Below are positions 1 through 64,000 of a stretch of 64,000 nt of DNA, piece by piece (the stretch's first letter is position 1; every line of letters starts with the position of its first letter). The position numbers were made by a program, and so were the translations under genes. Below the pieces are notes generated by a model that was given only the letters and a program-made list of their open reading frames with translations, was not told the origin of the DNA and ran no database searches. Origin of the DNA: Tabrizicola sp. (GTDB lineage Bacteria > Pseudomonadota > Alphaproteobacteria > Rhodobacterales > Rhodobacteraceae); NCBI RefSeq assembly GCF_016793705.1, contig NZ_JAEULO010000042.1, forward strand, positions 62,001 through 126,000, in the 5' to 3' direction.

Positions 1-247
1 CGTCGAAGGAGGGTGCGGTGAGGGGCGTCTGGCCGGAGGCGACCGATTCTGCGCCGCCGTGGACGCGCCTCAACTGGCCGGAGTCTTCAAGCTTCGCCAG
101 GTCGCGGCGCAGGGTGGCGACCGAGGCGCCGGTCACGCCGACCAGATCGGCGACGCGAACGATCCCCTTGTCCCGCAGGCGGGTCAGGATCAGCTGCCAT
201 CTTTCGCGTTCGTGCATCATGACCGGAAGGCTGTCAGAATCGCTCAT
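1..247 (-). CDS. DeoR-family transcriptional regulator, N-terminal part (cut by window edge)
   Basis: The visible 82 codons begin with an ATG at 247 and run off the left edge, so only the N-terminus is present. They encode a winged-helix DNA-binding domain of the DeoR type: an ERxxxILxxLRDKGIVRV start, then GASVATLRRDLAKLE, which is the recognition helix, and RRVHGG, which is the wing typical of DeoR proteins. The C-terminal sugar-phosphate sensor domain lies outside. The gene is divergent from the rhamnose operon with 130 bp between, so it is probably the local repressor, as the DeoR-type RhaR is in rhizobia. That role is inferred from position; the family call is firm. An ATG pair near 215-220 is an alternative start. 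Confidence 0.85.
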   Translation of the reverse strand, partial: MSDSDSLPVMMHERERWQLILTRLRDKGIVRVADLVGVTGASVATLRRDLAKLEDSGQLRRVHGGAESVASGQTPLTAPSFD

Positions 248-264
248 ATCCGTCAACAAACAAT

Positions 265-281
265 CGCAATGCTGCATTGCG
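265..281. promoter_or_regulatory. Inverted repeat CGCAATG-CTG-CATTGCG, candidate operator
   Basis: A perfect 7-bp inverted repeat with a 3-bp spacer lies between the DeoR-type regulator gene and rhaD, about 18 bp upstream of the regulator start. It is well placed to be an operator for the divergent regulator. Binding is inferred, not shown. Confidence 0.4.
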
Positions 282-300
282 GAAGATTCTCTGCGACGCA

Positions 301-312
301 GAATGCGCATTC
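301..312. promoter_or_regulatory. 12-bp palindrome GAATGCGCATTC, candidate operator
   Basis: This perfect 12-bp palindrome ends four bases before the predicted -35 box of the rhaD promoter. A further short inverted repeat, CTGCG-A-CGCAG, lies at 291-301, so three dyads are packed into the divergent control region. Regulation by the DeoR-type protein is the simplest reading. Confidence 0.35.
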
Positions 313-316
313 TTGA

Positions 317-344
317 TTGACTGTGATCGTTTCACACCTATCCT
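317..344 (+). promoter_or_regulatory. Candidate promoter of the rhamnose operon
   Basis: TTGACT at 317-322 and TATCCT at 339-344 are 16 bp apart. This resembles a housekeeping sigma-70 promoter and would give a leader of roughly 25 bases before the rhaD ATG at 378. The dyads just upstream would place a repressor beside the -35 box. Confidence 0.4.
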
Positions 345-377
345 TGGGACAAAATCCTTTCAGCCAAAGTCGGACCG

Positions 378-2447
378 ATGACCCAGGAAATCACCCTAAA
401 GTCCCTGTGGGACGACGCTTACGCCGCCGCATTGGATGAGCCGGGCAAGCTGCTCTATCGGTCGAACTTGCTGGGGTCGGATCTGCGAATCACCAATTTC
501 GGGGGGGGGAATACCAGCGCCAAGATCAGCGCGAGCGATCCGCTGAGCGGGGAGCCGGTGGAGGTCTTGTGGGTCAAGGGCTCGGGCGGGGACATCGGGT
601 CGATGAAGCTGGACGGGTTCGCGACGCTGTATATGTCCAGGCTGATGCAGCTTCGGGCGCAGTACCGCGGGCTCGACCAGGAAGACGCGATGGTCGAGGC
701 ACTGGGGCACACGATCTTCAACCTGAACCCCCGCGCGCCTTCCATTGATACCTGGTTGCATGGGTTCGTGCCTTACACCCATGTGGACCATGTGCATTCC
801 GACGCTGTGATCGCGATTGCGGCCAGCGCCGATCAGGTGCGGCTGACCGAGGAAATCTTCGGCGGAGAGCTGGGCTATCTGCCCTGGCAGCGGCCGGGGA
901 TCGACCTCGGGATCAAGCTGGGCCGGATGGCGGAGGAGAACCCGAAGCTGAAGGGCGTGGTGCTGGGACAGCATGGGCTCTTCACCTGGGCGGGGACGGC
1001 GAAGGACTGCTACCTGCTGACGCTGGAGATGATCAACAAGGCCGCAGTCTGGCTGGATGCGAACGTCAAGCGCCCGGTGTTCGGGGGTGAGAAGGTTTCG
1101 GCGATGGCTGCCGATGACCGGAAGGCGACGGCACGGCGGCTGATGCCCCTGATCCGGGGGCGGATTTCGGCGGGCGCGCATATGGTGGGGCATTTCACCG
1201 ATGCGCCGGAGGTGCTGGAATTCGTGAACTCCCGTTCGCTTGCCGACCTGGCGCCGATGGGGACCTCCTGTCCCGACCACTTCCTGCGGACGAAGATCAA
1301 GCCGCTGGTGGTGCCCGCCGATGCTGATGCTGCGGCGTTGGACGGGCTTATCGCGGGGTATCGGGCGGACTATGCCGCGTACTACGACCGCTGCAAACGC
1401 CCAAACTCCCCCGCGATGCGCGACCCGAACGCGGTGATCTACCTGGTGCCGGGCGTCGGGATGCTGTCCTTCGCCAAGGACAAGGCGACGGCGCGGATTT
1501 CGGCGGAGTTCTACGTCAACGCGATCAACGTGATGCGGGGGGCCTCGGGTGTCTCGAAGTATCAGGGCCTGCCGGAGCAGGAGGCCTTCGACATCGAATA
1601 CTGGCTGCTGGAAGAGGCCAAGCTCCAGCGGATGCCGAAGCCGAAACCGATGGCAGGCCGCGTGGCCTTCATCACCGGCGGCGCGGGCGGGATCGGGTCG
1701 GCAAGCGCCGAACGCCTGCTGCGCGAGGGCTGCAACGTGGTCCTGGCCGACATCGACCAGACGGCGCTGGATGAGGTCGTGGAGGGCTTCGGCAAGCGCT
1801 ATGGCCGCGACATGGTGCGGGGCGTCCTGATGGACGTGACCTCCGAGGCGGCGGTGATCGCGGCGGTGGAATACACCGTGGCCGAGTATGGCGGGCTGGA
1901 CGTGCTGGTGAACAATGCCGGAATCACCAGCGCCGCGCCGGTCGAGGACACGACGTTGGCGATGTGGAACAAGACGATGGACATCCTGTCGACCGGCTAT
2001 TTCCTGGTCGGTCGCGAGGGCTATCGCATCCTGAAGGCGCAGGGGATCGGCGGCTCTATGGTGTTCATCTCGTCGAAGAACGGGGTCGCGGCCTCACCCG
2101 GCGCTTCGGCCTACTGCACCGCGAAGGCGGCGGAAATCCACCTGGCGCGCTGCATGGCGCTGGAAGGCGCGCCCTTGGGGATAAGGGTCAACGTGGTGAA
2201 CCCCGATGCGGTGCTGCGGGGGTCGAAGATCTGGAAGGGTGAGTGGAGCGAGCAGCGCGCAGCCTCGAACAAGATCGCGGTTTCCGAGCTGGAGGAGCAT
2301 TACCGCAAGCGCAGTCTGTTGCAGCGGTCGGTCTTCCCCGAGGACATCGCAGAGGCGGTGTATTTCTTTGCCTCGGACCTGTCGGCCAAGTCGACGGGCA
2401 ATTTCCTGAACGTGGACGCGGGCAACGCCGTGTCCTTTACGCGCTGA
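378..2447 (+). CDS. rhaD: Bifunctional rhamnulose-1-phosphate aldolase / short-chain dehydrogenase
   Basis: A 689-residue two-domain enzyme of rhamnose breakdown. Residues ~20-400 form a class II aldolase/adducin-type domain that should split rhamnulose-1-phosphate into dihydroxyacetone phosphate and lactaldehyde; THVDHVHSD holds the metal-binding histidines and GQHGLFTW is a further family motif. Residues ~428-689 form a short-chain dehydrogenase with the cofactor loop TGGAGGIG, NNAG, and a Ser...YCTAK catalytic set, expected to oxidise lactaldehyde with NAD. The same fusion is known from rhizobial RhaD and Bacillus RhaEW. It is the first gene of the operon and is followed 10 bp later by the isomerase gene. 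The call is firm from both domains and the context. Confidence 0.92.
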   Translation: MTQEITLKSLWDDAYAAALDEPGKLLYRSNLLGSDLRITNFGGGNTSAKISASDPLSGEPVEVLWVKGSGGDIGSMKLDGFATLYMSRLMQLRAQYRGLDQEDAMVEALGHTIFNLNPRAPSIDTWLHGFVPYTHVDHVHSDAVIAIAASADQVRLTEEIFGGELGYLPWQRPGIDLGIKLGRMAEENPKLKGVVLGQHGLFTWAGTAKDCYLLTLEMINKAAVWLDANVKRPVFGGEKVSAMAADDRKATARRLMPLIRGRISAGAHMVGHFTDAPEVLEFVNSRSLADLAPMGTSCPDHFLRTKIKPLVVPADADAAALDGLIAGYRADYAAYYDRCKRPNSPAMRDPNAVIYLVPGVGMLSFAKDKATARISAEFYVNAINVMRGASGVSKYQGLPEQEAFDIEYWLLEEAKLQRMPKPKPMAGRVAFITGGAGGIGSASAERLLREGCNVVLADIDQTALDEVVEGFGKRYGRDMVRGVLMDVTSEAAVIAAVEYTVAEYGGLDVLVNNAGITSAAPVEDTTLAMWNKTMDILSTGYFLVGREGYRILKAQGIGGSMVFISSKNGVAASPGASAYCTAKAAEIHLARCMALEGAPLGIRVNVVNPDAVLRGSKIWKGEWSEQRAASNKIAVSELEEHYRKRSLLQRSVFPEDIAEAVYFFASDLSAKSTGNFLNVDAGNAVSFTR

Positions 2448-2457
2448 GGGGGCGGGG

Positions 2458-3744
2458 ATGCTGATTTCCGAGGATCTTGTCGGGTCGCTGAACGAGGCCG
2501 TGCGGGTGGCGCATGAGGATGAATTCGGCGCCTTGGGGCGGAAGCTTACTCGGCGCGGGGTGGATATTGAAGCCGTGGTGGCCCGTGCGATGGCGTGGTC
2601 GGTCGCGGTGCCGACATGGGGCGTGGGCACCGGGGGCACGCGGTTTGCCCGCTTTCCCGGACGCGGAGAGCCGCGCAATATCCACGACAAGCTGGCCGAT
2701 TGCGGGATGATCCAGCAGCTGACGCGGGGGACGCGGACGGTTTCCCCGCACATCCCCTGGGACAAGGTGTCCGACTACAACGCCCTGCGGCAGGAAGCGG
2801 CGCAATATGGGCTGGGGTTCGATGCGGTGAACTCCAACACCTTCCAGGACCAGGCGGATCAGGCTCTGTCCTACCGCTACGGCTCGTTGGCAAACGCCCG
2901 TTCGGATATCCGTGCACAGGCGGTGGCGCACAACCTCGAATGCATCGAGATCGGCAAGGCCCTGGGCGCCCCGGCGCTGACGGTCTGGATCGGGGACGGG
3001 ACGAACTTCGCCGGGCAGCAGAGCCTGTCGAAGATGTTCGAGAACTACCTTTCGGCGATGGAAGAGGTCTATGCGGCGCTGCCCCCCGGGATGGCGATGT
3101 TCATCGAGCACAAGATGTACGAGCCCGCCTTCTATTCGACGGTGATCAGCGACTGGGGTTCCTCGTTGATGGCGGCTCAGGCCTTGGGGCCGCAGGCGAA
3201 ATGCCTCGTCGACCTCGGCCACCACGCGCCGAACGTGAACATCGAGCAGATCGTGGCCCGGCTGGTCCATGTCGGGCGGTTGGCCGGGTTCCACTTCAAC
3301 GATTCGAAGTATGGGGATGACGACCTGGACAGCGGCTCGGTCGATCCGTTCCGGCTGTTCCTGGTCTTCAACGAGCTGGTGGAGGCGGAACTGCGCGGGG
3401 CCAAGGGATTCGCGCCCAGCTACATGATCGACCAGAGCCACAACGTGACCGACCCGATCGAAAGCCTGATGGGCAGCGCGGTGGAGATCGCGCGGGCCTA
3501 TGTGCAGGCCTCGCTGGTGGACCGGAAAGCGCTGGCCGAGGCGCAGGAAGCCAATGACGTCATGGCCGCGCATCGCACGCTGAAGGCCGGGTTCCTGACC
3601 GATGTCTCGCCGATCCTGGCCGAGGCGCGGATGCGGCAGGGCGGGGCCTATGATCCCATCGCGGCCTACCGCGCCTCGGGCTACCGCGGCCGGGTGGCGC
3701 AGGAGCGGCCGGAGGTGAAGGGGTCGTCGTCCGGCATCGTATGA
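2458..3744 (+). CDS. rhaI: L-rhamnose isomerase, RhaI type
   Basis: A 428-residue TIM-barrel sugar isomerase matching the rhizobial RhaI group rather than enterobacterial RhaA. It should convert L-rhamnose to L-rhamnulose. Family features visible are WGVGTGGTRFARFP near residue 55, a central IEHKMYEPAFYST segment and LGHHAPNVNIEQIVARL, followed by HFNDSKYGDDDLDSG, which carries metal ligands. The start at 2458 follows a G-rich ribosome-binding stretch. No rhamnulokinase is seen in this window; the operon would need one elsewhere, perhaps beyond the left edge. Confidence 0.9.
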   Translation: MLISEDLVGSLNEAVRVAHEDEFGALGRKLTRRGVDIEAVVARAMAWSVAVPTWGVGTGGTRFARFPGRGEPRNIHDKLADCGMIQQLTRGTRTVSPHIPWDKVSDYNALRQEAAQYGLGFDAVNSNTFQDQADQALSYRYGSLANARSDIRAQAVAHNLECIEIGKALGAPALTVWIGDGTNFAGQQSLSKMFENYLSAMEEVYAALPPGMAMFIEHKMYEPAFYSTVISDWGSSLMAAQALGPQAKCLVDLGHHAPNVNIEQIVARLVHVGRLAGFHFNDSKYGDDDLDSGSVDPFRLFLVFNELVEAELRGAKGFAPSYMIDQSHNVTDPIESLMGSAVEIARAYVQASLVDRKALAEAQEANDVMAAHRTLKAGFLTDVSPILAEARMRQGGAYDPIAAYRASGYRGRVAQERPEVKGSSSGIV

Positions 3745-3771
3745 TTCCGCACCGGAAGGGAGGCCGGGAGG

Positions 3772-4827
3772 ATGACAAGGCACTCGATCATCGACGAAAG
3801 CCACGCCTTCTGGGACGAGGTGGTGCATCCGTTCCTGGCCGCGCGCTTCCCGGAGGAGACGGCGCAGATGGCGGCGGGGGTGTTCGGCTATGGGTCGGAA
3901 GTGCTGCGGCTGGATGACGAGTATTCCACCGACCATCATTTCGGGCTGCGGGTGAACGTGCTTCTGCCGGCGGCGGTCATGACCGCATGTGGGGCGCTGA
4001 TCGAGGACTCGCTGGCCGAGGGGCTGCCCTCCGCGTGGCGCGGTCGCGAGCTGCGCGAGGGGTATACCCGAACCAGGGGCGTGGCGCTCGGTTCGCTGGA
4101 GCATCACCTGCGGTCGACCATCGGCCTCGACCATCCGCCGAACAGCCATTCGGAATGGCTTTCGATCCCCGAGGAAGACGTGATGCACATCACCGCCGGT
4201 GAGGTCTGGCATGACCCTTCGGGCCGGTTCTCGGCGGTGCGTCAGGCACTTGCGGGGTATTATCCGGAGGAAGTGCGGCTTCGGCGGCTGGCGCATTGGT
4301 GCCGGTATTTCAGCGGCATGGGGGTCTATGCGCTGAAGCGGGCGCTTCTGCGGAACAACGAACTTTACGCCAGCACGACCTTTGCGAGGAGCCTTCGCTG
4401 GGGGGTGCAGATGGCCTTCCTGCTGGACCGCCAGTACTACCCCTACGACAAATGGCTGACCGTGATGTTTCACCGCCTGCCCCGGATGGGTGCGCGGCTG
4501 ACCCACATCGTCGAGGAAGCGCCCAAGCTTTCGACCCCTTGGGAGAGGAAGCTGGACCTGCTGCACCAGATGTCCGACGTGCTGGACGCCGCGATGGTCG
4601 AAGACGGGCTGATTGCGCCGCATCCGCGTTACAAGGTCTCGGCAACATCCGGCTATCGGCTGCTTGAATCGGCCTATGCCGAATTGATCCGCAAATGCCC
4701 GGCAGAGATCCGGGGCATCGTCCCGCAATGGGAGCAGGTGCATTGGGAGGGTTTCCACTCTGAATTCGTCGCCGGGGTGGGGTTGGAGGACTGGCGGCGG
4801 ATGCTGCTTCTGGAGGAATGGGAATGA
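3772..4827 (+). CDS. DUF4037 domain protein, nucleotidyltransferase-like
   Basis: A 351-residue soluble protein. Residues ~38-58 read GYGSEVLRLDDEYSTDHHFG, a GS-x(n)-DD...S-x-D arrangement like the metal and nucleotide site of polymerase-beta-type nucleotidyltransferases, which is how DUF4037 begins. The rest is helical and Arg/Trp rich. A GGAAGGGAGG ribosome-binding stretch at 3754-3763 supports the start. The gene lies inside the rhamnose operon and its stop overlaps the next start (ATGA). No substrate is known to me for the family; a role in modifying a rhamnose-related compound or a nucleotide is only an inference from context. Confidence 0.75.
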   Translation: MTRHSIIDESHAFWDEVVHPFLAARFPEETAQMAAGVFGYGSEVLRLDDEYSTDHHFGLRVNVLLPAAVMTACGALIEDSLAEGLPSAWRGRELREGYTRTRGVALGSLEHHLRSTIGLDHPPNSHSEWLSIPEEDVMHITAGEVWHDPSGRFSAVRQALAGYYPEEVRLRRLAHWCRYFSGMGVYALKRALLRNNELYASTTFARSLRWGVQMAFLLDRQYYPYDKWLTVMFHRLPRMGARLTHIVEEAPKLSTPWERKLDLLHQMSDVLDAAMVEDGLIAPHPRYKVSATSGYRLLESAYAELIRKCPAEIRGIVPQWEQVHWEGFHSEFVAGVGLEDWRRMLLLEEWE

Positions 4828-5806
4828 ACGGTTATGAACGGGTGATGGCCACGATCAACCACAAGCCGGTGGACCGCACGCCCATCGACTGCTGGCTCTA
4901 CCAGAAGCAGTTCCTGGAGCGGCTGGAGGCCGATTATGGCCCGCGCGAGAAGTTCATCGAGGAATTCGGGATCGACGTCTTCGTCGGTTTGATGCCCTTC
5001 CCCAACCAGCACGGCCGCAGGTTCGACATTCATGAGCTCGCCGAGGTTCCGCTTGAGGACCCTCGCGATCCGAAATGGCTGAACTTCACCGACTGGAACT
5101 ACGATTTCGGAGGCACCAATATCGCCACCGCGATCCGCGACCACAAGGGCAAGCGCTGCGTGCTGGCGCATTGCTGGGGGATGGTGGAAGGGACGTCGTC
5201 CTTCCTGGGGATCGAGAATTGCTGGATGAACCTGGGCGGCAACCCCGACTTAATGGCCGCCTTCTTCGACCGCTACGCCGACTGGCTTTGCGTCCAGGTC
5301 GACCTGATGGTCGAGGCGGGGGTGGACATGATGACGCTCTCGGACGACTGGGGGTCGAACGGGACGATGTTGTTCTCGCCCAAATCCTGGCGGACGCTGA
5401 TCAAGCCCTATGCGATGCGGGTGGTACAGCATGCCCGCAGTCGGGGAATGCCGGTGAATCTGCATTCCGACGGCTATATCCTGCAGGTCGTCGATGACAT
5501 CATCGAGATGGGCTACACGTCCTGGCACCCGGTGCAAGAAAGTGCCGGGATCGACCCGCGCGAGGTCAAGGCGAAATGGGGCGACAAGATCGTGATCTAC
5601 GGGTCGCTCGACGTGATCGACGGCTTGCTGAAGTATGACGGCGAGGAACTGGACGAATACATCACCGAACGCTTCGGCATCTACGCGCCGGGCGGCGGGT
5701 TCATCTTCAACGGTGGGCATTTCATCCAGCCGGACATTCCCCCAATGCGCCTGGTTCGGGCCTATCGGCTGGTGAACAAGCTCGCGGCGCAATACGGGAC
5801 GCTGAA

Positions 5807-5810
<4 letters not shown>
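4824..5810 (+). CDS. Uroporphyrinogen decarboxylase (UROD)-fold family protein, not HemE
   Basis: A 328-residue member of the UROD/MtaA superfamily. It opens with the family motif YERVMATINHKPVDRTPID and has the barrel segments DDWGSNGTMLFSPKSW and LHSDGYI. The first ATG at 4818 is one base after GGAGG; the ATG at 4824 overlaps the previous stop and sits 7 bases from GGAGG, so 4824 is preferred. It is too divergent to be heme-pathway HemE. Where corrinoid methyltransferases have His-x-Cys, this protein has His-Ser-Asp, so the classical zinc-thiolate site is not evident. Its place between DUF4037 and rhamnosidase genes suggests a sugar-related role, unproven. Confidence 0.8.
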
Positions 5811-10323
<4,513 letters not shown>

Positions 10324-10373
10324 TTATAGCGTTTCAGGGCAGGAATGTCACCCCTTGGCCACCAGATTTGGTG

Positions 10374-10994
10374 TCAGAGGAAGGGGATGACAAGCCCGAC
10401 GCCGAGGAGCAGAACTCCCGAGCCGACGTTCAGCCGATGCACGCTTTCCGGGCTGGACAGAAGCTGCCGCGCCCTGTCGAGGAAGAGCGCCAAACCAAGG
10501 TTCCCCACCATCGGGATCGCCGCTGAAATGGCGATGATCGCGACGATGTCGGGGGCGGTCAGGCGCTCCAGTGTGAAGAATCCGGGCAGGGCGCCCATGT
10601 AGAACAGGATCGCCTTCGGGTTGCCGATCACCGCCGCGACGCCGACGGAAAACCCCGCCCACATGCCGGGGCGGGTCAGGCGGCTGTCGGCGTTCAGCGG
10701 GACGGCAGGCTTGCGGATCAGCAGGACACCCATGATCAGGAAGATACCAGCGGCGACCCAGCGCAGGATCGACAGGAAGTCGCCATAGGCGCTTTCGATC
10801 CAGGAAAGGCCCAGGATCGCGGTCAGCGGCCAAACCAGATCGCCGATGGCAACCCCGATGGCCAGCGGCCAGGCGGCGGCAAATCCGCCGGACAAGGCGC
10901 GGGCGATCAGAGCCACCCAGACCGGCCCTGGCACCGCCCAGAGGCCTGCCATCCCAAGCGCGTAGAGGAGGAGTTCGTGAAAGGAAACGGTCAT
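10374..10994 (-). CDS. LysE/RhtB-family amino-acid exporter
   Basis: A 206-residue inner-membrane protein with about six hydrophobic helices. The start MTVSFHELLLYALG and PGPVWVALIARALSGGFAAAWPLAIGVAIGDLVWPL match LysE-type translocators, where the PGP...G motif is conserved. The central GNPKAILFYMGALPGFF motif (NPK) is typical. It probably exports an amino acid or a related metabolite; the substrate cannot be told. The start is 4 bp after the recF stop, so it is probably translated from the recF transcript. It sits between recF and gyrB, which are usually adjacent in relatives. Confidence 0.88.
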   Translation of the reverse strand: MTVSFHELLLYALGMAGLWAVPGPVWVALIARALSGGFAAAWPLAIGVAIGDLVWPLTAILGLSWIESAYGDFLSILRWVAAGIFLIMGVLLIRKPAVPLNADSRLTRPGMWAGFSVGVAAVIGNPKAILFYMGALPGFFTLERLTAPDIVAIIAISAAIPMVGNLGLALFLDRARQLLSSPESVHRLNVGSGVLLLGVGLVIPFL

Positions 10995-10998
10995 TCGG

Positions 10999-12093
10999 TT
11001 ATTCCATCGTGATCTCTGATCCGGTGCCGGTATCGCGCAGGGTGAAGGTCTGGCCCCGGCCTCCAAGGGCCGCGAAGAGGTCGGCCTCGGTGCCGGTCAT
11101 CAGGGCCTGAGCGCCGAGCGCGCAGACTTCGTCATACAGCGCGGCGCGGCGGCCTTCGTCCAGATGCGCAGCGACTTCATCCAGAAGAAGGATCGGCGCG
11201 CGGCCCAGGTCCTGCGCCAGAGCGCGGGCATTGGCGAGGATCAGGCTGATCAGCAAGGCCTTTTGCTCCCCCGTCGAGCACTGGTCGGCGGGCACGTCCT
11301 TGGCGATGTAACGCGCCAGCAGATCGGCGCGATGCGGTCCGACCAGCGTGCGCCCGGCGGCAATGTCGCGTCGGCGGCCCTCGGCAAGCGCAAGGGCGAG
11401 ATTCTCCGGCTCCTCGGCTCCTTCCGGCCCCGTCAGCGTCAGCTCGGCAGAGGGGAAGGCGCTTGCCGGGTCGGCAGCGGCGGCGATGCGGGCGATGGCG
11501 GCGCGGCGGTGCGTGGTGATCTGCTGCCCGGCCTCGGCCATCTGCGATTCAAGGGCCGCATACCAATGCGCATCCGACACCTGATCCCTGATCAGCCGGT
11601 TTCGGTCGCGCATCGCCTTTTCATATGTGAGCGTTTGTTCGGCATGCTCCGGGAAGAAGCTCAGCGTCAGCCGGTCGAGGAAGCGGCGGCGGCCTTCGGC
11701 AGCCTCGATCCAGAGCCGGTCCATCGCCGGAACCAGCCAGAGCACACGCAGCACACGGCCAAGGCCCGCCTGCGGGACGGCCTTGCCGTCGATGCGGACC
11801 TGCCGCGCCTCGCCGGGTTCGGCCCAGGTTTCCAGCTCATGCGCGGCGGTCAGGCCATGAACGGAAGCGCCGATCTTCCACCCCACCGCTTCGGGGCGGC
11901 GGGCGAGGTCCTCGGCGGCAGCGCGGCGGAGGCCACGGCCGGGAGAGAGCAGCGACACGGCTTCCAGAATGTTGGTCTTGCCCGCGCCGTTGGGGCCGGT
12001 GATGGCAACGGGACGGCCATCGAAAGCCAGCCGCGTCAGCCGGTGGCTGCGGAAATGCGTGAGCGCGAGGGTTTCGATCGCCAGACCGCCCAC
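10999..12093 (-). CDS. recF: DNA replication and repair protein RecF
   Basis: A 364-residue SMC-like ATPase that helps load RecA on gapped DNA. Visible motifs are GPNGAGKTNILEAV (Walker A, near residue 33), CSTGEQKALLISLILANA (ABC signature) and ILLLDEVAAHLD (Walker B). The start is a GTG at 12093 preceded by AGGGAGA. It lies 34 bp after the dnaN stop in the classical dnaA-dnaN-recF order and is followed directly by the LysE gene. Confidence 0.97.
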   Translation of the reverse strand: MGGLAIETLALTHFRSHRLTRLAFDGRPVAITGPNGAGKTNILEAVSLLSPGRGLRRAAAEDLARRPEAVGWKIGASVHGLTAAHELETWAEPGEARQVRIDGKAVPQAGLGRVLRVLWLVPAMDRLWIEAAEGRRRFLDRLTLSFFPEHAEQTLTYEKAMRDRNRLIRDQVSDAHWYAALESQMAEAGQQITTHRRAAIARIAAAADPASAFPSAELTLTGPEGAEEPENLALALAEGRRRDIAAGRTLVGPHRADLLARYIAKDVPADQCSTGEQKALLISLILANARALAQDLGRAPILLLDEVAAHLDEGRRAALYDEVCALGAQALMTGTEADLFAALGGRGQTFTLRDTGTGSEITME

Positions 12094-12127
12094 CGGATCT
12101 CCCTTTCAGCCCGGGTGATTGAGGGCG

Positions 12128-13246
12128 TCAGACCCGCATCGGCATGACGACGTAGACCGCCGAGGTGTCATTGCCTTCGCGCATCAGGGTGGGGTCGGCC
12201 GAGGAGTTGAACAGGAAGACCGCATTCTCGCGGTCGACCTGGCTGGCGATCTCCAGCAGGTATTTCGCGTTGAAGCCGATCTCCAGCCGGTCATCGCCAT
12301 AGGCCACGGCAAGCTCTTCCTCGGCGGCGCCAGAGTCGGGCGCATTCACCGACAGGACCAGCCGATCCTCCTCCAGCGACAGCTTCACCGCGCGGGAGCG
12401 TTCCGAGGACACGGTCGCCACCCGATCCACCGCCTTGGCGAATTCGCTGGCGTCGACCTCCAGCTTGCGGGTGTTCCCCGTCGGGATCACGCGGGTGTAA
12501 TCCGGGAAGGTGCCGTCGATGACCTTGGAGGTCAGGGTGATCGCCGGAGTGGCAAAGCGGACTTTCGTTTCGGAAACCGAGACGGCAATGGTCGCCTCGT
12601 CGTCATCCAGAAGCTTCCGCAATTCGCCTACGGTCTTCCGGGGAACGATCACGCCGGGCATCCCGTCCGCCCCTTCGGGCAAGGAGGCGTCGATGCGGGC
12701 CAGACGATGACCGTCGGTCGCGACGCAGCGGAGCACCTTGCCGCCTTCGCCTTGACTGACGTGCATGTAGACGCCGTTCAGGTAATAGCGCGTCTCCTCG
12801 GTGGAGATCGCGAATTTCGCCTTGTCGAACAACCGCCGCAGGTCCGGCGCCTTGGCCGAGAAGTTCGAGGAATACTCGCTGGTCGCCATGACCGGGAAAT
12901 CTTCCTTCGGCAGCGTTGCCAGGCTGAAGGTCGACCGGCCCGCCATGATGGTCAGCCGGCCCGAGGCGGCATCCTCGGTCAGGCTCACCAGCGCGCCGTC
13001 GGGCAGCTTGCGGACGATCTCGTGCAGCATCACCGCCGAAACCGTGGTCGCCCCGGCGCGTTCCACCATCGCGGGGGCGCGGTCCACCACCTCGATATCC
13101 AGATCGGTGGCGCGGAAGCTGACCTGATTGCCCTCGGCCTCGATCAGCACGTTCGCCAGGATCGGGATCGTGTTGCGGCGTTCGACCACCGACTGCGCCT
13201 GCGCCAGCGCCTTGAGCAAAGTGGCGCGTTCGATGCTGAGCTTCAT
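12128..13246 (-). CDS. dnaN: DNA polymerase III beta subunit (sliding clamp)
   Basis: A 372-residue clamp subunit, the usual length. MKLSIERATLLKALAQAQ is the conserved start; upstream in-frame codons reach an earlier Met but the ATG at 13246 matches the family. The three clamp domains follow, with the C-terminal PTLMREG...YVVMPMRV motif. It encircles DNA and tethers polymerase III and repair partners. It lies 114 bp downstream of dnaA on the same strand. Confidence 0.98.
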   Translation of the reverse strand: MKLSIERATLLKALAQAQSVVERRNTIPILANVLIEAEGNQVSFRATDLDIEVVDRAPAMVERAGATTVSAVMLHEIVRKLPDGALVSLTEDAASGRLTIMAGRSTFSLATLPKEDFPVMATSEYSSNFSAKAPDLRRLFDKAKFAISTEETRYYLNGVYMHVSQGEGGKVLRCVATDGHRLARIDASLPEGADGMPGVIVPRKTVGELRKLLDDDEATIAVSVSETKVRFATPAITLTSKVIDGTFPDYTRVIPTGNTRKLEVDASEFAKAVDRVATVSSERSRAVKLSLEEDRLVLSVNAPDSGAAEEELAVAYGDDRLEIGFNAKYLLEIASQVDRENAVFLFNSSADPTLMREGNDTSAVYVVMPMRV

Positions 13247-13360
13247 CATTTCCCCCTGCCGGCCCATCAGGGACAGCGAATTTGTCCGGTTTTCACCGGG
13301 TCACAACCGTTTTGTGGACTGTGCGTAGGATTGTCGGGGCCGTCAAGGGCGGCCCCGGTC

Positions 13361-14710
13361 TCAACCTTGCAGAAGACGGCGCAGAAGCTGAAGATCGTCG
13401 GAAAGCTGGCTGTCGGTGGTTATCAGCTCTTCGATCTTGCGCACGCCATGCATGATCGTGGTGTGGTCGCGGCCCCCGAAGCGACGGCCGATCTCGGGCA
13501 ACGAACGCGGGGTCAGCTGTTTCGACAGATACATCGCCACCTGACGCGGCCGCGCGATGGTGCGCAGCCGCTTCGGGCCGATCAGGTCGGACAAGCGGAC
13601 GTTGTAATGTTCCGCCACCTTGCGCTGGATTTCCTCGATGGAAAGCTTCCGGTCCGAGGAGCGCAGGATGTCGGCCAGGCAGTCCTGGGCAAGGTCCAGC
13701 GTGATCTCGCGCCCGACCAGCGAGGCGAAGGCGAAAAGCCGGGTCAGCGCCCCTTCCAGCACGCGGACATTGGTGGTGATCCGGTGGGCGAGGAACTCCA
13801 GCACGCCATCCGCCAGCACCAGCCCCTTGTACTGCGAACGATAGAAGTCGACCTTCTGTTGCAGGATGCCCAGCCGAAGTTCGTAATCCGTCGGGTGCAG
13901 GTCGACCACCAGCCCGCATTGCAGGCGCGACTTAATGCGCTCCTCCAGATCCTTGATCTCCCCGGGCGCGCGGTCGGCCGAGATGACGATCTGCTTGTTC
14001 GCATCGACCAGGGCGTTGAAGGTGTGGAAGAATTCCTCCTGCGTCGAATCCTTGCCGGCGATGAACTGCACGTCGTCGACCATCAGCACGTCGACCGAGC
14101 GGAACAACTCCTTGAAGTCCATCACCTGACGGTCGCGCAGCGCCTGCACGAAGCGGTACATGAATTGCTCGGCCGAGAGATACAGCACGCGCAATTCAGG
14201 GCGGCGGACTTGCAGCTCATGCGCGATGGCGTGCATCAGGTGGGTCTTCCCCAGACCGACGCCGCCATAGAGGAAAAGCGGATTGAACGTCACCGGCCCG
14301 CCCTCGGCCACCCGGCGGGCGGCGGCATGGGCCAGCTCGTTCGGCTTGCCGACGACGAAGCTGTCGAAGGTGAAGCGGGCGTCGAGCGGCGCGCCGGGCA
14401 GATCCTCGTTCGCAGCGCGCGGGGGGACGGTCCTGGCGGCAGGTTTCGCAGCACGCGCCGGGGCGGGCGCGGCGCCCACGGCGAATTCGACGCGATCCAC
14501 CGTGGCCCCGGTGCTGGCCAGCTGCGAGCGGATATGGTCGCCGTAATTGCGCTGCACCCAGTCGCCGAAGAAGATCGTCGGCACCTCGAATCGCGCGACC
14601 CCGTTCTTCAGCTGCGACAGTTTCAGCGGTTCGATCCAGGTGGCGTAATTGTGCTTGCCGACCCGTTTGATCAGCTCTTCCCGAACCTGCCCCCAGGTTT
14701 CATTCGTCAT
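13361..14710 (-). CDS. dnaA: Chromosomal replication initiator DnaA
   Basis: A 449-residue initiator. The N-terminal domain I begins at MTNETWGQVREELIKRVG. An Ala/Pro-rich linker at ~80-110 follows, then the AAA+ domain with GGVGLGKTHLMHAI (Walker A) and LMVDDVQFIAGK (Walker B), an arginine-finger region, and the C-terminal DNA-binding domain with GGRDHTTIMHGVRKIEEL. The ATG at 14710 was chosen because upstream in-frame codons do not resemble the family. No DnaA-box cluster is seen nearby, so the gene's proximity to the origin cannot be judged here. Confidence 0.99.
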   Translation of the reverse strand: MTNETWGQVREELIKRVGKHNYATWIEPLKLSQLKNGVARFEVPTIFFGDWVQRNYGDHIRSQLASTGATVDRVEFAVGAAPAPARAAKPAARTVPPRAANEDLPGAPLDARFTFDSFVVGKPNELAHAAARRVAEGGPVTFNPLFLYGGVGLGKTHLMHAIAHELQVRRPELRVLYLSAEQFMYRFVQALRDRQVMDFKELFRSVDVLMVDDVQFIAGKDSTQEEFFHTFNALVDANKQIVISADRAPGEIKDLEERIKSRLQCGLVVDLHPTDYELRLGILQQKVDFYRSQYKGLVLADGVLEFLAHRITTNVRVLEGALTRLFAFASLVGREITLDLAQDCLADILRSSDRKLSIEEIQRKVAEHYNVRLSDLIGPKRLRTIARPRQVAMYLSKQLTPRSLPEIGRRFGGRDHTTIMHGVRKIEELITTDSQLSDDLQLLRRLLQG

Positions 14711-15035
14711 TCTTTGACCTGTCAAAATACGAACCGGTGAAACCCGGCCCTGCCCTGTTCCGTGGTTGAACGAGCCACCCCGACCAAGCCGTCCCAAGGC
14801 CGCCTGCGGGCGCCGGGAAACAACGGCTTGTCAGTGGGACGGAACGACGCACACCTACGCTGCCGGATGACCAGCAGCCTTGCCGTGCGTGGTGGGGCAG
14901 CTTGGATGCTGCCTCCAGCTCTTTGATCGCAAACGGAAAACTCAGATCCTTTGGCGCGGCAGGCGCCCAATCCGTGCAGCAGCTTTCCCTTTGCAACCCG
15001 TTCTTGTCCCCCAGGACGAAGTGAATCGCAGCATC

Positions 15036-15065
15036 ACGCTAGCAAGCCCCGCGCGGCGTCTGCAA
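15036..15065 (-). promoter_or_regulatory. Candidate dnaA promoter
   Basis: Read on the minus strand, TTGCAG and TAGCGT are 18 bp apart. They are imperfect matches to -35 and -10 boxes and would give a dnaA leader of about 320 bases. The call is weak; another promoter closer to the gene could exist. Confidence 0.25.
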
Positions 15066-15162
15066 CCGAACAACGCGCTTGACAGAGATTCCCCAAAATC
15101 GAATCCGAAGACTCTGGCAAATCGGCAACGGAGGGCCGGTTTCCGGGAAATCTAGCGGTGTG

Positions 15163-15201
15163 AAAATGCCGAAGGGCGCAGCCCCTGCGGGCGCGCCCTT
15201 C
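15163..15201 (-). terminator. Rho-independent terminator of rpsT
   Basis: A 9-bp perfect stem (15171-15179 with 15193-15201) closes a 13-base loop, and on the minus strand it is followed by TTTT at 15166-15163. It lies 28 bp after the rpsT stop and isolates rpsT from dnaA transcription. Confidence 0.75.
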
Positions 15202-15228
15202 GCTGTTCCGGATTCGGTCCGCCGGGGA

Positions 15229-15498
15229 TCAGGCCTTGACGACGGCCTTCACGCGCGAGGCGAGGCGCGACATCTTGCGCGCGACGGTGTTCTTGTGCAG
15301 CACGCCCTTGGTCACGCCACGCGCCAGTTCCGGCTGTGCGGCCTTCAGCGCAGCCTGGGCGGCTTCACCGTTGCCCGAGGCGATGGCTTCCTCGACCTTG
15401 CGCAGGAAGGTGCGGATGCGCGAGCGGCGCGCCTTGTTGACGGCGTAGCGGGCTTCCGACTGGCGGGCGCGCTTCTTGGACTGTTCAGTATTGGCCAT
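15229..15498 (-). CDS. rpsT: 30S ribosomal protein S20
   Basis: An 89-residue basic protein with the S20 start [15 protein letters not shown] and a helical Lys/Arg/Ala-rich body ending RVKAVVKA. It binds 16S rRNA in the small subunit. A good AAGGAAG site precedes the ATG. A TATAGG box on the minus strand at 15621-15616 could be its -10 element, leaving a leader of about 110 bases. It is monocistronic, with its own terminator, and adjacent to dnaA as in several alphaproteobacteria. Confidence 0.98.
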
Positions 15499-15732
15499 GG
15501 GTGGCTTCCTTGCGGTCTGTCGGTTTCAATTCTGTCGCACGAAAGACCAGAAGGCCCCGTCCCGAAGGAAGGGTCTGATTCTTGCCTAAGCGGGCCCACG
15601 CGCATGTGGGGCTGGCCTATAGGGCAGTTCGGCGGGAAAGGAAAGTCCCTTCGCAGGAAAGCTCGTCGGAGCCTTCGTTCCTCCTCGCGGGGCACCCCCG
15701 ACGAGAAGCCGAAGGCGCACGAGAAGACCCCT

Positions 15733-16509
15733 TCAGCGGTCGCGGAATTGCGGCTGGCGCTTTTCCAGGAAGGCGGCCATGCCCTCCTTCTGGTCTTCCG
15801 AGGCGAAGACTGCGTGGAACATGCGGCGCTCGAACAAGAGCCCCTCGGCGAGGCTGGTCTCCTGCGCGCGGTTCACGCATTCCTTGACCACCATCGCGGT
15901 CAGGGCCGATTTCTCGACGATCTTCTGCGCGGCCTTCATCGCCTCTTCCATCAGCCGGGTCGCCGGAACCACCCGGCTGACCAGCCCGGACCGCTCTGCC
16001 TCGGCGGCATCCATGAAGCGGCCCGTCAGGTGCATGTCCATCGACTTCGACTTGCCCACCGCCCGCGTCAGCCGCTGGGTGCCCCCCATCCCGGCAACGA
16101 TGCCGAGGTTGATCTCGGGCTGGCCGAACTTGGCCGTATCGGCGGCGATGATGAAATCGGCCAGCATCGCCAGCTCGCAGCCACCGCCAAGACAATAGCC
16201 GCTGACGGCCGCAATCATCGGCTTGCGGGCATTCGCAATAACGCGGACCTCCGGGCCGAACAGATCGTCGAAATAGACGTCGATGAAGCTTTTCTCGGCC
16301 ATCTCCTTCACATCCGCCCCGGCAGCGAAGGCCTTTTCCGAGCCGGTGATCACGATGCAGCGCACCCGGTCGTTCGCTTCCGCCGCCGTCACCGCCGCCG
16401 CCAGCTCGCGCATCAGCGTGGAGTTCAGGGCATTCATCGCTTCGGGGCGGTTCAGCCGGATCACCGAGACATAGTCCTCGATCTCGACGATCAGCGTGTC
16501 ATAGGCCAT
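15733..16509 (-). CDS. Enoyl-CoA hydratase (crotonase family)
   Basis: A 258-residue crotonase. It should hydrate trans-2-enoyl-CoA to 3-hydroxyacyl-CoA in beta-oxidation. The oxyanion-hole segment [12 protein letters not shown] and both expected catalytic glutamates are visible, in [12 protein letters not shown] and in FGQPEINLG, so it is likely an active hydratase rather than a diverged crotonase. The start follows AAGGAGG. It lies 59 bp downstream of mutM on the same strand and is probably co-transcribed. Chain-length preference cannot be told. Confidence 0.95.
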
Positions 16510-16568
16510 GGCGGCCTCCTTGGTGGCAATCAGAGGGGACTCCTACCACCAAACCGGCGCTTGGCAAG

Positions 16569-17420
16569 TCACCTCTGGCAGGCCGGACACCAGAAGGAGG
16601 ACCGGCCGGACTGGACCGTGCGGGTGATCGTGCCGCTGCAGCCGGGGGTTTCGCAGGGTTCGCCCTCGCGGTCGTAGACCTGGAAGTGCTTGGAGAAATA
16701 GCCCAGTTCGCCATTGGCCTGCCGGAAGTCGCGCAAGCTCGACCCGCCCGCCTCGATCGCCTCGGCCAGCACCTCGCGGATGACCGGGACCAGACCCTGC
16801 GCCTGCGTTTCCGTCAGCTCCCCCGCCAGCCGCAGCGGGCTGATCCGCGCGCGATAGAGCGTTTCGGCCACATAGATGTTGCCCAGCCCCGCGACGATGC
16901 GCTGGTCCAAGAGGGCCGCCTTGATCGGCGTCCTGCGCCCCTTCAGCCGCCCGGCAAGATACGGCCCATTGAAGTCATTCCCGAAGGGCTCCGGCCCCAG
17001 CCCCTTGAGCAGCATGTGTTGGGCGGCCCGGTCGGTCGGCATCAGATCCATCGCCCCGAAGCGGCGGGCGTCGTTGAAGGTGATCCGAGCGCCCGAGGCC
17101 ATATGCAGCACCACATGGTCATGCTTCTGCGGCACCGGATGGTCGTGGTGGAACTGCCCCAGCGTGACGCCCGACACCAGCATCCGCCCCGACATGCCCA
17201 GATGCACCAGCAGCGTCTCGCCGGAATCGAGGTCCGCCAGCAGGTACTTCGACCGCCGCCGCAGTGCCGTGACCCGGCGGCCCTCCAGCCGCTCCGCCAT
17301 CCGCTCCGGCAAAGGCCAGCGCAGATCGGGCCGGTTGACCTCGGCCCGCGCGATGACCGCGCCTTCCAGCACCGGCAGCAGGCCCCGGCGCACGGTTTCG
17401 ACCTCGGGCAGTTCGGGCAT
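16569..17420 (-). CDS. mutM: Formamidopyrimidine-DNA glycosylase
   Basis: A 283-residue repair enzyme that removes 8-oxoguanine and formamidopyrimidines and nicks the DNA. The N-terminus reads [13 protein letters not shown]; after Met removal the Pro is the catalytic nucleophile. An in-frame ATG at 17423 would add a second Met before it, so 17420 must be the working start. The helix-two-turn-helix has [15 protein letters not shown], and the C-terminal zinc finger shows C-x4-C...C-x2-C with [11 protein letters not shown]. It is divergent from ubiE, an arrangement common in alphaproteobacteria. Confidence 0.98.
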
Positions 17421-17445
17421 CATCGCCTCATGACAGTTCAGCGCA

Positions 17446-17473
17446 TTGCGGGCGCGGGGTGGCGGACTATAAG
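17446..17473 (+). promoter_or_regulatory. Candidate ubiE-ubiB promoter
   Basis: TTGCGG at 17446-17451 and TATAAG at 17468-17473 are 16 bp apart in the mutM-ubiE divergent region. Transcription would start near 17480, about 25 bases before the ubiE ATG. The -10 is strong and the -35 partial. Confidence 0.45.
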
Positions 17474-17504
17474 GAGGGGTCAAAGCGAAGGACCGCAAGC
17501 CCTC

Positions 17505-18251
17505 ATGACGGACGAAAAGACCACCCATTTCGGCTTCCAGGACGTGCCCGAGGCCGAGAAGGCCGGGATGGTGCATGGCGTCTTCAGCCGCGTGGCCTCG
17601 AAATACGACGTAATGAACGACGCGATGTCGATGGGCATCCACCGGCTCTGGAAGGACGCGATGATGGACTGGCTGGCCCCCCGGCCCGGCCAGCGCCTGC
17701 TGGACGTGGCGGGCGGCACCGGCGACGTGGCCTTCCGCTTCCTGAAACGCGCGCCGGGCGCCACCGCCGTCGTCTGCGACATGACCGAACCGATGCTGGT
17801 CGAAGGCCGCAAGCGGGCCGAGGCCGAAAGCCTTGCGCAAAGCCTGGACTGGGTGGTCGGCGACGCGATGGCGCTGCCCTTCCCGGACAACAGCTTCGAT
17901 ACCTACACCATCTCCTTCGGCATCCGGAACGTGACCCGCATCCCCGACGCCCTGTCCGAGGCCTACCGCGTCCTGCATCCCGGCGGGCGGCTGATGGTGC
18001 TGGAGTTCAGCCAGATCCCGAACGACCTGATGCAGAAGGCCTACGACCTTTATTCCTTCAACGTCATCCCGGTGATGGGCCAGATCATCGCAGGCGACCG
18101 GGCCAGTTACCAATACCTCGTCGAATCGATCCGCAAGTTCCCCGATCAGGAGACCTTCGCAACGATGATCCGTGCCGCGGGCTTCGGCCAGGTGAAATAC
18201 CGCAACCTCTCCCTCGGCATCGCGGCCCTCCATTCCGGCTGGAAACTGTGA
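17505..18251 (+). CDS. ubiE: Ubiquinone/menaquinone C-methyltransferase UbiE
   Basis: A 248-residue SAM-dependent methyltransferase that methylates the benzoquinol ring in ubiquinone synthesis. Visible are [19 protein letters not shown], the SAM motif [13 protein letters not shown] (near residue 65), and the UbiE motifs [20 protein letters not shown] and [15 protein letters not shown]. The ATG at 17505 gives the family N-terminus. The end overlaps the GTG start of ubiB by four bases, so the two quinone genes are coupled. Confidence 0.97.
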
Positions 18252-19780
18252 AGGGTCCCCACAACATCATCCGCCTGATCCGCACCGGCGCCACGCTGGA
18301 ACGAACCGGCGCCATGGACGTGGTGCTGGAGGCCTTTCGCGCGCCCCCCCACCTGCGCCTCGCCGCGCGGACGCTGGGCTGGCCGTTCAAATGGCTGGGC
18401 CTGAAGGGCGACCCGGCACTTCCCCCCGCCACAAGGGCGCTGACCGCCCTCGGCCCCGCCTACATCAAGTTCGGCCAGGTGCTGTCGACCCGCCCCGACA
18501 TCGTGGGCGAGGAACTGGCCCAGCAGCTGAAGGTCCTGCAGGACAAGCTGCCGCCCTTCCCGACCGACACCGCGAAAGCGATGATCGAGGCCGAGCTGGA
18601 GCTGCCCGTCGCCACGCTCTTCTCCGATTTCTCCGAACCCGTCGCCGCCGCCTCCATCGCCCAGGTCCACCGCGCGCGGCTGGCCGACACCGGCGAGGAG
18701 GTCGCCGTCAAGGTCCTCCGCCCCGGCATCGAGCGCGCCTTCCGCAAGGACATCGACGCCTTTTACCTCGCCGCCCGCTGGATCGAACGCCTTGCGCCGT
18801 TTTCCCGCCGCCTGCGCCCCGTCGACGTGATCGCCCATTTCGAGGGTGTGGTCACGGGCGAGCTGGACCTGCGGCTGGAAAGCTCCGCGGCGGCCGAGTT
18901 CGCCGCGAACACGGAAAGGGACGAGGGTTTCCAGGTGCCGAAGCCGGTCTGGTTCCTCTCCTCGCGCAACGTGATGACGCTGGGCTGGGCCGAGGGCATC
19001 GGGCTGAACGAGAACGACCTGATCGACGCAGCCGGCCTCGACCGCCGGGTCATCGCCGCCCGAGTGCTGCAACTCTTCCTGAACCACGCGCTCCGCGACG
19101 GGTTCTTCCACGCCGACATGCATCAGGGCAACCTGAAGGTCGCGGCCAACGGCGATGTCATCGCCTATGATTTCGGCATCATGGGCCGGATCGACGAATA
19201 CACCCGCCGGGTCTATGCCGAGATCCTGATGGGCTTCATCCGCAAGGACTACCGCCGCGTCGCCGAGGTGCATTTCGAGGCGGGCTATGTGCCGGCGGAC
19301 CGCGACATCGACGAATTCGCCCGGGCGCTGCGGGCCGTGGGCGAGCCGATCTTCGGCATGGATGCCAGCCGCATCTCGATGGCCCGACTTCTGGCCTATC
19401 TCTTTGAAGTCACAGAGAGATTCGGGATGGAGACGCGGACCGAGCTGATCCTTCTGCAACGCACGATGGTGGTGGTCGAGGGCGTCGCGCGCAGCCTGGA
19501 CCCGCATATCAACATCTGGCAGGTCGCCCGGCCCGTCGTCGAGCGCTACATCCGCGAGAATGTGGGGCCGAAGGCCGTGCTGCGCGACCTGATGAAGACC
19601 GCGCGCGTCTTGGCCCGCTTCGGCCCGAAGCTTCCCGCCCTGGTCGAGGCGCAACTGATCCGCGCCGGGAACCCCGCCACGCTGCCGCCAAGGCCGCAAC
19701 GCACGCTTGCGCCGCTCCTCTGGGGGACGCTGGCGGTGGCGGCCTTTGCGGCGGGGATGCTGATCGACCGCCTGCTCTGA
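18248..19780 (+). CDS. ubiB: Ubiquinone biosynthesis protein UbiB (atypical kinase/ATPase)
   Basis: A 510-residue member of the ABC1/ADCK/UbiB family, needed for ubiquinone synthesis. The GTG start at 18248 overlaps the ubiE stop. Family features are [16 protein letters not shown] (the KxGQ motif), [13 protein letters not shown] (Ala-rich nucleotide loop), VKVLRPG with the lysine, ADMHQGNL (catalytic-loop equivalent) and YDFGIMG (metal site). A C-terminal hydrophobic helix ([21 protein letters not shown]) anchors it to the membrane. It ends against two palindromes before the convergent flgD. Confidence 0.97.
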
Positions 19781-19788
19781 CCGCCGCG

Positions 19789-19837
19789 GCCAAATTCCTT
19801 CGAAGGAATTTGGCAAGAATTTTCGAAAATTCTTGCC
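19789..19837. terminator. Two overlapping 26-bp palindromes, bidirectional terminator candidate
   Basis: Two perfect palindromes, 19789-19814 and 19812-19837, each centred on TTCGAA, share three bases. They fill the 60 bp between the convergent stops of ubiB and flgD. Each could form a 13-bp arm hairpin, and AT-rich arms supply T-runs in both directions. Termination for both genes is the natural inference. The doubled structure resembles an interspersed repeat; no other copy was noticed in this window. Confidence 0.65.
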
Positions 19838-19840
19838 CCC

Positions 19841-20509
19841 TCACCCCTGCGGTTCGCGCAAGGCAGTGACGTTGGTTGCCAGCACCTCGGCGCCGCCCTG
19901 CAACACCAGCCGGGTCCCGCTGGTGCCCCCGCCCTTCGCCTCGATCACCCGGGCATAGTGTTCGACCGGCGTCGTCGCGATCACCGTCTCGCCATTCAGG
20001 CTTTCCAACTCGATGGTATAACTGCCCGCGGGCAGGGGATTGCCGTCGATCCCGGCGCCGAGCCACTGGTAAGGCTCCGCGCTGACCGGAATCTCCTCGC
20101 GCGAGACGAGGGTGCCTTGCGCATCCTTCACCACCAGCACCGCCCGGTTCGCCCCCACTGCCGGGTTCGGCGACAGGGTGACCGCCGATCCGTCGTAGCG
20201 GACAGGCGCCGCCGACCGAGCCTCCTTCCCGATCCAGCTTGCCATTTCCGCCATGCCGAGCTGCTGGAACCGGCCCTGAAGGTCGGCCAGCAACTGATTG
20301 GTCCTGACCTGCTGCTCGACGCCGGAAAAGGTGGCGAGCTGCACGGCGTAATCCGCCGAATCGATCGGGTTCAGCGGGTCCTGGTTCTGCATCTGCACCG
20401 TCAGCATCCGCAGGAAAGTGTTGAAATCGGAACTGATCGTCGTCGCGGCTCCGCTCGTACCGGCAGTGCCGGTCGCCGAGGACGCGGAAGTGGCAGAGGT
20501 GACGTCCAT
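19841..20509 (-). CDS. flgD: Flagellar hook assembly protein FlgD
   Basis: A 222-residue hook-cap protein. The conserved N-terminal region reads FLRMLTVQMQNQDPLNPIDS followed by QLATFSGVEQQVRTN, which is the FlgD hallmark. The C-terminal half is the beta-rich capping domain (FLIg-like). It caps the growing hook and is lost afterwards. It starts 7 bp after the fliK stop, forming a fliK-flgD operon on the minus strand. The sequence is intact. Confidence 0.95.
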   Translation of the reverse strand: MDVTSATSASSATGTAGTSGAATTISSDFNTFLRMLTVQMQNQDPLNPIDSADYAVQLATFSGVEQQVRTNQLLADLQGRFQQLGMAEMASWIGKEARSAAPVRYDGSAVTLSPNPAVGANRAVLVVKDAQGTLVSREEIPVSAEPYQWLGAGIDGNPLPAGSYTIELESLNGETVIATTPVEHYARVIEAKGGGTSGTRLVLQGGAEVLATNVTALREPQG

Positions 20510-20516
20510 TCTGGCC

Positions 20517-22445
20517 TCACAATCTCAGGTCAAGGGAAGCCGCGCCGTCCTGTCGCGACGAGGGCGGCGGGGCACCGGCAGGATCGGGCCGGAGCACGCT
20601 GCCAAGGCTTCGCCCTGCTGTCGTCTCACGGCCGTCCGGGTCCGGCTGTCCGCCGCCCTGCTGGCCGAAACCGATGTCGGCCCCGGCATAGCCTGCCGAC
20701 CGGAAGGCATTGGACAGCTCGCCTGCGTGACGACGGAACAGCTCCAATGTCTCGGGGCGCTCGAAAGTGATCATCACCACAAGCCGGTCCGGGTTGGCGG
20801 CATCCGGCTTCAGCCTGACCCGGACCTTACCCAGTTCCTCCGGCGAAAGCGCCAGTTCGGTCGCCCCGTCAGCGCTTTGTGACAGGGCAGCGCCAATCTG
20901 CGCGGCAAGCTGCGGAACCTGCGGGGCGACCACCGTCGGTGAAAGAGTTGCGTTGGTCGTGCCGGGGTTGGCAGGAAGGGTTGCCGCCCAGCCCGGCAGG
21001 CCCGCATCGGTCATCCATTCGCGCCGGACATCTTCGATAGGGACCGGTTCTAGAGCAGGGCGCGGCAGGCCGGTCCCCGGCAGCGCAGGCTTCGGGAAAG
21101 ACGGCGCCACCGGAAGCGGCGCGGCGGGCTGCGGGTCAGAAACATCCTGACGCGAATCCGGTTCGCTCCCGTCGACAGACAGTGGGGCCACGGTCTTGAG
21201 CGACGGGACCACTGCTGCCAGCATCGAAGCCATGGCTGGCGCTTCGTCCACATCATCCGTTCGCGTGGGGGACGGAGCGATGACTCCGCTGAAAAACCAC
21301 TCCCAGACACCGGGATTCAGCGCCCGGGTGGCATCGCCGGCGGGCATCGTTGGGCCAAGCTGCGTCCGGGAAGCACCGCCTGCCGGCGGCTTTAGGGCGG
21401 CGGGTGGCGGAGAGGCCTTCCTCTGGGTCAAAGCCGATGCCGACAGCAGCGGATCCGGTGATCCCTCCGGGGCGTTCTCCGCTTCAGGATCATTGGGCAG
21501 GACGCTGATGTCCTCAGCTGCCCCGGTCGACGTCCCCGCCGCACCGGGCTCCCCCGGTTTCGGCCCTTCCGTCGCAAGCCCCTGACCCGGCGCCGCGGCT
21601 TTTGGCGGCGTCCCGGCGACCTCGGCCCTGCCCGGGCCCGGCTCCGCCGTCCTTGCGGAAAAAACTGCGCTCTCCCTCCCGTCCCATGCAGGGGCCGCCA
21701 ATCCAGCCGCCCCGTCCGCTGGATCGGAAGCGGACCCGTCTGCAGTTTCAAGACCGGTCGGGGCGGGTCTGTGACCTGCATCTGCCGCCGCAAAGGACGG
21801 ACGAGCCGCCGACTGCATCTCCCGGTTGCCCGAGGAAAGCGCCGGCGGAACCGATCCCGGCATGCCCGCCGCCGCCGGAGTTGCCCCAGACATTCCCGGC
21901 GCAGGCCTTTCACCTTCTGGCAGCGTCATTCCTTCCGCAGCTTCGGCTTGCCGTTTGTCGGGCAAATCCGCCGCGAACGGGCCAGTCGATAGCCCAATCC
22001 CCCGCATCGGACGAGTTGCGGGGCCATCCACCCCCTGCCCTCCATCCGGGACCGCCACCTCCGTCCCTACGGTCACCCGCCCGTCCCTTGCCGACCCGGT
22101 CGTCCCAGACCAGGCAGGCAGATCGACACCGGTCTCCGGCTTGGCCGGACCTGCTCCGTCCGTCGGCCCGACCGCACCGGCGCCGCTTTCGCGACCCGAA
22201 GTGGCTATGAGCCCCTCGCCGCGCTCCTCGACCTCAGCCATCGCCCCAAGCCCGGCCACCCAGGCAGGCACCGCCCAGACTTCAGCCGCCGCGCAATCGG
22301 CCTCCCGCCCTGTGCCCGCCTCGCCCCGCTCTTGCTCGACCACATCACCGAAGGCCGGGCCGACCGCACCCTCCGCTGCAACCGGATCGCCTGCCCCCCC
22401 TGCCGGGACAATGGACACAGGAAGGATCGTCTGGACGCTTTGCAT
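20517..22445 (-). CDS. fliK: Flagellar hook-length control protein FliK
   Basis: A 642-residue protein with a long, low-complexity Ala/Pro/Gly-rich body (about residues 1-500), as expected for a secreted molecular ruler, and a conserved C-terminal domain (about 540-620). That domain includes ELALSPEELGKVRVRLKPD and the LVVMITFERPETLELFRRH segment typical of FliK switch domains. It sets hook length and triggers export-specificity switching at FlhB. It is divergent from the FlgJ-like gene and is co-transcribed with flgD. Confidence 0.88.
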   Translation of the reverse strand: MQSVQTILPVSIVPAGGAGDPVAAEGAVGPAFGDVVEQERGEAGTGREADCAAAEVWAVPAWVAGLGAMAEVEERGEGLIATSGRESGAGAVGPTDGAGPAKPETGVDLPAWSGTTGSARDGRVTVGTEVAVPDGGQGVDGPATRPMRGIGLSTGPFAADLPDKRQAEAAEGMTLPEGERPAPGMSGATPAAAGMPGSVPPALSSGNREMQSAARPSFAAADAGHRPAPTGLETADGSASDPADGAAGLAAPAWDGRESAVFSARTAEPGPGRAEVAGTPPKAAAPGQGLATEGPKPGEPGAAGTSTGAAEDISVLPNDPEAENAPEGSPDPLLSASALTQRKASPPPAALKPPAGGASRTQLGPTMPAGDATRALNPGVWEWFFSGVIAPSPTRTDDVDEAPAMASMLAAVVPSLKTVAPLSVDGSEPDSRQDVSDPQPAAPLPVAPSFPKPALPGTGLPRPALEPVPIEDVRREWMTDAGLPGWAATLPANPGTTNATLSPTVVAPQVPQLAAQIGAALSQSADGATELALSPEELGKVRVRLKPDAANPDRLVVMITFERPETLELFRRHAGELSNAFRSAGYAGADIGFGQQGGGQPDPDGRETTAGRSLGSVLRPDPAGAPPPSSRQDGAASLDLRL

Positions 22446-22554
22446 GATTCCACGACTTCTGCCGCATTCGCCCCCTTATCCCGCCGAGAAGTTACCCATT
22501 CTTTACCCCCCTCGCGGATCGTTGCGGAAAATCCGACCGATCCGGGAGACCCCG

Positions 22555-22827
22555 ATGGACATCCAGCCGATCACCGCCCATCCCCCCTCGCACCGCGACC
22601 AGCTCATGTCCAAGGCCGAAGAGCTGGAGGCCACCTTCCTCTCCGAAATGCTTGCCCATTCCGGCCTGGGCGAAATGCACGGCAGCTTCGGCGGCGGCGA
22701 GGGCGAGGCCCAGTTTTCCTCGTTCCTGCGCCAGGAGCAGGCCAGGCTCATCGTCCAGAAAGGCGGGCTGGGGCTGGCGGAGCTGATCTTCAACTCCATG
22801 GTGAAGGCCGAAGACAATGCCCCTTGA
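22555..22827 (+). CDS. Rod-binding protein, FlgJ N-terminal type
   Basis: A 90-residue protein covering only the rod-binding domain of FlgJ: KAEELEATFLSEMLAHSGLGEM, GGGEGEAQFSSFLRQEQA and GLGLAELIFNSM. Alphaproteobacterial FlgJ/CheL-type proteins lack the muramidase domain, so this length is normal. It should act as a rod cap or scaffold in the periplasm. The ATG at 22555 follows GGGAGAC. Its end overlaps the next gene by 11 bases, and it is divergent from fliK. Confidence 0.88.
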   Translation: MDIQPITAHPPSHRDQLMSKAEELEATFLSEMLAHSGLGEMHGSFGGGEGEAQFSSFLRQEQARLIVQKGGLGLAELIFNSMVKAEDNAP

Positions 22828-23125
22828 AACCCTGCTCGACCAGGTCGCCGCCGCGCTGATGGCGGGCGATCTCGCCTCCCTTGCCCGGCTGACCCCCGGG
22901 GTCGAGGCAGCTCGAATCACCCCTGCCAACCGCGCCGAAGCCGAGCGGTTGCAGATGAAGGCCCGGCGCAACGCCCGGCTTCTGGAAGCGGCCACCCGTG
23001 GCGTGAAGGCCGCGCGCCTGCGCATGACCGAGATCGCCCGTGGCCCGACGCTCACCACCTATGACGCACGCGGGCAGAAGGCCGAAATCGCGACCCTGGA
23101 CCGCATCCCGGCCAGACGCGTCTGA
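22817..23125 (+). CDS. FlgN-like small flagellar protein
   Basis: A 102-residue mostly helical protein with the pattern LLDQVAAALMAGDLASLARLTPGVE, then RAEAERLQMKARRNARLLEAATRGVKAARLR. It resembles short FlgN-type export chaperones for hook-associated proteins, which pair with FlgJ-type genes in this order. It overlaps the rod-binding gene by 11 bases and so is translated from the same message. The function rests on context and helical pattern rather than a strong motif. Confidence 0.6.
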   Translation: MPLETLLDQVAAALMAGDLASLARLTPGVEAARITPANRAEAERLQMKARRNARLLEAATRGVKAARLRMTEIARGPTLTTYDARGQKAEIATLDRIPARRV

Positions 23126-23160
23126 TCTGTTTCAAATGCCCGGCATTTCCCCGGTGGCGT

Positions 23161-23175
23161 TTAGGAATTGGTTAG
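23161..23175 (+). promoter_or_regulatory. CtrA-box-like site TTAG-N7-TTAG
   Basis: The half-sites TTAG at 23161-23164 and 23172-23175 are seven bases apart. The CtrA consensus is TTAA-N7-TTAA, and CtrA controls flagellar genes in Rhodobacterales. It lies about 145 bp upstream of the flagellin-derived start. The match is imperfect at the last base of each half. Confidence 0.3.
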
Positions 23176-23320
23176 CTGGTTTGCCGCTTCACTGCCCTTG
23201 CGTCCCATGCCGGGGCGGCGCTTGCCGGACCCCTCCGGCGGCACGGACAGAACGCCCAAACCGCCACGCCTCGTGGCTTTCCGGCCGTGAAACCTGCGGC
23301 CCTGAGCGAAGGACTGAAAT

Positions 23321-24691
23321 ATGTCGTCGATCCTGACCAATACCAGCGCGATGGTTGCCCTGCAGACGATGAAGGGCATCAACGCCAACCTGAACAAGAC
23401 CCAGGCCGACATCTCGACCGGCAAGTCGGTCGCCACCGCCAAGGACAATGCCGCCTATTGGCGCGCGAAGGAGGGCGAGATCGCCCGCACCCTCCTTGCG
23501 ATGCCCGAGGTCAAGGCCGCCCGGGTCCACATCGCCAGCGCACCGACCCGCGTGTTCCAGCCGGAAGCCAAGCCCACCGCCTCGGTCACGCTGACCACGG
23601 TGTCCGGCGCGCTGACCGAGGCGCAGGCCCGCGCGATCCGGCATCTGGTGGCCAGCGCCGTTGCAGGCATGACGCCGGACGCGGTGCAGATCATCGACAC
23701 CGTCGCGGGCCTCATCGGCGGCGAAGAGGCACAGGCCTTCGACACCGGCGATGCCGCCGACCGCGCCGCCGCGATCAAGGGCAATGTCGAGCGTCTGCTG
23801 GCCGCCCGCGTCGGCGCCGGAAAGGCGGTGGTCGAGGTTTCCATCGACCTCGTCTCGGAACGCGAGGCGATCACCGAGCGGAAGCTCGACCCGCAGGGCC
23901 GGGTGGCGATTTCCTCGGAAACCGAGGAGCGCAGCGGGTCGAGCACCGAACCCGGTGGCGCGGTGACAGTCGCCTCGAACCTTCCGGAAGGCGATGCGGG
24001 CGCGGGCGGCGAGGGCAAGAGCCAGAATTCCGAAACCCGGGAGCGGGTGAACTATGAAGTTTCCGAAACCTCGCGCGAGATCCTGCGCAATCCGGGCGCC
24101 GTGCGGCGGATGACGGTGGCGGTCATGATCGACGGGGTGGCAACCATCGCCGCCGACGGCACGCGGACATGGGCGGCCCGCCCCGAGGAAGAGCTGGCGG
24201 TACTGCGTGAGCTGGTGGCCTCGGCCGTCGGATTGGACGAGACACGCGGCGATGTCCTGACCCTGAAATCGCTGGAATTCCAACCCGTCGCGGCCCCCGA
24301 AGGCACCGAGGCCACTGCGGGCCTCCTGCCGCAGATCGGCCAGATCGACCTGATGTCGATGATCCAGACCGCCGTCCTCGCCCTTGTGGCGCTGGTCCTG
24401 GGCCTGTTCGTTATCCGGCCCGTGCTGACCTCGGCCAATCGCGCCGCCCTGCCCGCTCCCGAGGCGCCGCTCGCCCTACCACCGGCGATGACCTCGGGCG
24501 CGATGGCGATCAGCGGGGTGGTGGATGACGGGTTCGACTATGGCGCCTTCGCCAGCCCCGGTGGTGGACAGATCGAGGGCGAGGCCAGCGAGGAGGACCC
24601 GGCCACGCGCCTGCGCCGCCTGATCGAGCAGCGTCAGACCGAATCGATCGAGATCCTGCGCGGCTGGATGGAAGAGGAGGAGCCCGCCTGA
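23321..24691 (+). CDS. In-frame chimera: flagellin N-terminus joined to FliF lacking its N-terminal part
   Basis: A 456-codon open frame built from two genes. Residues 1-47 (MSSILTNTSAMVALQTM ... TAKDNAAYW) are the N-terminal D0/D1 segment of an alphaproteobacterial flagellin. From about residue 48 the sequence is FliF, the MS-ring protein: GEIARTLLAMPEVKAARVHIA (ring domain), SETSREILRNPGAVRRMTVAVM, a C-terminal membrane helix near 346-368, and the FliG-binding tail RQTESIEILRGWMEEEE. The first FliF membrane helix and ring-1 domain are absent, so a working MS ring is unlikely. The frame continues into fliH by a TGATG overlap, so distal genes could still be translated. Deletion or misassembly are the two explanations. 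Confidence 0.9.
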   Translation: MSSILTNTSAMVALQTMKGINANLNKTQADISTGKSVATAKDNAAYWRAKEGEIARTLLAMPEVKAARVHIASAPTRVFQPEAKPTASVTLTTVSGALTEAQARAIRHLVASAVAGMTPDAVQIIDTVAGLIGGEEAQAFDTGDAADRAAAIKGNVERLLAARVGAGKAVVEVSIDLVSEREAITERKLDPQGRVAISSETEERSGSSTEPGGAVTVASNLPEGDAGAGGEGKSQNSETRERVNYEVSETSREILRNPGAVRRMTVAVMIDGVATIAADGTRTWAARPEEELAVLRELVASAVGLDETRGDVLTLKSLEFQPVAAPEGTEATAGLLPQIGQIDLMSMIQTAVLALVALVLGLFVIRPVLTSANRAALPAPEAPLALPPAMTSGAMAISGVVDDGFDYGAFASPGGGQIEGEASEEDPATRLRRLIEQRQTESIEILRGWMEEEEPA

Positions 24692-25272
24692 TGCCCGCCC
24701 TGCGTCTGGAAGTCTTCGATACCGCCCCGGCCCCGGATTGCTCGATGCGGCCCCTGGTCGAGGCGACCGCGGTCGAGGAGGCGAAGGTCGCCTCGTTCGA
24801 GCAGGGCTATTCCGCCGGCTGGGACGATGCCGTGGCGGCCCAGCAGGGCGACCAGTCCCGCATCCGGGCCGACCTCGCGCGGAACCTGCAAAGCCTGTCC
24901 TTCACCTTCCAGGACGCGCGGGCCCATGTCTTGCAGGCGATCCGGCCGCTGATCCTGCAAATGATCGACCGGCTCCTGCCCGAAGTCGCGCGCGAGACGC
25001 TGGCGCCCACAGTGCTGGACGCAGTGATGCCCCTTGCGGAAAGCCTCGCCGACGCTCCGCTGACGCTGGTCCTGAACCCCGCCGTCCGGGCACAGGTCGA
25101 GGACCTCGTGTCGCAGGCAACCGGCCTGCCGATGGTCATCGACGAAGAGCCGACGATGCCCGAGGGCCGGGTCTACATCCGCCTGGGAACATCCGAGACC
25201 AAGGTCGACCTCGCCCAGGTGACGACCGACATCGCCATCGCGGTCCGGGCCTTCTTCACCCTCCAGAGCTGA
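24691..25272 (+). CDS. fliH: Flagellar assembly protein FliH-like
   Basis: A 193-residue protein in the FliF-FliH-FliN-FliP order. It has an acidic N-terminal segment (EEAKVASFEQGYSAGWDDAV), which is the FliH/YscL-type start, and a helical region, and a C-terminal domain with LTLVLNPAVRAQVEDLVSQA like the FliH/V-ATPase E-type fold. FliH regulates the export ATPase FliI. Its ATG at 24691 uses the last base of the upstream TGA. No fliI is in the window. The sequence itself appears intact. Confidence 0.8.
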   Translation: MPALRLEVFDTAPAPDCSMRPLVEATAVEEAKVASFEQGYSAGWDDAVAAQQGDQSRIRADLARNLQSLSFTFQDARAHVLQAIRPLILQMIDRLLPEVARETLAPTVLDAVMPLAESLADAPLTLVLNPAVRAQVEDLVSQATGLPMVIDEEPTMPEGRVYIRLGTSETKVDLAQVTTDIAIAVRAFFTLQS

Positions 25273-25281
25273 GGAGACATC

Positions 25282-25551
25282 ATGGAAGACATCACTGACG
25301 CCAACCCCTTCAGCCAGGTCCCGATCGAGGTCACGATCTCGGTCGGCCGGGCCCGCCCCCTGGTGCGCGACCTTCTGCGGCTGTCGAGGGACGCCGTCCT
25401 GCAACTGGACCGCCGGGTGGATGACCCGGTGGAGCTGTATGTCGGCGACCGGCTGATCGCGCGGGGGGAGCTGACCGAGCTTGAGGGTGACAGTGCCGGG
25501 CAGCTGGCCGTGCGGCTGACCGAGGTCGCCAACCTGCGGGGCGGGCTGTGA
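25282..25551 (+). CDS. fliN: Flagellar motor switch protein FliN
   Basis: An 89-residue SpoA-domain protein: VPIEVTISVGRARPLVRDLLRL, VDDPVELYVGDRLIARGEL, and AVRLTEV at the C-terminus are the FliN/YscQ core. It forms the C-ring and binds FliH. Short FliN proteins of this size are normal. The final GTGA overlaps the fliP start. Confidence 0.93.
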   Translation: MEDITDANPFSQVPIEVTISVGRARPLVRDLLRLSRDAVLQLDRRVDDPVELYVGDRLIARGELTELEGDSAGQLAVRLTEVANLRGGL

Positions 25552-26273
25552 GGCTTGGCCTCGGCCTTGCCGTCGCGCTGACGCTGCTGGCGGGGCCGGC
25601 GCTGGCGCAGCAGGTGTCGATCGACCTCGGCGGCGGGGCGGGGGAGTCGCTCTCGCTCCGGTCGGTGCAGCTTCTGTTGCTGGTCACGGTGCTGTCCATC
25701 GTGCCGGGGCTCGCGGTGATGGTCACCTGCTTTCCCTTCATCGTCACGGTGCTGTCGATCCTGCGGCAGGCGCTGGGCTTGCAGCAGGCGCCGCCGAACA
25801 TGCTGATCATCAGCCTTTCGCTGTTCCTGACCTGGTTCGTGATGGACCCGGTCTTCACCGAGGCCTGGGTCAAGGGGATCGAGCCGATGACGAACGGAAC
25901 ACTGGAGGTGGGGCCGGGCTTGCAGGCCGCCATCGCGCCGTTCCGGGTCTTCATGGCGGGGCGGGTCGATCCGGAGACCTTGCAGACCCTACAGGACCTG
26001 CGCTCCACCGCCGCCGTCACGCCCGCCGACGCGCCGCTGTCGCTGCTGGTTCCCTCATTCCTGCTGTCCGAGATCCAGCGCGCCTTCGAGATCGGCTTCA
26101 TGATCTTCCTGCCCTTCCTGATCATCGACCTCGTGGTCGCTGCGATCCTGATGTCGATGGGGATGATGATGGTCCCGCCGGCGGTGGTCTCGCTGCCGTT
26201 CAAGCTGATCTTCTTCGTGGTGGCCGATGGCTGGGCGCTGGTTTCAGGGGCGCTGGTCAGGAGCTATTTCTGA
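25548..26273 (+). CDS. fliP: Flagellar biosynthesis protein FliP
   Basis: A 241-residue export-gate protein. A cleavable signal peptide is visible (LGLAVALTLLAGPALAQQ), then four membrane helices. Diagnostic segments are TCFPFIVTVLSILRQALGLQ, PPNMLIISLSLFLTWFVM, and PSFLLSEIQRAFEIGFMIFLPFLIIDLV. The start is a GTG at 25548 overlapping fliN. FliP, with FliQ and FliR, builds the export pore. No fliQ, fliR, flhA or flhB follows; the cluster stops here and ispE comes next on the other strand. Confidence 0.97.
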   Translation: MRLGLGLAVALTLLAGPALAQQVSIDLGGGAGESLSLRSVQLLLLVTVLSIVPGLAVMVTCFPFIVTVLSILRQALGLQQAPPNMLIISLSLFLTWFVMDPVFTEAWVKGIEPMTNGTLEVGPGLQAAIAPFRVFMAGRVDPETLQTLQDLRSTAAVTPADAPLSLLVPSFLLSEIQRAFEIGFMIFLPFLIIDLVVAAILMSMGMMMVPPAVVSLPFKLIFFVVADGWALVSGALVRSYF

Positions 26274-26288
26274 GGGAAGGCGGGAAAG

Positions 26289-26303
26289 TGTCCACGGTGG
26301 ACA
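26289..26303. repeat. Short inverted repeat TGTCCAC-G-GTGGACA
   Basis: A perfect 7-bp inverted repeat with a one-base centre lies 15 bp after the fliP stop, in the 196-bp gap before the ispE stop. A one-base loop is too tight for a terminator hairpin, so a protein-binding dyad is more likely. Nothing else coding was found in this gap. Confidence 0.3.
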
Positions 26304-26469
26304 TTTCTGGATATCGTTGAGTTTTCAATGGATTGATTGTGGGCGTTTACCATTTGGAAAGGCATTGGTTAACGGTCGATTTCATGGGGAAGAGCGGCGG
26401 ATGTCGCCGAAGAATGGTGGGCTTTCGAAGAGCGGTGGCTTCGTCGGAGAGCGGAGCGTTTCACCCGCG

Positions 26470-27318
26470 CTACGAGATTTTTCCCTCGGTGATCCACCAG
26501 CCGGGATGCGCTGAGACCAGGGACCGGGCCGCAGTCTCGGCGGCCTCGGCGGAGGCAAAAAGGCCGAAATGGGTGCCGCCGGAGCCCGACATGCGGGCGA
26601 GGAGGCAGGCGGGGGTGGCGGACAGGGCGGACTGCACCTTGGTCAGGAGTGGGGCCGCCGAGCGGGCCGGAGCGACGAGGTCGTTGCGGGTGTGACTGGT
26701 CAGCCATGAGGCGAAGGCTTCGGCAGAGGCAAGGGCCGAGGGTGGCAGATCGGGCAGAGGCGGGTTGTCGCGGCGGGTCAAGGCCGCAAAGACCTGCGGG
26801 GTCGGGACAGCCACGCGCGGGTTGACCAACACGACCCAAAGCGCAGGCAGCGGTGGCAATGGCGTGAGCCCCTCGCCGATGCCGGTCATCCGGGCGGGAC
26901 GCCCTGAAAGGCAGACCGGAACATCGGCACCGAGGCGCAGGACTTCGGCATCGGAGGGTAGGGGCCGCCCCGTCCATCGCGCCAGCGCCCTGAGCGCCGC
27001 CGCCGCATCCGCCGAACCGCCACCTATCCCTGCGGCGACCGGCAGATGCTTTTCCAGAAGCAGCGCCGCATCGGTCACGCCCATCGACCGGGCCGCGCGC
27101 AGGACCAGATTGTCGGGTTCGGAGCCAAGGCCCGCACCTTCCGGCCCCGTCACCCGCAGCGAAAGCCCCTGGCCCGGCGCGGCAGAGACCCGGTCCGCCA
27201 CATCGGCGAAGACCACCAGACTGTCGAGCAGATGATAGCCGTCGCCGCGACGACCGGTGACGTGCAGGCAGAGGTTCAGCTTGGCCGAGGCGGCTTCGCT
27301 GACTGCATCAGTTGCCAT
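26470..27318 (-). CDS. ispE: 4-diphosphocytidyl-2-C-methyl-D-erythritol kinase
   Basis: A 282-residue GHMP kinase of the non-mevalonate isoprenoid pathway, phosphorylating CDP-methylerythritol. Motifs are [20 protein letters not shown] (N-terminal substrate site), [20 protein letters not shown] (the Gly/Ser-rich ATP loop) and [13 protein letters not shown] (GHMP motif 3). Its start overlaps the end of the TPR gene by 11 bp, so translation is probably coupled. Intact and of normal length. Confidence 0.97.
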
Positions 27319-29023
27319 TCTCGGCGGCCTTGACCGGCGGCTTCGCGGTGCCTTCCTCGGTCATCACAACGTCCAGCCCCAGCTCCAGCTTGCGCAGAAT
27401 CCGGGTCTTGTCGGCTTCCGTCGGCTCGAAAGACAACGCCCGGCGCCACTGGAAACGGGCTTCCATCTTGCGGTCGTTCATCCAGTAGACATCGCCCAGA
27501 TGGTCGGTGACGATGGGGTCGACGGGTTCGAGCAGCGAGGCCTTCTCCATCGGTTCCAGCGCATCGGCATAGCGGCCAAGCTTGAAATAGGCCCAGGCGA
27601 GGCTGTCGATGATGTAGCCCTGCTCGGGGTCGGCGGCGACGGCCTTTTCGATCATCCCCAGCGCCTCGTCCAGTTTTTCGCCGCGGTCGACGAGGCCATA
27701 GCCGAGATAGTTCAGCACCTGCGGCTGCGCCCCGTTCAACGACAGCGCCTTGCGGAAATCGGCCTCGGCGGGCGCCCAGTCCTTCGATTGTTCGTGGCAG
27801 ATGCCGCGATAGAAATAGAGCACCCAGTTTTCGGCCTTGGCCTCCGCCGAAAGCTCGATGGCCGCCGAGTAGGCGACCTCGGCCTCGTCGAAGCGTTCTT
27901 CCGCGCGCAGGAGGTCGGCCAGGGCGAACTGCACGCCCAGAAGGTCGCCGTGTGCCCGAGCGAGCGTCTTCAGCGCGTCGATGGCTGCGTCCGGCTTGCC
28001 CTGCGCCTTGAGTGCCGAGGCGCGACCGACTTCGGCAGTGACATAGGTGGGATCGTCAGGCGGGAAGGCGGCATAGGTTTCGGCGGCAAGATCGTGCTGC
28101 CCCAGCTGTTCCAGCACGTCGGCCGTCATCAACAGGACGTCGGAATGGTCCGGGCGAAGGTAGCCCGCCACGCGCAGGTGGAGGAGGGTATAGACCGGAT
28201 CGGCCTCGCCGTTCAGGGCGGTCGAAATGGTGAAGAAGACCTCGGCGATCCCGTCGCGGGCCGATGTCACGGTGTCGAAGGGGATCGGCTCGCCCGCTTC
28301 CAGGCGGTGGCGGAGGGCGTCCACGACCGGATCGGGGGCGGTCCCGAATGTCTTGTCAAGGAGTGCCAAGGCATCGGCATTGCGCTCGAGCTGGCTGAGG
28401 ATCTCGGCATGGGCGAAGACCCCGCGCCGCATCACTGTGACGGCCCCCCCCGACTTGCCGGACAGGATTTCATCCGCGCCCTCGAAATCGCCGACCGAGG
28501 CGAGCGCCAGGGCCTTGTGGTAGTAGCCGAAGGCTTCGAAGCCCTTCTTCTTCGTCAGAGCGTCGAAATCCTCCAGCGCCTCGGACATCTTCCCTTCGCC
28601 GAGCTTGGCCCAAGCGAGGACCAGCGCATTGGCCAGCTCGCCGATGTCGCGCCCGCCCTCGGCCCCGGCGATCAAAGCCGCGTAATCCTCGCGCTTGGCC
28701 TGGTCGGCGATCAGCGCGAGTTCGGCCAACTGGCTTGCATCGCCCGCAAGGCCCTTGCGCATCCCGGCAATCTCGATCGCAAGGGCGAAGTCGCCGACGC
28801 CGATCTCGGCCAGGATCGCCCCGTCAAGAAGTTGCGGGTTCTGCGAATCGGCGATGATCGCCTTGGCATACCAGGCGGCGGCAGAGCGGAAGTCGTTCTC
28901 GCTTTCGGCGACGCGCGCGGCAAGATAGGCGCCGCTGTCGACGGTCTCTTCCGCCCGGAGCGGCGCAGCAAGGCTTGCCGCCAGGACCAGCGCGGTCAGG
29001 GTGCGGGACATGATCTGGCGCAT
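27308..29023 (-). CDS. Exported TPR-repeat protein
   Basis: A 571-residue protein with a signal peptide ([18 protein letters not shown]) followed by many tetratricopeptide-like helical repeats, for example [26 protein letters not shown] and [30 protein letters not shown] proteins of this kind are periplasmic or outer-membrane-associated scaffolds; this position between etfQO and ispE is common in Rhodobacteraceae. The start at 29023 has a strong GAGGAG site. Its partner and role are unknown. Confidence 0.85.
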
Positions 29024-29152
29024 CGGCCTCTCCTCGAAGGGTCGCAGCGAAGGTAGCCCGGCGCCGGGGCGCGCGCAATGCAGAGGGACCCGGCCTTGCG
29101 GCGGGGACCCCCGGTTTCGGACAAGCTTTCGTGAGTCGGTGCCGCCGGGACG

Positions 29153-30799
29153 TCACATATTGGGGTAGTTCGGCCCGCCGCCGCCCATCGGCGTGGTCCA
29201 GACGATGTTCTGCGAAGGGTCCTTGATGTCGCAGGTCTTGCAGTGGACACAGTTCTGGAAGTTGATCCGGAAGGTGGCGTCCTGGCCTTCGCCCAGCACC
29301 TCGTAGACGCCCGCCGGGCAATAGCGCTGCGCCGGTTCGGCATATTTCGGCAGGTTGACGGCGATGGGGATGGAGGGATCCTTCAGCACCAGGTGGGCGG
29401 GCTGGTTCTCGTCGTGGTTGGTGAAGGAGAAGGCGACGTTGGTCAGCCGGTCGAAGGACAGCTTGCCGTCGGGCTTGGGGTAGTCGATCGGTTTGAAATC
29501 CTTGGCGAGGCCGGTGGCGGCTGCGTCGGATTTCTTGTGCTTGAGCGTTCCGAAGGCGGTGAGGCCCGCGGTGTTCAGCCACATATCAAGGCCGCCGCCC
29601 ATCAGGCTGGCGACAAGGCCATAGCGCGACCAGAGCGGCTTGACGTTGCGGACCTTCTTCAGATCCTTGCCGATCGGGCCGCTGCGGACCTCGGTCTCGT
29701 AGGTGGAAAGCTCGTCGCCCTGGCGGCCTGCGGTGATGGCGGCATGGGCGGCCTCGGCGGCGGCCTTGCCCGAGAGCATGGCGTTGTGGTTGCCCTTGAT
29801 GCGGGGGACGTTGACGAGGCCCGCGGTGCAGCCGAGGAGGGCGACGCCAGGGGCGACCATCTTCGGGATCGACTGCCAGCCGCCCTCGGAGATCGCGCGG
29901 GCGCCGTAGGCCACACGTTTGCCGCCCTTCAGGAGGTCCGCGACCATCGGATGATGCTTGAAGCGCTGGAATTCCATGTAGGGGTAGAGGTGGGGGTTCT
30001 CGTAGTTCAGGTGAACGACGAAGCCGACATAGACCTGATTGTTTTCAAGGTGATAGATGAAGCTGCCGCCGCCCGCGTTCTTGCCGAGCGGCCAGCCCAT
30101 CGTGTGGGTGACTGTGCCCTCGCGGTGCTTGGCGGGGTCGATCTCCCAGATTTCCTTCATGCCAAGACCGAATTTCTGCGGGCAGTGGCCCTTCGACAGG
30201 TCGTATTTCGCGATCACCTGCTTGGCGAGGCTGCCGCGCACGCCTTCGGAGAGGAAGACATACTTGCCGCGCAGTTCCATGCCGGGTTCATAGGACGGCC
30301 CGGGCTCGCGGGTTTCGGGGTCGCGGCCGAATTCGCCAGCCACCACGCCGACGACGGTGTCGCCTTCGTAGACCAGTTCCGAACAGGCCATGCCGGGGAA
30401 GATCTCGACGCCCAGCCCCTCGGCCGCGCCCGCCATCCAGCGGCAGACGTTGGCCATCGAGACGATGTAGTTGCCGTGGTTCGACATCAGGGGCGGCATC
30501 GGCCAGTTCGGGATGCGGACCTTGCCGGCCGGGCCGAGAAGGTAGAAGTTGTCCTCCTTGACCTCGGTCCTGATCGGGGCGCCCATCGACCGCCAGTCGG
30601 GCAGCAGCGCATCCAGCCCCGACGGGTCCAGCACCGCGCCGGAAAGGATATGCGCGCCGACCTCGGAGCCTTTCTCCAGCACCACGACCGACCGCTCCGG
30701 GTCCAGCTGCTTCAGCCGGATCGCCGCCGAGAGGCCCGCAGGCCCGGCGCCTACGATGACGACGTCATAGTCCATCTTCTCGCGTTGGATCGCAGTCAT
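29153..30799 (-). CDS. Electron-transfer flavoprotein:ubiquinone oxidoreductase
   Basis: A 548-residue ETF-QO. It passes electrons from ETF (fatty-acid and amino-acid dehydrogenation) to ubiquinone at the membrane. The N-terminus has the FAD motif VVIVGAGPAGLSAAIRL, then GAHILSGAVLDPSGLDAL. GCTAGLVNVPRIKGNHNAM lies in the middle. The C-terminal [4Fe-4S] region shows RYCPAGVYE and NCVHCKTCDIKDPSQNI, giving the four cysteines. The start follows GGGAGGG. It fits with the enoyl-CoA hydratase encoded at 15.7 kb as part of beta-oxidation capacity. The full-length enzyme is intact. Confidence 0.97.
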   Translation of the reverse strand: MTAIQREKMDYDVVIVGAGPAGLSAAIRLKQLDPERSVVVLEKGSEVGAHILSGAVLDPSGLDALLPDWRSMGAPIRTEVKEDNFYLLGPAGKVRIPNWPMPPLMSNHGNYIVSMANVCRWMAGAAEGLGVEIFPGMACSELVYEGDTVVGVVAGEFGRDPETREPGPSYEPGMELRGKYVFLSEGVRGSLAKQVIAKYDLSKGHCPQKFGLGMKEIWEIDPAKHREGTVTHTMGWPLGKNAGGGSFIYHLENNQVYVGFVVHLNYENPHLYPYMEFQRFKHHPMVADLLKGGKRVAYGARAISEGGWQSIPKMVAPGVALLGCTAGLVNVPRIKGNHNAMLSGKAAAEAAHAAITAGRQGDELSTYETEVRSGPIGKDLKKVRNVKPLWSRYGLVASLMGGGLDMWLNTAGLTAFGTLKHKKSDAAATGLAKDFKPIDYPKPDGKLSFDRLTNVAFSFTNHDENQPAHLVLKDPSIPIAVNLPKYAEPAQRYCPAGVYEVLGEGQDATFRINFQNCVHCKTCDIKDPSQNIVWTTPMGGGGPNYPNM

Positions 30800-31026
30800 C
30801 GCTTGTCCCTCCCCGGTCGGCCAATACCGGCACTGAAACGCTGGCTAGTTGCGGCCCCCTGTTGCCGGAAGGAGGACGCAAGGTCAACCATGACGCAACA
30901 TCAAATCCCGGGCGCAGCCGGGTGCGAAACATTCCGTCTTCCGCGCGACAGGCCGTCGCGCAGGCGCGGCATGACCCCTTGCATTTGTGCAGTTCATCGG
31001 GTGAGGTGAACGGAGTTCTCCGAAGT

Positions 31027-31061
31027 CATGGGTCGCACCCCGACCCGTGGCTTCTTCTTTT
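31027..31061 (+). terminator. Terminator-like hairpin in the greA leader (possible attenuator)
   Basis: A 9-bp stem (31027-31035 with 31041-31049, one G-T pair) closes a 5-base loop and is followed by a T/C-rich tract ending TTTT, only 15 bp before the greA ATG. In E. coli, greA is preceded by an intrinsic terminator that yields short GraL RNAs. Premature termination here is plausible, though the T-tract is interrupted. Confidence 0.45.
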
Positions 31062-31075
31062 ACTGTGGAAGACCG

Positions 31076-31546
31076 ATGGAAAAGATCCCGATGACACGGC
31101 GCGGATATGATGCGCTGGATGCTGAACTGAAGCAGCTGAAGACGGTGGACCGTCCGGCGATCATCCGGGACATCGCCGAGGCGCGCGAGCATGGCGACCT
31201 GTCGGAAAATGCCGAATACCACGCCGCGCGCGAGAAGCAGGGCTTCATCGAAGGCCGGATCAAGGAGCTGGAAGGCACCCTGTCGCTGGCCGAGGTCATC
31301 GACCCGTCAAAACTGGGCGGCCCGATCAAGTTCGGCGCCACCGTGACGCTGGTCGACGAGGAGAGCGACGAAGAGAAGACCTACCAGATCGTCGGCGAGG
31401 TCGAGGCCGATATCGAAAACGGGCTTCTCAACCTGCGCTCGCCGCTGGCCAGGGCCCTGATCGGCAAGGAGGAAGCCGACAGCGTCGAGGTCAAGACGCC
31501 GGGGGGGACCCGGTCCTACGAAATCCTGTCGATCCGCTACATCTGA
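31076..31546 (+). CDS. greA: Transcription elongation factor GreA
   Basis: A 156-residue factor, normal length. [21 protein letters not shown] is the conserved start of the coiled-coil; [19 protein letters not shown] holds the acidic tip residues (D, E) that help RNA polymerase cleave backtracked transcripts. The C-terminal FKBP-like domain ends [11 protein letters not shown]. An in-frame ATG at 31028 lies inside the leader hairpin and is not used by relatives. It is followed 16 bp later by a membrane-protein gene. Confidence 0.97.
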
Positions 31547-31562
31547 CGGGGGGGGCACCGGG

Positions 31563-32591
31563 GTGAAACCGCCGGTCAAGGATTTGCCGACAGGGGATGC
31601 GGGCCTGGGCAAAGGTCCGCTGGCGCAGCTGAACGATCCGCCGAGCCGCGGCATGGAAGTCGCGGGCGTGGGCCTCAGCCTGGGCTGGGTTCTTCTGATC
31701 CTCGTCTATGTGCTGGTCACACCGCCGGGCAGCGAGACGCGGACGCTGGGCCTGGTGATGACCCTGCTGATGGTCTTCCTGCCCATCGCGCTGATCTGGG
31801 CGGTTGTCATTACCCTGCGCTCGATCCGCGAACTTCGGGCCGAGGCCAAGCGGCTGCAGGCCACGGTCGATGCGATGCGGTCAAGCTATGTGCAGGCGCA
31901 AGGCAACGGCCTGAAGCCCTCGGTCGAGAAGCGGCTGGACGAGATTGCAGCCTCGACCAAGCAGGCGGAAACGGTGCTGGCGACCTTCACCTCGCGCCGG
32001 GATGCCGCGCTGTCGGTGCCCTCGGCAGACCGCAAGGCGGCCCTCACCCCGCCCCGTCCCGAGCCTGCCGCAGAAGAACCGACTCTTGCCTTGGGAACCC
32101 CGGCCGAAGATCTCCGCCCGCCGCTGTCGGTCGCAGATTTCATCCGCGCGCTGCAATTCCCGGAAACGCCCGAGGACAAGGAGGGCTTCCGCGCCCTGCG
32201 CCTGGCGCTGGAGGACCGGACCTCGTCGAAGCTGATCCGCGCAGCGCAGGACGTGCTGACGCTGCTGAGCCAGGACGGCATCTACATGGACGACCTGCAA
32301 CCTGACCTCTGCCACCCGGAACTGTGGCGGCGCTTCGCGGGCGGCGAGCGCGGGCGGTCCATCGCCGCGCTGGGGGGCATCCGCGACCGGGCCTCGCTGG
32401 CGCTGACGGCGGGGCGGATGAAATCGGACCCGGTGTTCCGCGACGCAGCGCATCATTTCCTGCGCGCCTTCGACAAGACCTTCGCGGCCTTCGAGCCGAA
32501 CGCAACCGATGCCGAACTGGCCGATCTGGCCGACACCCGCACCGCGCGGGCCTTCATGCTGTTCGGTCGGGTGACGGGGACATTCGACTGA
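31563..32591 (+). CDS. Uncharacterised membrane protein with coiled-coil
   Basis: A 342-residue protein with a GTG start at 31563. Two membrane helices are visible near residues 35-55 (GLSLGWVLLILVYVLV) and 63-88 (LGLVMTLLMVFLPIALIWAVV). A coiled-coil stretch follows (RSIRELRAEAKRLQATVDAMR), then a Pro/Ala-rich linker and a C-terminal helical domain (residues ~190-340, SVADFIRALQFPETPEDKEGF). I do not recognise the family. It probably shares the greA message. Topology suggests a large cytoplasmic C-terminus. Function unknown. Confidence 0.7.
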   Translation: MKPPVKDLPTGDAGLGKGPLAQLNDPPSRGMEVAGVGLSLGWVLLILVYVLVTPPGSETRTLGLVMTLLMVFLPIALIWAVVITLRSIRELRAEAKRLQATVDAMRSSYVQAQGNGLKPSVEKRLDEIAASTKQAETVLATFTSRRDAALSVPSADRKAALTPPRPEPAAEEPTLALGTPAEDLRPPLSVADFIRALQFPETPEDKEGFRALRLALEDRTSSKLIRAAQDVLTLLSQDGIYMDDLQPDLCHPELWRRFAGGERGRSIAALGGIRDRASLALTAGRMKSDPVFRDAAHHFLRAFDKTFAAFEPNATDAELADLADTRTARAFMLFGRVTGTFD

Positions 32592-32745
32592 TCGCGGCCG
32601 CAGCGGGGTGGAACGTTCTTGTCGTTTCGTCCGCGTCTGCTGGAACGCTATTCCTATTTGCCGGGCAACCCATCCAGAGGGATGAAACCTTTTTCCTATC
32701 GGCATATGTTCGCCCCCAGACAGGATTCCAACCGAAGAGGTTCCC

Positions 32746-33396
32746 ATGGCCGTCCGCATCAACGACACCGCGCCCGACTTCACCGCCGAAAGCACCGCTG
32801 GCACGATCCGGTTCCACGACTGGCTGGGCGACAACTACGGCATCATCTTCAGCCACCCGCGCGACTTCACCCCGGTCTGCACCACGGAATTCGCGGCAGT
32901 CGCGCAGCTGGCTGCCGAGTGGGAAAAGCGCAAGACCAAGGTGATCGGCGTGTCGGTCGACGGCAAGGCCGACCATGAGAAATGGAAGCGCGACATCGAG
33001 GCCTTCGGCGGCGCCCCGGCCGATTTCCCGATCATCGACGACAGCGACCTGACGGTCGCCAAGGCCTATGACATGCTGCCCGCCGACTATTACCTGCCGA
33101 CCGAGGGACGGACGCCCGCCCATTCGGCCACGGTGCGGACGGTCTATATCGTCGGGCCGGACAAGAAGGTGCGGCTGACGATGACTTACCCCATGTCGGT
33201 GGGCCGCAACTTCGCCGAGATCCTGCGCGCGCTGGACGCGGTGCAGAAGACCGACGGCGTGCCGCTGGCGACCCCCGCCAACTGGGTGCCCGGGCAGGAC
33301 GTGATCGTGGCGCTGGCGCTGAACAACGATCAGGCAAAAGAGCGCTACGGCGATCTGGACATCAAGCTGCCCTATCTGCGGTTTGCCAAGGCGTGA
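32746..33396 (+). CDS. Peroxiredoxin, 1-Cys Prx6 type
   Basis: A 216-residue thiol peroxidase. The catalytic motif HPRDFTPVCTTE gives the peroxidatic cysteine near residue 45. No second conserved resolving Cys is visible in the body, and the extended C-terminal PANWVPGQDVIVAL region is typical of Prx6. It detoxifies peroxides in the cytoplasm. It has its own terminator directly after the stop and is convergent with the L,D-transpeptidase gene. No regulator is adjacent. Confidence 0.95.
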   Translation: MAVRINDTAPDFTAESTAGTIRFHDWLGDNYGIIFSHPRDFTPVCTTEFAAVAQLAAEWEKRKTKVIGVSVDGKADHEKWKRDIEAFGGAPADFPIIDDSDLTVAKAYDMLPADYYLPTEGRTPAHSATVRTVYIVGPDKKVRLTMTYPMSVGRNFAEILRALDAVQKTDGVPLATPANWVPGQDVIVALALNNDQAKERYGDLDIKLPYLRFAKA

Positions 33397-33402
33397 GGGA
33401 TC

Positions 33403-33424
33403 GGGGGCCTGCGGGCCCCCTTTT
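33403..33424 (+). terminator. Rho-independent terminator of the peroxiredoxin gene
   Basis: A 7-bp G/C stem (33403-33409 with 33414-33420), a TGCG loop and TTTT directly after form a compact hairpin 7 bp past the stop, ending at the stop codon of the convergent transpeptidase gene. Confidence 0.8.
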
Positions 33425-34008
33425 CACGCCGTTTCCACCTTCGGCAGCAGCAGCACCGGGGCGCCGAGTTCGACCTGGTCGTAAAGCTCGGCGATATGTT
33501 CGTTCGCCAGCCTGACGCAGCCGTTCGAGACGGCGGTGCCGATGGTCCAGGGCTCGGGCGTGCCATGGATGCGCAGGAAGGTATCGGCGCCGGTCTCGCT
33601 GAAGAGGTAAAGCGCCCGCGCGCCGAGCGGGTTCTTCGGCCCACCCGGCATTCCGTCGGCGTATTGCGCATAGTGGTCGGGGTCGCGGGCGATCATCTCC
33701 CTGGTCGGAGTCCAGCTGGGCCATTCCTTCTTGGCCCCCACGCTGAACCAGCCGGATTCGTAAAGATCTCCCCGACCCACCCCGACGCTGTATTGCATCC
33801 CCCGGCGCGGGGTCAGGGCGAGGTAGAGCGCGAAATAGTCCGGGTCGACGATGATCGTGCCGGGCTCCTGCGGATCCTGAAAGCGGACGGGACGGGGCAG
33901 GAAGTCCTCGGGCATGACCCAGTCTTCTTCGGTCTTGGCGAAGGCGCGCCACGGCAGCACGGCGGCGAGGCCAGCGGCAGCGAGGGTGCGGCGGGTGAGA
34001 TGGGTCAT
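33424..34008 (-). CDS. L,D-transpeptidase (YkuD family)
   Basis: A 194-residue exported enzyme. The N-terminus MTHLTRRTLAAAGLAAVL has a twin-arginine-like or Sec signal ending ...RAFA. The YkuD domain shows the active-site pattern HGTPEPWTIGTAVSNGCVRL, with the catalytic Cys in SNGCVRL and His in IHGT. It cross-links or anchors peptidoglycan via meso-diaminopimelate in the periplasm. The ATG at 34008 was chosen over an upstream in-frame Met for its AAGGAC site and signal sequence. Confidence 0.92.
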   Translation of the reverse strand: MTHLTRRTLAAAGLAAVLPWRAFAKTEEDWVMPEDFLPRPVRFQDPQEPGTIIVDPDYFALYLALTPRRGMQYSVGVGRGDLYESGWFSVGAKKEWPSWTPTREMIARDPDHYAQYADGMPGGPKNPLGARALYLFSETGADTFLRIHGTPEPWTIGTAVSNGCVRLANEHIAELYDQVELGAPVLLLPKVETA

Positions 34009-34082
34009 GCGCTTGTCCTTTTTCAGTGATCCTTGCGGGGACGCAGGTAACGCGCACCACAAGAAGGCGTGAGACAAGACGG

Positions 34083-34112
34083 AAAAGGCCCCGGGGTTTC
34101 CCCCGGGGCCTT
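34083..34112 (-). terminator. Rho-independent terminator of pnp
   Basis: A 12-bp perfect stem (34085-34096 with 34101-34112) with a four-base loop. Read on the minus strand it is followed by TTTT (34086-34083). It lies 24 bp after the pnp stop. Confidence 0.85.
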
Positions 34113-34135
34113 CACGTTCGCGCCAGCGAAGGCAA

Positions 34136-36277
34136 TCAGCCTTCGGCGGATTCTTCTTTCTTCTCGGTGATTTCCGCGCCGGTCTCCTGGTCGACCATCT
34201 TCATCCCCAGGCGCACCTTGCCGCGGTCGTCGAAGCCGAGGAGCTTGACCTTGACCTCCTGGCCTTCCTTCAGAAGCTCGTTCGGGTGGTTCAGGCGCTT
34301 GTTGGCGATCTGGCTCACATGGACCAGACCGTCGCGCTTGCCGAAGAAGTTCACGAAGGCGCCGAAGTCGACCAGCTTCACCACCTTGCCGGTGTAGATC
34401 TGGCCTTCTTCCGGCTCGGCCACGATCGACCAGATCATGTCATGGGCCTTCTTGATGGCCTTCTGGTCGTTCGAGGCGATCTTGATCACGCCGTCGTCGT
34501 TGATGTCGACCTTGGCGCCAGAGGTTTCCACGATCTCGCGGATGACCTTGCCGCCCGAGCCGATGACTTCGCGGATCTTGTCGGTCGGGATCTGCATCGT
34601 CTCGATCTTCGGCGCGTATTCGCTGAAGCCCTGCGGGGCCGACAGCGCCTTGCCCATTTCACCGAGGATATGCAGACGACCGTCCTTCGCCTGGGCGAGG
34701 GCCTGCTTCATGATGTCGGGGGTGATCCCGGCGATCTTGATGTCCATCTGCAGCGAGGTGATGCCCGTAGCGGTGCCCGCGACCTTGAAGTCCATGTCGC
34801 CGAGGTGGTCCTCGTCGCCCAGGATGTCGGTCAGCACGGCCCATTCGCCGTCATCTTCCAGCACGAGGCCCATGGCGACGCCCGCGACCGGCGACTTCAG
34901 CGGAACGCCCGCATCCATCATCGACAGCGACCCGCCGCAGACCGACGCCATCGAGGAGGAGCCGTTCGATTCGGTGATCTCGGACACCACGCGGATGGTG
35001 TAGGGGAAGTCGGTCGGTGCCGGGAGCACCGCCTGAAGCGCGCGCCAGGCGAGCTTGCCGTGGCCGATCTCACGCCGACCGGGCGAACCGACGCGGCCAA
35101 CTTCGCCGACCGAATAGGGCGGGAAGTTGTAGTGCAGCAGGAAGTTCGAGCGGTAGTTGCCGTTCAGCGCGTCGATGATCTGCTCATCCTCGCCCGTCCC
35201 CAGAGTGGTGACGACAAGGCCCTGCGTTTCACCCCGGGTGAACAGGGCCGAGCCGTGGGCGCGCGGCAGGACGCCGGTTTCCGCCACGATGGGACGGACG
35301 GTCCTGGTGTCGCGACCGTCGATCCGGCGGCCGTGCTTGACCACGTCGCCGCGCAGGACCGCCGATTCCAGCTGCTTGATCGCCGGATAGAGGTTCGCGT
35401 CGGCCTGGTCTTCCTCCGACATCGCGGCCTTGATGGCATCGACAGCGGCTTCGATGGCCGAGGTGCGGTCCTGCTTGTCACGGATCGCGAAAGCGGCGCG
35501 CATCTGCTCTTCGCCGGCCTTCTTCACCTTGGCATAGAGCGCCGAATAGTCGGGCGGGGTGAAGTCGAAGGGCTCTTTCGCGGAAGCCTCCGCGAAGTCG
35601 ATGATCAGGTCGATGACCGGCTGCATCTGCTGGTGGCCAAAGACGACCGCGCCCAGCATTTCCTCCTCCGTCAGCTCGTAAGCTTCGGATTCCACCATCA
35701 TCACGGCGTCCTTGGTACCCGCGACGACGAGGTCAAGCCGTTGCTCGGGCTTCAGCCGCAGCTGGGTCATGTCGTCCATCGCCGGGTTCAGCACATACTG
35801 GCCGTCGACGAAGCCGACACGGGCCGCGCCGATCGGACCCATGAAGGGTACGCCCGAGACGGTCAGCGCCGCCGAGGCCGCGATCATCGCCACGATGTCG
35901 GGGTCATTGACGAGGTCGCAGGACAGCACGGTCGCCATGACCAGCACTTCGTTGCGGAAGCCGTCGACGAACAGCGGACGGATCGGCCGGTCGATCAGGC
36001 GGGAGACCAGCGTTTCCTTCTCCGACGGCCGCGCCTCGCGCTTGAAGAAGCCGCCGGGGATCTTGCCGGCTGCGTAGTACTTTTCCTGGTAGTGGACGGT
36101 CAGGGGGAAGAAGTCCTGGCCCGGCTTCGCGGCGCGCGCGAAGGTCACGTTGGCCATCACCTGGGTCTCGCCCAGCGTCGCGATCACCGATCCATCGGCC
36201 TGGCGCGCAACTTTCCCCGTTTCCAGAGTGAGCGTTTCATTGCCCCACTGGATCGATTTCTTGGTCACATTGAACAT
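34136..36277 (-). CDS. pnp: Polyribonucleotide nucleotidyltransferase (PNPase)
   Basis: A 713-residue exoribonuclease that degrades RNA phosphorolytically and is part of the degradosome. Two RNase PH domains (residues ~12-230 and ~320-550), the latter with [23 protein letters not shown] and [15 protein letters not shown], are followed by a KH domain ([14 protein letters not shown]) and an S1 domain ([18 protein letters not shown]). The ATG at 36277 gives the family start [12 protein letters not shown]. rpsO, its usual upstream partner, is not beside it; a divergent parDE pair lies upstream instead. Confidence 0.98.
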
Positions 36278-36443
36278 ATGTCGTTTCCTCTGAGGACCCG
36301 GCCCCTGCCGGTGCCCCCGATATCTGGCGGCCCCATTGCCGCCCATCCCCCAAATCCTTCGCACGGGCCCCGGGGGCGGGCCTCACGTCTCAGATGGCGG
36401 GGGCCTTACAGGAAAACCGGCGGGTTGGGAAGCGGGAAGGCGG

Positions 36444-36471
36444 TTGACAAGGTTTGCCATCGCATTAAGCT
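36444..36471 (+). promoter_or_regulatory. Candidate parDE promoter
   Basis: A consensus TTGACA at 36444-36449 and a weak TAAGCT at 36466-36471 are 16 bp apart. The expected start point would be at about 36478, the parD ATG itself, so the message may be leaderless. Confidence 0.4.
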
Positions 36472-36477
36472 TCAAAC

Positions 36478-36711
36478 ATGGCGACGATGAACATCTCTCT
36501 GCCCGACAAGATGAAGGCCTATGCCGAGGGGCAGGCCCGTGACGGGCGATACAGCAACGTAAGCGATTATGTGCGCGACCTGATCCGCCGTGATCAGGCG
36601 CGGCGCGAAGCGATCAGCGAAATTCAAGGGCTGATTGACGAGGGGCTGGCCTCGGGGCCGTCGCAGCCTTTTGACATGCAGGCATTCCTGGCGGAACGCG
36701 AACGTCGGTGA
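36478..36711 (+). CDS. parD: ParD-family antitoxin
   Basis: A 77-residue ribbon-helix-helix protein: MATMNISLPDKMKAYAEGQ is the beta-strand and first helix, and YSNVSDYVRDLIRRDQARRE the second helix. The C-terminal tail (LAERERR) should wrap the toxin. It would neutralise ParE and repress its own operon. The upstream region has a TTGACA box but no Shine-Dalgarno site. The pair sits as an islet between pnp and trxA. Confidence 0.9.
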   Translation: MATMNISLPDKMKAYAEGQARDGRYSNVSDYVRDLIRRDQARREAISEIQGLIDEGLASGPSQPFDMQAFLAERERR

Positions 36712-37007
36712 AGCGGCAGATCATCGTCAAGGCTTTCGCGATTTCCGACATGGATGCGATGTATTGGCAGGGTGTCGAGCTTTGGGGACGACGACAGGCT
36801 CGTATCTATCTTGAAGACCTTGCAAGTCTGTTCAGTCTCTTGGCGGCACAACCGGAAATCGCACGGGAACGTCCCGAATTCCGGCCGCCGGTCCGCATCT
36901 ACCCATTTCGATCTCACATGGTGATCTACCAGTTCACCGCAACGGAACTGGACATCCTGCGCGTTGTCCACGGACGGACCAACTGGGCAGCAATCCTGAA
37001 CAGCTGA
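36708..37007 (+). CDS. parE: ParE/RelE-superfamily toxin
   Basis: A 99-residue toxin with a GTG start at 36708 overlapping the antitoxin stop (GTGA), the usual coupling in such pairs. RPEFRPPVRIYPFRSHMVIYQF and ILRVVHGRTNW are the conserved ParE C-terminal strands. ParE toxins inhibit gyrase; whether this one does is not visible. Conserved features look intact, so the pair is probably functional. Confidence 0.88.
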   Translation: MKRQIIVKAFAISDMDAMYWQGVELWGRRQARIYLEDLASLFSLLAAQPEIARERPEFRPPVRIYPFRSHMVIYQFTATELDILRVVHGRTNWAAILNS

Positions 37008-37038
37008 TCTGGATCGGATGTTCTTGCGTCGCGCATGA

Positions 37039-37061
37039 TGCCCGGATTTGGGTGCCGGGCA
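37039..37061. terminator. Weak hairpin between parE and trxA stops
   Basis: TGCCCGG at 37039-37045 pairs with CCGGGCA at 37055-37061 around a 9-base loop in the 75-bp convergent gap. There is no clear T-tract on either side, so it may be a poor terminator. Confidence 0.35.
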
Positions 37062-37082
37062 CCAAAGGGTGGTGTCAGGCTA

Positions 37083-37409
37083 TCAGATCGCCGACTTGAT
37101 CCAGTTCTCCAGCGCGGCCTTGGGGGCGGCGCCGACCTTGTTCGAGATCACCTGGCCGTCCTTGAACATGAAGAGCGCCGGGATGCCGCGAACGCCCAGA
37201 ACCGCAGGGCTGTCGGGGTTCTCGTCGACGTTGACCTTCACGATCTTCACCTTGCCCGCATACTGAGTGGCAAGCTCTTCCAGCGCCGGGCCGATCTGGC
37301 GGCAGGGGCCGCACCATTCGGCCCAGAAGTCCACGACCACCGGGATCGAGGACTTGCGGACCTCGGTGTCGAAGGTGGCGTCGGTGACTGCGACGGTGGC
37401 AGCGCCCAT
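37083..37409 (-). CDS. trxA: Thioredoxin
   Basis: A 108-residue thioredoxin with [17 protein letters not shown], whose WCGPC is the redox site, and the cis-Pro region [11 protein letters not shown]. It reduces disulfides in the cytoplasm, including ribonucleotide reductase. It lies 57 bp after addA on the same strand; the addAB-trxA order is conserved in many alphaproteobacteria. Possibly also transcribed alone. Confidence 0.98.
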
Positions 37410-37466
37410 GATCGTTCTCCTGCGGGATTTGTCGGGTAAGGAAGGTAGGAAGACGGCGCCAGAACG

Positions 37467-40400
37467 TCAAGGGATCGTGGTTCGCAGGAAGGCCTGCCTC
37501 ACGATGTCGGGATCGACGGGCATCAGGCTGGGGGCCCTGGTCCAGAGGATTGCCGTTTCGATCCGGCGGTCGGGGTAGATCTGGCCCAGCATATGCGCGT
37601 AGGCGCCCAGCTGGCGGAGGATGCCTTCCGGCGTCGCCTCGGGCCGATCCGGGATCACGGCGTTCGACTTGTAGTCGATGATCAGCACGCGGTCGGGGGC
37701 GATGACCAGCCGGTCGATGGTGCCTGCCAGCGTGCGGTCGCCCCAGGGCGCGGTGACGGCGACTTCGGCGAGGGTTTCGGAGCCGAAGAGGGGGGCGAGG
37801 TCGGGATGCGTCAGGACCAGCCGCGCCCCTGCCAAAGCGTCGGTCAGGTGCAGCGGATCGGGGACGAGGGGGGCGGCGAAGCTGTCCCATTGGCCGGGGT
37901 CGAGGCCCGGCAGCCGTTCGAGCAGCAGGTGCAGCGCGGTGCCGCGCGCGCGGGCCTCGGCCTCGGGGTAAAGCGGCTCGCCCGGCAGGGCCTTGGCGCC
38001 GCCGAGATCGGAGGGCGACAGCACCTTCGGAGCGCGGAAGGGCTCGGGGGCGGGTTGCGATGCCCAGACGGGAAGGGCGACGGGGGTGTCAGTGGGCAGG
38101 GCGCGGGGGGCGGGGCCGGGCCAGTCGCCGAAGGCATGACGCTGGATGCCGTCCTCGATGGTCACAGCCCCCGCGGCCCGCACCCCGGCGGAAATCAGGT
38201 TGTGCCAGCAGGCATCTTGCGTCGTCTTGCCCGCCCCGGCGACGACCAGCCAGCAGCGCGCGCGGGTCATCGCGACGTAGAGGAGGCGCAACCGTTCCGC
38301 CGCGTCGCGCTCCGCCCGCGCGGCGCGTTCTTCGGCGATCAGCGCGGGGCTTTCGTCCCTGGCGACCTTCCAGACCGGCGGGCCACCGGGCAGGCGATAC
38401 AGCTGGTCGCGGTCCTGCGGGGTGCGGTCGCAGGTGTCGGGCAGGATGACGATCTCGGCCTCCAGCCCCTTGGCGCCGTGGACGGTCATCACCCGGATGC
38501 GCTGGCCTTCGCCGTCCAGCTGGCGCTTCACCTCGACCTCGTCGGTCTCCATCCAGGCGAGGAAGCCTGTCAGGCTGGGCACTTCCGTCGCCTCGTAGGA
38601 CAAAGCCTGCGACAGAAGTTCGTCGATCCCGTCCTCGGCCTCGGCCCCCAGCCGCCCGATCAGCTTGCGGCGGCCGTCGTGGCGGTGGAGGACGCGCTCG
38701 ATCAGGTCGTAGGGGCGCAGGAAGTCGGCCTGGCCGCGCATGTCGTCCAGGAAGGCGCGGGTATCGTCGTGGCCGGGATGGTCGCGGAGCGCCTCCCACA
38801 GATAGCCCTTGCGGGGATGGGCGAGGCGGAAAAGCTCGGCCTCGGACCAGCCGCAGAGGGGGGAGCGCAGGACAGCGGCGAGCGAGAGGTCATCCTCGGG
38901 CGTGTCGAGGAAGGCGAGCAGCGCGGCGAGGTCCTTGACCGCCAGCTCGCCGCCCAGCTTCAGCCGGTCGGCCCCGGCGATGGGCAGGCCAAGCGTCTTG
39001 CAGGCGCGGATGATCTCGCGGAAGAGATCCGACCGGCGCTGCACCAGGATCAGGAAATCGCCATAGTGGATGGGGCGGAACGTGACCTTGCCATCCTTGG
39101 CCTGCGGGATTTGATCGTTGCCATTCGGTCCTTCAACCCTCTCCTGAATCCAGCGGGCGATCCGGTTCGCCAGCGCGACGTTGGGGTCTTCCGGGTGCGG
39201 TGTGTCCAGCGGCTCGAACCAGGGGCCGGGCTCGGCCTTGTCCTCCTTGCCCAGCACCGGCCAGACGTCGACGCGGCCGGGCAGGGTGGCGTTGAAGGCC
39301 AGGTGATGCGAGCTGCCGCCCAGCGCCGCGTGCTGGTCGGGGGTGAAGGTCCGGTCGACCACCTCCAGCACGGCGGGGGAGGAGCGGAAGGAATGTTCCA
39401 GCGCGCTGGTCGCAAGACCCGGGCCCCCGGCCAGACGGCTGCCGAAATGGCCGCGCATCCGGTCGAAGGCGGCGACATCGGCGCCCTGGAAGGAATAGAT
39501 CGACTGCTTCTTGTCGCCGACGACGAACAGCGTCCGCGCGCGAGTGGTCGCGCCTTCGCCGGCGATCAGTTCGGCGGACAGGGCCTCGATCAGTTCCCAT
39601 TGCTCCGGGCTGGTGTCCTGGGCTTCGTCGACGAGGATATGGTCGATGCCGCCATCCAGCCGGTAGAGCACCCAGGCCGCCAGCGACGGGTCGGTCAACA
39701 GCGCCTTGGCGCGGGCGATCAGGTCGTCGAAATCGAGGAATCCCCGTGCGGCCTTGCGGGCGGCATATTCGGGCAGGAAGACGGCGGCGAAGTCGTGCAG
39801 GGCCAGCGTCTTCCCGGCGGCGGCGAGCGCCTTTTCCGCGTCTCGCGCCTCGCATACCCGCTGCATGAAGTCGTCGAAGTCATGCACCAGATCGCCCATG
39901 GCGGTGCGGACCTTGGTGGTCGGGACCTTGGCGAAGTTCGGCTGCCCGTCCTTCTTCAGGAGGCAGTCATAGAGCACCATCAGATCGGCGCGCCCCGGCG
40001 CATCGAGCCGCAGCCCCGCCAGAGCCGCCGCAAGGTCCTGCATCGTAGCGGACCCGGCGCGCAGAAGCGGCAGGCATTGGGCGACCAGCCAGTCCTCGCC
40101 ACCCCGGAAGGCAAGCCGCACGAAATGGTCGTCGGTGACATCGGCAGGCAGGCCGAACAGACGCCGCACCGAGGCAAGGTCCATCGGGTGCGCGAAAGCC
40201 GCGCGATGGCTGGCGATCTGGTCGACGAGCTTGGCGAAATCCTCGCCGTCCTGCACTTCGGTCAGGCGGCGGACCACGGCTGCGTCCGGGCCGTCGGCCA
40301 TTTCCTCGACGATCTCGGCGCGCATCTGGCGGGCAACGCGGTCGTCCATTTCGGTGAAGCCGGGGGGCACACCCGCCTCCAGCGGAAACCGGCGCAGCAG

Positions 40401-40778
40401 GCTGGCGCAGAAGCTGTGGATGGTCTGGATGCGCAAGCCCCCGGGCGTCTCGATGGCGCGGGCGAACAACTGGCGGGCGCGGGACAGGCGCTGGGGCGAC
40501 AAGGCACCCTCGCCCAGCGTGGCCAGCGTGTCGCGCAAGGCGGGCTCGGGCATCATCGCCCATTCGCCCAGCCGCCGGAACAGCCGGTTCTGCATCTCGG
40601 AGGCGGCGGCCTTGGTGTAGGTGAGGCAGAGGATATGCTGCGGCTCCACCCCGCCGAGGAGGAGGCGCGCCACCCGGTCGGTCAGCACGCGGGTCTTGCC
40701 CGACCCGGCATTGGCGGAAAGCCAGGTGTTCCGCGCGGGATCGGCGGCAGTGATCTGGGGGGTGAGGGCGTCGGTCAC
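37467..40778 (-). CDS. addA: Double-strand break repair helicase-nuclease AddA
   Basis: A 1103-residue UvrD-like helicase with nuclease. Motifs in order are NAGSGKTRVLTDR (Walker A), LCLTYTKAAASEMQNRL, ILVDEAQDTSPEQWEL (Walker B), VGDKKQSIYSFQGAD, and VMTVHGAKGLEAEIVILPD. The RecB-type nuclease at the C-terminus has LIIDYKSN. With AddB it processes double-strand ends for RecA. A GTG at 40778 overlaps the addB stop (GTGA), with GGAGGA 7 bases before it, so an upstream in-frame Met is rejected as start. Confidence 0.97.
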   Translation of the reverse strand: MTDALTPQITAADPARNTWLSANAGSGKTRVLTDRVARLLLGGVEPQHILCLTYTKAAASEMQNRLFRRLGEWAMMPEPALRDTLATLGEGALSPQRLSRARQLFARAIETPGGLRIQTIHSFCASLLRRFPLEAGVPPGFTEMDDRVARQMRAEIVEEMADGPDAAVVRRLTEVQDGEDFAKLVDQIASHRAAFAHPMDLASVRRLFGLPADVTDDHFVRLAFRGGEDWLVAQCLPLLRAGSATMQDLAAALAGLRLDAPGRADLMVLYDCLLKKDGQPNFAKVPTTKVRTAMGDLVHDFDDFMQRVCEARDAEKALAAAGKTLALHDFAAVFLPEYAARKAARGFLDFDDLIARAKALLTDPSLAAWVLYRLDGGIDHILVDEAQDTSPEQWELIEALSAELIAGEGATTRARTLFVVGDKKQSIYSFQGADVAAFDRMRGHFGSRLAGGPGLATSALEHSFRSSPAVLEVVDRTFTPDQHAALGGSSHHLAFNATLPGRVDVWPVLGKEDKAEPGPWFEPLDTPHPEDPNVALANRIARWIQERVEGPNGNDQIPQAKDGKVTFRPIHYGDFLILVQRRSDLFREIIRACKTLGLPIAGADRLKLGGELAVKDLAALLAFLDTPEDDLSLAAVLRSPLCGWSEAELFRLAHPRKGYLWEALRDHPGHDDTRAFLDDMRGQADFLRPYDLIERVLHRHDGRRKLIGRLGAEAEDGIDELLSQALSYEATEVPSLTGFLAWMETDEVEVKRQLDGEGQRIRVMTVHGAKGLEAEIVILPDTCDRTPQDRDQLYRLPGGPPVWKVARDESPALIAEERAARAERDAAERLRLLYVAMTRARCWLVVAGAGKTTQDACWHNLISAGVRAAGAVTIEDGIQRHAFGDWPGPAPRALPTDTPVALPVWASQPAPEPFRAPKVLSPSDLGGAKALPGEPLYPEAEARARGTALHLLLERLPGLDPGQWDSFAAPLVPDPLHLTDALAGARLVLTHPDLAPLFGSETLAEVAVTAPWGDRTLAGTIDRLVIAPDRVLIIDYKSNAVIPDRPEATPEGILRQLGAYAHMLGQIYPDRRIETAILWTRAPSLMPVDPDIVRQAFLRTTIP

Positions 40779-43669
40779 GACAGGTCCTCCGGCGCGGAAT
40801 CGTCGGTCATGTCCCATTCGCCGAAGCGCGCGAGGTGGTCGTAGTCGCTGGCGTCGCGGACGGATTCCAGTGCGCGGCGGGCGGTGTAGCCTTGGCCGGG
40901 GCGCGCATAACTGGCCATCAGCCTGCCGAAATCGGCCCAGATCCCGGCCACCTCGCCCGGTTCCAAGTCGACCGTCTCGATGGCCAGTTCGGCCTTCAGC
41001 CCGACATAGGAGAGCCTTGCCACCTCTGCCGGGTCCAGCCCCTTGAACCCGCCACCTTCCGCCATTGCAGCGGTCAGGAACAGCTGCTTGTCGAAATGCT
41101 TCTGCTGCGGCTTGGTCGGCGGCGTGCCGGTCTTGTAGTCGATCAGGTAAAGCCGCCCGTCCTGCAAGAGGTCGATCCGGTCGGGTTTGCCGGTCAGGGT
41201 GAAGTCGAGTCCCGGCAGCGCGACCGCGCCCTTCTCCTCGATCAGTACCGGCTCGCCGCCGGTCGTGGCGGAAAACTCCAGGAAGGCATCCGCCGCCTTG
41301 GCGATACGGGCCTGCCAGATCGTCCGGGCCAACGGCCAGGCCACCCTTTCGGCCAGCACCCTCCCGGTGATCGCCAGAAGCCGCTCGCGCCCGCCGCCGC
41401 CGCTGCGCAGATAGACCTCCAGGATTTCATGCAGCATCGTGCCGCGCAGCCTGGGATCAGCGACAGGGCGCAACGGGTCGAGCGGTTTCAGCTTCAGCAC
41501 ATGGCGGGCATAGATCGCATAGGGGTCGCGGATCAGCGTCTTGATTTCGGTGACAGAGAGCTTCCTCGGCCGGGCCGCGACCGGCGGGCGGGGCGAGGGG
41601 CGCCGCGCCGGGGGTGCCTCGGGCGCCGCGTCGAAGCCTTCGGCCTTGCGCAGCCAGTCGTCACCCCGGTCACGCATCGCTTGCAGCGCATCGGGGCCGT
41701 TCCTCTCGGCCAAGCCGGACATCAGGTTCACCAGTCGGTTCAGCCAGCGCGAGGGCACGGTTTCCGCCTCCGGCCCCCGCTTCGCCCGGCTGAGGACCAC
41801 GCGCCTTGCCGCCACGGCCTGCTGGTAGTCATGCGCCGACAGCCCGATCCGGCGTTCCGGCAGCAGAAGCCCCGCCTCCTTCCGCATCGCGCGGTTCAGC
41901 CAGGGGTCGGGCGACGGCTGGGCGGGCCAGGTGCCGTCGTTGAGGCCGCCGAGCACCACCAGATCGGCGCCCTGCACCCGAGCCTCCAGAGTGCCCCAGA
42001 TCATGATGCCGGGATGCACGCTTTCCGTCTCGCGCACCTCGTGCCGGTTGAGCACGCCCAGGAACACGCCCGCATAATCGGCAGGCGTCATCTCGCCCCC
42101 CGCCCCGGCTTCGGCCTGCAATTCGGCGACGGCCTTCAGCGCCTCTTCCCCCGCAGCCTTCTCCCACAGTGCGCCGGAGCCGGTTTCGGCAAAACCCCGC
42201 GCGAGGGCTTCGGTCAGGACAAGATGCATCGCGACGAAATCTTCCAGCGGCAGCCGCGGAATGGACTCGTGCCCGCAGAGCGTCGCCGCTACGGTCCGCG
42301 CCCAGTCGGCGGCGCGGTCATGGGTCTGGGTTTCGGCCCAGCGCTGCACGCTTTCCGCCGTCGGAAAGGCGGGGCCGTGGCGGCGCAGGTGCAGCTCGAA
42401 CTCGCGGGTCAGGATCAGGTGCGGGCCACGGCCGGGGCCGGAGAACGCCAGCGGGTGCTTGAGCAGCGCCAGCAGCGCATCGCCGGTCAGCTTCTGGCCG
42501 AAGAGCGCCGCCACCTGTCGCATCAGCCGCCCCGGCGCCGACAGCGCCAGCGGACGCCCGGCGGAATCGTCCGGGCGGATGCCCCAGCGGTCGAGCGCGG
42601 CGGTGACGCGGCGGGTCAGGTTGCGGTCGGGCGAGATCAGCGCGGCGCGGGTGCCCGTCTCCGCCGCCTCGCGCAGGATCAGCGCGATGGCGATGGCCTC
42701 GGCGCGTTCGCCTGGCGCTTCGATCAGGGTCAGCGTTTCGGTGGCGGGGCGCAGGTCGGGCAGCTTTGGCCCCTCGGTCAGCCACTGGTCGGTGATCGGC
42801 GCGGGGCGGAGCGAGAGCGAGATCAGCCGGTTCCGGCCCGGATCGGGCGGCTGCGCCAAGGTCCAGCGCCGGACCGCCCCCGGACCGCAGTCCAGCAGAT
42901 CCATCACCCGGCGGAAGCGGAATTGCGGGTGGTCCTCGGCGGTCAGCGCGTCGTCCATGCCGGCCCAGACCGGATCGGGGGTATCGAAGTCATAACCCGG
43001 CAGGACCACCGCGCCGTTCGGTAGCCGGGCGATCGCCTGCACCAGCAGCGCCGTCGTCCCGCGCGAGGCAGTGGAGCCCGCCAGGATCACCGGGTCGGTG
43101 GGGGGCTTGGTGGACCACTGGTCGGCCAGCTGCGTCACCGCCCGGCGCAGCACGGCCTCGGCATCCGGAGCCTCACCGCGCAGCGCCTCGGTCACGATCC
43201 CGAGGAAGGCCTGTGTCCGCGCCCAATGGGCGGAGTGGTTCGCCACGTCCAGCCTTGCGATGCGGTCGGGGTCGACGCCCTCGCCCTGCATCTCCTCCAT
43301 CAACGCGGCCAGGCTGTCGGCCAGATCGTAGAGCGCGGTGCGGGGGAACTGGGTGGAGCCGGTGGCAAGGAGGCCGTAGAGCAGCACCGACAGCTCCAGC
43401 CTGCGGCGCAGCGGCGAGATCGGGGGCGGCAGGGCGAGCTGCGCAAGTGCGGTGGCTTCGGTGACGAGCATCAGCCGGGGCAGGAGCAGCGCCCCCTTCG
43501 CCTGCAGGCATTCCGTGACCCGGCGGCGCATCCGCTGTGTGTTCACGATCAGCACCACCCGCGCCAGCGCCTCGGGCGGCTGGCCGGACATGCGGGTCAT
43601 GAGGCCTTCAACCAGTTCGGCGGGAAAGTCGACGCCGGGCGGCAGGGCGAAAAGGTTCGGCTCAGTCAT
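40775..43669 (-). CDS. addB: Double-strand break repair protein AddB
   Basis: A 964-residue alphaproteobacterial AddB. The N-terminus MTEPNLFALPPGVDFPAELV is preceded by in-frame codons that overlap murU and are not needed. The inactivated helicase core is followed by VLGGLNDGTWPAQPSPDPWLNRAM, and the C-terminal nuclease has LYLIDYKTGTPPTK. It overlaps addA by 4 bp and murU by 8 bp, so it belongs to the same coupled message. Confidence 0.96.
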   Translation of the reverse strand: MTEPNLFALPPGVDFPAELVEGLMTRMSGQPPEALARVVLIVNTQRMRRRVTECLQAKGALLLPRLMLVTEATALAQLALPPPISPLRRRLELSVLLYGLLATGSTQFPRTALYDLADSLAALMEEMQGEGVDPDRIARLDVANHSAHWARTQAFLGIVTEALRGEAPDAEAVLRRAVTQLADQWSTKPPTDPVILAGSTASRGTTALLVQAIARLPNGAVVLPGYDFDTPDPVWAGMDDALTAEDHPQFRFRRVMDLLDCGPGAVRRWTLAQPPDPGRNRLISLSLRPAPITDQWLTEGPKLPDLRPATETLTLIEAPGERAEAIAIALILREAAETGTRAALISPDRNLTRRVTAALDRWGIRPDDSAGRPLALSAPGRLMRQVAALFGQKLTGDALLALLKHPLAFSGPGRGPHLILTREFELHLRRHGPAFPTAESVQRWAETQTHDRAADWARTVAATLCGHESIPRLPLEDFVAMHLVLTEALARGFAETGSGALWEKAAGEEALKAVAELQAEAGAGGEMTPADYAGVFLGVLNRHEVRETESVHPGIMIWGTLEARVQGADLVVLGGLNDGTWPAQPSPDPWLNRAMRKEAGLLLPERRIGLSAHDYQQAVAARRVVLSRAKRGPEAETVPSRWLNRLVNLMSGLAERNGPDALQAMRDRGDDWLRKAEGFDAAPEAPPARRPSPRPPVAARPRKLSVTEIKTLIRDPYAIYARHVLKLKPLDPLRPVADPRLRGTMLHEILEVYLRSGGGGRERLLAITGRVLAERVAWPLARTIWQARIAKAADAFLEFSATTGGEPVLIEEKGAVALPGLDFTLTGKPDRIDLLQDGRLYLIDYKTGTPPTKPQQKHFDKQLFLTAAMAEGGGFKGLDPAEVARLSYVGLKAELAIETVDLEPGEVAGIWADFGRLMASYARPGQGYTARRALESVRDASDYDHLARFGEWDMTDDSAPEDLS

Positions 43670-44366
43670 GCGGGGCAGAGTGGAGGAGCGCCTCGGCCGC
43701 CGCAATCCCCTCGGGGTGGCCGACATCGCACCAGCCGCCCTGGTGGATTAGACCGAAGGCGGTCCCGGCGGCGATCATCCCGCTCCAGGGTTTGTTCAGG
43801 GAAAAGACGCTGTCCGGCGTTGCTTTGATCCGGGCCGGATGCAGGATCTGCGCGCCGATGTAGACATGGTCCTCGCCCCCCTCGCCGCGCGAAATCCTTC
43901 CGTCGGTGGCCAGGCGGAAATCGCCCTTCGGGCCGTGCGCCAGCGTGTCGGCCAGGGGGAGGAGGAGGAGAAGCGCCTCCATCCGGCTACCGTCCCAGGC
44001 GGCGGCGAGTTCCAGAAGCGGATTCGCCCCAGTCCAGATGCCATCGCTGTTCAGTATCGCCACCGGACCGTCACCCAGGAGCGGCAGCGCCGCTTTCAGG
44101 CCTCCGCCGGTTTCGAGGATGGGTCCGGCCTCATGGCTGATCGCAATTCCGCGCGCGGCAAGATGTGCGGCCATCTGGTCGGCAAGGTAGTGCGTGTTCA
44201 CCACCGTCCGGGTGACGCCCGCCTTCTGACCGACGGCAAGCGCATGGTCGATCAGCGCCCGGCCTGCGACCGGGATCAGCGGCTTCGGCCGGTCGGCGGT
44301 GAGCCGGCCCATGCGGGTGCCGAACCCGGCAGCGAAGATCATCAGCGGGAAGGGGAAGTCGGGCAT
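43662..44366 (-). CDS. murU: Nucleotidyltransferase, MurNAc-1-phosphate uridylyltransferase type (MurU-like)
   Basis: A 234-residue sugar-phosphate nucleotidyltransferase: IFAAGFGTRMGRLTADRPKPLIPVAGRALID is cut here to its key part, GTRM...RPKPL, which binds the nucleotide. The central LNSDGIW supplies the metal-binding Asp. Next to an AmgK-like kinase gene, it matches the MurNAc recycling route that makes UDP-MurNAc without de novo synthesis. It overlaps amgK by 25 bp. The substrate assignment relies on this pairing. Confidence 0.85.
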   Translation of the reverse strand: MPDFPFPLMIFAAGFGTRMGRLTADRPKPLIPVAGRALIDHALAVGQKAGVTRTVVNTHYLADQMAAHLAARGIAISHEAGPILETGGGLKAALPLLGDGPVAILNSDGIWTGANPLLELAAAWDGSRMEALLLLLPLADTLAHGPKGDFRLATDGRISRGEGGEDHVYIGAQILHPARIKATPDSVFSLNKPWSGMIAAGTAFGLIHQGGWCDVGHPEGIAAAEALLHSAPHD

Positions 44367-45358
44367 TGCCGTTCGATCCTGTGCAGGATTTCGGGACTGG
44401 GCTCGGGCAGCAGCCGGTCGCAGATCGCGCGGAAGGAGGCGAGAGCGGGATGCGCGAGGTTCTGCTGCAACTGGCCCCAGACGCGGGGGATCAGGCGCAG
44501 ATACTGCGGCTTGCCCGCGACGAGGCAGAGGCGGGCGAAGACGCCGAGGATGCGCAGCGCCCGTTGCGCGCCAAGCGTGGCGTAGTGGGCGGCGAAGGTT
44601 GCCGGATCGGCCCCGGTCGCGGCGGCGAAACGGGCGACCATTGCGGCCTCGGTCTCCGCCCGGACATCGCGGCGGGCGTCCTGGAGGAGCGAGACGAGGT
44701 CATAGCCGGGCTGGCCCAGTTGCCCAAGCTGGAAGTCGAGGAGGCCGACGCGGGCGAGGCCGGGGCGACCGGGCAGCCAGAGCAGGTTCTCGGCATGGTA
44801 ATCGCGCAGGATCAGCACGCGGGGGCCGTCGGCATGGGCGGTCAGTGCTGCGGTGAGGGCGGCGTGGAAATCGGTCCCGTCCGGTTTGGCGCCGGTGGCG
44901 GCGAAGGCGTACCAGTCCAGCGCGAAGCCCGCCGCCGTCGCCCAATCCCCGGCGGACAGATCAGGCAAACCGGGCGGCGGCGGGGCGGAATGCAGCCGCA
45001 GCAGCACGTCGACCGCGGGGGCGTAGAGTTCGGCTTCGCGGCCGGGATCGGCGGCCAGAAGCCGGGCATAGAGGTCGTCGCCCAGGTCTTCCAGAAGCAT
45101 GAGGCCGAGCGGCAGGTCCTCGGCCAGGAAGGCCGGGGCGGAGAGGCCGAGGGCGCAGAGGTGCCGGGCCATGCTGGCGAAGGCGGCAGGATCGTCGGCC
45201 CCGCCGGGCGGGTTGTCCATCAGGACGGCGGTCGCCCCGCCAAGCCGCAGCCGTTCATAGCGCCGGTCCGAGGCATCGCCCGCGAGGTGGCGACGCTCGG
45301 CCCTGCCCCAACCGGCACGGGCGAGGAAGCCGCTGATCTCGGCGCTCCGCTCAGCCAT
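44342..45358 (-). CDS. amgK: Amino-sugar kinase, AmgK-like phosphotransferase
   Basis: A 338-residue aminoglycoside-phosphotransferase-fold kinase. LAGDASDRRYERL is the N-terminal lobe, LLEDLGDDLYARLL follows, and the catalytic segment is LILRDYHAENLLWL with the Asp and Asn, then LLDFQLGQLG with the metal-binding Asp. AmgK phosphorylates MurNAc and GlcNAc at the anomeric carbon in cell-wall recycling. It overlaps tsaE by 8 bp and murU by 25 bp. The start at 45358 is inside tsaE, with an in-frame upstream Met rejected. Confidence 0.87.
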   Translation of the reverse strand: MAERSAEISGFLARAGWGRAERRHLAGDASDRRYERLRLGGATAVLMDNPPGGADDPAAFASMARHLCALGLSAPAFLAEDLPLGLMLLEDLGDDLYARLLAADPGREAELYAPAVDVLLRLHSAPPPPGLPDLSAGDWATAAGFALDWYAFAATGAKPDGTDFHAALTAALTAHADGPRVLILRDYHAENLLWLPGRPGLARVGLLDFQLGQLGQPGYDLVSLLQDARRDVRAETEAAMVARFAAATGADPATFAAHYATLGAQRALRILGVFARLCLVAGKPQYLRLIPRVWGQLQQNLAHPALASFRAICDRLLPEPSPEILHRIERQCPTSPSR

Positions 45359-45815
45359 CGGCCAGCGCCTCCACGAGCCCGTCCCGCCCGCCACCGATCA
45401 CCGCCCGCCGCCCCTCGCCCGCCGCGTCCAGCCTGATCCGCAGCGCCTCGGGCGGGGCATGGGCGCCCAGCCGGTCGGGCCATTCGACCAGACAGATTGC
45501 AGACTGGAAGGCATCGTCCAGGCCCAGTTCCCAGACCTCGTCGGGGTGGGTCAGCCGGTAGAGGTCGGCATGCCAGATCTCCACCCCCTCCGCCTCGTAG
45601 ACCTGGACCAGGGTGAAGGTCGGCGAGGGCACCTCTTCCGCGCGCCCCAGACGGGCGCGGATGAAGGCGCGGGCGAGGCAGCTTTTCCCGGCCCCGATAG
45701 GTCCTTCCAAGAGGATCACATCGCCGGGCCGGGCCAGTCCGGCAAGCCTGCGGCCCAGGGCCTCCGTCGCATCGGCGTCGGGCAGGTCACGGGCAAGCGG
45801 GGCGGCAGTCGTCAT
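45351..45815 (-). CDS. tsaE: tRNA threonylcarbamoyladenosine biosynthesis ATPase TsaE
   Basis: A 154-residue P-loop protein. Walker A is LLEGPIGAGKSCLARAFIRA; EEVPSPTFTLVQVYE and IWHADLYRLTHPDEVWELG are the family motifs. It supports TsaD/TsaB in modifying A37 of tRNAs that read ANN codons. The gene lies 37 bp after the PAS-protein gene and overlaps the kinase gene; this divL-tsaE-amgK-murU order recurs in alphaproteobacteria. Confidence 0.95.
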   Translation of the reverse strand: MTTAAPLARDLPDADATEALGRRLAGLARPGDVILLEGPIGAGKSCLARAFIRARLGRAEEVPSPTFTLVQVYEAEGVEIWHADLYRLTHPDEVWELGLDDAFQSAICLVEWPDRLGAHAPPEALRIRLDAAGEGRRAVIGGGRDGLVEALADG

Positions 45816-45852
45816 GCGGCGACTGTAGCGGCGGGGCGGGCCGCCGCAAGCC

Positions 45853-47424
45853 TCAGGCCGAGAGGAGCCCCATCGGCGCTGCGTCCCGCACGGTGTGGAA
45901 CGCCAGCGCAGCCTGCGCCCGGAAGGTGATCAGCGTTGCCCCGCCGGTCAGCGGGCGGAACCGGCACGAGACGAGCCGCCCGTCCAGAAGCCGCACCTCC
46001 CCCTCCCAGGGGGTGCGGTCCCCGGCGCTGGTCACATAGTCGGTCGCGTCGTCCCAAAGGAGCGAGGGCGCGGCATGGTCCCGCCACCAGGCGCAGAGCG
46101 TGGCGATGCTTGCCTCGGACAGAAGCACCTGCGGGTCGTGCTGCCAGAGCTGGGCATAGGCGTGGTTCGACATCACCAGCTGCCCGCCTTGCGAGAAGAC
46201 GGCGACCGCATCCTCCACCGCGTCGATCACAGACTGGCCGAGTTCAAGGTCGGCCCGGTAGCGGCGGGTGCGCGACATCTCGTTCGAGATGTCCTCGAAC
46301 ATGAAGGCGAGCGCCCCGTTCGGATGCGGGCGCCCGATCACCCGGTAGGTCTGGCCGCCCGGCAGGCTCCAGGTTTCCTCGAAGAGACCCATCGTCGCCT
46401 CCTCCTCCAGCCGGGCCAGTTGCTTGCGCCAGCTGCGATAGTCGCGCGGTTCCGGGATCATCGCCTTGGCGCGCATCGCGTCGAGGAAGGCATTCAGCGT
46501 CGGGCGCGCGATCAGCATTTCCGGGGCGAGCGTGGTCAGGTCGGCCAGCGCCGGGTTGAACATCTGAAGGCAGCGCGAGCGGTCGAAGATCGCCAGGCCG
46601 ATGGGCAGGTCGGCGAAGGTCTTGGTCAGGGTCTGCATGAATTCGCGCAGCGCCGTTTCCGCCTGAACCGCCTTGTCCGCCGTCAGTGCATAGCAGAGCA
46701 CCTCCTCGCCCTGCGGCATGCGGATCAGGTCGAACCATTCCGCCCCGTTCGGCATCTGAAGCTTCAGCCGGGGCAGGCGGGTCTTCGGCTCTTCGGGCTG
46801 GCCGAAAAGCGTTGGCAGCGGCCAGGACAGGTCGTCGCCCTCGGGCAGAAGCTCTACCGCGCGGATGAGATAGGCGTGATTCGCCCAAATCACCGCACCC
46901 TCCGCCGTTTCTTTCCACATCAGCACCGGCGCGCGCGACAGGACCGCGCGCTGCACCATCACCTCTTGCTGCAAGGCCGCCGCTGTCGCCGCGTCGCCCC
47001 GGCCCGCCGCAACATCGGACTGGCCGCCCTCCAGCGTCACCCGGGTCAGACCGGAGAGATGCTCGGCCCGCAGCACCAGCGCATCCGCGGTGCCGGGGCG
47101 CGAGGCAATCTGCAACCGGCCGATCTGCGGCAGGCTTTCCAGGCTTTCGCAGAGATTGGGAAAGTCCGGGCCGAAGCGCGTGATCATCCGCGACCAGGCC
47201 CGGCTGTCCTCGCCTGCGGGCAAAAGCGCGCGCGCGGTGGGCGAAGCATCGAGCAGGCGGTCCCCGTCGAAGAGGAAGGCCACCTGCGACGGGGCTTGGT
47301 CGAAGATGCTGGGGCGCGACTGCGGGCGGCGGGACTGCCAGGCCGCAAGCAGCAGCAGTGCGGAGAGCGCGACCAGGAACGCCGTTACCACCAGCCCGAA
47401 AGCCATCATCCAATCGCCCGCCAT
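45853..47424 (-). CDS. divL: PAS-domain membrane protein, DivL-like without histidine kinase domain
   Basis: A 523-residue protein with one N-terminal membrane helix (MMAFGLVVTAFLVALSALLLL), then three or four PAS-like modules at about residues 45-120, 170-260, 285-370 and 400-500; FNPALADLTTLAPEML and MSNHAYAQLW are PAS segments. No H-box, N-box or G-box of a histidine kinase follows; the protein simply ends after the last PAS. Caulobacter DivL has PAS domains plus a kinase-like domain, whereas Rhodobacter DivL homologues have been described as PAS-only. The neighbours tsaE-amgK-murU-addAB support the identity. It would influence CckA-CtrA signalling. ATG at 47424 preferred over an upstream Met. 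Confidence 0.7.
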   Translation of the reverse strand: MAGDWMMAFGLVVTAFLVALSALLLLAAWQSRRPQSRPSIFDQAPSQVAFLFDGDRLLDASPTARALLPAGEDSRAWSRMITRFGPDFPNLCESLESLPQIGRLQIASRPGTADALVLRAEHLSGLTRVTLEGGQSDVAAGRGDAATAAALQQEVMVQRAVLSRAPVLMWKETAEGAVIWANHAYLIRAVELLPEGDDLSWPLPTLFGQPEEPKTRLPRLKLQMPNGAEWFDLIRMPQGEEVLCYALTADKAVQAETALREFMQTLTKTFADLPIGLAIFDRSRCLQMFNPALADLTTLAPEMLIARPTLNAFLDAMRAKAMIPEPRDYRSWRKQLARLEEEATMGLFEETWSLPGGQTYRVIGRPHPNGALAFMFEDISNEMSRTRRYRADLELGQSVIDAVEDAVAVFSQGGQLVMSNHAYAQLWQHDPQVLLSEASIATLCAWWRDHAAPSLLWDDATDYVTSAGDRTPWEGEVRLLDGRLVSCRFRPLTGGATLITFRAQAALAFHTVRDAAPMGLLSA

Positions 47425-47495
47425 CTGAACCCTCCGGGAGTGAAAGCACCCCACAAGGCTAGGCCGCCAAGGGTTAACCGCGCGTTAACCGCGCC

Positions 47496-48887
47496 TCAGC
47501 TCTCGATGCGGATGTTCGCGCCGAGGCCACCGGGGGACGGCGGCGGCACCAGGTCGGCGGCATTCCAGACGGCTTCGACCACCGCTCCGCAGCGTCTGGG
47601 CCTGTCCTCGGGCGGAAGGAACGGGTCGGTGCCGTTGGCGAAGGACAGCTCGGCCCCGGACCGTTCCAACAGCGTCTTGGCGATGAAGAGGCCAAGGCCC
47701 ATGCCCTCATAGCCGGGGCGCTTCTCGACCTCGGGCTCCGGGCGGCGGGCGCGGACGAAGGGGTCGCCGATGCGCCCGATCACGCTGGGTGGAAAGCCGT
47801 CGCCGTCGTCGGTGATGCGGATGACGATCCGGCCCGAGGTCCATTCGCCCTCGACCCAGACGGTCGAACGGGCGAAGTCCACCGCATTCTGCACGAGGTT
47901 GCGCAACCCGTGGATGACCTCGGGCCGTCGCAGGATCGTGGGCTGCGGCTCTGCCCCGTCCTGGATCGGCCCGAAGGTGAACTCCACCTGCTTGCCCCGC
48001 GCCAGATGCGGCTCTGCGGCCTCGCGCAACACCGCCGACAACGGCGCCTGCCGCAGGTGGAGGTCGTCCTTCCCGGCCCGGCCCATGTCGCGCAGGATGT
48101 CGCGGCAGCGGTCGGCCTGTTCCCGGATCAGCCGGGCGTCTTCCTGCAAGTCCGGCTGGCTTTCCAGCTCGTCGATCAGCTCGGCGCTGACCAGCTTGAT
48201 GGTGGCCAGTGGTGTCCCCAGCTCATGCGCGGCGGCGGCGACGACGCCGGCAAGGTCGGTCAGCTTCTGTTCGCGCGCCAGCGCCATCTGGGTGGCGAGC
48301 AGCGCCTCGGACATATGCCGCATCTCGGTCGCGACCCGGCGCGAGTAGAGTCCGAGAAAGAGGATGCCGATCACGATCGAGAGCCAGAAGCCGAAGCCGA
48401 AGATCCGGGGGGTGACCAGTTCGGTCCCGTCAGCGAAGCGCAGGGGCAGATACCAGACCATCGCGACCGAGACTGCGAGGATCGCCAGCGCGCCGAGTAC
48501 GATGGTCGAGCGCAGGCCAAGCACGCTGGCCGAAATGATGACGGGGGCCAGGAGCAGGATCGCGAAGGGGTTGGTCAGGCCCCCGGTGAGGAGCAGCAGG
48601 AAGGCCAGCTGAGAGAGGTCGAACAGCAGGGTGAGGAAGGCCTCGGTCTCGCTCAACCGCCGGTTCTCGGGGAAGAGCACGCCCAGGACCAGGTTCGCCA
48701 GCACCGAAAGCCCGACCGCCAGCACGCAGAGGCCAAGCGGCAGTTGCAAGCCATAGGCCTGGCTTGCCACCAGGATCGCGGCGATCTGCCCGGCAATCGC
48801 CATCCAGCGCACCAGGATCAGCGTGCGCAGGCGAACCATGTTCGCCCCGGCATCGGGGGACTGGAGGGCGGGGAGTGCGGTGACCAT
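47496..48887 (-). CDS. regB: Redox-sensing histidine kinase RegB/PrrB
   Basis: A 463-residue membrane sensor. Six hydrophobic helices occupy residues ~20-190 and include GGLTNPFAILLL, a conserved RegB segment tied to quinone sensing. The H-box is AAAHELGTPLATIKLVSAEL, and the redox cysteine is in EQADRCRDILRDMG. N and G boxes follow (LRNLVQNAVDFARS, GYEGMGLGLFIAKTLL). It phosphorylates RegA under low oxygen. I chose the Met at 48887 because it leaves 16 residues before VRLRTLIL, as in known RegB; ATGs at 48923 and 48941 are alternatives, the latter inside the dyad. Divergent from senC. Confidence 0.93.
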   Translation of the reverse strand: MVTALPALQSPDAGANMVRLRTLILVRWMAIAGQIAAILVASQAYGLQLPLGLCVLAVGLSVLANLVLGVLFPENRRLSETEAFLTLLFDLSQLAFLLLLTGGLTNPFAILLLAPVIISASVLGLRSTIVLGALAILAVSVAMVWYLPLRFADGTELVTPRIFGFGFWLSIVIGILFLGLYSRRVATEMRHMSEALLATQMALAREQKLTDLAGVVAAAAHELGTPLATIKLVSAELIDELESQPDLQEDARLIREQADRCRDILRDMGRAGKDDLHLRQAPLSAVLREAAEPHLARGKQVEFTFGPIQDGAEPQPTILRRPEVIHGLRNLVQNAVDFARSTVWVEGEWTSGRIVIRITDDGDGFPPSVIGRIGDPFVRARRPEPEVEKRPGYEGMGLGLFIAKTLLERSGAELSFANGTDPFLPPEDRPRRCGAVVEAVWNAADLVPPPSPGGLGANIRIES

Positions 48888-48929
48888 GCTGTGACCGGAT
48901 GTCTTCCCAAGCGGGTTGACCATTGTTAC

Positions 48930-48959
48930 GGGTCGGCGCATCTGAGATCAATGCGACCC
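48930..48959. promoter_or_regulatory. Inverted repeat in the regB-senC control region, candidate RegA site
   Basis: GGGTCG-gc-GCAT at 48930-48941 mirrors ATGCGACCC at 48951-48959, with a two-base bulge and a nine-base centre. RegA sites are loosely GCGGC/GTCGC half-sites, and this locus is autoregulated in relatives. A role as operator is inferred. TTGACC at 48915 may be part of the senC promoter. Confidence 0.4.
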
Positions 48960-48981
48960 GACAGGACGGGGGAGTGAAAGA

Positions 48982-49608
48982 ATGACCAAGGTCTACGCCA
49001 TCGTGGCGACCATCGTTGCCGCAGCTTTCGTCGGATGGATGGGGTGGAACAAGTTCGTTAGCCAGTCGGGTGATGCCTTTGCCGAATGCCGCCAGGGGCA
49101 GGTTGCTGGCGGCGATATCGGCGGGCCGTTCACGCTGGTCGATACCGGCGGCAAGACGGTGACGGACAAGGATGTCATCACCAAGCCCAGCCTCGTCTAT
49201 TTCGGCTATACCTTCTGCCCCGATGTCTGCCCGCTGGACATGGCGCGCAATGTCGAGGCGGTGGACAGGCTGGATGCGCAGGGCATCGACGTGAACCCCG
49301 TCTTCATCACCATCGACCCCGAACGCGACACGCCCGAGGCGCTGGCGGATTACGCCTATAACATGCATCCGAAGCTCGTTGCCCTCACCGGCAGCCCCGA
49401 ACAGGTCAGGGCGGCCTCGCAGGCCTACAAGACCTTCTTCAAGAAACGCGAGACCGGGGACGAATATTACCTCATGGACCATTCGACCTTCACCTACCTG
49501 GTGCTTCCCGGCACCGGATTTGTGGACTTCTTCCGGCAGGAAGTGACTTCCGACAAGATGGCGGAAAGCGTTGCTTGTTTCGTGAAGGCAGGCAAAGCTA
49601 GGTCATAG
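48982..49608 (+). CDS. senC: SenC/PrrC, SCO1-family copper protein
   Basis: A 208-residue membrane-anchored protein: one N-terminal helix (VYAIVATIVAAAFVGWMGW) and a thioredoxin-fold periplasmic domain with the copper site FCPDVCPLDM (CxxxC) and the distant His in LMDHSTFTYLV. SCO proteins help insert CuA into cytochrome oxidase. PrrC also affects RegB signalling in Rhodobacter. The gene is the first of the senC-regA-hvrA unit. An AGGACGGGGGAG site precedes it. Confidence 0.96.
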   Translation: MTKVYAIVATIVAAAFVGWMGWNKFVSQSGDAFAECRQGQVAGGDIGGPFTLVDTGGKTVTDKDVITKPSLVYFGYTFCPDVCPLDMARNVEAVDRLDAQGIDVNPVFITIDPERDTPEALADYAYNMHPKLVALTGSPEQVRAASQAYKTFFKKRETGDEYYLMDHSTFTYLVLPGTGFVDFFRQEVTSDKMAESVACFVKAGKARS

Positions 49609-49638
49609 GGCATGGCTTGCGAAGATCAGGAAAGACGA

Positions 49639-50190
49639 ATGACCGAAGACCCGATGGATCTGGGACCGGACCCGACGCTTCTGCTTGTCGATGATGACGA
49701 GCCCTTTCTGAAACGGCTTGCCAAGGCGATGGAGAAGCGCGGCTTCCAGACCGACACCGCGCAAAGCGTGGCCGAGGGACGGGCCAAGGCAATCGCGCGG
49801 CCCCCGGCCTATGCGGTGGTCGACCTGCGGCTGGAAGACGGCAACGGGCTTGAGGTGATCGAGACACTGCGCGAGAAGCGGCCTTCTTGCCGGATTGTCG
49901 TGCTGACCGGCTATGGCGCGATTGCAACGGCGGTGGCGGCGGTGAAGATCGGAGCGGTCGACTACCTTTCCAAGCCCGCCGATGCGAATGACGTGACCAA
50001 TGCCTTGCTGGCGAAGGGCGGCAATCTGCCGGAGCCGTCGGAAAATCCGATGTCGGCCGACCGGGTGCGCTGGGAGCATATCCAGCGGGTCTATGAAATG
50101 TGCGACCGGAATGTTTCGGAAACCGCACGCCGCCTGTCGATGCACCGCCGCACGCTGCAACGCATCCTGGCAAAAAGAAGCCCGAAGTAG
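49639..50190 (+). CDS. regA: Response regulator RegA/PrrA
   Basis: A 183-residue regulator. The receiver domain has TLLLVDDDEPF with the acidic pocket, VVDLRLEDGNGLE with the phosphorylated Asp, and VVLTGYGAIATAV. A C-terminal Fis-type helix-turn-helix (NVSETARRLSMHRRTLQRILAK) is the RegA signature. It controls energy metabolism in response to RegB. The ATG at 49639 follows AGGAAAG; an in-frame Met nine residues upstream is less likely. It begins 31 bp after senC. Confidence 0.97.
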   Translation: MTEDPMDLGPDPTLLLVDDDEPFLKRLAKAMEKRGFQTDTAQSVAEGRAKAIARPPAYAVVDLRLEDGNGLEVIETLREKRPSCRIVVLTGYGAIATAVAAVKIGAVDYLSKPADANDVTNALLAKGGNLPEPSENPMSADRVRWEHIQRVYEMCDRNVSETARRLSMHRRTLQRILAKRSPK

Positions 50191-50233
50191 TCAACAATTC
50201 TTGCGCGGTCGAGCCATTGGCTCTATTCAGGGG

Positions 50234-50575
50234 ATGTCTTTATCCGAGGGGGATCAGACATTGAAACTCGATTTGAATACGCTTTCCCTGAAAGAGCTGA
50301 AGGATTTGCAATCGCAGGTTGCCAAGGCGATTTCGGGTTATGAAGACCGCCGCAAACGCGAGGCGCTGGCGGAACTGGAAGAAAAGGCCAAGGCAATGGG
50401 CTTTTCCCTGTCCGAGTTGACTGGGGTCACGACCGGACGGAAACGTTCGCCTTCGGTGGCGAAATACGCCAACCCGGCGAATGCCGCCGACACCTGGTCG
50501 GGCCGCGGCCGCAAGCCGCGCTGGTTCTCGGAAGCGCTGGCCAAAGGCAAGAAGCCGGACGATATGGCGATCTGA
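50234..50575 (+). CDS. hvrA: HvrA, H-NS-family trans-acting regulator
   Basis: A 113-residue small DNA-binding protein. The N-terminal coiled-coil reads NTLSLKELKDLQSQVAKAI, and the C-terminal DNA-binding part is NAADTWSGRGRKPRWFSEAL, where GRGRKPRW is the H-NS-type AT-hook-like loop. HvrA follows regA in Rhodobacter as here and adjusts photosynthesis or nitrogen gene expression there. An alternative start is TTG at 50261 with GGGGGA before it, giving 104 residues. Confidence 0.92.
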   Translation: MSLSEGDQTLKLDLNTLSLKELKDLQSQVAKAISGYEDRRKREALAELEEKAKAMGFSLSELTGVTTGRKRSPSVAKYANPANAADTWSGRGRKPRWFSEALAKGKKPDDMAI

Positions 50576-50578
50576 GCG

Positions 50579-51454
50579 TCAGCTCTGCGATTTGAGCCAT
50601 TTCAGGAATGCCCGGGCCGCAGCCCGCTTCGGTCCGGGCAATGTCACGATGAAATAGGCCGGAAGTCTTTCACGGCCTTCATGCACGATACGCAATCGCC
50701 CGTCCGCCACGTCGGATTCGATCAGCGCCGCGGTTTCCACGACCAATCCGAGCCCTTGCCGTGCTGCCGCGATTGCCAGCTCCTCGCTGTTGATGTCGGT
50801 TCGGCTCAATGTATCGGGATCCAGTCCCAATTGCCGCAACAGAGTATCCTGCTCTGGCCAGCTGCCTGACAGGATCCAGTCCATTTCCGCAAGCTCGGCT
50901 GGCGTCAGTTCGGTCTTGTCGCCGATCAATGACGGCGCCCCGGCAATCACCAGCCGGGCCGAGGCGAGGTATTGCGTCTCCAGTCCCGGCCATTCGCCGT
51001 TGCCATAGCGGATGCCCAGATCCATCCGTTCGCGGTGCAGGTCCGCCACCCGGTTGTCGGGATGCAGCGACAGGCCGATATCGGGCTCTCGTTCCCAGAA
51101 ATCCTTCAGCCGTGGCATCAGCCATTGCGCCGCGAAGCTGGCGGTCAGCGTCACGCGCACCGGGCGATCCGCCTCGCCCGCCCGCAGCGCCTCCAGCCCG
51201 CGCTGGATTGCACCGAAGCCCTCGCGCAGAGCCTCGGCCAGCTGTTCGCCATCCGAAGTCAGACTGACGCCCCGCCCCTCGCGCTGCACCAGCGACCGGC
51301 CCAGTTGATCCTCCAGCGCGCGGACCTGCTGGGCAACGGCGGCATGGGTCACGTTCAGCAGCCGCGCCGCCTGGGAAAAGCTGCGCAACTCTGCCGTCGC
51401 CGCGAAAGCGCGCAGGGCGGTGAGGGAGGGGATGCTGCGCCAATCGGTCGGCAT
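50579..51454 (-). CDS. LysR-family regulator, GcvA-like
   Basis: A 291-residue LTTR. The winged HTH at residues ~10-65 has LRAFAATAELRSFSQAARLLNVTHAAVAQQVRALE cut to its key parts SFSQAARLLNVTHAAV and QVRALE. The substrate-binding domain follows (~90-290). It is 3 bp from the convergent hvrA stop and is divergent from a 52-codon ORF at 51552, its probable target. The effector is unknown. Confidence 0.92.
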   Translation of the reverse strand: MPTDWRSIPSLTALRAFAATAELRSFSQAARLLNVTHAAVAQQVRALEDQLGRSLVQREGRGVSLTSDGEQLAEALREGFGAIQRGLEALRAGEADRPVRVTLTASFAAQWLMPRLKDFWEREPDIGLSLHPDNRVADLHRERMDLGIRYGNGEWPGLETQYLASARLVIAGAPSLIGDKTELTPAELAEMDWILSGSWPEQDTLLRQLGLDPDTLSRTDINSEELAIAAARQGLGLVVETAALIESDVADGRLRIVHEGRERLPAYFIVTLPGPKRAAARAFLKWLKSQS

Positions 51455-51551
51455 ATGTTAGTTCAACTTACAATATGGAAGCCTTATTGAATCGTATCAT
51501 GCGGCGTTTCATGGCAAAAGGGGTCATCTAAGCCCTGAAAGGAGAAAGGCC

Positions 51552-51710
51552 ATGTTGAATATCTTCGCCGATGCCCTGCTGGTCGCCACCCGCTTCGGCC
51601 GCGCATCCGAGCATCACCTGCCGCGCCACGATCCGCGCCGGTCGCCGCGCGAATTCCAGGATGACGAAGGCCTGCGTGCCGCCGACCACCTGCGGCACAT
51701 GGGTCGCTGA
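51552..51710 (+). CDS. Small 52-residue protein, unknown function
   Basis: A short ORF, divergent from the LysR gene, with AAGGAGA correctly spaced upstream of the ATG. It begins MLNIFADALLVATRFGRASE and continues as a basic, His/Arg/Asp-rich tail (HHLPRHDPRRSPREFQDD) ending RHMGR. There is no membrane segment and no family I recognise. Position and ribosome-binding site are the only support that it is a gene. It is a candidate target of the adjacent LysR regulator. Confidence 0.55.
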   Translation: MLNIFADALLVATRFGRASEHHLPRHDPRRSPREFQDDEGLRAADHLRHMGR

Positions 51711-51723
51711 TGCCGGGTCGCTG

Positions 51724-52314
51724 TCAGCACGCCTTGAGGAGTCTCGCCACCGTCGAGACATAGTCCGCCCGCACCTCTGCGGGCGGACGAAGCCGTATTT
51801 CCAGCCGGTGCACCAGTTCCGGCACGGGTCGTCCGAACAGCTTGTCGGCCTCCGCTTCCCGAAACCCCGCGATCCGCACCGCCTCCAGCCAGGCCGAAAC
51901 CCTGTCCGCCGCCTTGATCGCCTTCTTGATCGGCGCGGGCAGCACTGTCGGCAGACCAAAGCGCAGGTGCACCGCCGCCGTCAGCCGCTGATCGAGTTCC
52001 CCATAGCCAGGGCCCACCGCCGCTTTCACCGGACTGATCATGTCGCCGATCACGTATTCCGGCGCATCATGCAGCACCGCCGCCAGCCGCCACTTCGCCG
52101 CGATGCCGGGATTGCCCCGCGCGAAGATCTCCTCGACCAAGAGCGAATGTTCCGCCACCGAATAGGGCCAGTCGCCCCGCGTCTGCCCGTTCCAGCGGGC
52201 CACAAACGCCAGGCCGTGCGCGATGTCCTCGATCTCGATGTCCACCGGCGTCGGGTCCAAAAGGTCCAGCCGACGCCCCGACAACATCCTCTGCCACGCA
52301 CGTTTGGTCATCAT
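51724..52314 (-). CDS. HD-domain phosphohydrolase
   Basis: A 196-residue HD-type hydrolase similar to YfbR-like 5'-nucleotidases. Metal-binding residues are visible in PYSVAEHSLLVEEIF (His), AAVLHDAPEYVIGDM (His-Asp) and a later KAADRVSAWLEA (Asp). It should hydrolyse a nucleotide or phosphoester; the substrate is unknown. It follows the glycosyltransferase gene by 6 bp on the minus strand, so the two are co-transcribed. Confidence 0.85.
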   Translation of the reverse strand: MMTKRAWQRMLSGRRLDLLDPTPVDIEIEDIAHGLAFVARWNGQTRGDWPYSVAEHSLLVEEIFARGNPGIAAKWRLAAVLHDAPEYVIGDMISPVKAAVGPGYGELDQRLTAAVHLRFGLPTVLPAPIKKAIKAADRVSAWLEAVRIAGFREAEADKLFGRPVPELVHRLEIRLRPPAEVRADYVSTVARLLKAC

Positions 52315-52320
52315 CTGCCC

Positions 52321-53265
52321 CTAGATCTCGGCGCGATAGGGATCGGCGAAGCGGGTGAGCATCCGGCGCAGGATGCCCGCGCCCCGGTGATGCCGAAGCA
52401 TGATGTTGGCCAGATCGCGCAACGGCATCGGCATCGGATCGGCGGGCGAAGCGATCAGGGGCAACGCCTCGGGCCGCATCGCCTCGAAGAAGTGCCGGTA
52501 GGCGTGATTGAATCGCGCATCAAACGCACCCTTCGATTCGCGGTCCGGCTTGATCCGTCCGATGAAATGCCGAAAAAAGACCGGATAGCGCATCGGGATC
52601 AAGGGGTAGCGCCCGTTTGTCTGCCAGTTCCAGCAGGGCGCGAGCAGGGCAAAGCCGCCGCGCAGGGCCAGGTTGGTCATCGACTGGTCGGTCAGCACAA
52701 TCGCCTGCGGATGCGTCTTGCAGAACTCGAACGATCGGCGCGCAACCTCCTGCTCGGCATAGACGCTGGAGTTGATGAGCTGAAAGCCGGTGTTGACATA
52801 GGGAAGCGCCGGCAGATCGGCGAGAACGAACTCCTTTGCACGATAGTTCGGCTCGTAGAAGAACGGCGCGTCGAGAACCGCCCCGATCGGATGCGGACCA
52901 AGGTCAATCTCGAACAACCGGTTGAGGTCACCGCCTTCGACGAACATGTCGCTGTCGAGGTAGAGAATGCGTCGGTAGCGGTGCCCAAGCTCGGCTACCA
53001 GATTCAGCCGGTAAAGCATCGCCAGAGACCCGCCGAAACGCGCCACTTCCGCATAGTCCGGCAGTGCGCCGGTCGCGTGGAAGATGACGCCCAGCGCCTT
53101 TGCCCAGTCGGGCAGCTCCAGGTCGTCCATCGACGAGATGACGATGTCGAACCGGCGATGCGGGTTGTAGTGGGCGATCTGCCAGATCATGAACAGCGCC
53201 AGGTGATAGTAGTTGCGGTCGCAGCACAATGCGACGGCATAGTCGTGGCGCTGGGGGTCGGGCAT
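52321..53265 (-). CDS. Glycosyltransferase family 8-like protein
   Basis: A 314-residue GT-A-fold enzyme. VALCCDRNYYHLALFMIWQI is the N-terminal nucleotide-sugar strand, and ILYLDSDMFVEGGDLNRLFE contains the DxD metal site of GT8. PYVNTGFQLINSSVY and VLTDQSMTNLAL are further GT8 features. It likely adds a hexose to a surface glycan. The ATG at 53265 has a GAGGAG site; an earlier in-frame Met is unlikely. It is divergent from ahcY. Confidence 0.85.
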   Translation of the reverse strand: MPDPQRHDYAVALCCDRNYYHLALFMIWQIAHYNPHRRFDIVISSMDDLELPDWAKALGVIFHATGALPDYAEVARFGGSLAMLYRLNLVAELGHRYRRILYLDSDMFVEGGDLNRLFEIDLGPHPIGAVLDAPFFYEPNYRAKEFVLADLPALPYVNTGFQLINSSVYAEQEVARRSFEFCKTHPQAIVLTDQSMTNLALRGGFALLAPCWNWQTNGRYPLIPMRYPVFFRHFIGRIKPDRESKGAFDARFNHAYRHFFEAMRPEALPLIASPADPMPMPLRDLANIMLRHHRGAGILRRMLTRFADPYRAEI

Positions 53266-53328
53266 CGGGCTCCTCTCTGCCGGTCCCAGCACTCTTCACA
53301 ATGCCGGTTGCTTGACAAGTACCCCACG

Positions 53329-53357
53329 TTGTCTTGACCGCCCGCATTTGCTATGGC
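53329..53357 (+). promoter_or_regulatory. Candidate ahcY promoter
   Basis: TTGTCT at 53329-53334 and TATGGC at 53352-53357 are 17 bp apart. Transcription would start near 53364, leaving a leader of about 30 bases, too short for a riboswitch. A second TTGACA lies at 53312. Confidence 0.4.
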
Positions 53358-53393
53358 CCCGCGTGACCCAGAAGACAGGAAACCCAGGACGCC

Positions 53394-54800
53394 ATGGATT
53401 ACATCGTCAAGGACATCGCCCTGGCCGAGTTCGGCCGCAAGGAGCTGACCATCGCCGAAACCGAAATGCCGGGCCTGATGGCCTGCCGCGAGGAATTCGG
53501 CGCTTCTCAGCCGTTGAAGGGTGCGCGCATCGCGGGCTCGCTGCACATGACGATCCAGACCGGCGTGCTGATCGAGACGCTGAAGGCGCTGGGTGCCGAT
53601 GTGCGCTGGGCGTCGTGCAACATCTTCTCGACCCAGGACCACGCCGCCGCCGCCATCGCGGCCTCGGGCACACCGGTCTTCGCCATCAAGGGCGAAAGCC
53701 TGGAGCAGTACTGGGACTATACCGACAAGATCTTCCAGTTCGGTGGCCCCGATCAGGCTGGTGTCGGCACCTGCAACATGATCCTCGACGACGGCGGGGA
53801 TGCGACGCTGTACATCCTGCTCGGCGCGCGGGTGGAAGCCGGTGAGACCGACCTGATCGCCGTGCCGACCTCGGACGAAGAGGTCTGCCTCTTCAACCAG
53901 ATCAAGAAGCGCCTCGCCGCCAGCCCCGGCTGGTTCACCAAGCAGCGAGAGGCGATCAAGGGCGTGTCGGAGGAAACCACCACCGGCGTCCATCGGTTGT
54001 ACGAGTTGCACAAGCGCGGCCAGCTGCCCTTCCCGGCGATAAACGTCAACGACTCGGTCACCAAGTCGAAGTTCGACAACAAATACGGCTGCAAGGAATC
54101 GCTCGTCGACGGCATCCGTCGCGCGACCGACACGATGATGGCCGGCAAGGTCGCCGTGGTCTGCGGCTATGGTGACGTCGGCAAGGGTTCTGCCGCGTCG
54201 CTGCGGGGCGCGGGTGCCCGGGTGAAAGTGACGGAAGTCGACCCGATCTGCGCGCTGCAGGCGGCGATGGACGGCTATGAGGTCACCCTGCTGGAGGATG
54301 AGGTCGCCAGCGCCGACATCTTCATCACCACCACCGGCAACAAGGACGTGATCCGCATCGAGCACATGCGCGCGATGAAGGACATGGCCATCGTCGGCAA
54401 CATCGGCCACTTCGACAACGAGATCCAGGTCGCCGCGCTGCGCAATCACAAATGGACCAACATCAAGGACCAGGTGGATATGGTGGAAATGCCCTCGGGC
54501 AGCCGGATCATCCTGTTGTCCGAAGGCCGGCTCCTGAACCTCGGCAACGCCACCGGGCACCCCAGCTTCGTGATGTCAGCCAGCTTCACCAATCAGGTCC
54601 TCGCGCAGATCGAGCTTTGGACCAAGGGCAAGGACTACGCGCCGGGCGTCTACATCCTGCCCAAGGCGCTGGACGAAAAGGTCGCCCGGCTGCACCTGAA
54701 GAAGATCGGCGTGAAGCTGACCGAGCTGAAGCCCGATCAGGCCAGCTATATCGGCGTCAAGGTGGAAGGCCCCTTCAAGTCGGACCACTACCGCTACTGA
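53394..54800 (+). CDS. ahcY: S-adenosylhomocysteinase
   Basis: A 468-residue enzyme that splits S-adenosylhomocysteine into adenosine and homocysteine, keeping methylation running. The family start [33 protein letters not shown], the NAD-binding [16 protein letters not shown] and the C-terminal DHYRY (Lys/Tyr cap) are visible. In Rhodobacter ahcY follows hvrA; here an insert of four genes separates them. A strong 11-bp hairpin lies after the stop. Intact. Confidence 0.99.
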
Positions 54801-54810
54801 CCGACGACCA

Positions 54811-54844
54811 GGCCCGGGTCGCCGCGCGTTCGCCGACCCGGGCC
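54811..54844 (+). terminator. Hairpin after ahcY
   Basis: An 11-bp perfect stem (54811-54821 with 54834-54844) around a 12-base loop starts 11 bp past the ahcY stop. There is no T-tract, so it may be a 3' stabiliser or act with Rho. Confidence 0.55.
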
Positions 54845-54957
54845 ATCCCCGTCAGCCGAATGACGGCGCGGCCGAGAATTTCCCCTTCCCTACCCCAGTC
54901 CGGCAGACTACCGTCGCAGCCGTTAACGATCACGGTTCCAGTCAAGGGAGACAAAGG

Positions 54958-55299
54958 ATGGGCAAGAGGGACGATCTCATCGCCAAATATGCCGATGACC
55001 TGAAGAACAAGTGCAAGGTGACGCCGGACATGGCGCTGCTGACCAAGGTGACGATCGGCTGCGGGCCGTCGATCTATGACAATGATGCGCAGACCGTCGC
55101 CGCCTCGGACAAGGAAGAGCTGGAGCGGATCAAGGCGAATTTCCTGATCAAGAAGCTGGGCCTGAAGGACGGCCCGAACCTGATGGAGGGCATCAACGCC
55201 GCCGTCGACACCTACGGCAAGTCCGAGCGCAACAAGTTCCGCGCGGTGTTCTATTACCTGCTCGTCAAGCATTTCGGCAAGGAAAAGGTCTACGCCTGA
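54958..55299 (+). CDS. DUF2853 family protein
   Basis: A 113-residue soluble protein with the family pattern LLTKVTIGCGPSIYDNDAQTV and NFLIKKLGLKDGPNLMEGI, then FRAVFYYLLVKHFGKE. The small helical fold has no known catalytic function. The start has AAAGG before it. It is monocistronic or weakly linked to the MFS gene 75 bp downstream. Role unknown. Confidence 0.85.
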   Translation: MGKRDDLIAKYADDLKNKCKVTPDMALLTKVTIGCGPSIYDNDAQTVAASDKEELERIKANFLIKKLGLKDGPNLMEGINAAVDTYGKSERNKFRAVFYYLLVKHFGKEKVYA

Positions 55300-55374
55300 T
55301 CCAGGCGGACCGGCGGACATTGTCTTTCCGCGAGGGCCGGGCCATGTTGGCCCGCCCGCAGCCGGAAAGCCCCG

Positions 55375-56574
55375 ATGTCCGCCACGCCTCAACCCGCGCA
55401 AAGCCCTGCCGACAGCACCGTCGTGCAGGTCATCCTTGCCGTCGCACTTGGTCATTTCCTGAATGACCTGATGCAGTCGCTGATCCCGGCCGCCTATCCG
55501 CTGCTGAAAAGCAACCTTGCGCTCAGCTTCTCGCAGATCGGGCTGATCACCTTCGTCTTCCAGGGCACCGCCTCGATCCTGCAACCGCTGGTCGGGCTCT
55601 ACACCGACCGAAGGCCGCTGCCTTATGCCATGTCCGCCGGAATGGCCTCGACCGGGGCGGGCCTCGTCGCACTCGCCCATGCACAAAACTTCGGCGTCGT
55701 GCTGCTGTCGGTCGCGCTGATCGGCCTCGGCTCCTCGATCTTCCACCCCGAGGCCTCGCGGATCGCCCGCCTTGCTGCGGGGATGCGGCCCGGCTTCGCG
55801 CAATCGCTGTTCCAGGTCGGCGGCAATGCCGGATCGGCCCTTGGCCCCCTGGCGGCGGCCTTCGTGGTGATGCAGCGCGGGCAGCTCTCGATCGAATGGT
55901 TCGCCGCCGTGGCACTGGCCGGAATGGCGCTCCTCTGGGGCGTCGGGCGCTGGTATGTCGCGGTCGGCGCCGCCCGTGCGCTCGCCCGGAAAAGCCGCGC
56001 GCGATCCGCCAAGCCCCTGCCGGCCGCCACCGTGCGGCTGGGGATGCTCCTCCTGATCCTGCTGATGTTCTCCAAGTTCGTCTATTCGGTCTCGCTCTCC
56101 AGCTACTACACCTTCTACCTGATCGAGCAGTACAAGCTGACCGTCGGCCAGTCGCAGCTCTGCCTCTTCATCTTCCTCGCCTCGGTCGCGGTCGGCACCA
56201 TCATCGGCGGCCCCATCGGCGACCGGATCGGGCGGCGGCGGGTGATCCTGTGGTCGATCCTGGGCATCCTGCCGCTGACGCTGATGGTCCCCTGGCTGCC
56301 GCTGGTCCCCTCGGTGATCGCGGTCTCGCTGGCCGGGCTGGTCCTGGCCTCGGCCTTCCCCGCAATGGTGGTCTATGCCCAGGACCTGATGCCGCAGAGC
56401 ACCGGGATGGTGGCCGGGCTTCTGTTCGGGCTCGCCTTCGGGATCGCCGCGCTGGGGGCGGCGGGGCTCGGGGCGTTGGCCGACCATTGGGGGATCGTCA
56501 CGGTCTACCGCATCTGTGCCTTCCTGCCGATCCTGGGGCTGGTGGCCTTCCTCCTGCCGAACCCGCGCGACTAA
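55375..56574 (+). CDS. MFS exporter, fosmidomycin-resistance (Fsr) type
   Basis: A 399-residue transporter with twelve hydrophobic segments. The N-terminal LGHFLNDLMQSLIPAAYPLLK is the Fsr hallmark, and GSSIFHPEASRIA with the HPE motif follows. The loop between helices 2 and 3 reads LYTDRRP, the MFS signature. It exports a drug or metabolite; fosmidomycin specificity is not shown by the sequence. It ends 137 bp before a strong terminator. Confidence 0.88.
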   Translation: MSATPQPAQSPADSTVVQVILAVALGHFLNDLMQSLIPAAYPLLKSNLALSFSQIGLITFVFQGTASILQPLVGLYTDRRPLPYAMSAGMASTGAGLVALAHAQNFGVVLLSVALIGLGSSIFHPEASRIARLAAGMRPGFAQSLFQVGGNAGSALGPLAAAFVVMQRGQLSIEWFAAVALAGMALLWGVGRWYVAVGAARALARKSRARSAKPLPAATVRLGMLLLILLMFSKFVYSVSLSSYYTFYLIEQYKLTVGQSQLCLFIFLASVAVGTIIGGPIGDRIGRRRVILWSILGILPLTLMVPWLPLVPSVIAVSLAGLVLASAFPAMVVYAQDLMPQSTGMVAGLLFGLAFGIAALGAAGLGALADHWGIVTVYRICAFLPILGLVAFLLPNPRD

Positions 56575-56711
56575 CCGGATTTGTCTCAAAAGCCGCGCGC
56601 TTGGCGTTTGAGCGGCGCAGCGGATTCCGGTATCCAGTCAAAGTCAGGGCAGGACGCCCGGGACCCTTATACAGATCACGTGCGGTGCTTCGGGGTGTGC
56701 GCGTGGGGTGG

Positions 56712-56753
56712 ATGGAGGGTTCCGTAGGGGTGCGGGGCCCTCCATTCTTTTTT
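56712..56753 (+). terminator. Rho-independent terminator
   Basis: An 8-bp stem (56712-56719 with 56738-56745) followed by a run TCTTTTTT is a strong terminator for plus-strand transcription. It may end the MFS message, or a short RNA starting after a TATACA-like box at 56668. Confidence 0.7.
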
Positions 56754-56824
56754 GCCGGTCGCCGCTGATCACGCGCTTCAAGTCGCGCCCCGTAGGGCGG
56801 GTAATCTGCCCACGTTGCTCCAGG

Positions 56825-57220
56825 TCAGAACAGCGTCAGGACCAGTCCCATCAGCCCGCAGCCGATCGTGGCATAGGCTCCGTCGATCACCGTCAGCATG
56901 AAGGGCCGGCCGGGGTAGGCATTGTTGATCATCGTCCAGGGCGTGATGAAGAACAGCCCGATCCCCAGCCCCGACAGCAGGCCCTTGCCCGCGCTGTCGA
57001 TGCCGGACATGGCGAAGATGTGCCGCATGAAACCCGCGACGACCAGCATGGCGATGGCCGACAACACGAAGGGCAGGGCCGAGCCGCCGCCCATCGGCTT
57101 GCCGTTTTCGTCCAGCCGGATGCCTGCCGCCTTCATCCAGGGCTTCGCCAGTGTCATGTAATGCGCCGCGCCATAGGCAAAACCCACCACGGCGGCCAGG
57201 ATCACGCTCAGAATTCCCAT
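56825..57220 (-). CDS. DUF1761 membrane protein
   Basis: A 131-residue protein with four hydrophobic helices (residues ~4-22, 48-68, 78-100, 108-130). LSVILAAVVGFAYGAAHYMTLAKPWMKA is cut here to its key motif GAAHYMTLAKPWM, the start of DUF1761, and FFITPWTMINNAYPGRP is the second family segment. Function unknown. It lies 55 bp after aroC and may share its transcript. Confidence 0.82.
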   Translation of the reverse strand: MGILSVILAAVVGFAYGAAHYMTLAKPWMKAAGIRLDENGKPMGGGSALPFVLSAIAMLVVAGFMRHIFAMSGIDSAGKGLLSGLGIGLFFITPWTMINNAYPGRPFMLTVIDGAYATIGCGLMGLVLTLF

Positions 57221-57275
57221 CGCTCCCTCCTGTTTTCCCGGAAGGATGCCGCAAATCCGGCCCTCGGGGAAGCGA

Positions 57276-58376
57276 TCAGCCGATCCGGCCCCGCACGCCC
57301 CCGGTCTGGCCCCGGTCGAGAAGCAAGTGGTCCAGGATCACGCAGGCCATCATCGCCTCGCCCACCGGCACGGCGCGGATGCCGACGCAGGGGTCGTGAC
57401 GGCCCTTGGTGATCAGGTCGACTTCGGCCCCGGCTTGCGTGACCGTCCGGCGCGGCGTCAGGATCGAGGAGGTCGGCTTCACCGCAAAGCGGCAGACCAC
57501 CGGCTGCCCGGTCGAAATCCCGCCCAGGATGCCGCCCGCGTGGTTCGACAGGAACTCCGGCCCCCCCGGCCCCATGCGGATTTCGTCGGCATTCTCCACC
57601 CCGGTCAGGCTGGCCGCCGCCATCCCCTCGCCGATCTCCACCCCCTTGACCGCGTTGATCGACATCATCGCCGCCGCCAGGTCGCTGTCGAGCTTTCCAT
57701 AAAGCGGCGCCCCCAACCCCGGAGGCACGCCTTCCGCCACCACCTCGATCACCGCGCCGACCGAGTTGTGCGCCAGCCGCAGCTCATCGAGATAGACCGC
57801 CCAATCCGCCGCCGCCGCCGGATCGGGGCACCAGAACGGGTTCCGCTCGATCTCATCAACATCGAAGCGCGACCGATCAATCCCCTTCACCCCCATCTGC
57901 ACCATGTAGCCGGTGATCTTCAGTCCCGGCACCAGCGTCGCCAGCACCTGCCGCGCCACGCCGCCCGCTGCGACCCGCGAGGCCGTCTCACGCGCCGAGG
58001 ACCGCCCGCCACCGCGATAGTCCCGCAGCCCGTATTTCTGGTGGTAGGTGATGTCGGCATGCCCCGGCCGGAACGATTGCGCGATCTCGCCATAGTCCTT
58101 CGACCGCTGGTCGGTATTCTCGATCATAAGCTGGATCGGCGTGCCCGTGGTCTGGCCCTCGAACACACCCGAGAGAATCCGAACCTCGTCCGCCTCCTGC
58201 CGCTGGGTGGTAAACTTCGAGGTGCCGGGCTTGCGCCGGTCCAGCCACGGCTGGATATCCGCCTCGGTCAGCCGCACCCCCGGGGGGCAGCCATCCACCG
58301 TGCAGCCGATGGCCGGCCCGTGGCTCTCGCCCCAGGTGGTGACGCGGAAAAGGTGGCCGAAGGTGTTCAGGCTCAT
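57276..58376 (-). CDS. aroC: Chorismate synthase
   Basis: A 366-residue FMN-dependent enzyme that makes chorismate, the last step of the common aromatic pathway. [25 protein letters not shown] is cut here to its signature [24 protein letters not shown] and [17 protein letters not shown] are the next motifs. The ATG at 58376 gives the family N-terminus; upstream in-frame codons lack it. Divergent from terC. Confidence 0.98.
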
Positions 58377-58671
58377 GGGCAAGTCCTCGCTTGGGCATGG
58401 GCATACAGGCCGCACGGCCCCGCTCACAAGCCCTTCACCGACGGAAAATCCGCGCGCCAGCGTAGAAGAGGCACGGAACCGTGAGTTTTCCACCCCGCCA
58501 GGGGTTGAAATGCCACGCCCGGGCCCCACCTCCCCTTGGCGGGCCGGGCCCCTCTGACGACGCCAGTCGTGATGTCGGACCGCATCGAGAAATCGTGCTC
58601 GATGTCAGCCCGGCAAACTGCCCCTCACCAAGGCTGGCCTCTCGACGCACCCGTTCAGAGGGTACACGGGG

Positions 58672-59694
58672 ATGGAATTCCTCTTCCTGACATTTCTGGC
58701 CAAGCCCTTGTGGCTGTGGCTTCTGTTCCTGACCATCGTCGTCGCGCTGATGGTCTTCGACCTGGGCGTGCTGCACAAGGACGACCACGAGCTTGGCGTC
58801 CGCGAAAGCCTGAAGCTCTCCGCCTTCTACATCGGTATCGCCGTGGCCTTCGGCGGCTACATCTGGTGGGCCTGGTCGAACGGCACTCTGGTCACAAGCG
58901 ACGGCACCAACCCGGTCGCCAGCTATTTCCAGGGCTACATCATCGAGAAGGTGCTCTCGATCGACAACGTCTTCGTCATCTCGCTGATCTTCGGCTACTT
59001 CGCCATTCCGCGGAAATACCAGTACCGGGCGCTGGTCTGGGGCATCATCGGCGTGATCATCCTGCGAGGGCTGATGATCGCCATCGGGGCCGAGCTGATC
59101 GCCGCCTACGACTGGGTGACGCTGGTCTTCGCGGCCTTCCTGGCCTTCACCGGCCTGAAGATGCTGGTCGTGCCGGACAGCGACCCCGACCTGTCGCAGA
59201 ACCCGGTGGTACGCTTCATCTCGACCCATATGAACGTCACCAAGGGCCTGCACGGGCAGAAGTTCTTCGTCCGCCAGCCCAGCCCCGCCACCGGCAAGCT
59301 GATGCTCTATGCCACGCCTCTGTTCGTCGCGCTGATCGTGATCAACTTCGCCGACCTGGTCTTCGCGGTGGATTCGGTGCCTGCCATCTTTCTGATCACC
59401 ACCGACACCTTCATCGTCTACACCGCGAACATCATGGCGATCCTCGGCCTCCGCGCGCTCTACTTCGCGCTGGCCGCGCTGGTGCATCGCTTCCACTACC
59501 TGAAATACGCGCTGGCCGTGGTGCTGATCTTCATCGGCATGAAAGGCTTCTACAGCTACTTCTTCGGCAAGTTCGACCCCTACCTGTCGCTGGCGATCAC
59601 CATCGGCATCATCGTGGCGGGCATCGTCTATTCGCTGTGGAAGACGCGCGGCGATGACGACGGGCACGGCACGGCGGTCAAGGCGGCGGAGTAG
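58672..59694 (+). CDS. TerC/Alx-family membrane protein
   Basis: A 340-residue protein with about nine membrane helices. Acidic residues in helices, LMVFDLGVLHK and LSIDNVFVISLIFGYF, and FADLVFAVDSVPAIFLIT are TerC hallmarks. The family is linked to tellurite resistance and manganese export. Its C-terminus is charged (RGDDDGHG). The last 17 bp overlap the convergent sulfatase gene. The 295-bp upstream gap holds a GC-rich hairpin near 58517-58551 but no recognised riboswitch. Confidence 0.93.
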   Translation: MEFLFLTFLAKPLWLWLLFLTIVVALMVFDLGVLHKDDHELGVRESLKLSAFYIGIAVAFGGYIWWAWSNGTLVTSDGTNPVASYFQGYIIEKVLSIDNVFVISLIFGYFAIPRKYQYRALVWGIIGVIILRGLMIAIGAELIAAYDWVTLVFAAFLAFTGLKMLVVPDSDPDLSQNPVVRFISTHMNVTKGLHGQKFFVRQPSPATGKLMLYATPLFVALIVINFADLVFAVDSVPAIFLITTDTFIVYTANIMAILGLRALYFALAALVHRFHYLKYALAVVLIFIGMKGFYSYFFGKFDPYLSLAITIGIIVAGIVYSLWKTRGDDDGHGTAVKAAE

Positions 59695-61999
59695 TCCCCT
59701 GCCTGATCTGGCTTGAGACATCGTGGTCGCCGGGCACCCCGGCGATCCGCAGCATCGAAAGCCCCAGCGTCACGTCCACCAGCCCGTCCGGGCGGCGCGA
59801 GACCTGGGGCGGCTTCGGCCAGGCGGTCAGGTCATAGACCTGCTCCGCCTGCCACTGGCTGACATGCGTCACCCCTCCGTAGGCGAGCACAAAGACCACC
59901 GCCCCCGGCCCCGGATCGACATGGGTGATCCCGGTCCCGGCATGGACCGTGTCGTTCCCCCCCCCCAGCCGCACCCGGTTCCGCCCCGGCCCGGTATGCA
60001 CCACCGAGGACCCGTCGCCATCATGGATCTCGTCGTTGCCATGCCCGCCGAAGATCCTGTTCCGCGCCGCCGTGCCGATGATCGTGTCGTCGCCCGTGCC
60101 GCCATCCAGCACGTCGCGCCCGCCGCCACCGACCAACCGGTCGTTCCCCGCGCCGCCGTAGAAATAATGCCGCGAGCTTTCGTTGACCGAGATCGCCCGC
60201 AGCACATCGTCGCCCTCGCCGCCGTAGAAGGTCGCGCCGCCGTATTTCGGCCCGATCATCACGTCATTCCCGCGCGAGCCGCGGACGCTGACCATCACCC
60301 GTTCCGTCGTCTCGAAATGGATCGGGCTGTCGGGATGGGCGACGATCCGCAACATGCGCGAGGTCTTCTTCGCCGCCTCGGCATCCTCGTGCCGAGCCAG
60401 CACCGTGGCGATGCGGATATTCTCCACGTTCATCGGGCAATGCAGCACATAGCCATCCGGCCCGCCCAGATACCACAGCGTATCGTTGCCGCCGTCCTTC
60501 GTCTCCCTGATCTTCTCGGCCTCCGCCCCGTAGGCCCAGTAATTGTCGTTGCCCCGCCGTCCTTCCAGCACGACCGAGCCATCCACCGCCATCATCGCAT
60601 TCACGCCATCCGCCGGGTTCTCGAACCCACGCAGGTCAAGCCCAAGGTCCAGCGCGCCCCTCACCAACTCGCCCCGCAGCACATCCATCGGCGCGGTGGC
60701 GATCAGGTTCTCCGTCTCGCCGGGGTCGGCGACCACGTCATAGACATGCTCCTCGCCGTTCGGATAGCGGAAATAGCGGAACTGGCGGTAGCCCTCGATC
60801 GACGGGCGCACCGACAGCGTCCCGAAGACCGAGGTGATCGGCGATTTCGTGTCATCGAACGCCCCGAAACTCGGGTCGATCAGCGGCAAGAGGCTCTGCC
60901 CCGACGTCCAGTCCGGGCGCGGCGGCAACCCGGCCAGCTGCATCACCGTCTTCGGGAAGTTGTGCAAGCTGACCGGCAGGTCCACCACCCGGCCTTCCGT
61001 CATCCGGGGCGACCAGATCGCCAGCGGCACATGCGCCGCCGAATCCCACTGGCTCATCTTGTGGAAGCTGTCGTGGTTCCCAAGGTTGAAGCCGTTGTCC
61101 GACAGGAAGATCACTGTCGTCTTCGCGCCCAAAGGCGAAGCCTCCAGCGCGTCCAGGAACCGCCCGATCTCGTGGTCTACATGGCTGATCGCGGCGAAAT
61201 AGGAGCGGACCACCTGCCGCCAGCCGTCATCGCCGCCCTTCTCCGGCGTCCAGTTGCCATTGGCGATATAGGCCGCTTCATAGATCGCGAACCCCGGCGG
61301 CGGGCCGTAATAATCCTCCGGCGCGGCGATGTCGGGCCAGCGGATGTCGGCGGGGTCATAGAGCTGATAGAACCGGTCCGGGCATTCCAGGTTGTAATGC
61401 GGATGCTTGAACCCCAGCTGGATCAGGTGCCGCCGCTTCGGGTCGGCCCGGCTCAGGAAGTCGATCGCGTTCTGCGCGACCGTGAAATCGTAGAACAGCG
61501 CGTCCTGTGACCCGTCGTCGTCGGGATGGTTGATCCCCGCGATCCCCGGCCCCCGGTCGAGGTAGTGCTTCACCTTCTCCCGACCGCCCGAGTCCTGCGC
61601 GGGCACGTCCTCGTGGAACAGCACCCGGCGATAGCGTTCCGGCATCGGCTTGTAGGTCGCGTCGACCTTGCCCGTGGTGAACGTGTAGAACCCCGCCCGC
61701 CGCAGGTCATAGGCCCAGGCCTTCTCGGGCGGCAGCACCTGACGCCAGAAGCGGTTCAGGTCGACAAGACCCGTGCGGAAGGGTGAGAGCCCCGTCGCCA
61801 GTTCCGCCCGGCAGGGGGCACACAAGGGGATCGTCGCATAGGCGTTGCCGAACCGAACACCCGCGTTCAGCAGCCGGTCGAGGTTCGGCGTCTGGATGCG
61901 GATCCCGAACGTGTCGCGCCAGGTGAAGACGTCGATCATGTCATCCACCCAGATGACACAGATGTTGTCGCCCGCGATGCTCTCCGCGTCGAACGCCAT
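59678..61999 (-). CDS. Sulfatase fused to RTX calcium-binding repeats
   Basis: A 773-residue two-part protein. Residues ~10-480 are a type I sulfatase: the N-terminal CVIWVDDM metal site, the formylglycine motif CAPCR (CxPxR) near residue 60, then KHPHYN and FLSDNGFNLG. Residues ~585-700 carry nonapeptide RTX repeats (YGGEGDDVL, YGGAGNDRL, DGGTGDDTI, GGHGNDEI), which bind calcium and often mark type I secretion. No signal peptide is present, which fits that route. It would remove sulfate from a glycan outside the cell. Formylglycine maturation would have to occur before export. It is 1 bp from the upstream unknown gene and overlaps terC. Confidence 0.9.
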   Translation of the reverse strand: MAFDAESIAGDNICVIWVDDMIDVFTWRDTFGIRIQTPNLDRLLNAGVRFGNAYATIPLCAPCRAELATGLSPFRTGLVDLNRFWRQVLPPEKAWAYDLRRAGFYTFTTGKVDATYKPMPERYRRVLFHEDVPAQDSGGREKVKHYLDRGPGIAGINHPDDDGSQDALFYDFTVAQNAIDFLSRADPKRRHLIQLGFKHPHYNLECPDRFYQLYDPADIRWPDIAAPEDYYGPPPGFAIYEAAYIANGNWTPEKGGDDGWRQVVRSYFAAISHVDHEIGRFLDALEASPLGAKTTVIFLSDNGFNLGNHDSFHKMSQWDSAAHVPLAIWSPRMTEGRVVDLPVSLHNFPKTVMQLAGLPPRPDWTSGQSLLPLIDPSFGAFDDTKSPITSVFGTLSVRPSIEGYRQFRYFRYPNGEEHVYDVVADPGETENLIATAPMDVLRGELVRGALDLGLDLRGFENPADGVNAMMAVDGSVVLEGRRGNDNYWAYGAEAEKIRETKDGGNDTLWYLGGPDGYVLHCPMNVENIRIATVLARHEDAEAAKKTSRMLRIVAHPDSPIHFETTERVMVSVRGSRGNDVMIGPKYGGATFYGGEGDDVLRAISVNESSRHYFYGGAGNDRLVGGGGRDVLDGGTGDDTIIGTAARNRIFGGHGNDEIHDGDGSSVVHTGPGRNRVRLGGGNDTVHAGTGITHVDPGPGAVVFVLAYGGVTHVSQWQAEQVYDLTAWPKPPQVSRRPDGLVDVTLGLSMLRIAGVPGDHDVSSQIRQGTTPPP

Positions 62000-62000
62000 C

Positions 62001-63413
62001 TCAGAGGCCCGTCAGCTTCAGCCGCGCCGGCAGCGCCCAGCGCCGCAGCGCGCCCTCGCCGAAATCGCCCCGCAAGGCCCCCCGGTTCGCCGGATAGGGC
62101 CCCTCGCCCGGTGCCGCCGCATGGGCATAGGTCACGAAGACCTCGCCCTCGGGCCGCTTGGAGCACTTCAGCACCACCACCTTGGCATCACCCGCTTCGA
62201 CCGCAACCCCGCTTATCTTCGCCCCGTTCGTGACCCCCTCCAGCGCGAACCCCGCCAAAGGCCCGGCCCCGAACGGATCGTCCCCGTCGATCACCAGCCC
62301 ATCCTGCGCCTCGCAGATCAGGCGGATGCCGCCCTCTGACCATTCCGCCAGCTGGATCACCGGGCACAGCCATTTGCCCCCGCCCTGCACCGCCAGCAGC
62401 GCCTCGGCCAGCAGCACCGCCTTTTCCGCCCGGCCCTCATCCGTCAGCCGCCCGGCATCGTCGATCCGGAACGCATAGGAGGGCGCGGCAAAGACCAGCC
62501 GGTGATCGCCGTGGTTCCAGGACAGTTCCCACTGCCCCTCCAGCCCCGGCCCCCGCGTCACGCTCTGCGTCCCGCAGTCGAAGGCCGACAGGAACACCGG
62601 CCGCGCCAGCCCCTGTTTCGCCATCCCGCGCGTGATCCGCTCCATCAGCGCGATCATCCCGTCGCGATAGGCCACGGGGTCGCCGGTCAGGTCCTCCAGC
62701 GTATAGTCCAGCACCACCGCCAGCACCTGCGCGCCCACCCCCAGCCGACTGGCCGCCGCTTTCAGATTGGCAAAACCCTGGTCCAGATTGGCGACAGCGG
62801 CTCCGGTCCCCAGCTCATGCGCCGTCGCCGCCATGTCGGTCTCGGCCCGCACGACCATCAACGGCAGCGACTGGAACGCCGCGCGCCGCCGGGCCAGCAG
62901 CTCGTCGGCCATGAGTGCCTCGACCGTCAGCTCACGCAGCGGCTCCAGCGCATCGGTCGCCGCCGCCTCGCCTTCGCCGCCCTGACCCACCGCCCCAATA
63001 TCGTCCGCCGGGGCCAGCACATGCCAGCGGAACCGCGCCGGACCGGGCGAGCCCAGCCCAGCCCGCGCCCCGCCGATTCCGAAGACCGCCAGCAGCGGCC
63101 CCTGTGCCTCGGCGATCACCGCCCCGCCCTCGACATGCCGCCGATAGCTCCGCGCAGAGTCCGCGCCCGGGAGGTTGGCCTGGAAGAACAGCCAGTCCCC
63201 CTCGCGCCGGGGCGCCCAGAGGTCGATGCCCTCCGGCAGGTCGGGCAGCGGCAGCGCATCCACCGCCACGGCCTGCGGCTTCAACTCCAGCCGCGCGGCA
63301 ATATCGGAGATCACCTTGTCCGACAGGCGCAGGACCAGCCCGGTCTCATCATAGCGGATCACGTCGCCATTCTCGGCCCGGATGATCACGCCTTCGGTAG
63401 GAGCTTTCGCCAT
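62001..63413 (-). CDS. Uncharacterised 470-residue protein in a sulfatase/glycosyltransferase operon
   Basis: I do not recognise this family. The protein is soluble and has no signal peptide. Residues ~190-380 have a hydrolase-like rhythm: LPLMVVRAETDMAATAHELG, QVLAVVLDYTLEDLTGDPVAYRDGM, PVFLSAFDCGTQ, then AGRLTDEGRAEKAVLLAEAL, which recalls the last block of SGNH esterases, but the usual His there is Arg. A diverged carbohydrate esterase is one guess. The start overlaps the upstream glycosyltransferase stop (ATGA), and the stop is one base before the sulfatase start, so the three are one message. Confidence 0.7.
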   Translation of the reverse strand: MAKAPTEGVIIRAENGDVIRYDETGLVLRLSDKVISDIAARLELKPQAVAVDALPLPDLPEGIDLWAPRREGDWLFFQANLPGADSARSYRRHVEGGAVIAEAQGPLLAVFGIGGARAGLGSPGPARFRWHVLAPADDIGAVGQGGEGEAAATDALEPLRELTVEALMADELLARRRAAFQSLPLMVVRAETDMAATAHELGTGAAVANLDQGFANLKAAASRLGVGAQVLAVVLDYTLEDLTGDPVAYRDGMIALMERITRGMAKQGLARPVFLSAFDCGTQSVTRGPGLEGQWELSWNHGDHRLVFAAPSYAFRIDDAGRLTDEGRAEKAVLLAEALLAVQGGGKWLCPVIQLAEWSEGGIRLICEAQDGLVIDGDDPFGAGPLAGFALEGVTNGAKISGVAVEAGDAKVVVLKCSKRPEGEVFVTYAHAAAPGEGPYPANRGALRGDFGEGALRRWALPARLKLTGL

Positions 63414-64000
63414 CAGAACAGCACCTTGAAACGTTCGGGCAGCCGGTAGACCCCCTTGGGCCGCGCGCCGCCCGGGGCGAAGTAGACCACCTTCTTCTCC
63501 TTCCAGCCCTCGACCATCTCCTTGCGGAACTCCGGAAAGTCCACCGTCTCCGCCCGCGGCTTTTCCTTCGAGAGACCCTTGTAGGTCTCCCAGGCGGTGT
63601 CCCAGCCGGTCTTCGCCCGCTCGACCTCCTCCAGCGCTCCGCTCTGGATCACCCGCTGCGCCCGGCGGCTGGCAAGCCGTCCTTCGGTCATGTCATGGTC
63701 GATGAAACGCAGGTGGAAGAGGTAGAGATGCGGGTCGAGATGCAGCTTCGGGTGGTTGGCGAAATGCCCGCCCGGGGCGATGTCGATCTTGTCGCAGGTG
63801 ATGCAGGGCTTGGCGTAATTGGCGTTCAACCGGAAGATGCGGCGCACGTCCAGGATGTTGCGCCCCTCGCTGATCGGCTCCGGCTCAAGCCCCGGATTAT
63901 GCACCATCTCGATGGCGAAGGGCGTGATCACCCGCGGCCCGCGCCGGACCTCATAGCGTTCGAGATAGTCCGGCAGGCTGTCCGACACCGCCGGATCGAC
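63413..64000 (-). CDS. Glycosyltransferase family 2-like protein, C-terminal part (cut by window edge)
   Basis: The visible 195 codons are the C-terminal end; the frame continues beyond the right edge, and any start codon within it near 63988 is not the true one. HFANHPKLHLDPHLYLFHLRFID and ARSYRR-like basic stretches resemble the C-terminal region of family 2 glycosyltransferases with a Cys-x2-Cys pair (KPCITCDK). The call rests on resemblance of this tail, so it is moderate. It opens the message that continues into the unknown protein and the sulfatase. Confidence 0.55.
   Translation of the reverse strand, partial: VDPAVSDSLPDYLERYEVRRGPRVITPFAIEMVHNPGLEPEPISEGRNILDVRRIFRLNANYAKPCITCDKIDIAPGGHFANHPKLHLDPHLYLFHLRFIDHDMTEGRLASRRAQRVIQSGALEEVERAKTGWDTAWETYKGLSKEKPRAETVDFPEFRKEMVEGWKEKKVVYFAPGGARPKGVYRLPERFKVLF

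Follow-up and report, generated by a model that had tools for sequence, protein, structure and literature searches.

How does a single open reading frame come to begin as a flagellin and continue as FliF, and why does the same joint occur in four species that are not a clade? The question is raised by an ORF of 456 amino acids (23321-24691, + strand) in the window, that is, the whole 64,000-nucleotide stretch of Tabrizicola sp. DNA analysed here, from the genome that we call G000. The ORF is made up as follows:

23321..23455, + strand: flagellin-derived start, codons 1-45 (Flagellin_N match; aligned with the flagellin starts of 14 intact relatives)
23450..23456, + strand: junction, GCCGCC and then TAT, the first FliF-only codon (same codon in all four fused genomes)
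23456..24691, + strand: FliF-derived part with RBM2, RBM3, TM2 and the C-terminus, lacking TM1 and RBM1 (Pfam YscJ_FliF and YscJ_FliF_C; alignments to Salmonella FliF and to an intact relative)
24359..24415, + strand: hydrophobic stretch corresponding to FliF TM2 (read from sequence and alignment, not tool-predicted)

The Pfam profile Flagellin_N matches residues 4-48 (E 5e-7), which cover only profile positions 1-45 of 139, and there is no Flagellin_C match; complete flagellin helical domains are thus absent from the fusion. Behind this start, YscJ_FliF matches by its tail only (profile 69-174 of 179) and YscJ_FliF_C over its full length (1-147 of 147). Set against the relatives' genes, codons 1-45 resemble flagellin and codon 46 onward resembles FliF (..DAAYWRAKEGE..), with the joint near residue 132 of Salmonella FliF; both the YscJ_FliF profile and the Salmonella alignment place TM1 and RBM1 among the missing parts. 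The first-pass annotation, made from this sequence by itself, had proposed a flagellin start fused in frame to a FliF without its first membrane helix and ring-1 domain. Pfam and the relatives' genes confirm the fusion, and the alignment to Salmonella FliF confirms that TM1 and RBM1 are gone. The flagellin origin of the start stood, with its length corrected from about 47 codons to 45 by alignment, and the switch, which had been placed near 23459-23470, lies a few bases earlier, at 23450-23456. The fusion passes the NCBI equivalog model for FliF, TIGR00206 (132.2 bits vs a cut-off of 129.75), which is misleading, since TM1 and RBM1 are missing. Automatic annotation likely calls the scar FliF and hides the loss and, because the scar passes this model, fliF-based counts of flagellated genomes can be wrong.

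The neighbouring features in the window are these:

19841..20509, - strand: flgD (FlgD and FlgD_ig, Pfam; NF009453 above cut-off)
20517..22445, - strand: fliK (Flg_hook, Pfam)
22537..22827, + strand: flgJ-like rod-binding gene (Rod-binding, Pfam; NF009431 below cut-off)
22817..23125, + strand: flgN-like gene, named by position (no Pfam or NCBIfam match; kept at the same place in intact relatives)
23161..23175, + strand: CtrA-like site TTAG-N7-TTAG, about 160 nt before the ATG (18 of 18 loci, 4 fused and 14 intact)
24691..25272, + strand: fliH-like gene (weak NCBIfam match below cut-off; no Pfam match; follows fliF)
25282..25551, + strand: fliN (FliMN_C, Pfam; TIGR02480 below cut-off)
25548..26273, + strand: fliP (FliP, Pfam; TIGR01103 above cut-off)

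A fliFHNP operon, with fliH directly behind fliF, is described for fla1 clusters (PMC12363192). The TTAG-N7-TTAG motif is a site kept from the flagellin gene, and its putative link to CtrA is one of resemblance. As had been proposed, fliH, fliN and fliP are still coupled behind the old flagellin upstream region, CtrA-like site included. The accompanying claim that export components remain holds for FliP and FliH, which are in the window, but not for FlhA, FlhB, FliQ and FliI, whose genes belong to the segment that is missing.

The whole locus was in hand for three intact relatives, G007, G013 and G045. In G007 and G013, flgD, fliK, flgJ and flgN stand on the left and are followed by a complete flagellin gene, while the right flank, about 18.8 kb from the flagellin, holds a complete fliF, fliH, fliN, fliP and ispE. 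The missing distance is 18,769 bp measured against G007, 18,869 bp against G013 and 18,713 bp against G045. According to Pfam, the G007 segment begins with the rest of fliC, flaF, a DUF1217 gene, fliI, flgB, flgC and fliE, continues with fliQ, flgF, flgG, flgA, a fliL-like gene, flhB, flhA and motA, and ends with MgtE_N and DUF6468-like genes, fliL and the start of fliF; flgH, fliR and others in it were assigned by position only. This gene order is that of the fla1-type cluster of Rhodobacterales (PMC12363192). A deletion of everything between the flagellin gene and fliF had been suspected from the sequence, and the relatives bear this out: they carry both genes complete with about 18.8 kb of flagellar genes between them, and the comparison of the locus identifies the missing genes and finds the outer flanks collinear with the window. 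A precise deletion of about 18.8 kb, in frame and reaching from flagellin codon 45 to the RBM2 region of fliF, left this ORF as its scar and removed most of the rod, the export gate, the ATPase, motA and flagellin.

Since Phaeobacter transposon mutants in flhA, flhB, fliR, fliQ, fliI, motA and fliE, and likewise in flgC, flgF, flgG and flgH, are immotile (PMC12363192), a fla1 flagellum is not expected in the fused species, and presumably none can be built. The genome from which the window comes (73 contigs, 94.5% complete, 4.48% contamination) agrees with this expectation: the fusion is its sole YscJ_FliF match and its sole Flagellin_N match, a search across it for intact flagellin and fliF genes returned none besides the fusion, and the set of flagellin, export gate and rod genes by which we would recognize a functional fla1 system was not found in it. 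In this 94.5% complete bin there was no match for FlhA, for FlgI or for the C-terminal domain of the FlgE/F/G type (Flg_bbr_C), while FliM is present. The flagellin-FliF chimera itself is more likely a by-product than a functional protein. The other three fused genomes retain FlgI and two Flg_bbr_C genes, unlike G000, where their absence could mean that they too were lost or that the bin has a gap there.

Within the genus (Tabrizicola-like Rhodobacteraceae), 4 of the 32 genomes examined have the fusion, all with the joint at one codon: G000, the Tabrizicola MAG G017 (L033), the pond MAG G008 (L034) and G022, which is the isolate Rhodobacter sp. SY28-1 (L035). Published work groups the last with R. 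thermarum and R. flagellatus, two species now assigned to Tabrizicola (PMC9231093, PMC9044078). FliF without fusion was found in 27 genomes, two of which (G012 and G046) have it cut by contig ends, and the one genome with no FliF match, G009, is 59% complete. FlhA is present in all 27 genomes with non-fused FliF and absent from three of the fused ones; that of G008 is a different FlhA, on a second flagellar cluster. Thus, all four cases of fla1 loss seen among the 32 genomes carry one scar. Among 80 loci of 168 relatives, with one genome per species, at least three fusions besides that of G000 were found, and these are the ones of G017, G008 and G022. Across the family, the exact junction pattern occurred in 1 of 394 genomes, G000, in a search that would miss a fusion placed differently; the best 12 of 218 matching plasmid records cover the query from residue 30 or later, and none is a fusion. 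Among the papers listed by searches of open-licence literature, no title or abstract opening describes a flagellin-FliF fusion. The recurrence of the scar in species that are not sisters goes beyond the earlier reading of a single sequence.

That reading had also allowed for an assembly join. Three of the four fused genomes are indeed metagenome bins (G000 by its contig and contamination figures, G017, 70% complete, and G008 by the MAG in their record titles), and each fused species is represented by one strain. However, the same codon-level joint occurs in four independent assemblies, one of them an isolate with a 1.8-Mb contig, and the fused genomes differ in synonymous bases on both sides of it. 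The joint in three further genomes, a cultured isolate included, excludes chance and misassembly and refutes the assembly join; an artefact of assembly or binning is scarcely credible.

The four fused species are not a clade. On a protein tree of gyrB and addA (28 genomes), the fusion needs four changes, and on one of fliF, fliH, fliN and fliP (29 genomes) it needs three, all forced by starred branches. In the flagellar-gene tree, G022 pairs with the intact G020, G008 stands beside the intact G045, G011, G007 and G005, and G000 and G017 together (96/97) stand beside the intact G010 and G044. Forcing one clade on the nucleotides of the same four genes makes the tree 211 log units worse (p-AU 6e-63). 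One clade is also rejected upstream, in three windows ending at the ATG (p-AU 4e-5, 2e-100 and 2e-5, the last for -350..0), within fliF (codons 100-160, 0.016; codons 380-456, 0.013; whole gene, 7e-7) and in fliH (6e-5), fliN (0.039), fliP (0.008), gyrB (0.005) and addA (1e-7). The windows that do not reject it are fliF codons 46-100 (0.14), 160-230 (0.11), 230-300 (0.08) and 300-380 (0.06), the flagellin window by itself (0.50) and the flagellin window joined to codons 46-100 (0.43).

A flagellin-side haplotype shared by the four was considered and set aside: a 138-base window groups all of them, but solely through codon 46. This codon is derived from fliF and the window holds no other shared derived base, so the flagellin window is no evidence for one origin; in codons 1-44, no derived base is common to all four fused genes. 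The genes gyrB and addA disagree in part (gyrB loci L161-L189), gyrB placing G020 with G001 and G008 with G022 (95/96), a conflict which implies that genes cross between species of the genus. A broken addA in G017 and G022, each with one TGA at query position 6 or 10, was also discounted, since the stop precedes the conserved part and a nearby in-frame ATG and does not show a defect.

All four fused genomes switch at the identical codon, and the bases near the junction follow each species' own kin. Codon 49, for example, is GCC in G022, as in G001, G024 and G014, and GCG in the other three fused species. Unbroken identity round the junction extends over 8, 8, 17, 21, 23 and 30 bp in the six pairs of fused genomes; among the four, no foreign tract is visible round the junction, and no derived base outside the junction is common to all. 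What argues for a single origin is therefore how improbable a coincidence would be, and no shared haplotype backs it.

This improbability can be gauged from the intact genomes. In ten of them, the direct repeat at the junction ends reaches a weak 5-8, a score matched by 59-2351 in-frame fliC x fliF pairs; the minimum, 59, is that of G005, where a contig end truncates the flagellin gene. Not even a six-base seed is present in the junction pair of the three complete loci, in which 580, 697 and 715 pairs within a few kb reach a score of 10, which we estimate to be the best repeat that the two protein sequences allow. None of the ten present-day intact genomes has an outstanding direct repeat at the deletion ends. 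Because the junction repeat is so weak, there are many equally good deletion sites, and three independent hits on one such site would be improbable, although the ancestors may have had a better repeat than present-day genomes.

Selection on the genes left behind was estimated with a codon model (custom script; 13 genomes) in which fused and intact terminal branches could differ. In fliF, omega is 0.0532 on fused and 0.0527 on intact branches; the corresponding values are 0.049 and 0.058 for fliH, 0.0095 and 0.019 for fliN, 0.035 and 0.025 for fliP, and 0.084 and 0.094 for flgN, flgJ and flgD. For the fused branches of fliF, forcing omega to 1 costs 184 log units and forcing it to 0.2 costs 48. 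Internal branches have a higher omega (0.11) than terminal ones, perhaps because of saturation. When fliF, fliH, fliN and fliP are taken together and split by lineage, omega is 0.047 in G000, 0.039 in G008, 0.032 in G022 and 0.047 in intact genomes; in G017 it is 0.080, with 0.05 rejected, which indicates some modest relaxation of selection. The flagellin part of the fusion is not speeded up, none of the four fusion ORFs has a stop or frameshift, and fliF, fliH, fliN and fliP are free of stops in all four fused genomes. Apart from the modest rise in G017, the relaxation, stops and frameshifts of a neutral pseudogene were not found. From the omega profiles, we estimate that the share of neutral drift is no more than about 8% for the G017 branch and 1-2% for the other three. 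Each species' fused allele would then be of very recent date, kept fresh by intact alleles, or maintained by selection as a gene.

The reading that we prefer, with moderate confidence, is that one deletion allele has been carried between species by homologous recombination, its flanks being replaced by local sequence. The deletion would have arisen once in a fla1-type cluster, from flagellin codon 45 to the RBM2 region of fliF. A fragment of a few kb from a fused strain, delivered by a gene transfer agent (GTA) or by transformation, could then span the junction and delete 18.8 kb in the recipient, while repair in the opposite direction would take a fragment exceeding 18.8 kb. As intact strains of each species exchanged DNA with the fused ones again and again, the flanks would be swapped for local sequence nearly up to the junction, and the same exchange with intact alleles would keep the leftover genes from decay; a single allele spread with such flank replacement would explain at once why the junction is single, the flanks are native and decay is slight. 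The gyrB/addA conflict makes exchange between species plausible, as does a GTA-type gene in 29 of the 32 genus genomes, including all four fused ones. RcGTA carries about 4.5 kb (PMC9690577), and in transformation the removal of long segments by short fragments is much easier than their restoration (PMC5850275). Spread should leave the same junction in lineages that are not a clade, as was found, and a shared foreign tract, as was not; the lack of a visible foreign tract counts against it, as does the fact that each fused species is known from one genome, in which the other allele is not seen. A fusion already present in the group's ancestor, followed by regain of the 18.8-kb cluster in the intact species, would likewise give a single origin of the junction with native flanks. 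It is very improbable: many regains would be required, the flhA and motA tree of 12 intact genomes recovers the main addA groups with small differences (e.g. G020 and G014), and the inheritance of fla1 clusters is reportedly strictly vertical (PMC12363192).

The scar may instead have formed repeatedly and recently, by a hotspot or by programmed recombination between fliC and fliF that excises the same 18.8 kb, which we regard as possible but doubtful. That the four species are not a clade, that the sequence of each one's own clade reaches within a few bases of the joint and that the leftover genes have hardly decayed all speak for this, the last being expected if each event is young. In the intact G046, moreover, a contig carrying the 3' portion of fliF begins one base ahead of the junction codons (C103, C167; L242, L243), a hint that both alleles were in the sample and that the assembly graph branched there, although its partner contig ends well upstream and not at the flagellin site. 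Against recurrence, the junction repeat is weak and ordinary in present-day intact relatives, neutrality would put each deletion in the last 1-8% or so of its terminal branch (our estimate), and we know of no recombinase for a fliC/fliF junction. We consider it unlikely that a flagellin-FliF chimera, useful with FliH, FliN and FliP outside the flagellum, was favoured more than once. The chimera is open in all four genomes, in frame and with its promoter region kept; its omega equals that of intact fliF (0.053 each), the cost of forcing it to 1 (184 log units, as above) is heavy, and, if G000 and G017 inherited the scar from a common ancestor, the constraint was at work once the fusion existed. 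Its known partners (export gate, ATPase and rod), however, lay in the missing segment, the topology of RBM2 and RBM3 is doubtful without TM1, the relaxation in G017 runs the other way, and the equal conservation of fliN and fliP despite their lost partners is better explained by refreshed or recent flanks than by a new role for one protein. Taken together, a fixed-site 18.8-kb excision repeated in Tabrizicola, whether through programmed or hotspot recombination or through selection of the chimera in flagellum-less cells, is a tentative alternative to the spread of one allele.

Organelle loss tends to be read as a series of unrelated accidents; here, one scar, flanked by native sequence and by remnants that have hardly decayed, lies in four species that are not a clade. 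If the scar travels, organelle loss would be spreading by recombination, with a one-way bias toward loss, since short fragments can delete and cannot restore. If it recurs, it would imply a novel mechanism of precise deletion. In the nifD element of heterocyst-forming cyanobacteria, programmed excision is precise and rejoins reading frames at a fixed site; unlike there, the rejoined frame in Tabrizicola is a chimera of two genes. Chromosomal curing has reportedly been studied for genomic islands and mobile elements in transformable species. The proposed spread shares with transformation asymmetry (PMC5850275) the bias of short fragments and the deletion of long non-mobile segments, but whereas that study deals with genomic islands and mobile elements, the segment here is a vertically inherited core organelle cluster, and we propose a GTA, rather than transformation, as the more likely vector.

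In Rhodobacterales, 51 of 306 taxa lack a flagellar cluster, with independent losses inferred (PMC12363192). Like this sporadic fla1 loss, the present one affects scattered species. Unlike it, only part of the cluster is gone, two genes are left fused in frame, and the breakpoints coincide in four species that do not form a clade; the accessible part of that survey describes no such scar. In FliF-FliG fusions, FliG is joined to FliF in a ring-forming protein (PMC11481574). Both kinds join FliF to another flagellar protein, but in the present one the N-terminal membrane helix and RBM1 of FliF are replaced by a flagellin start.

The second flagellar cluster of G008 (G008:C5; L233-L234) encodes a FlhA 40% and a FliF 37% identical to the fla1 type, so the loss of fla1 need not make G008 non-motile. 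The left part of the deleted segment also shows irregularities of its own (G001:C22, G024:C2, G010:C88 and G020:C8): in three genomes, contigs end about 2.7-2.9 kb past the flagellin gene, and in G020, flagellin and fliF are about 39 kb apart vs the usual 19 or so. Rfam gave no match in the five stretches searched (contig breaks and the G020 insertion), and an rRNA or other known RNA is not supported there; the region between the DUF1217 gene and fliI is likely a spot of rearrangement.
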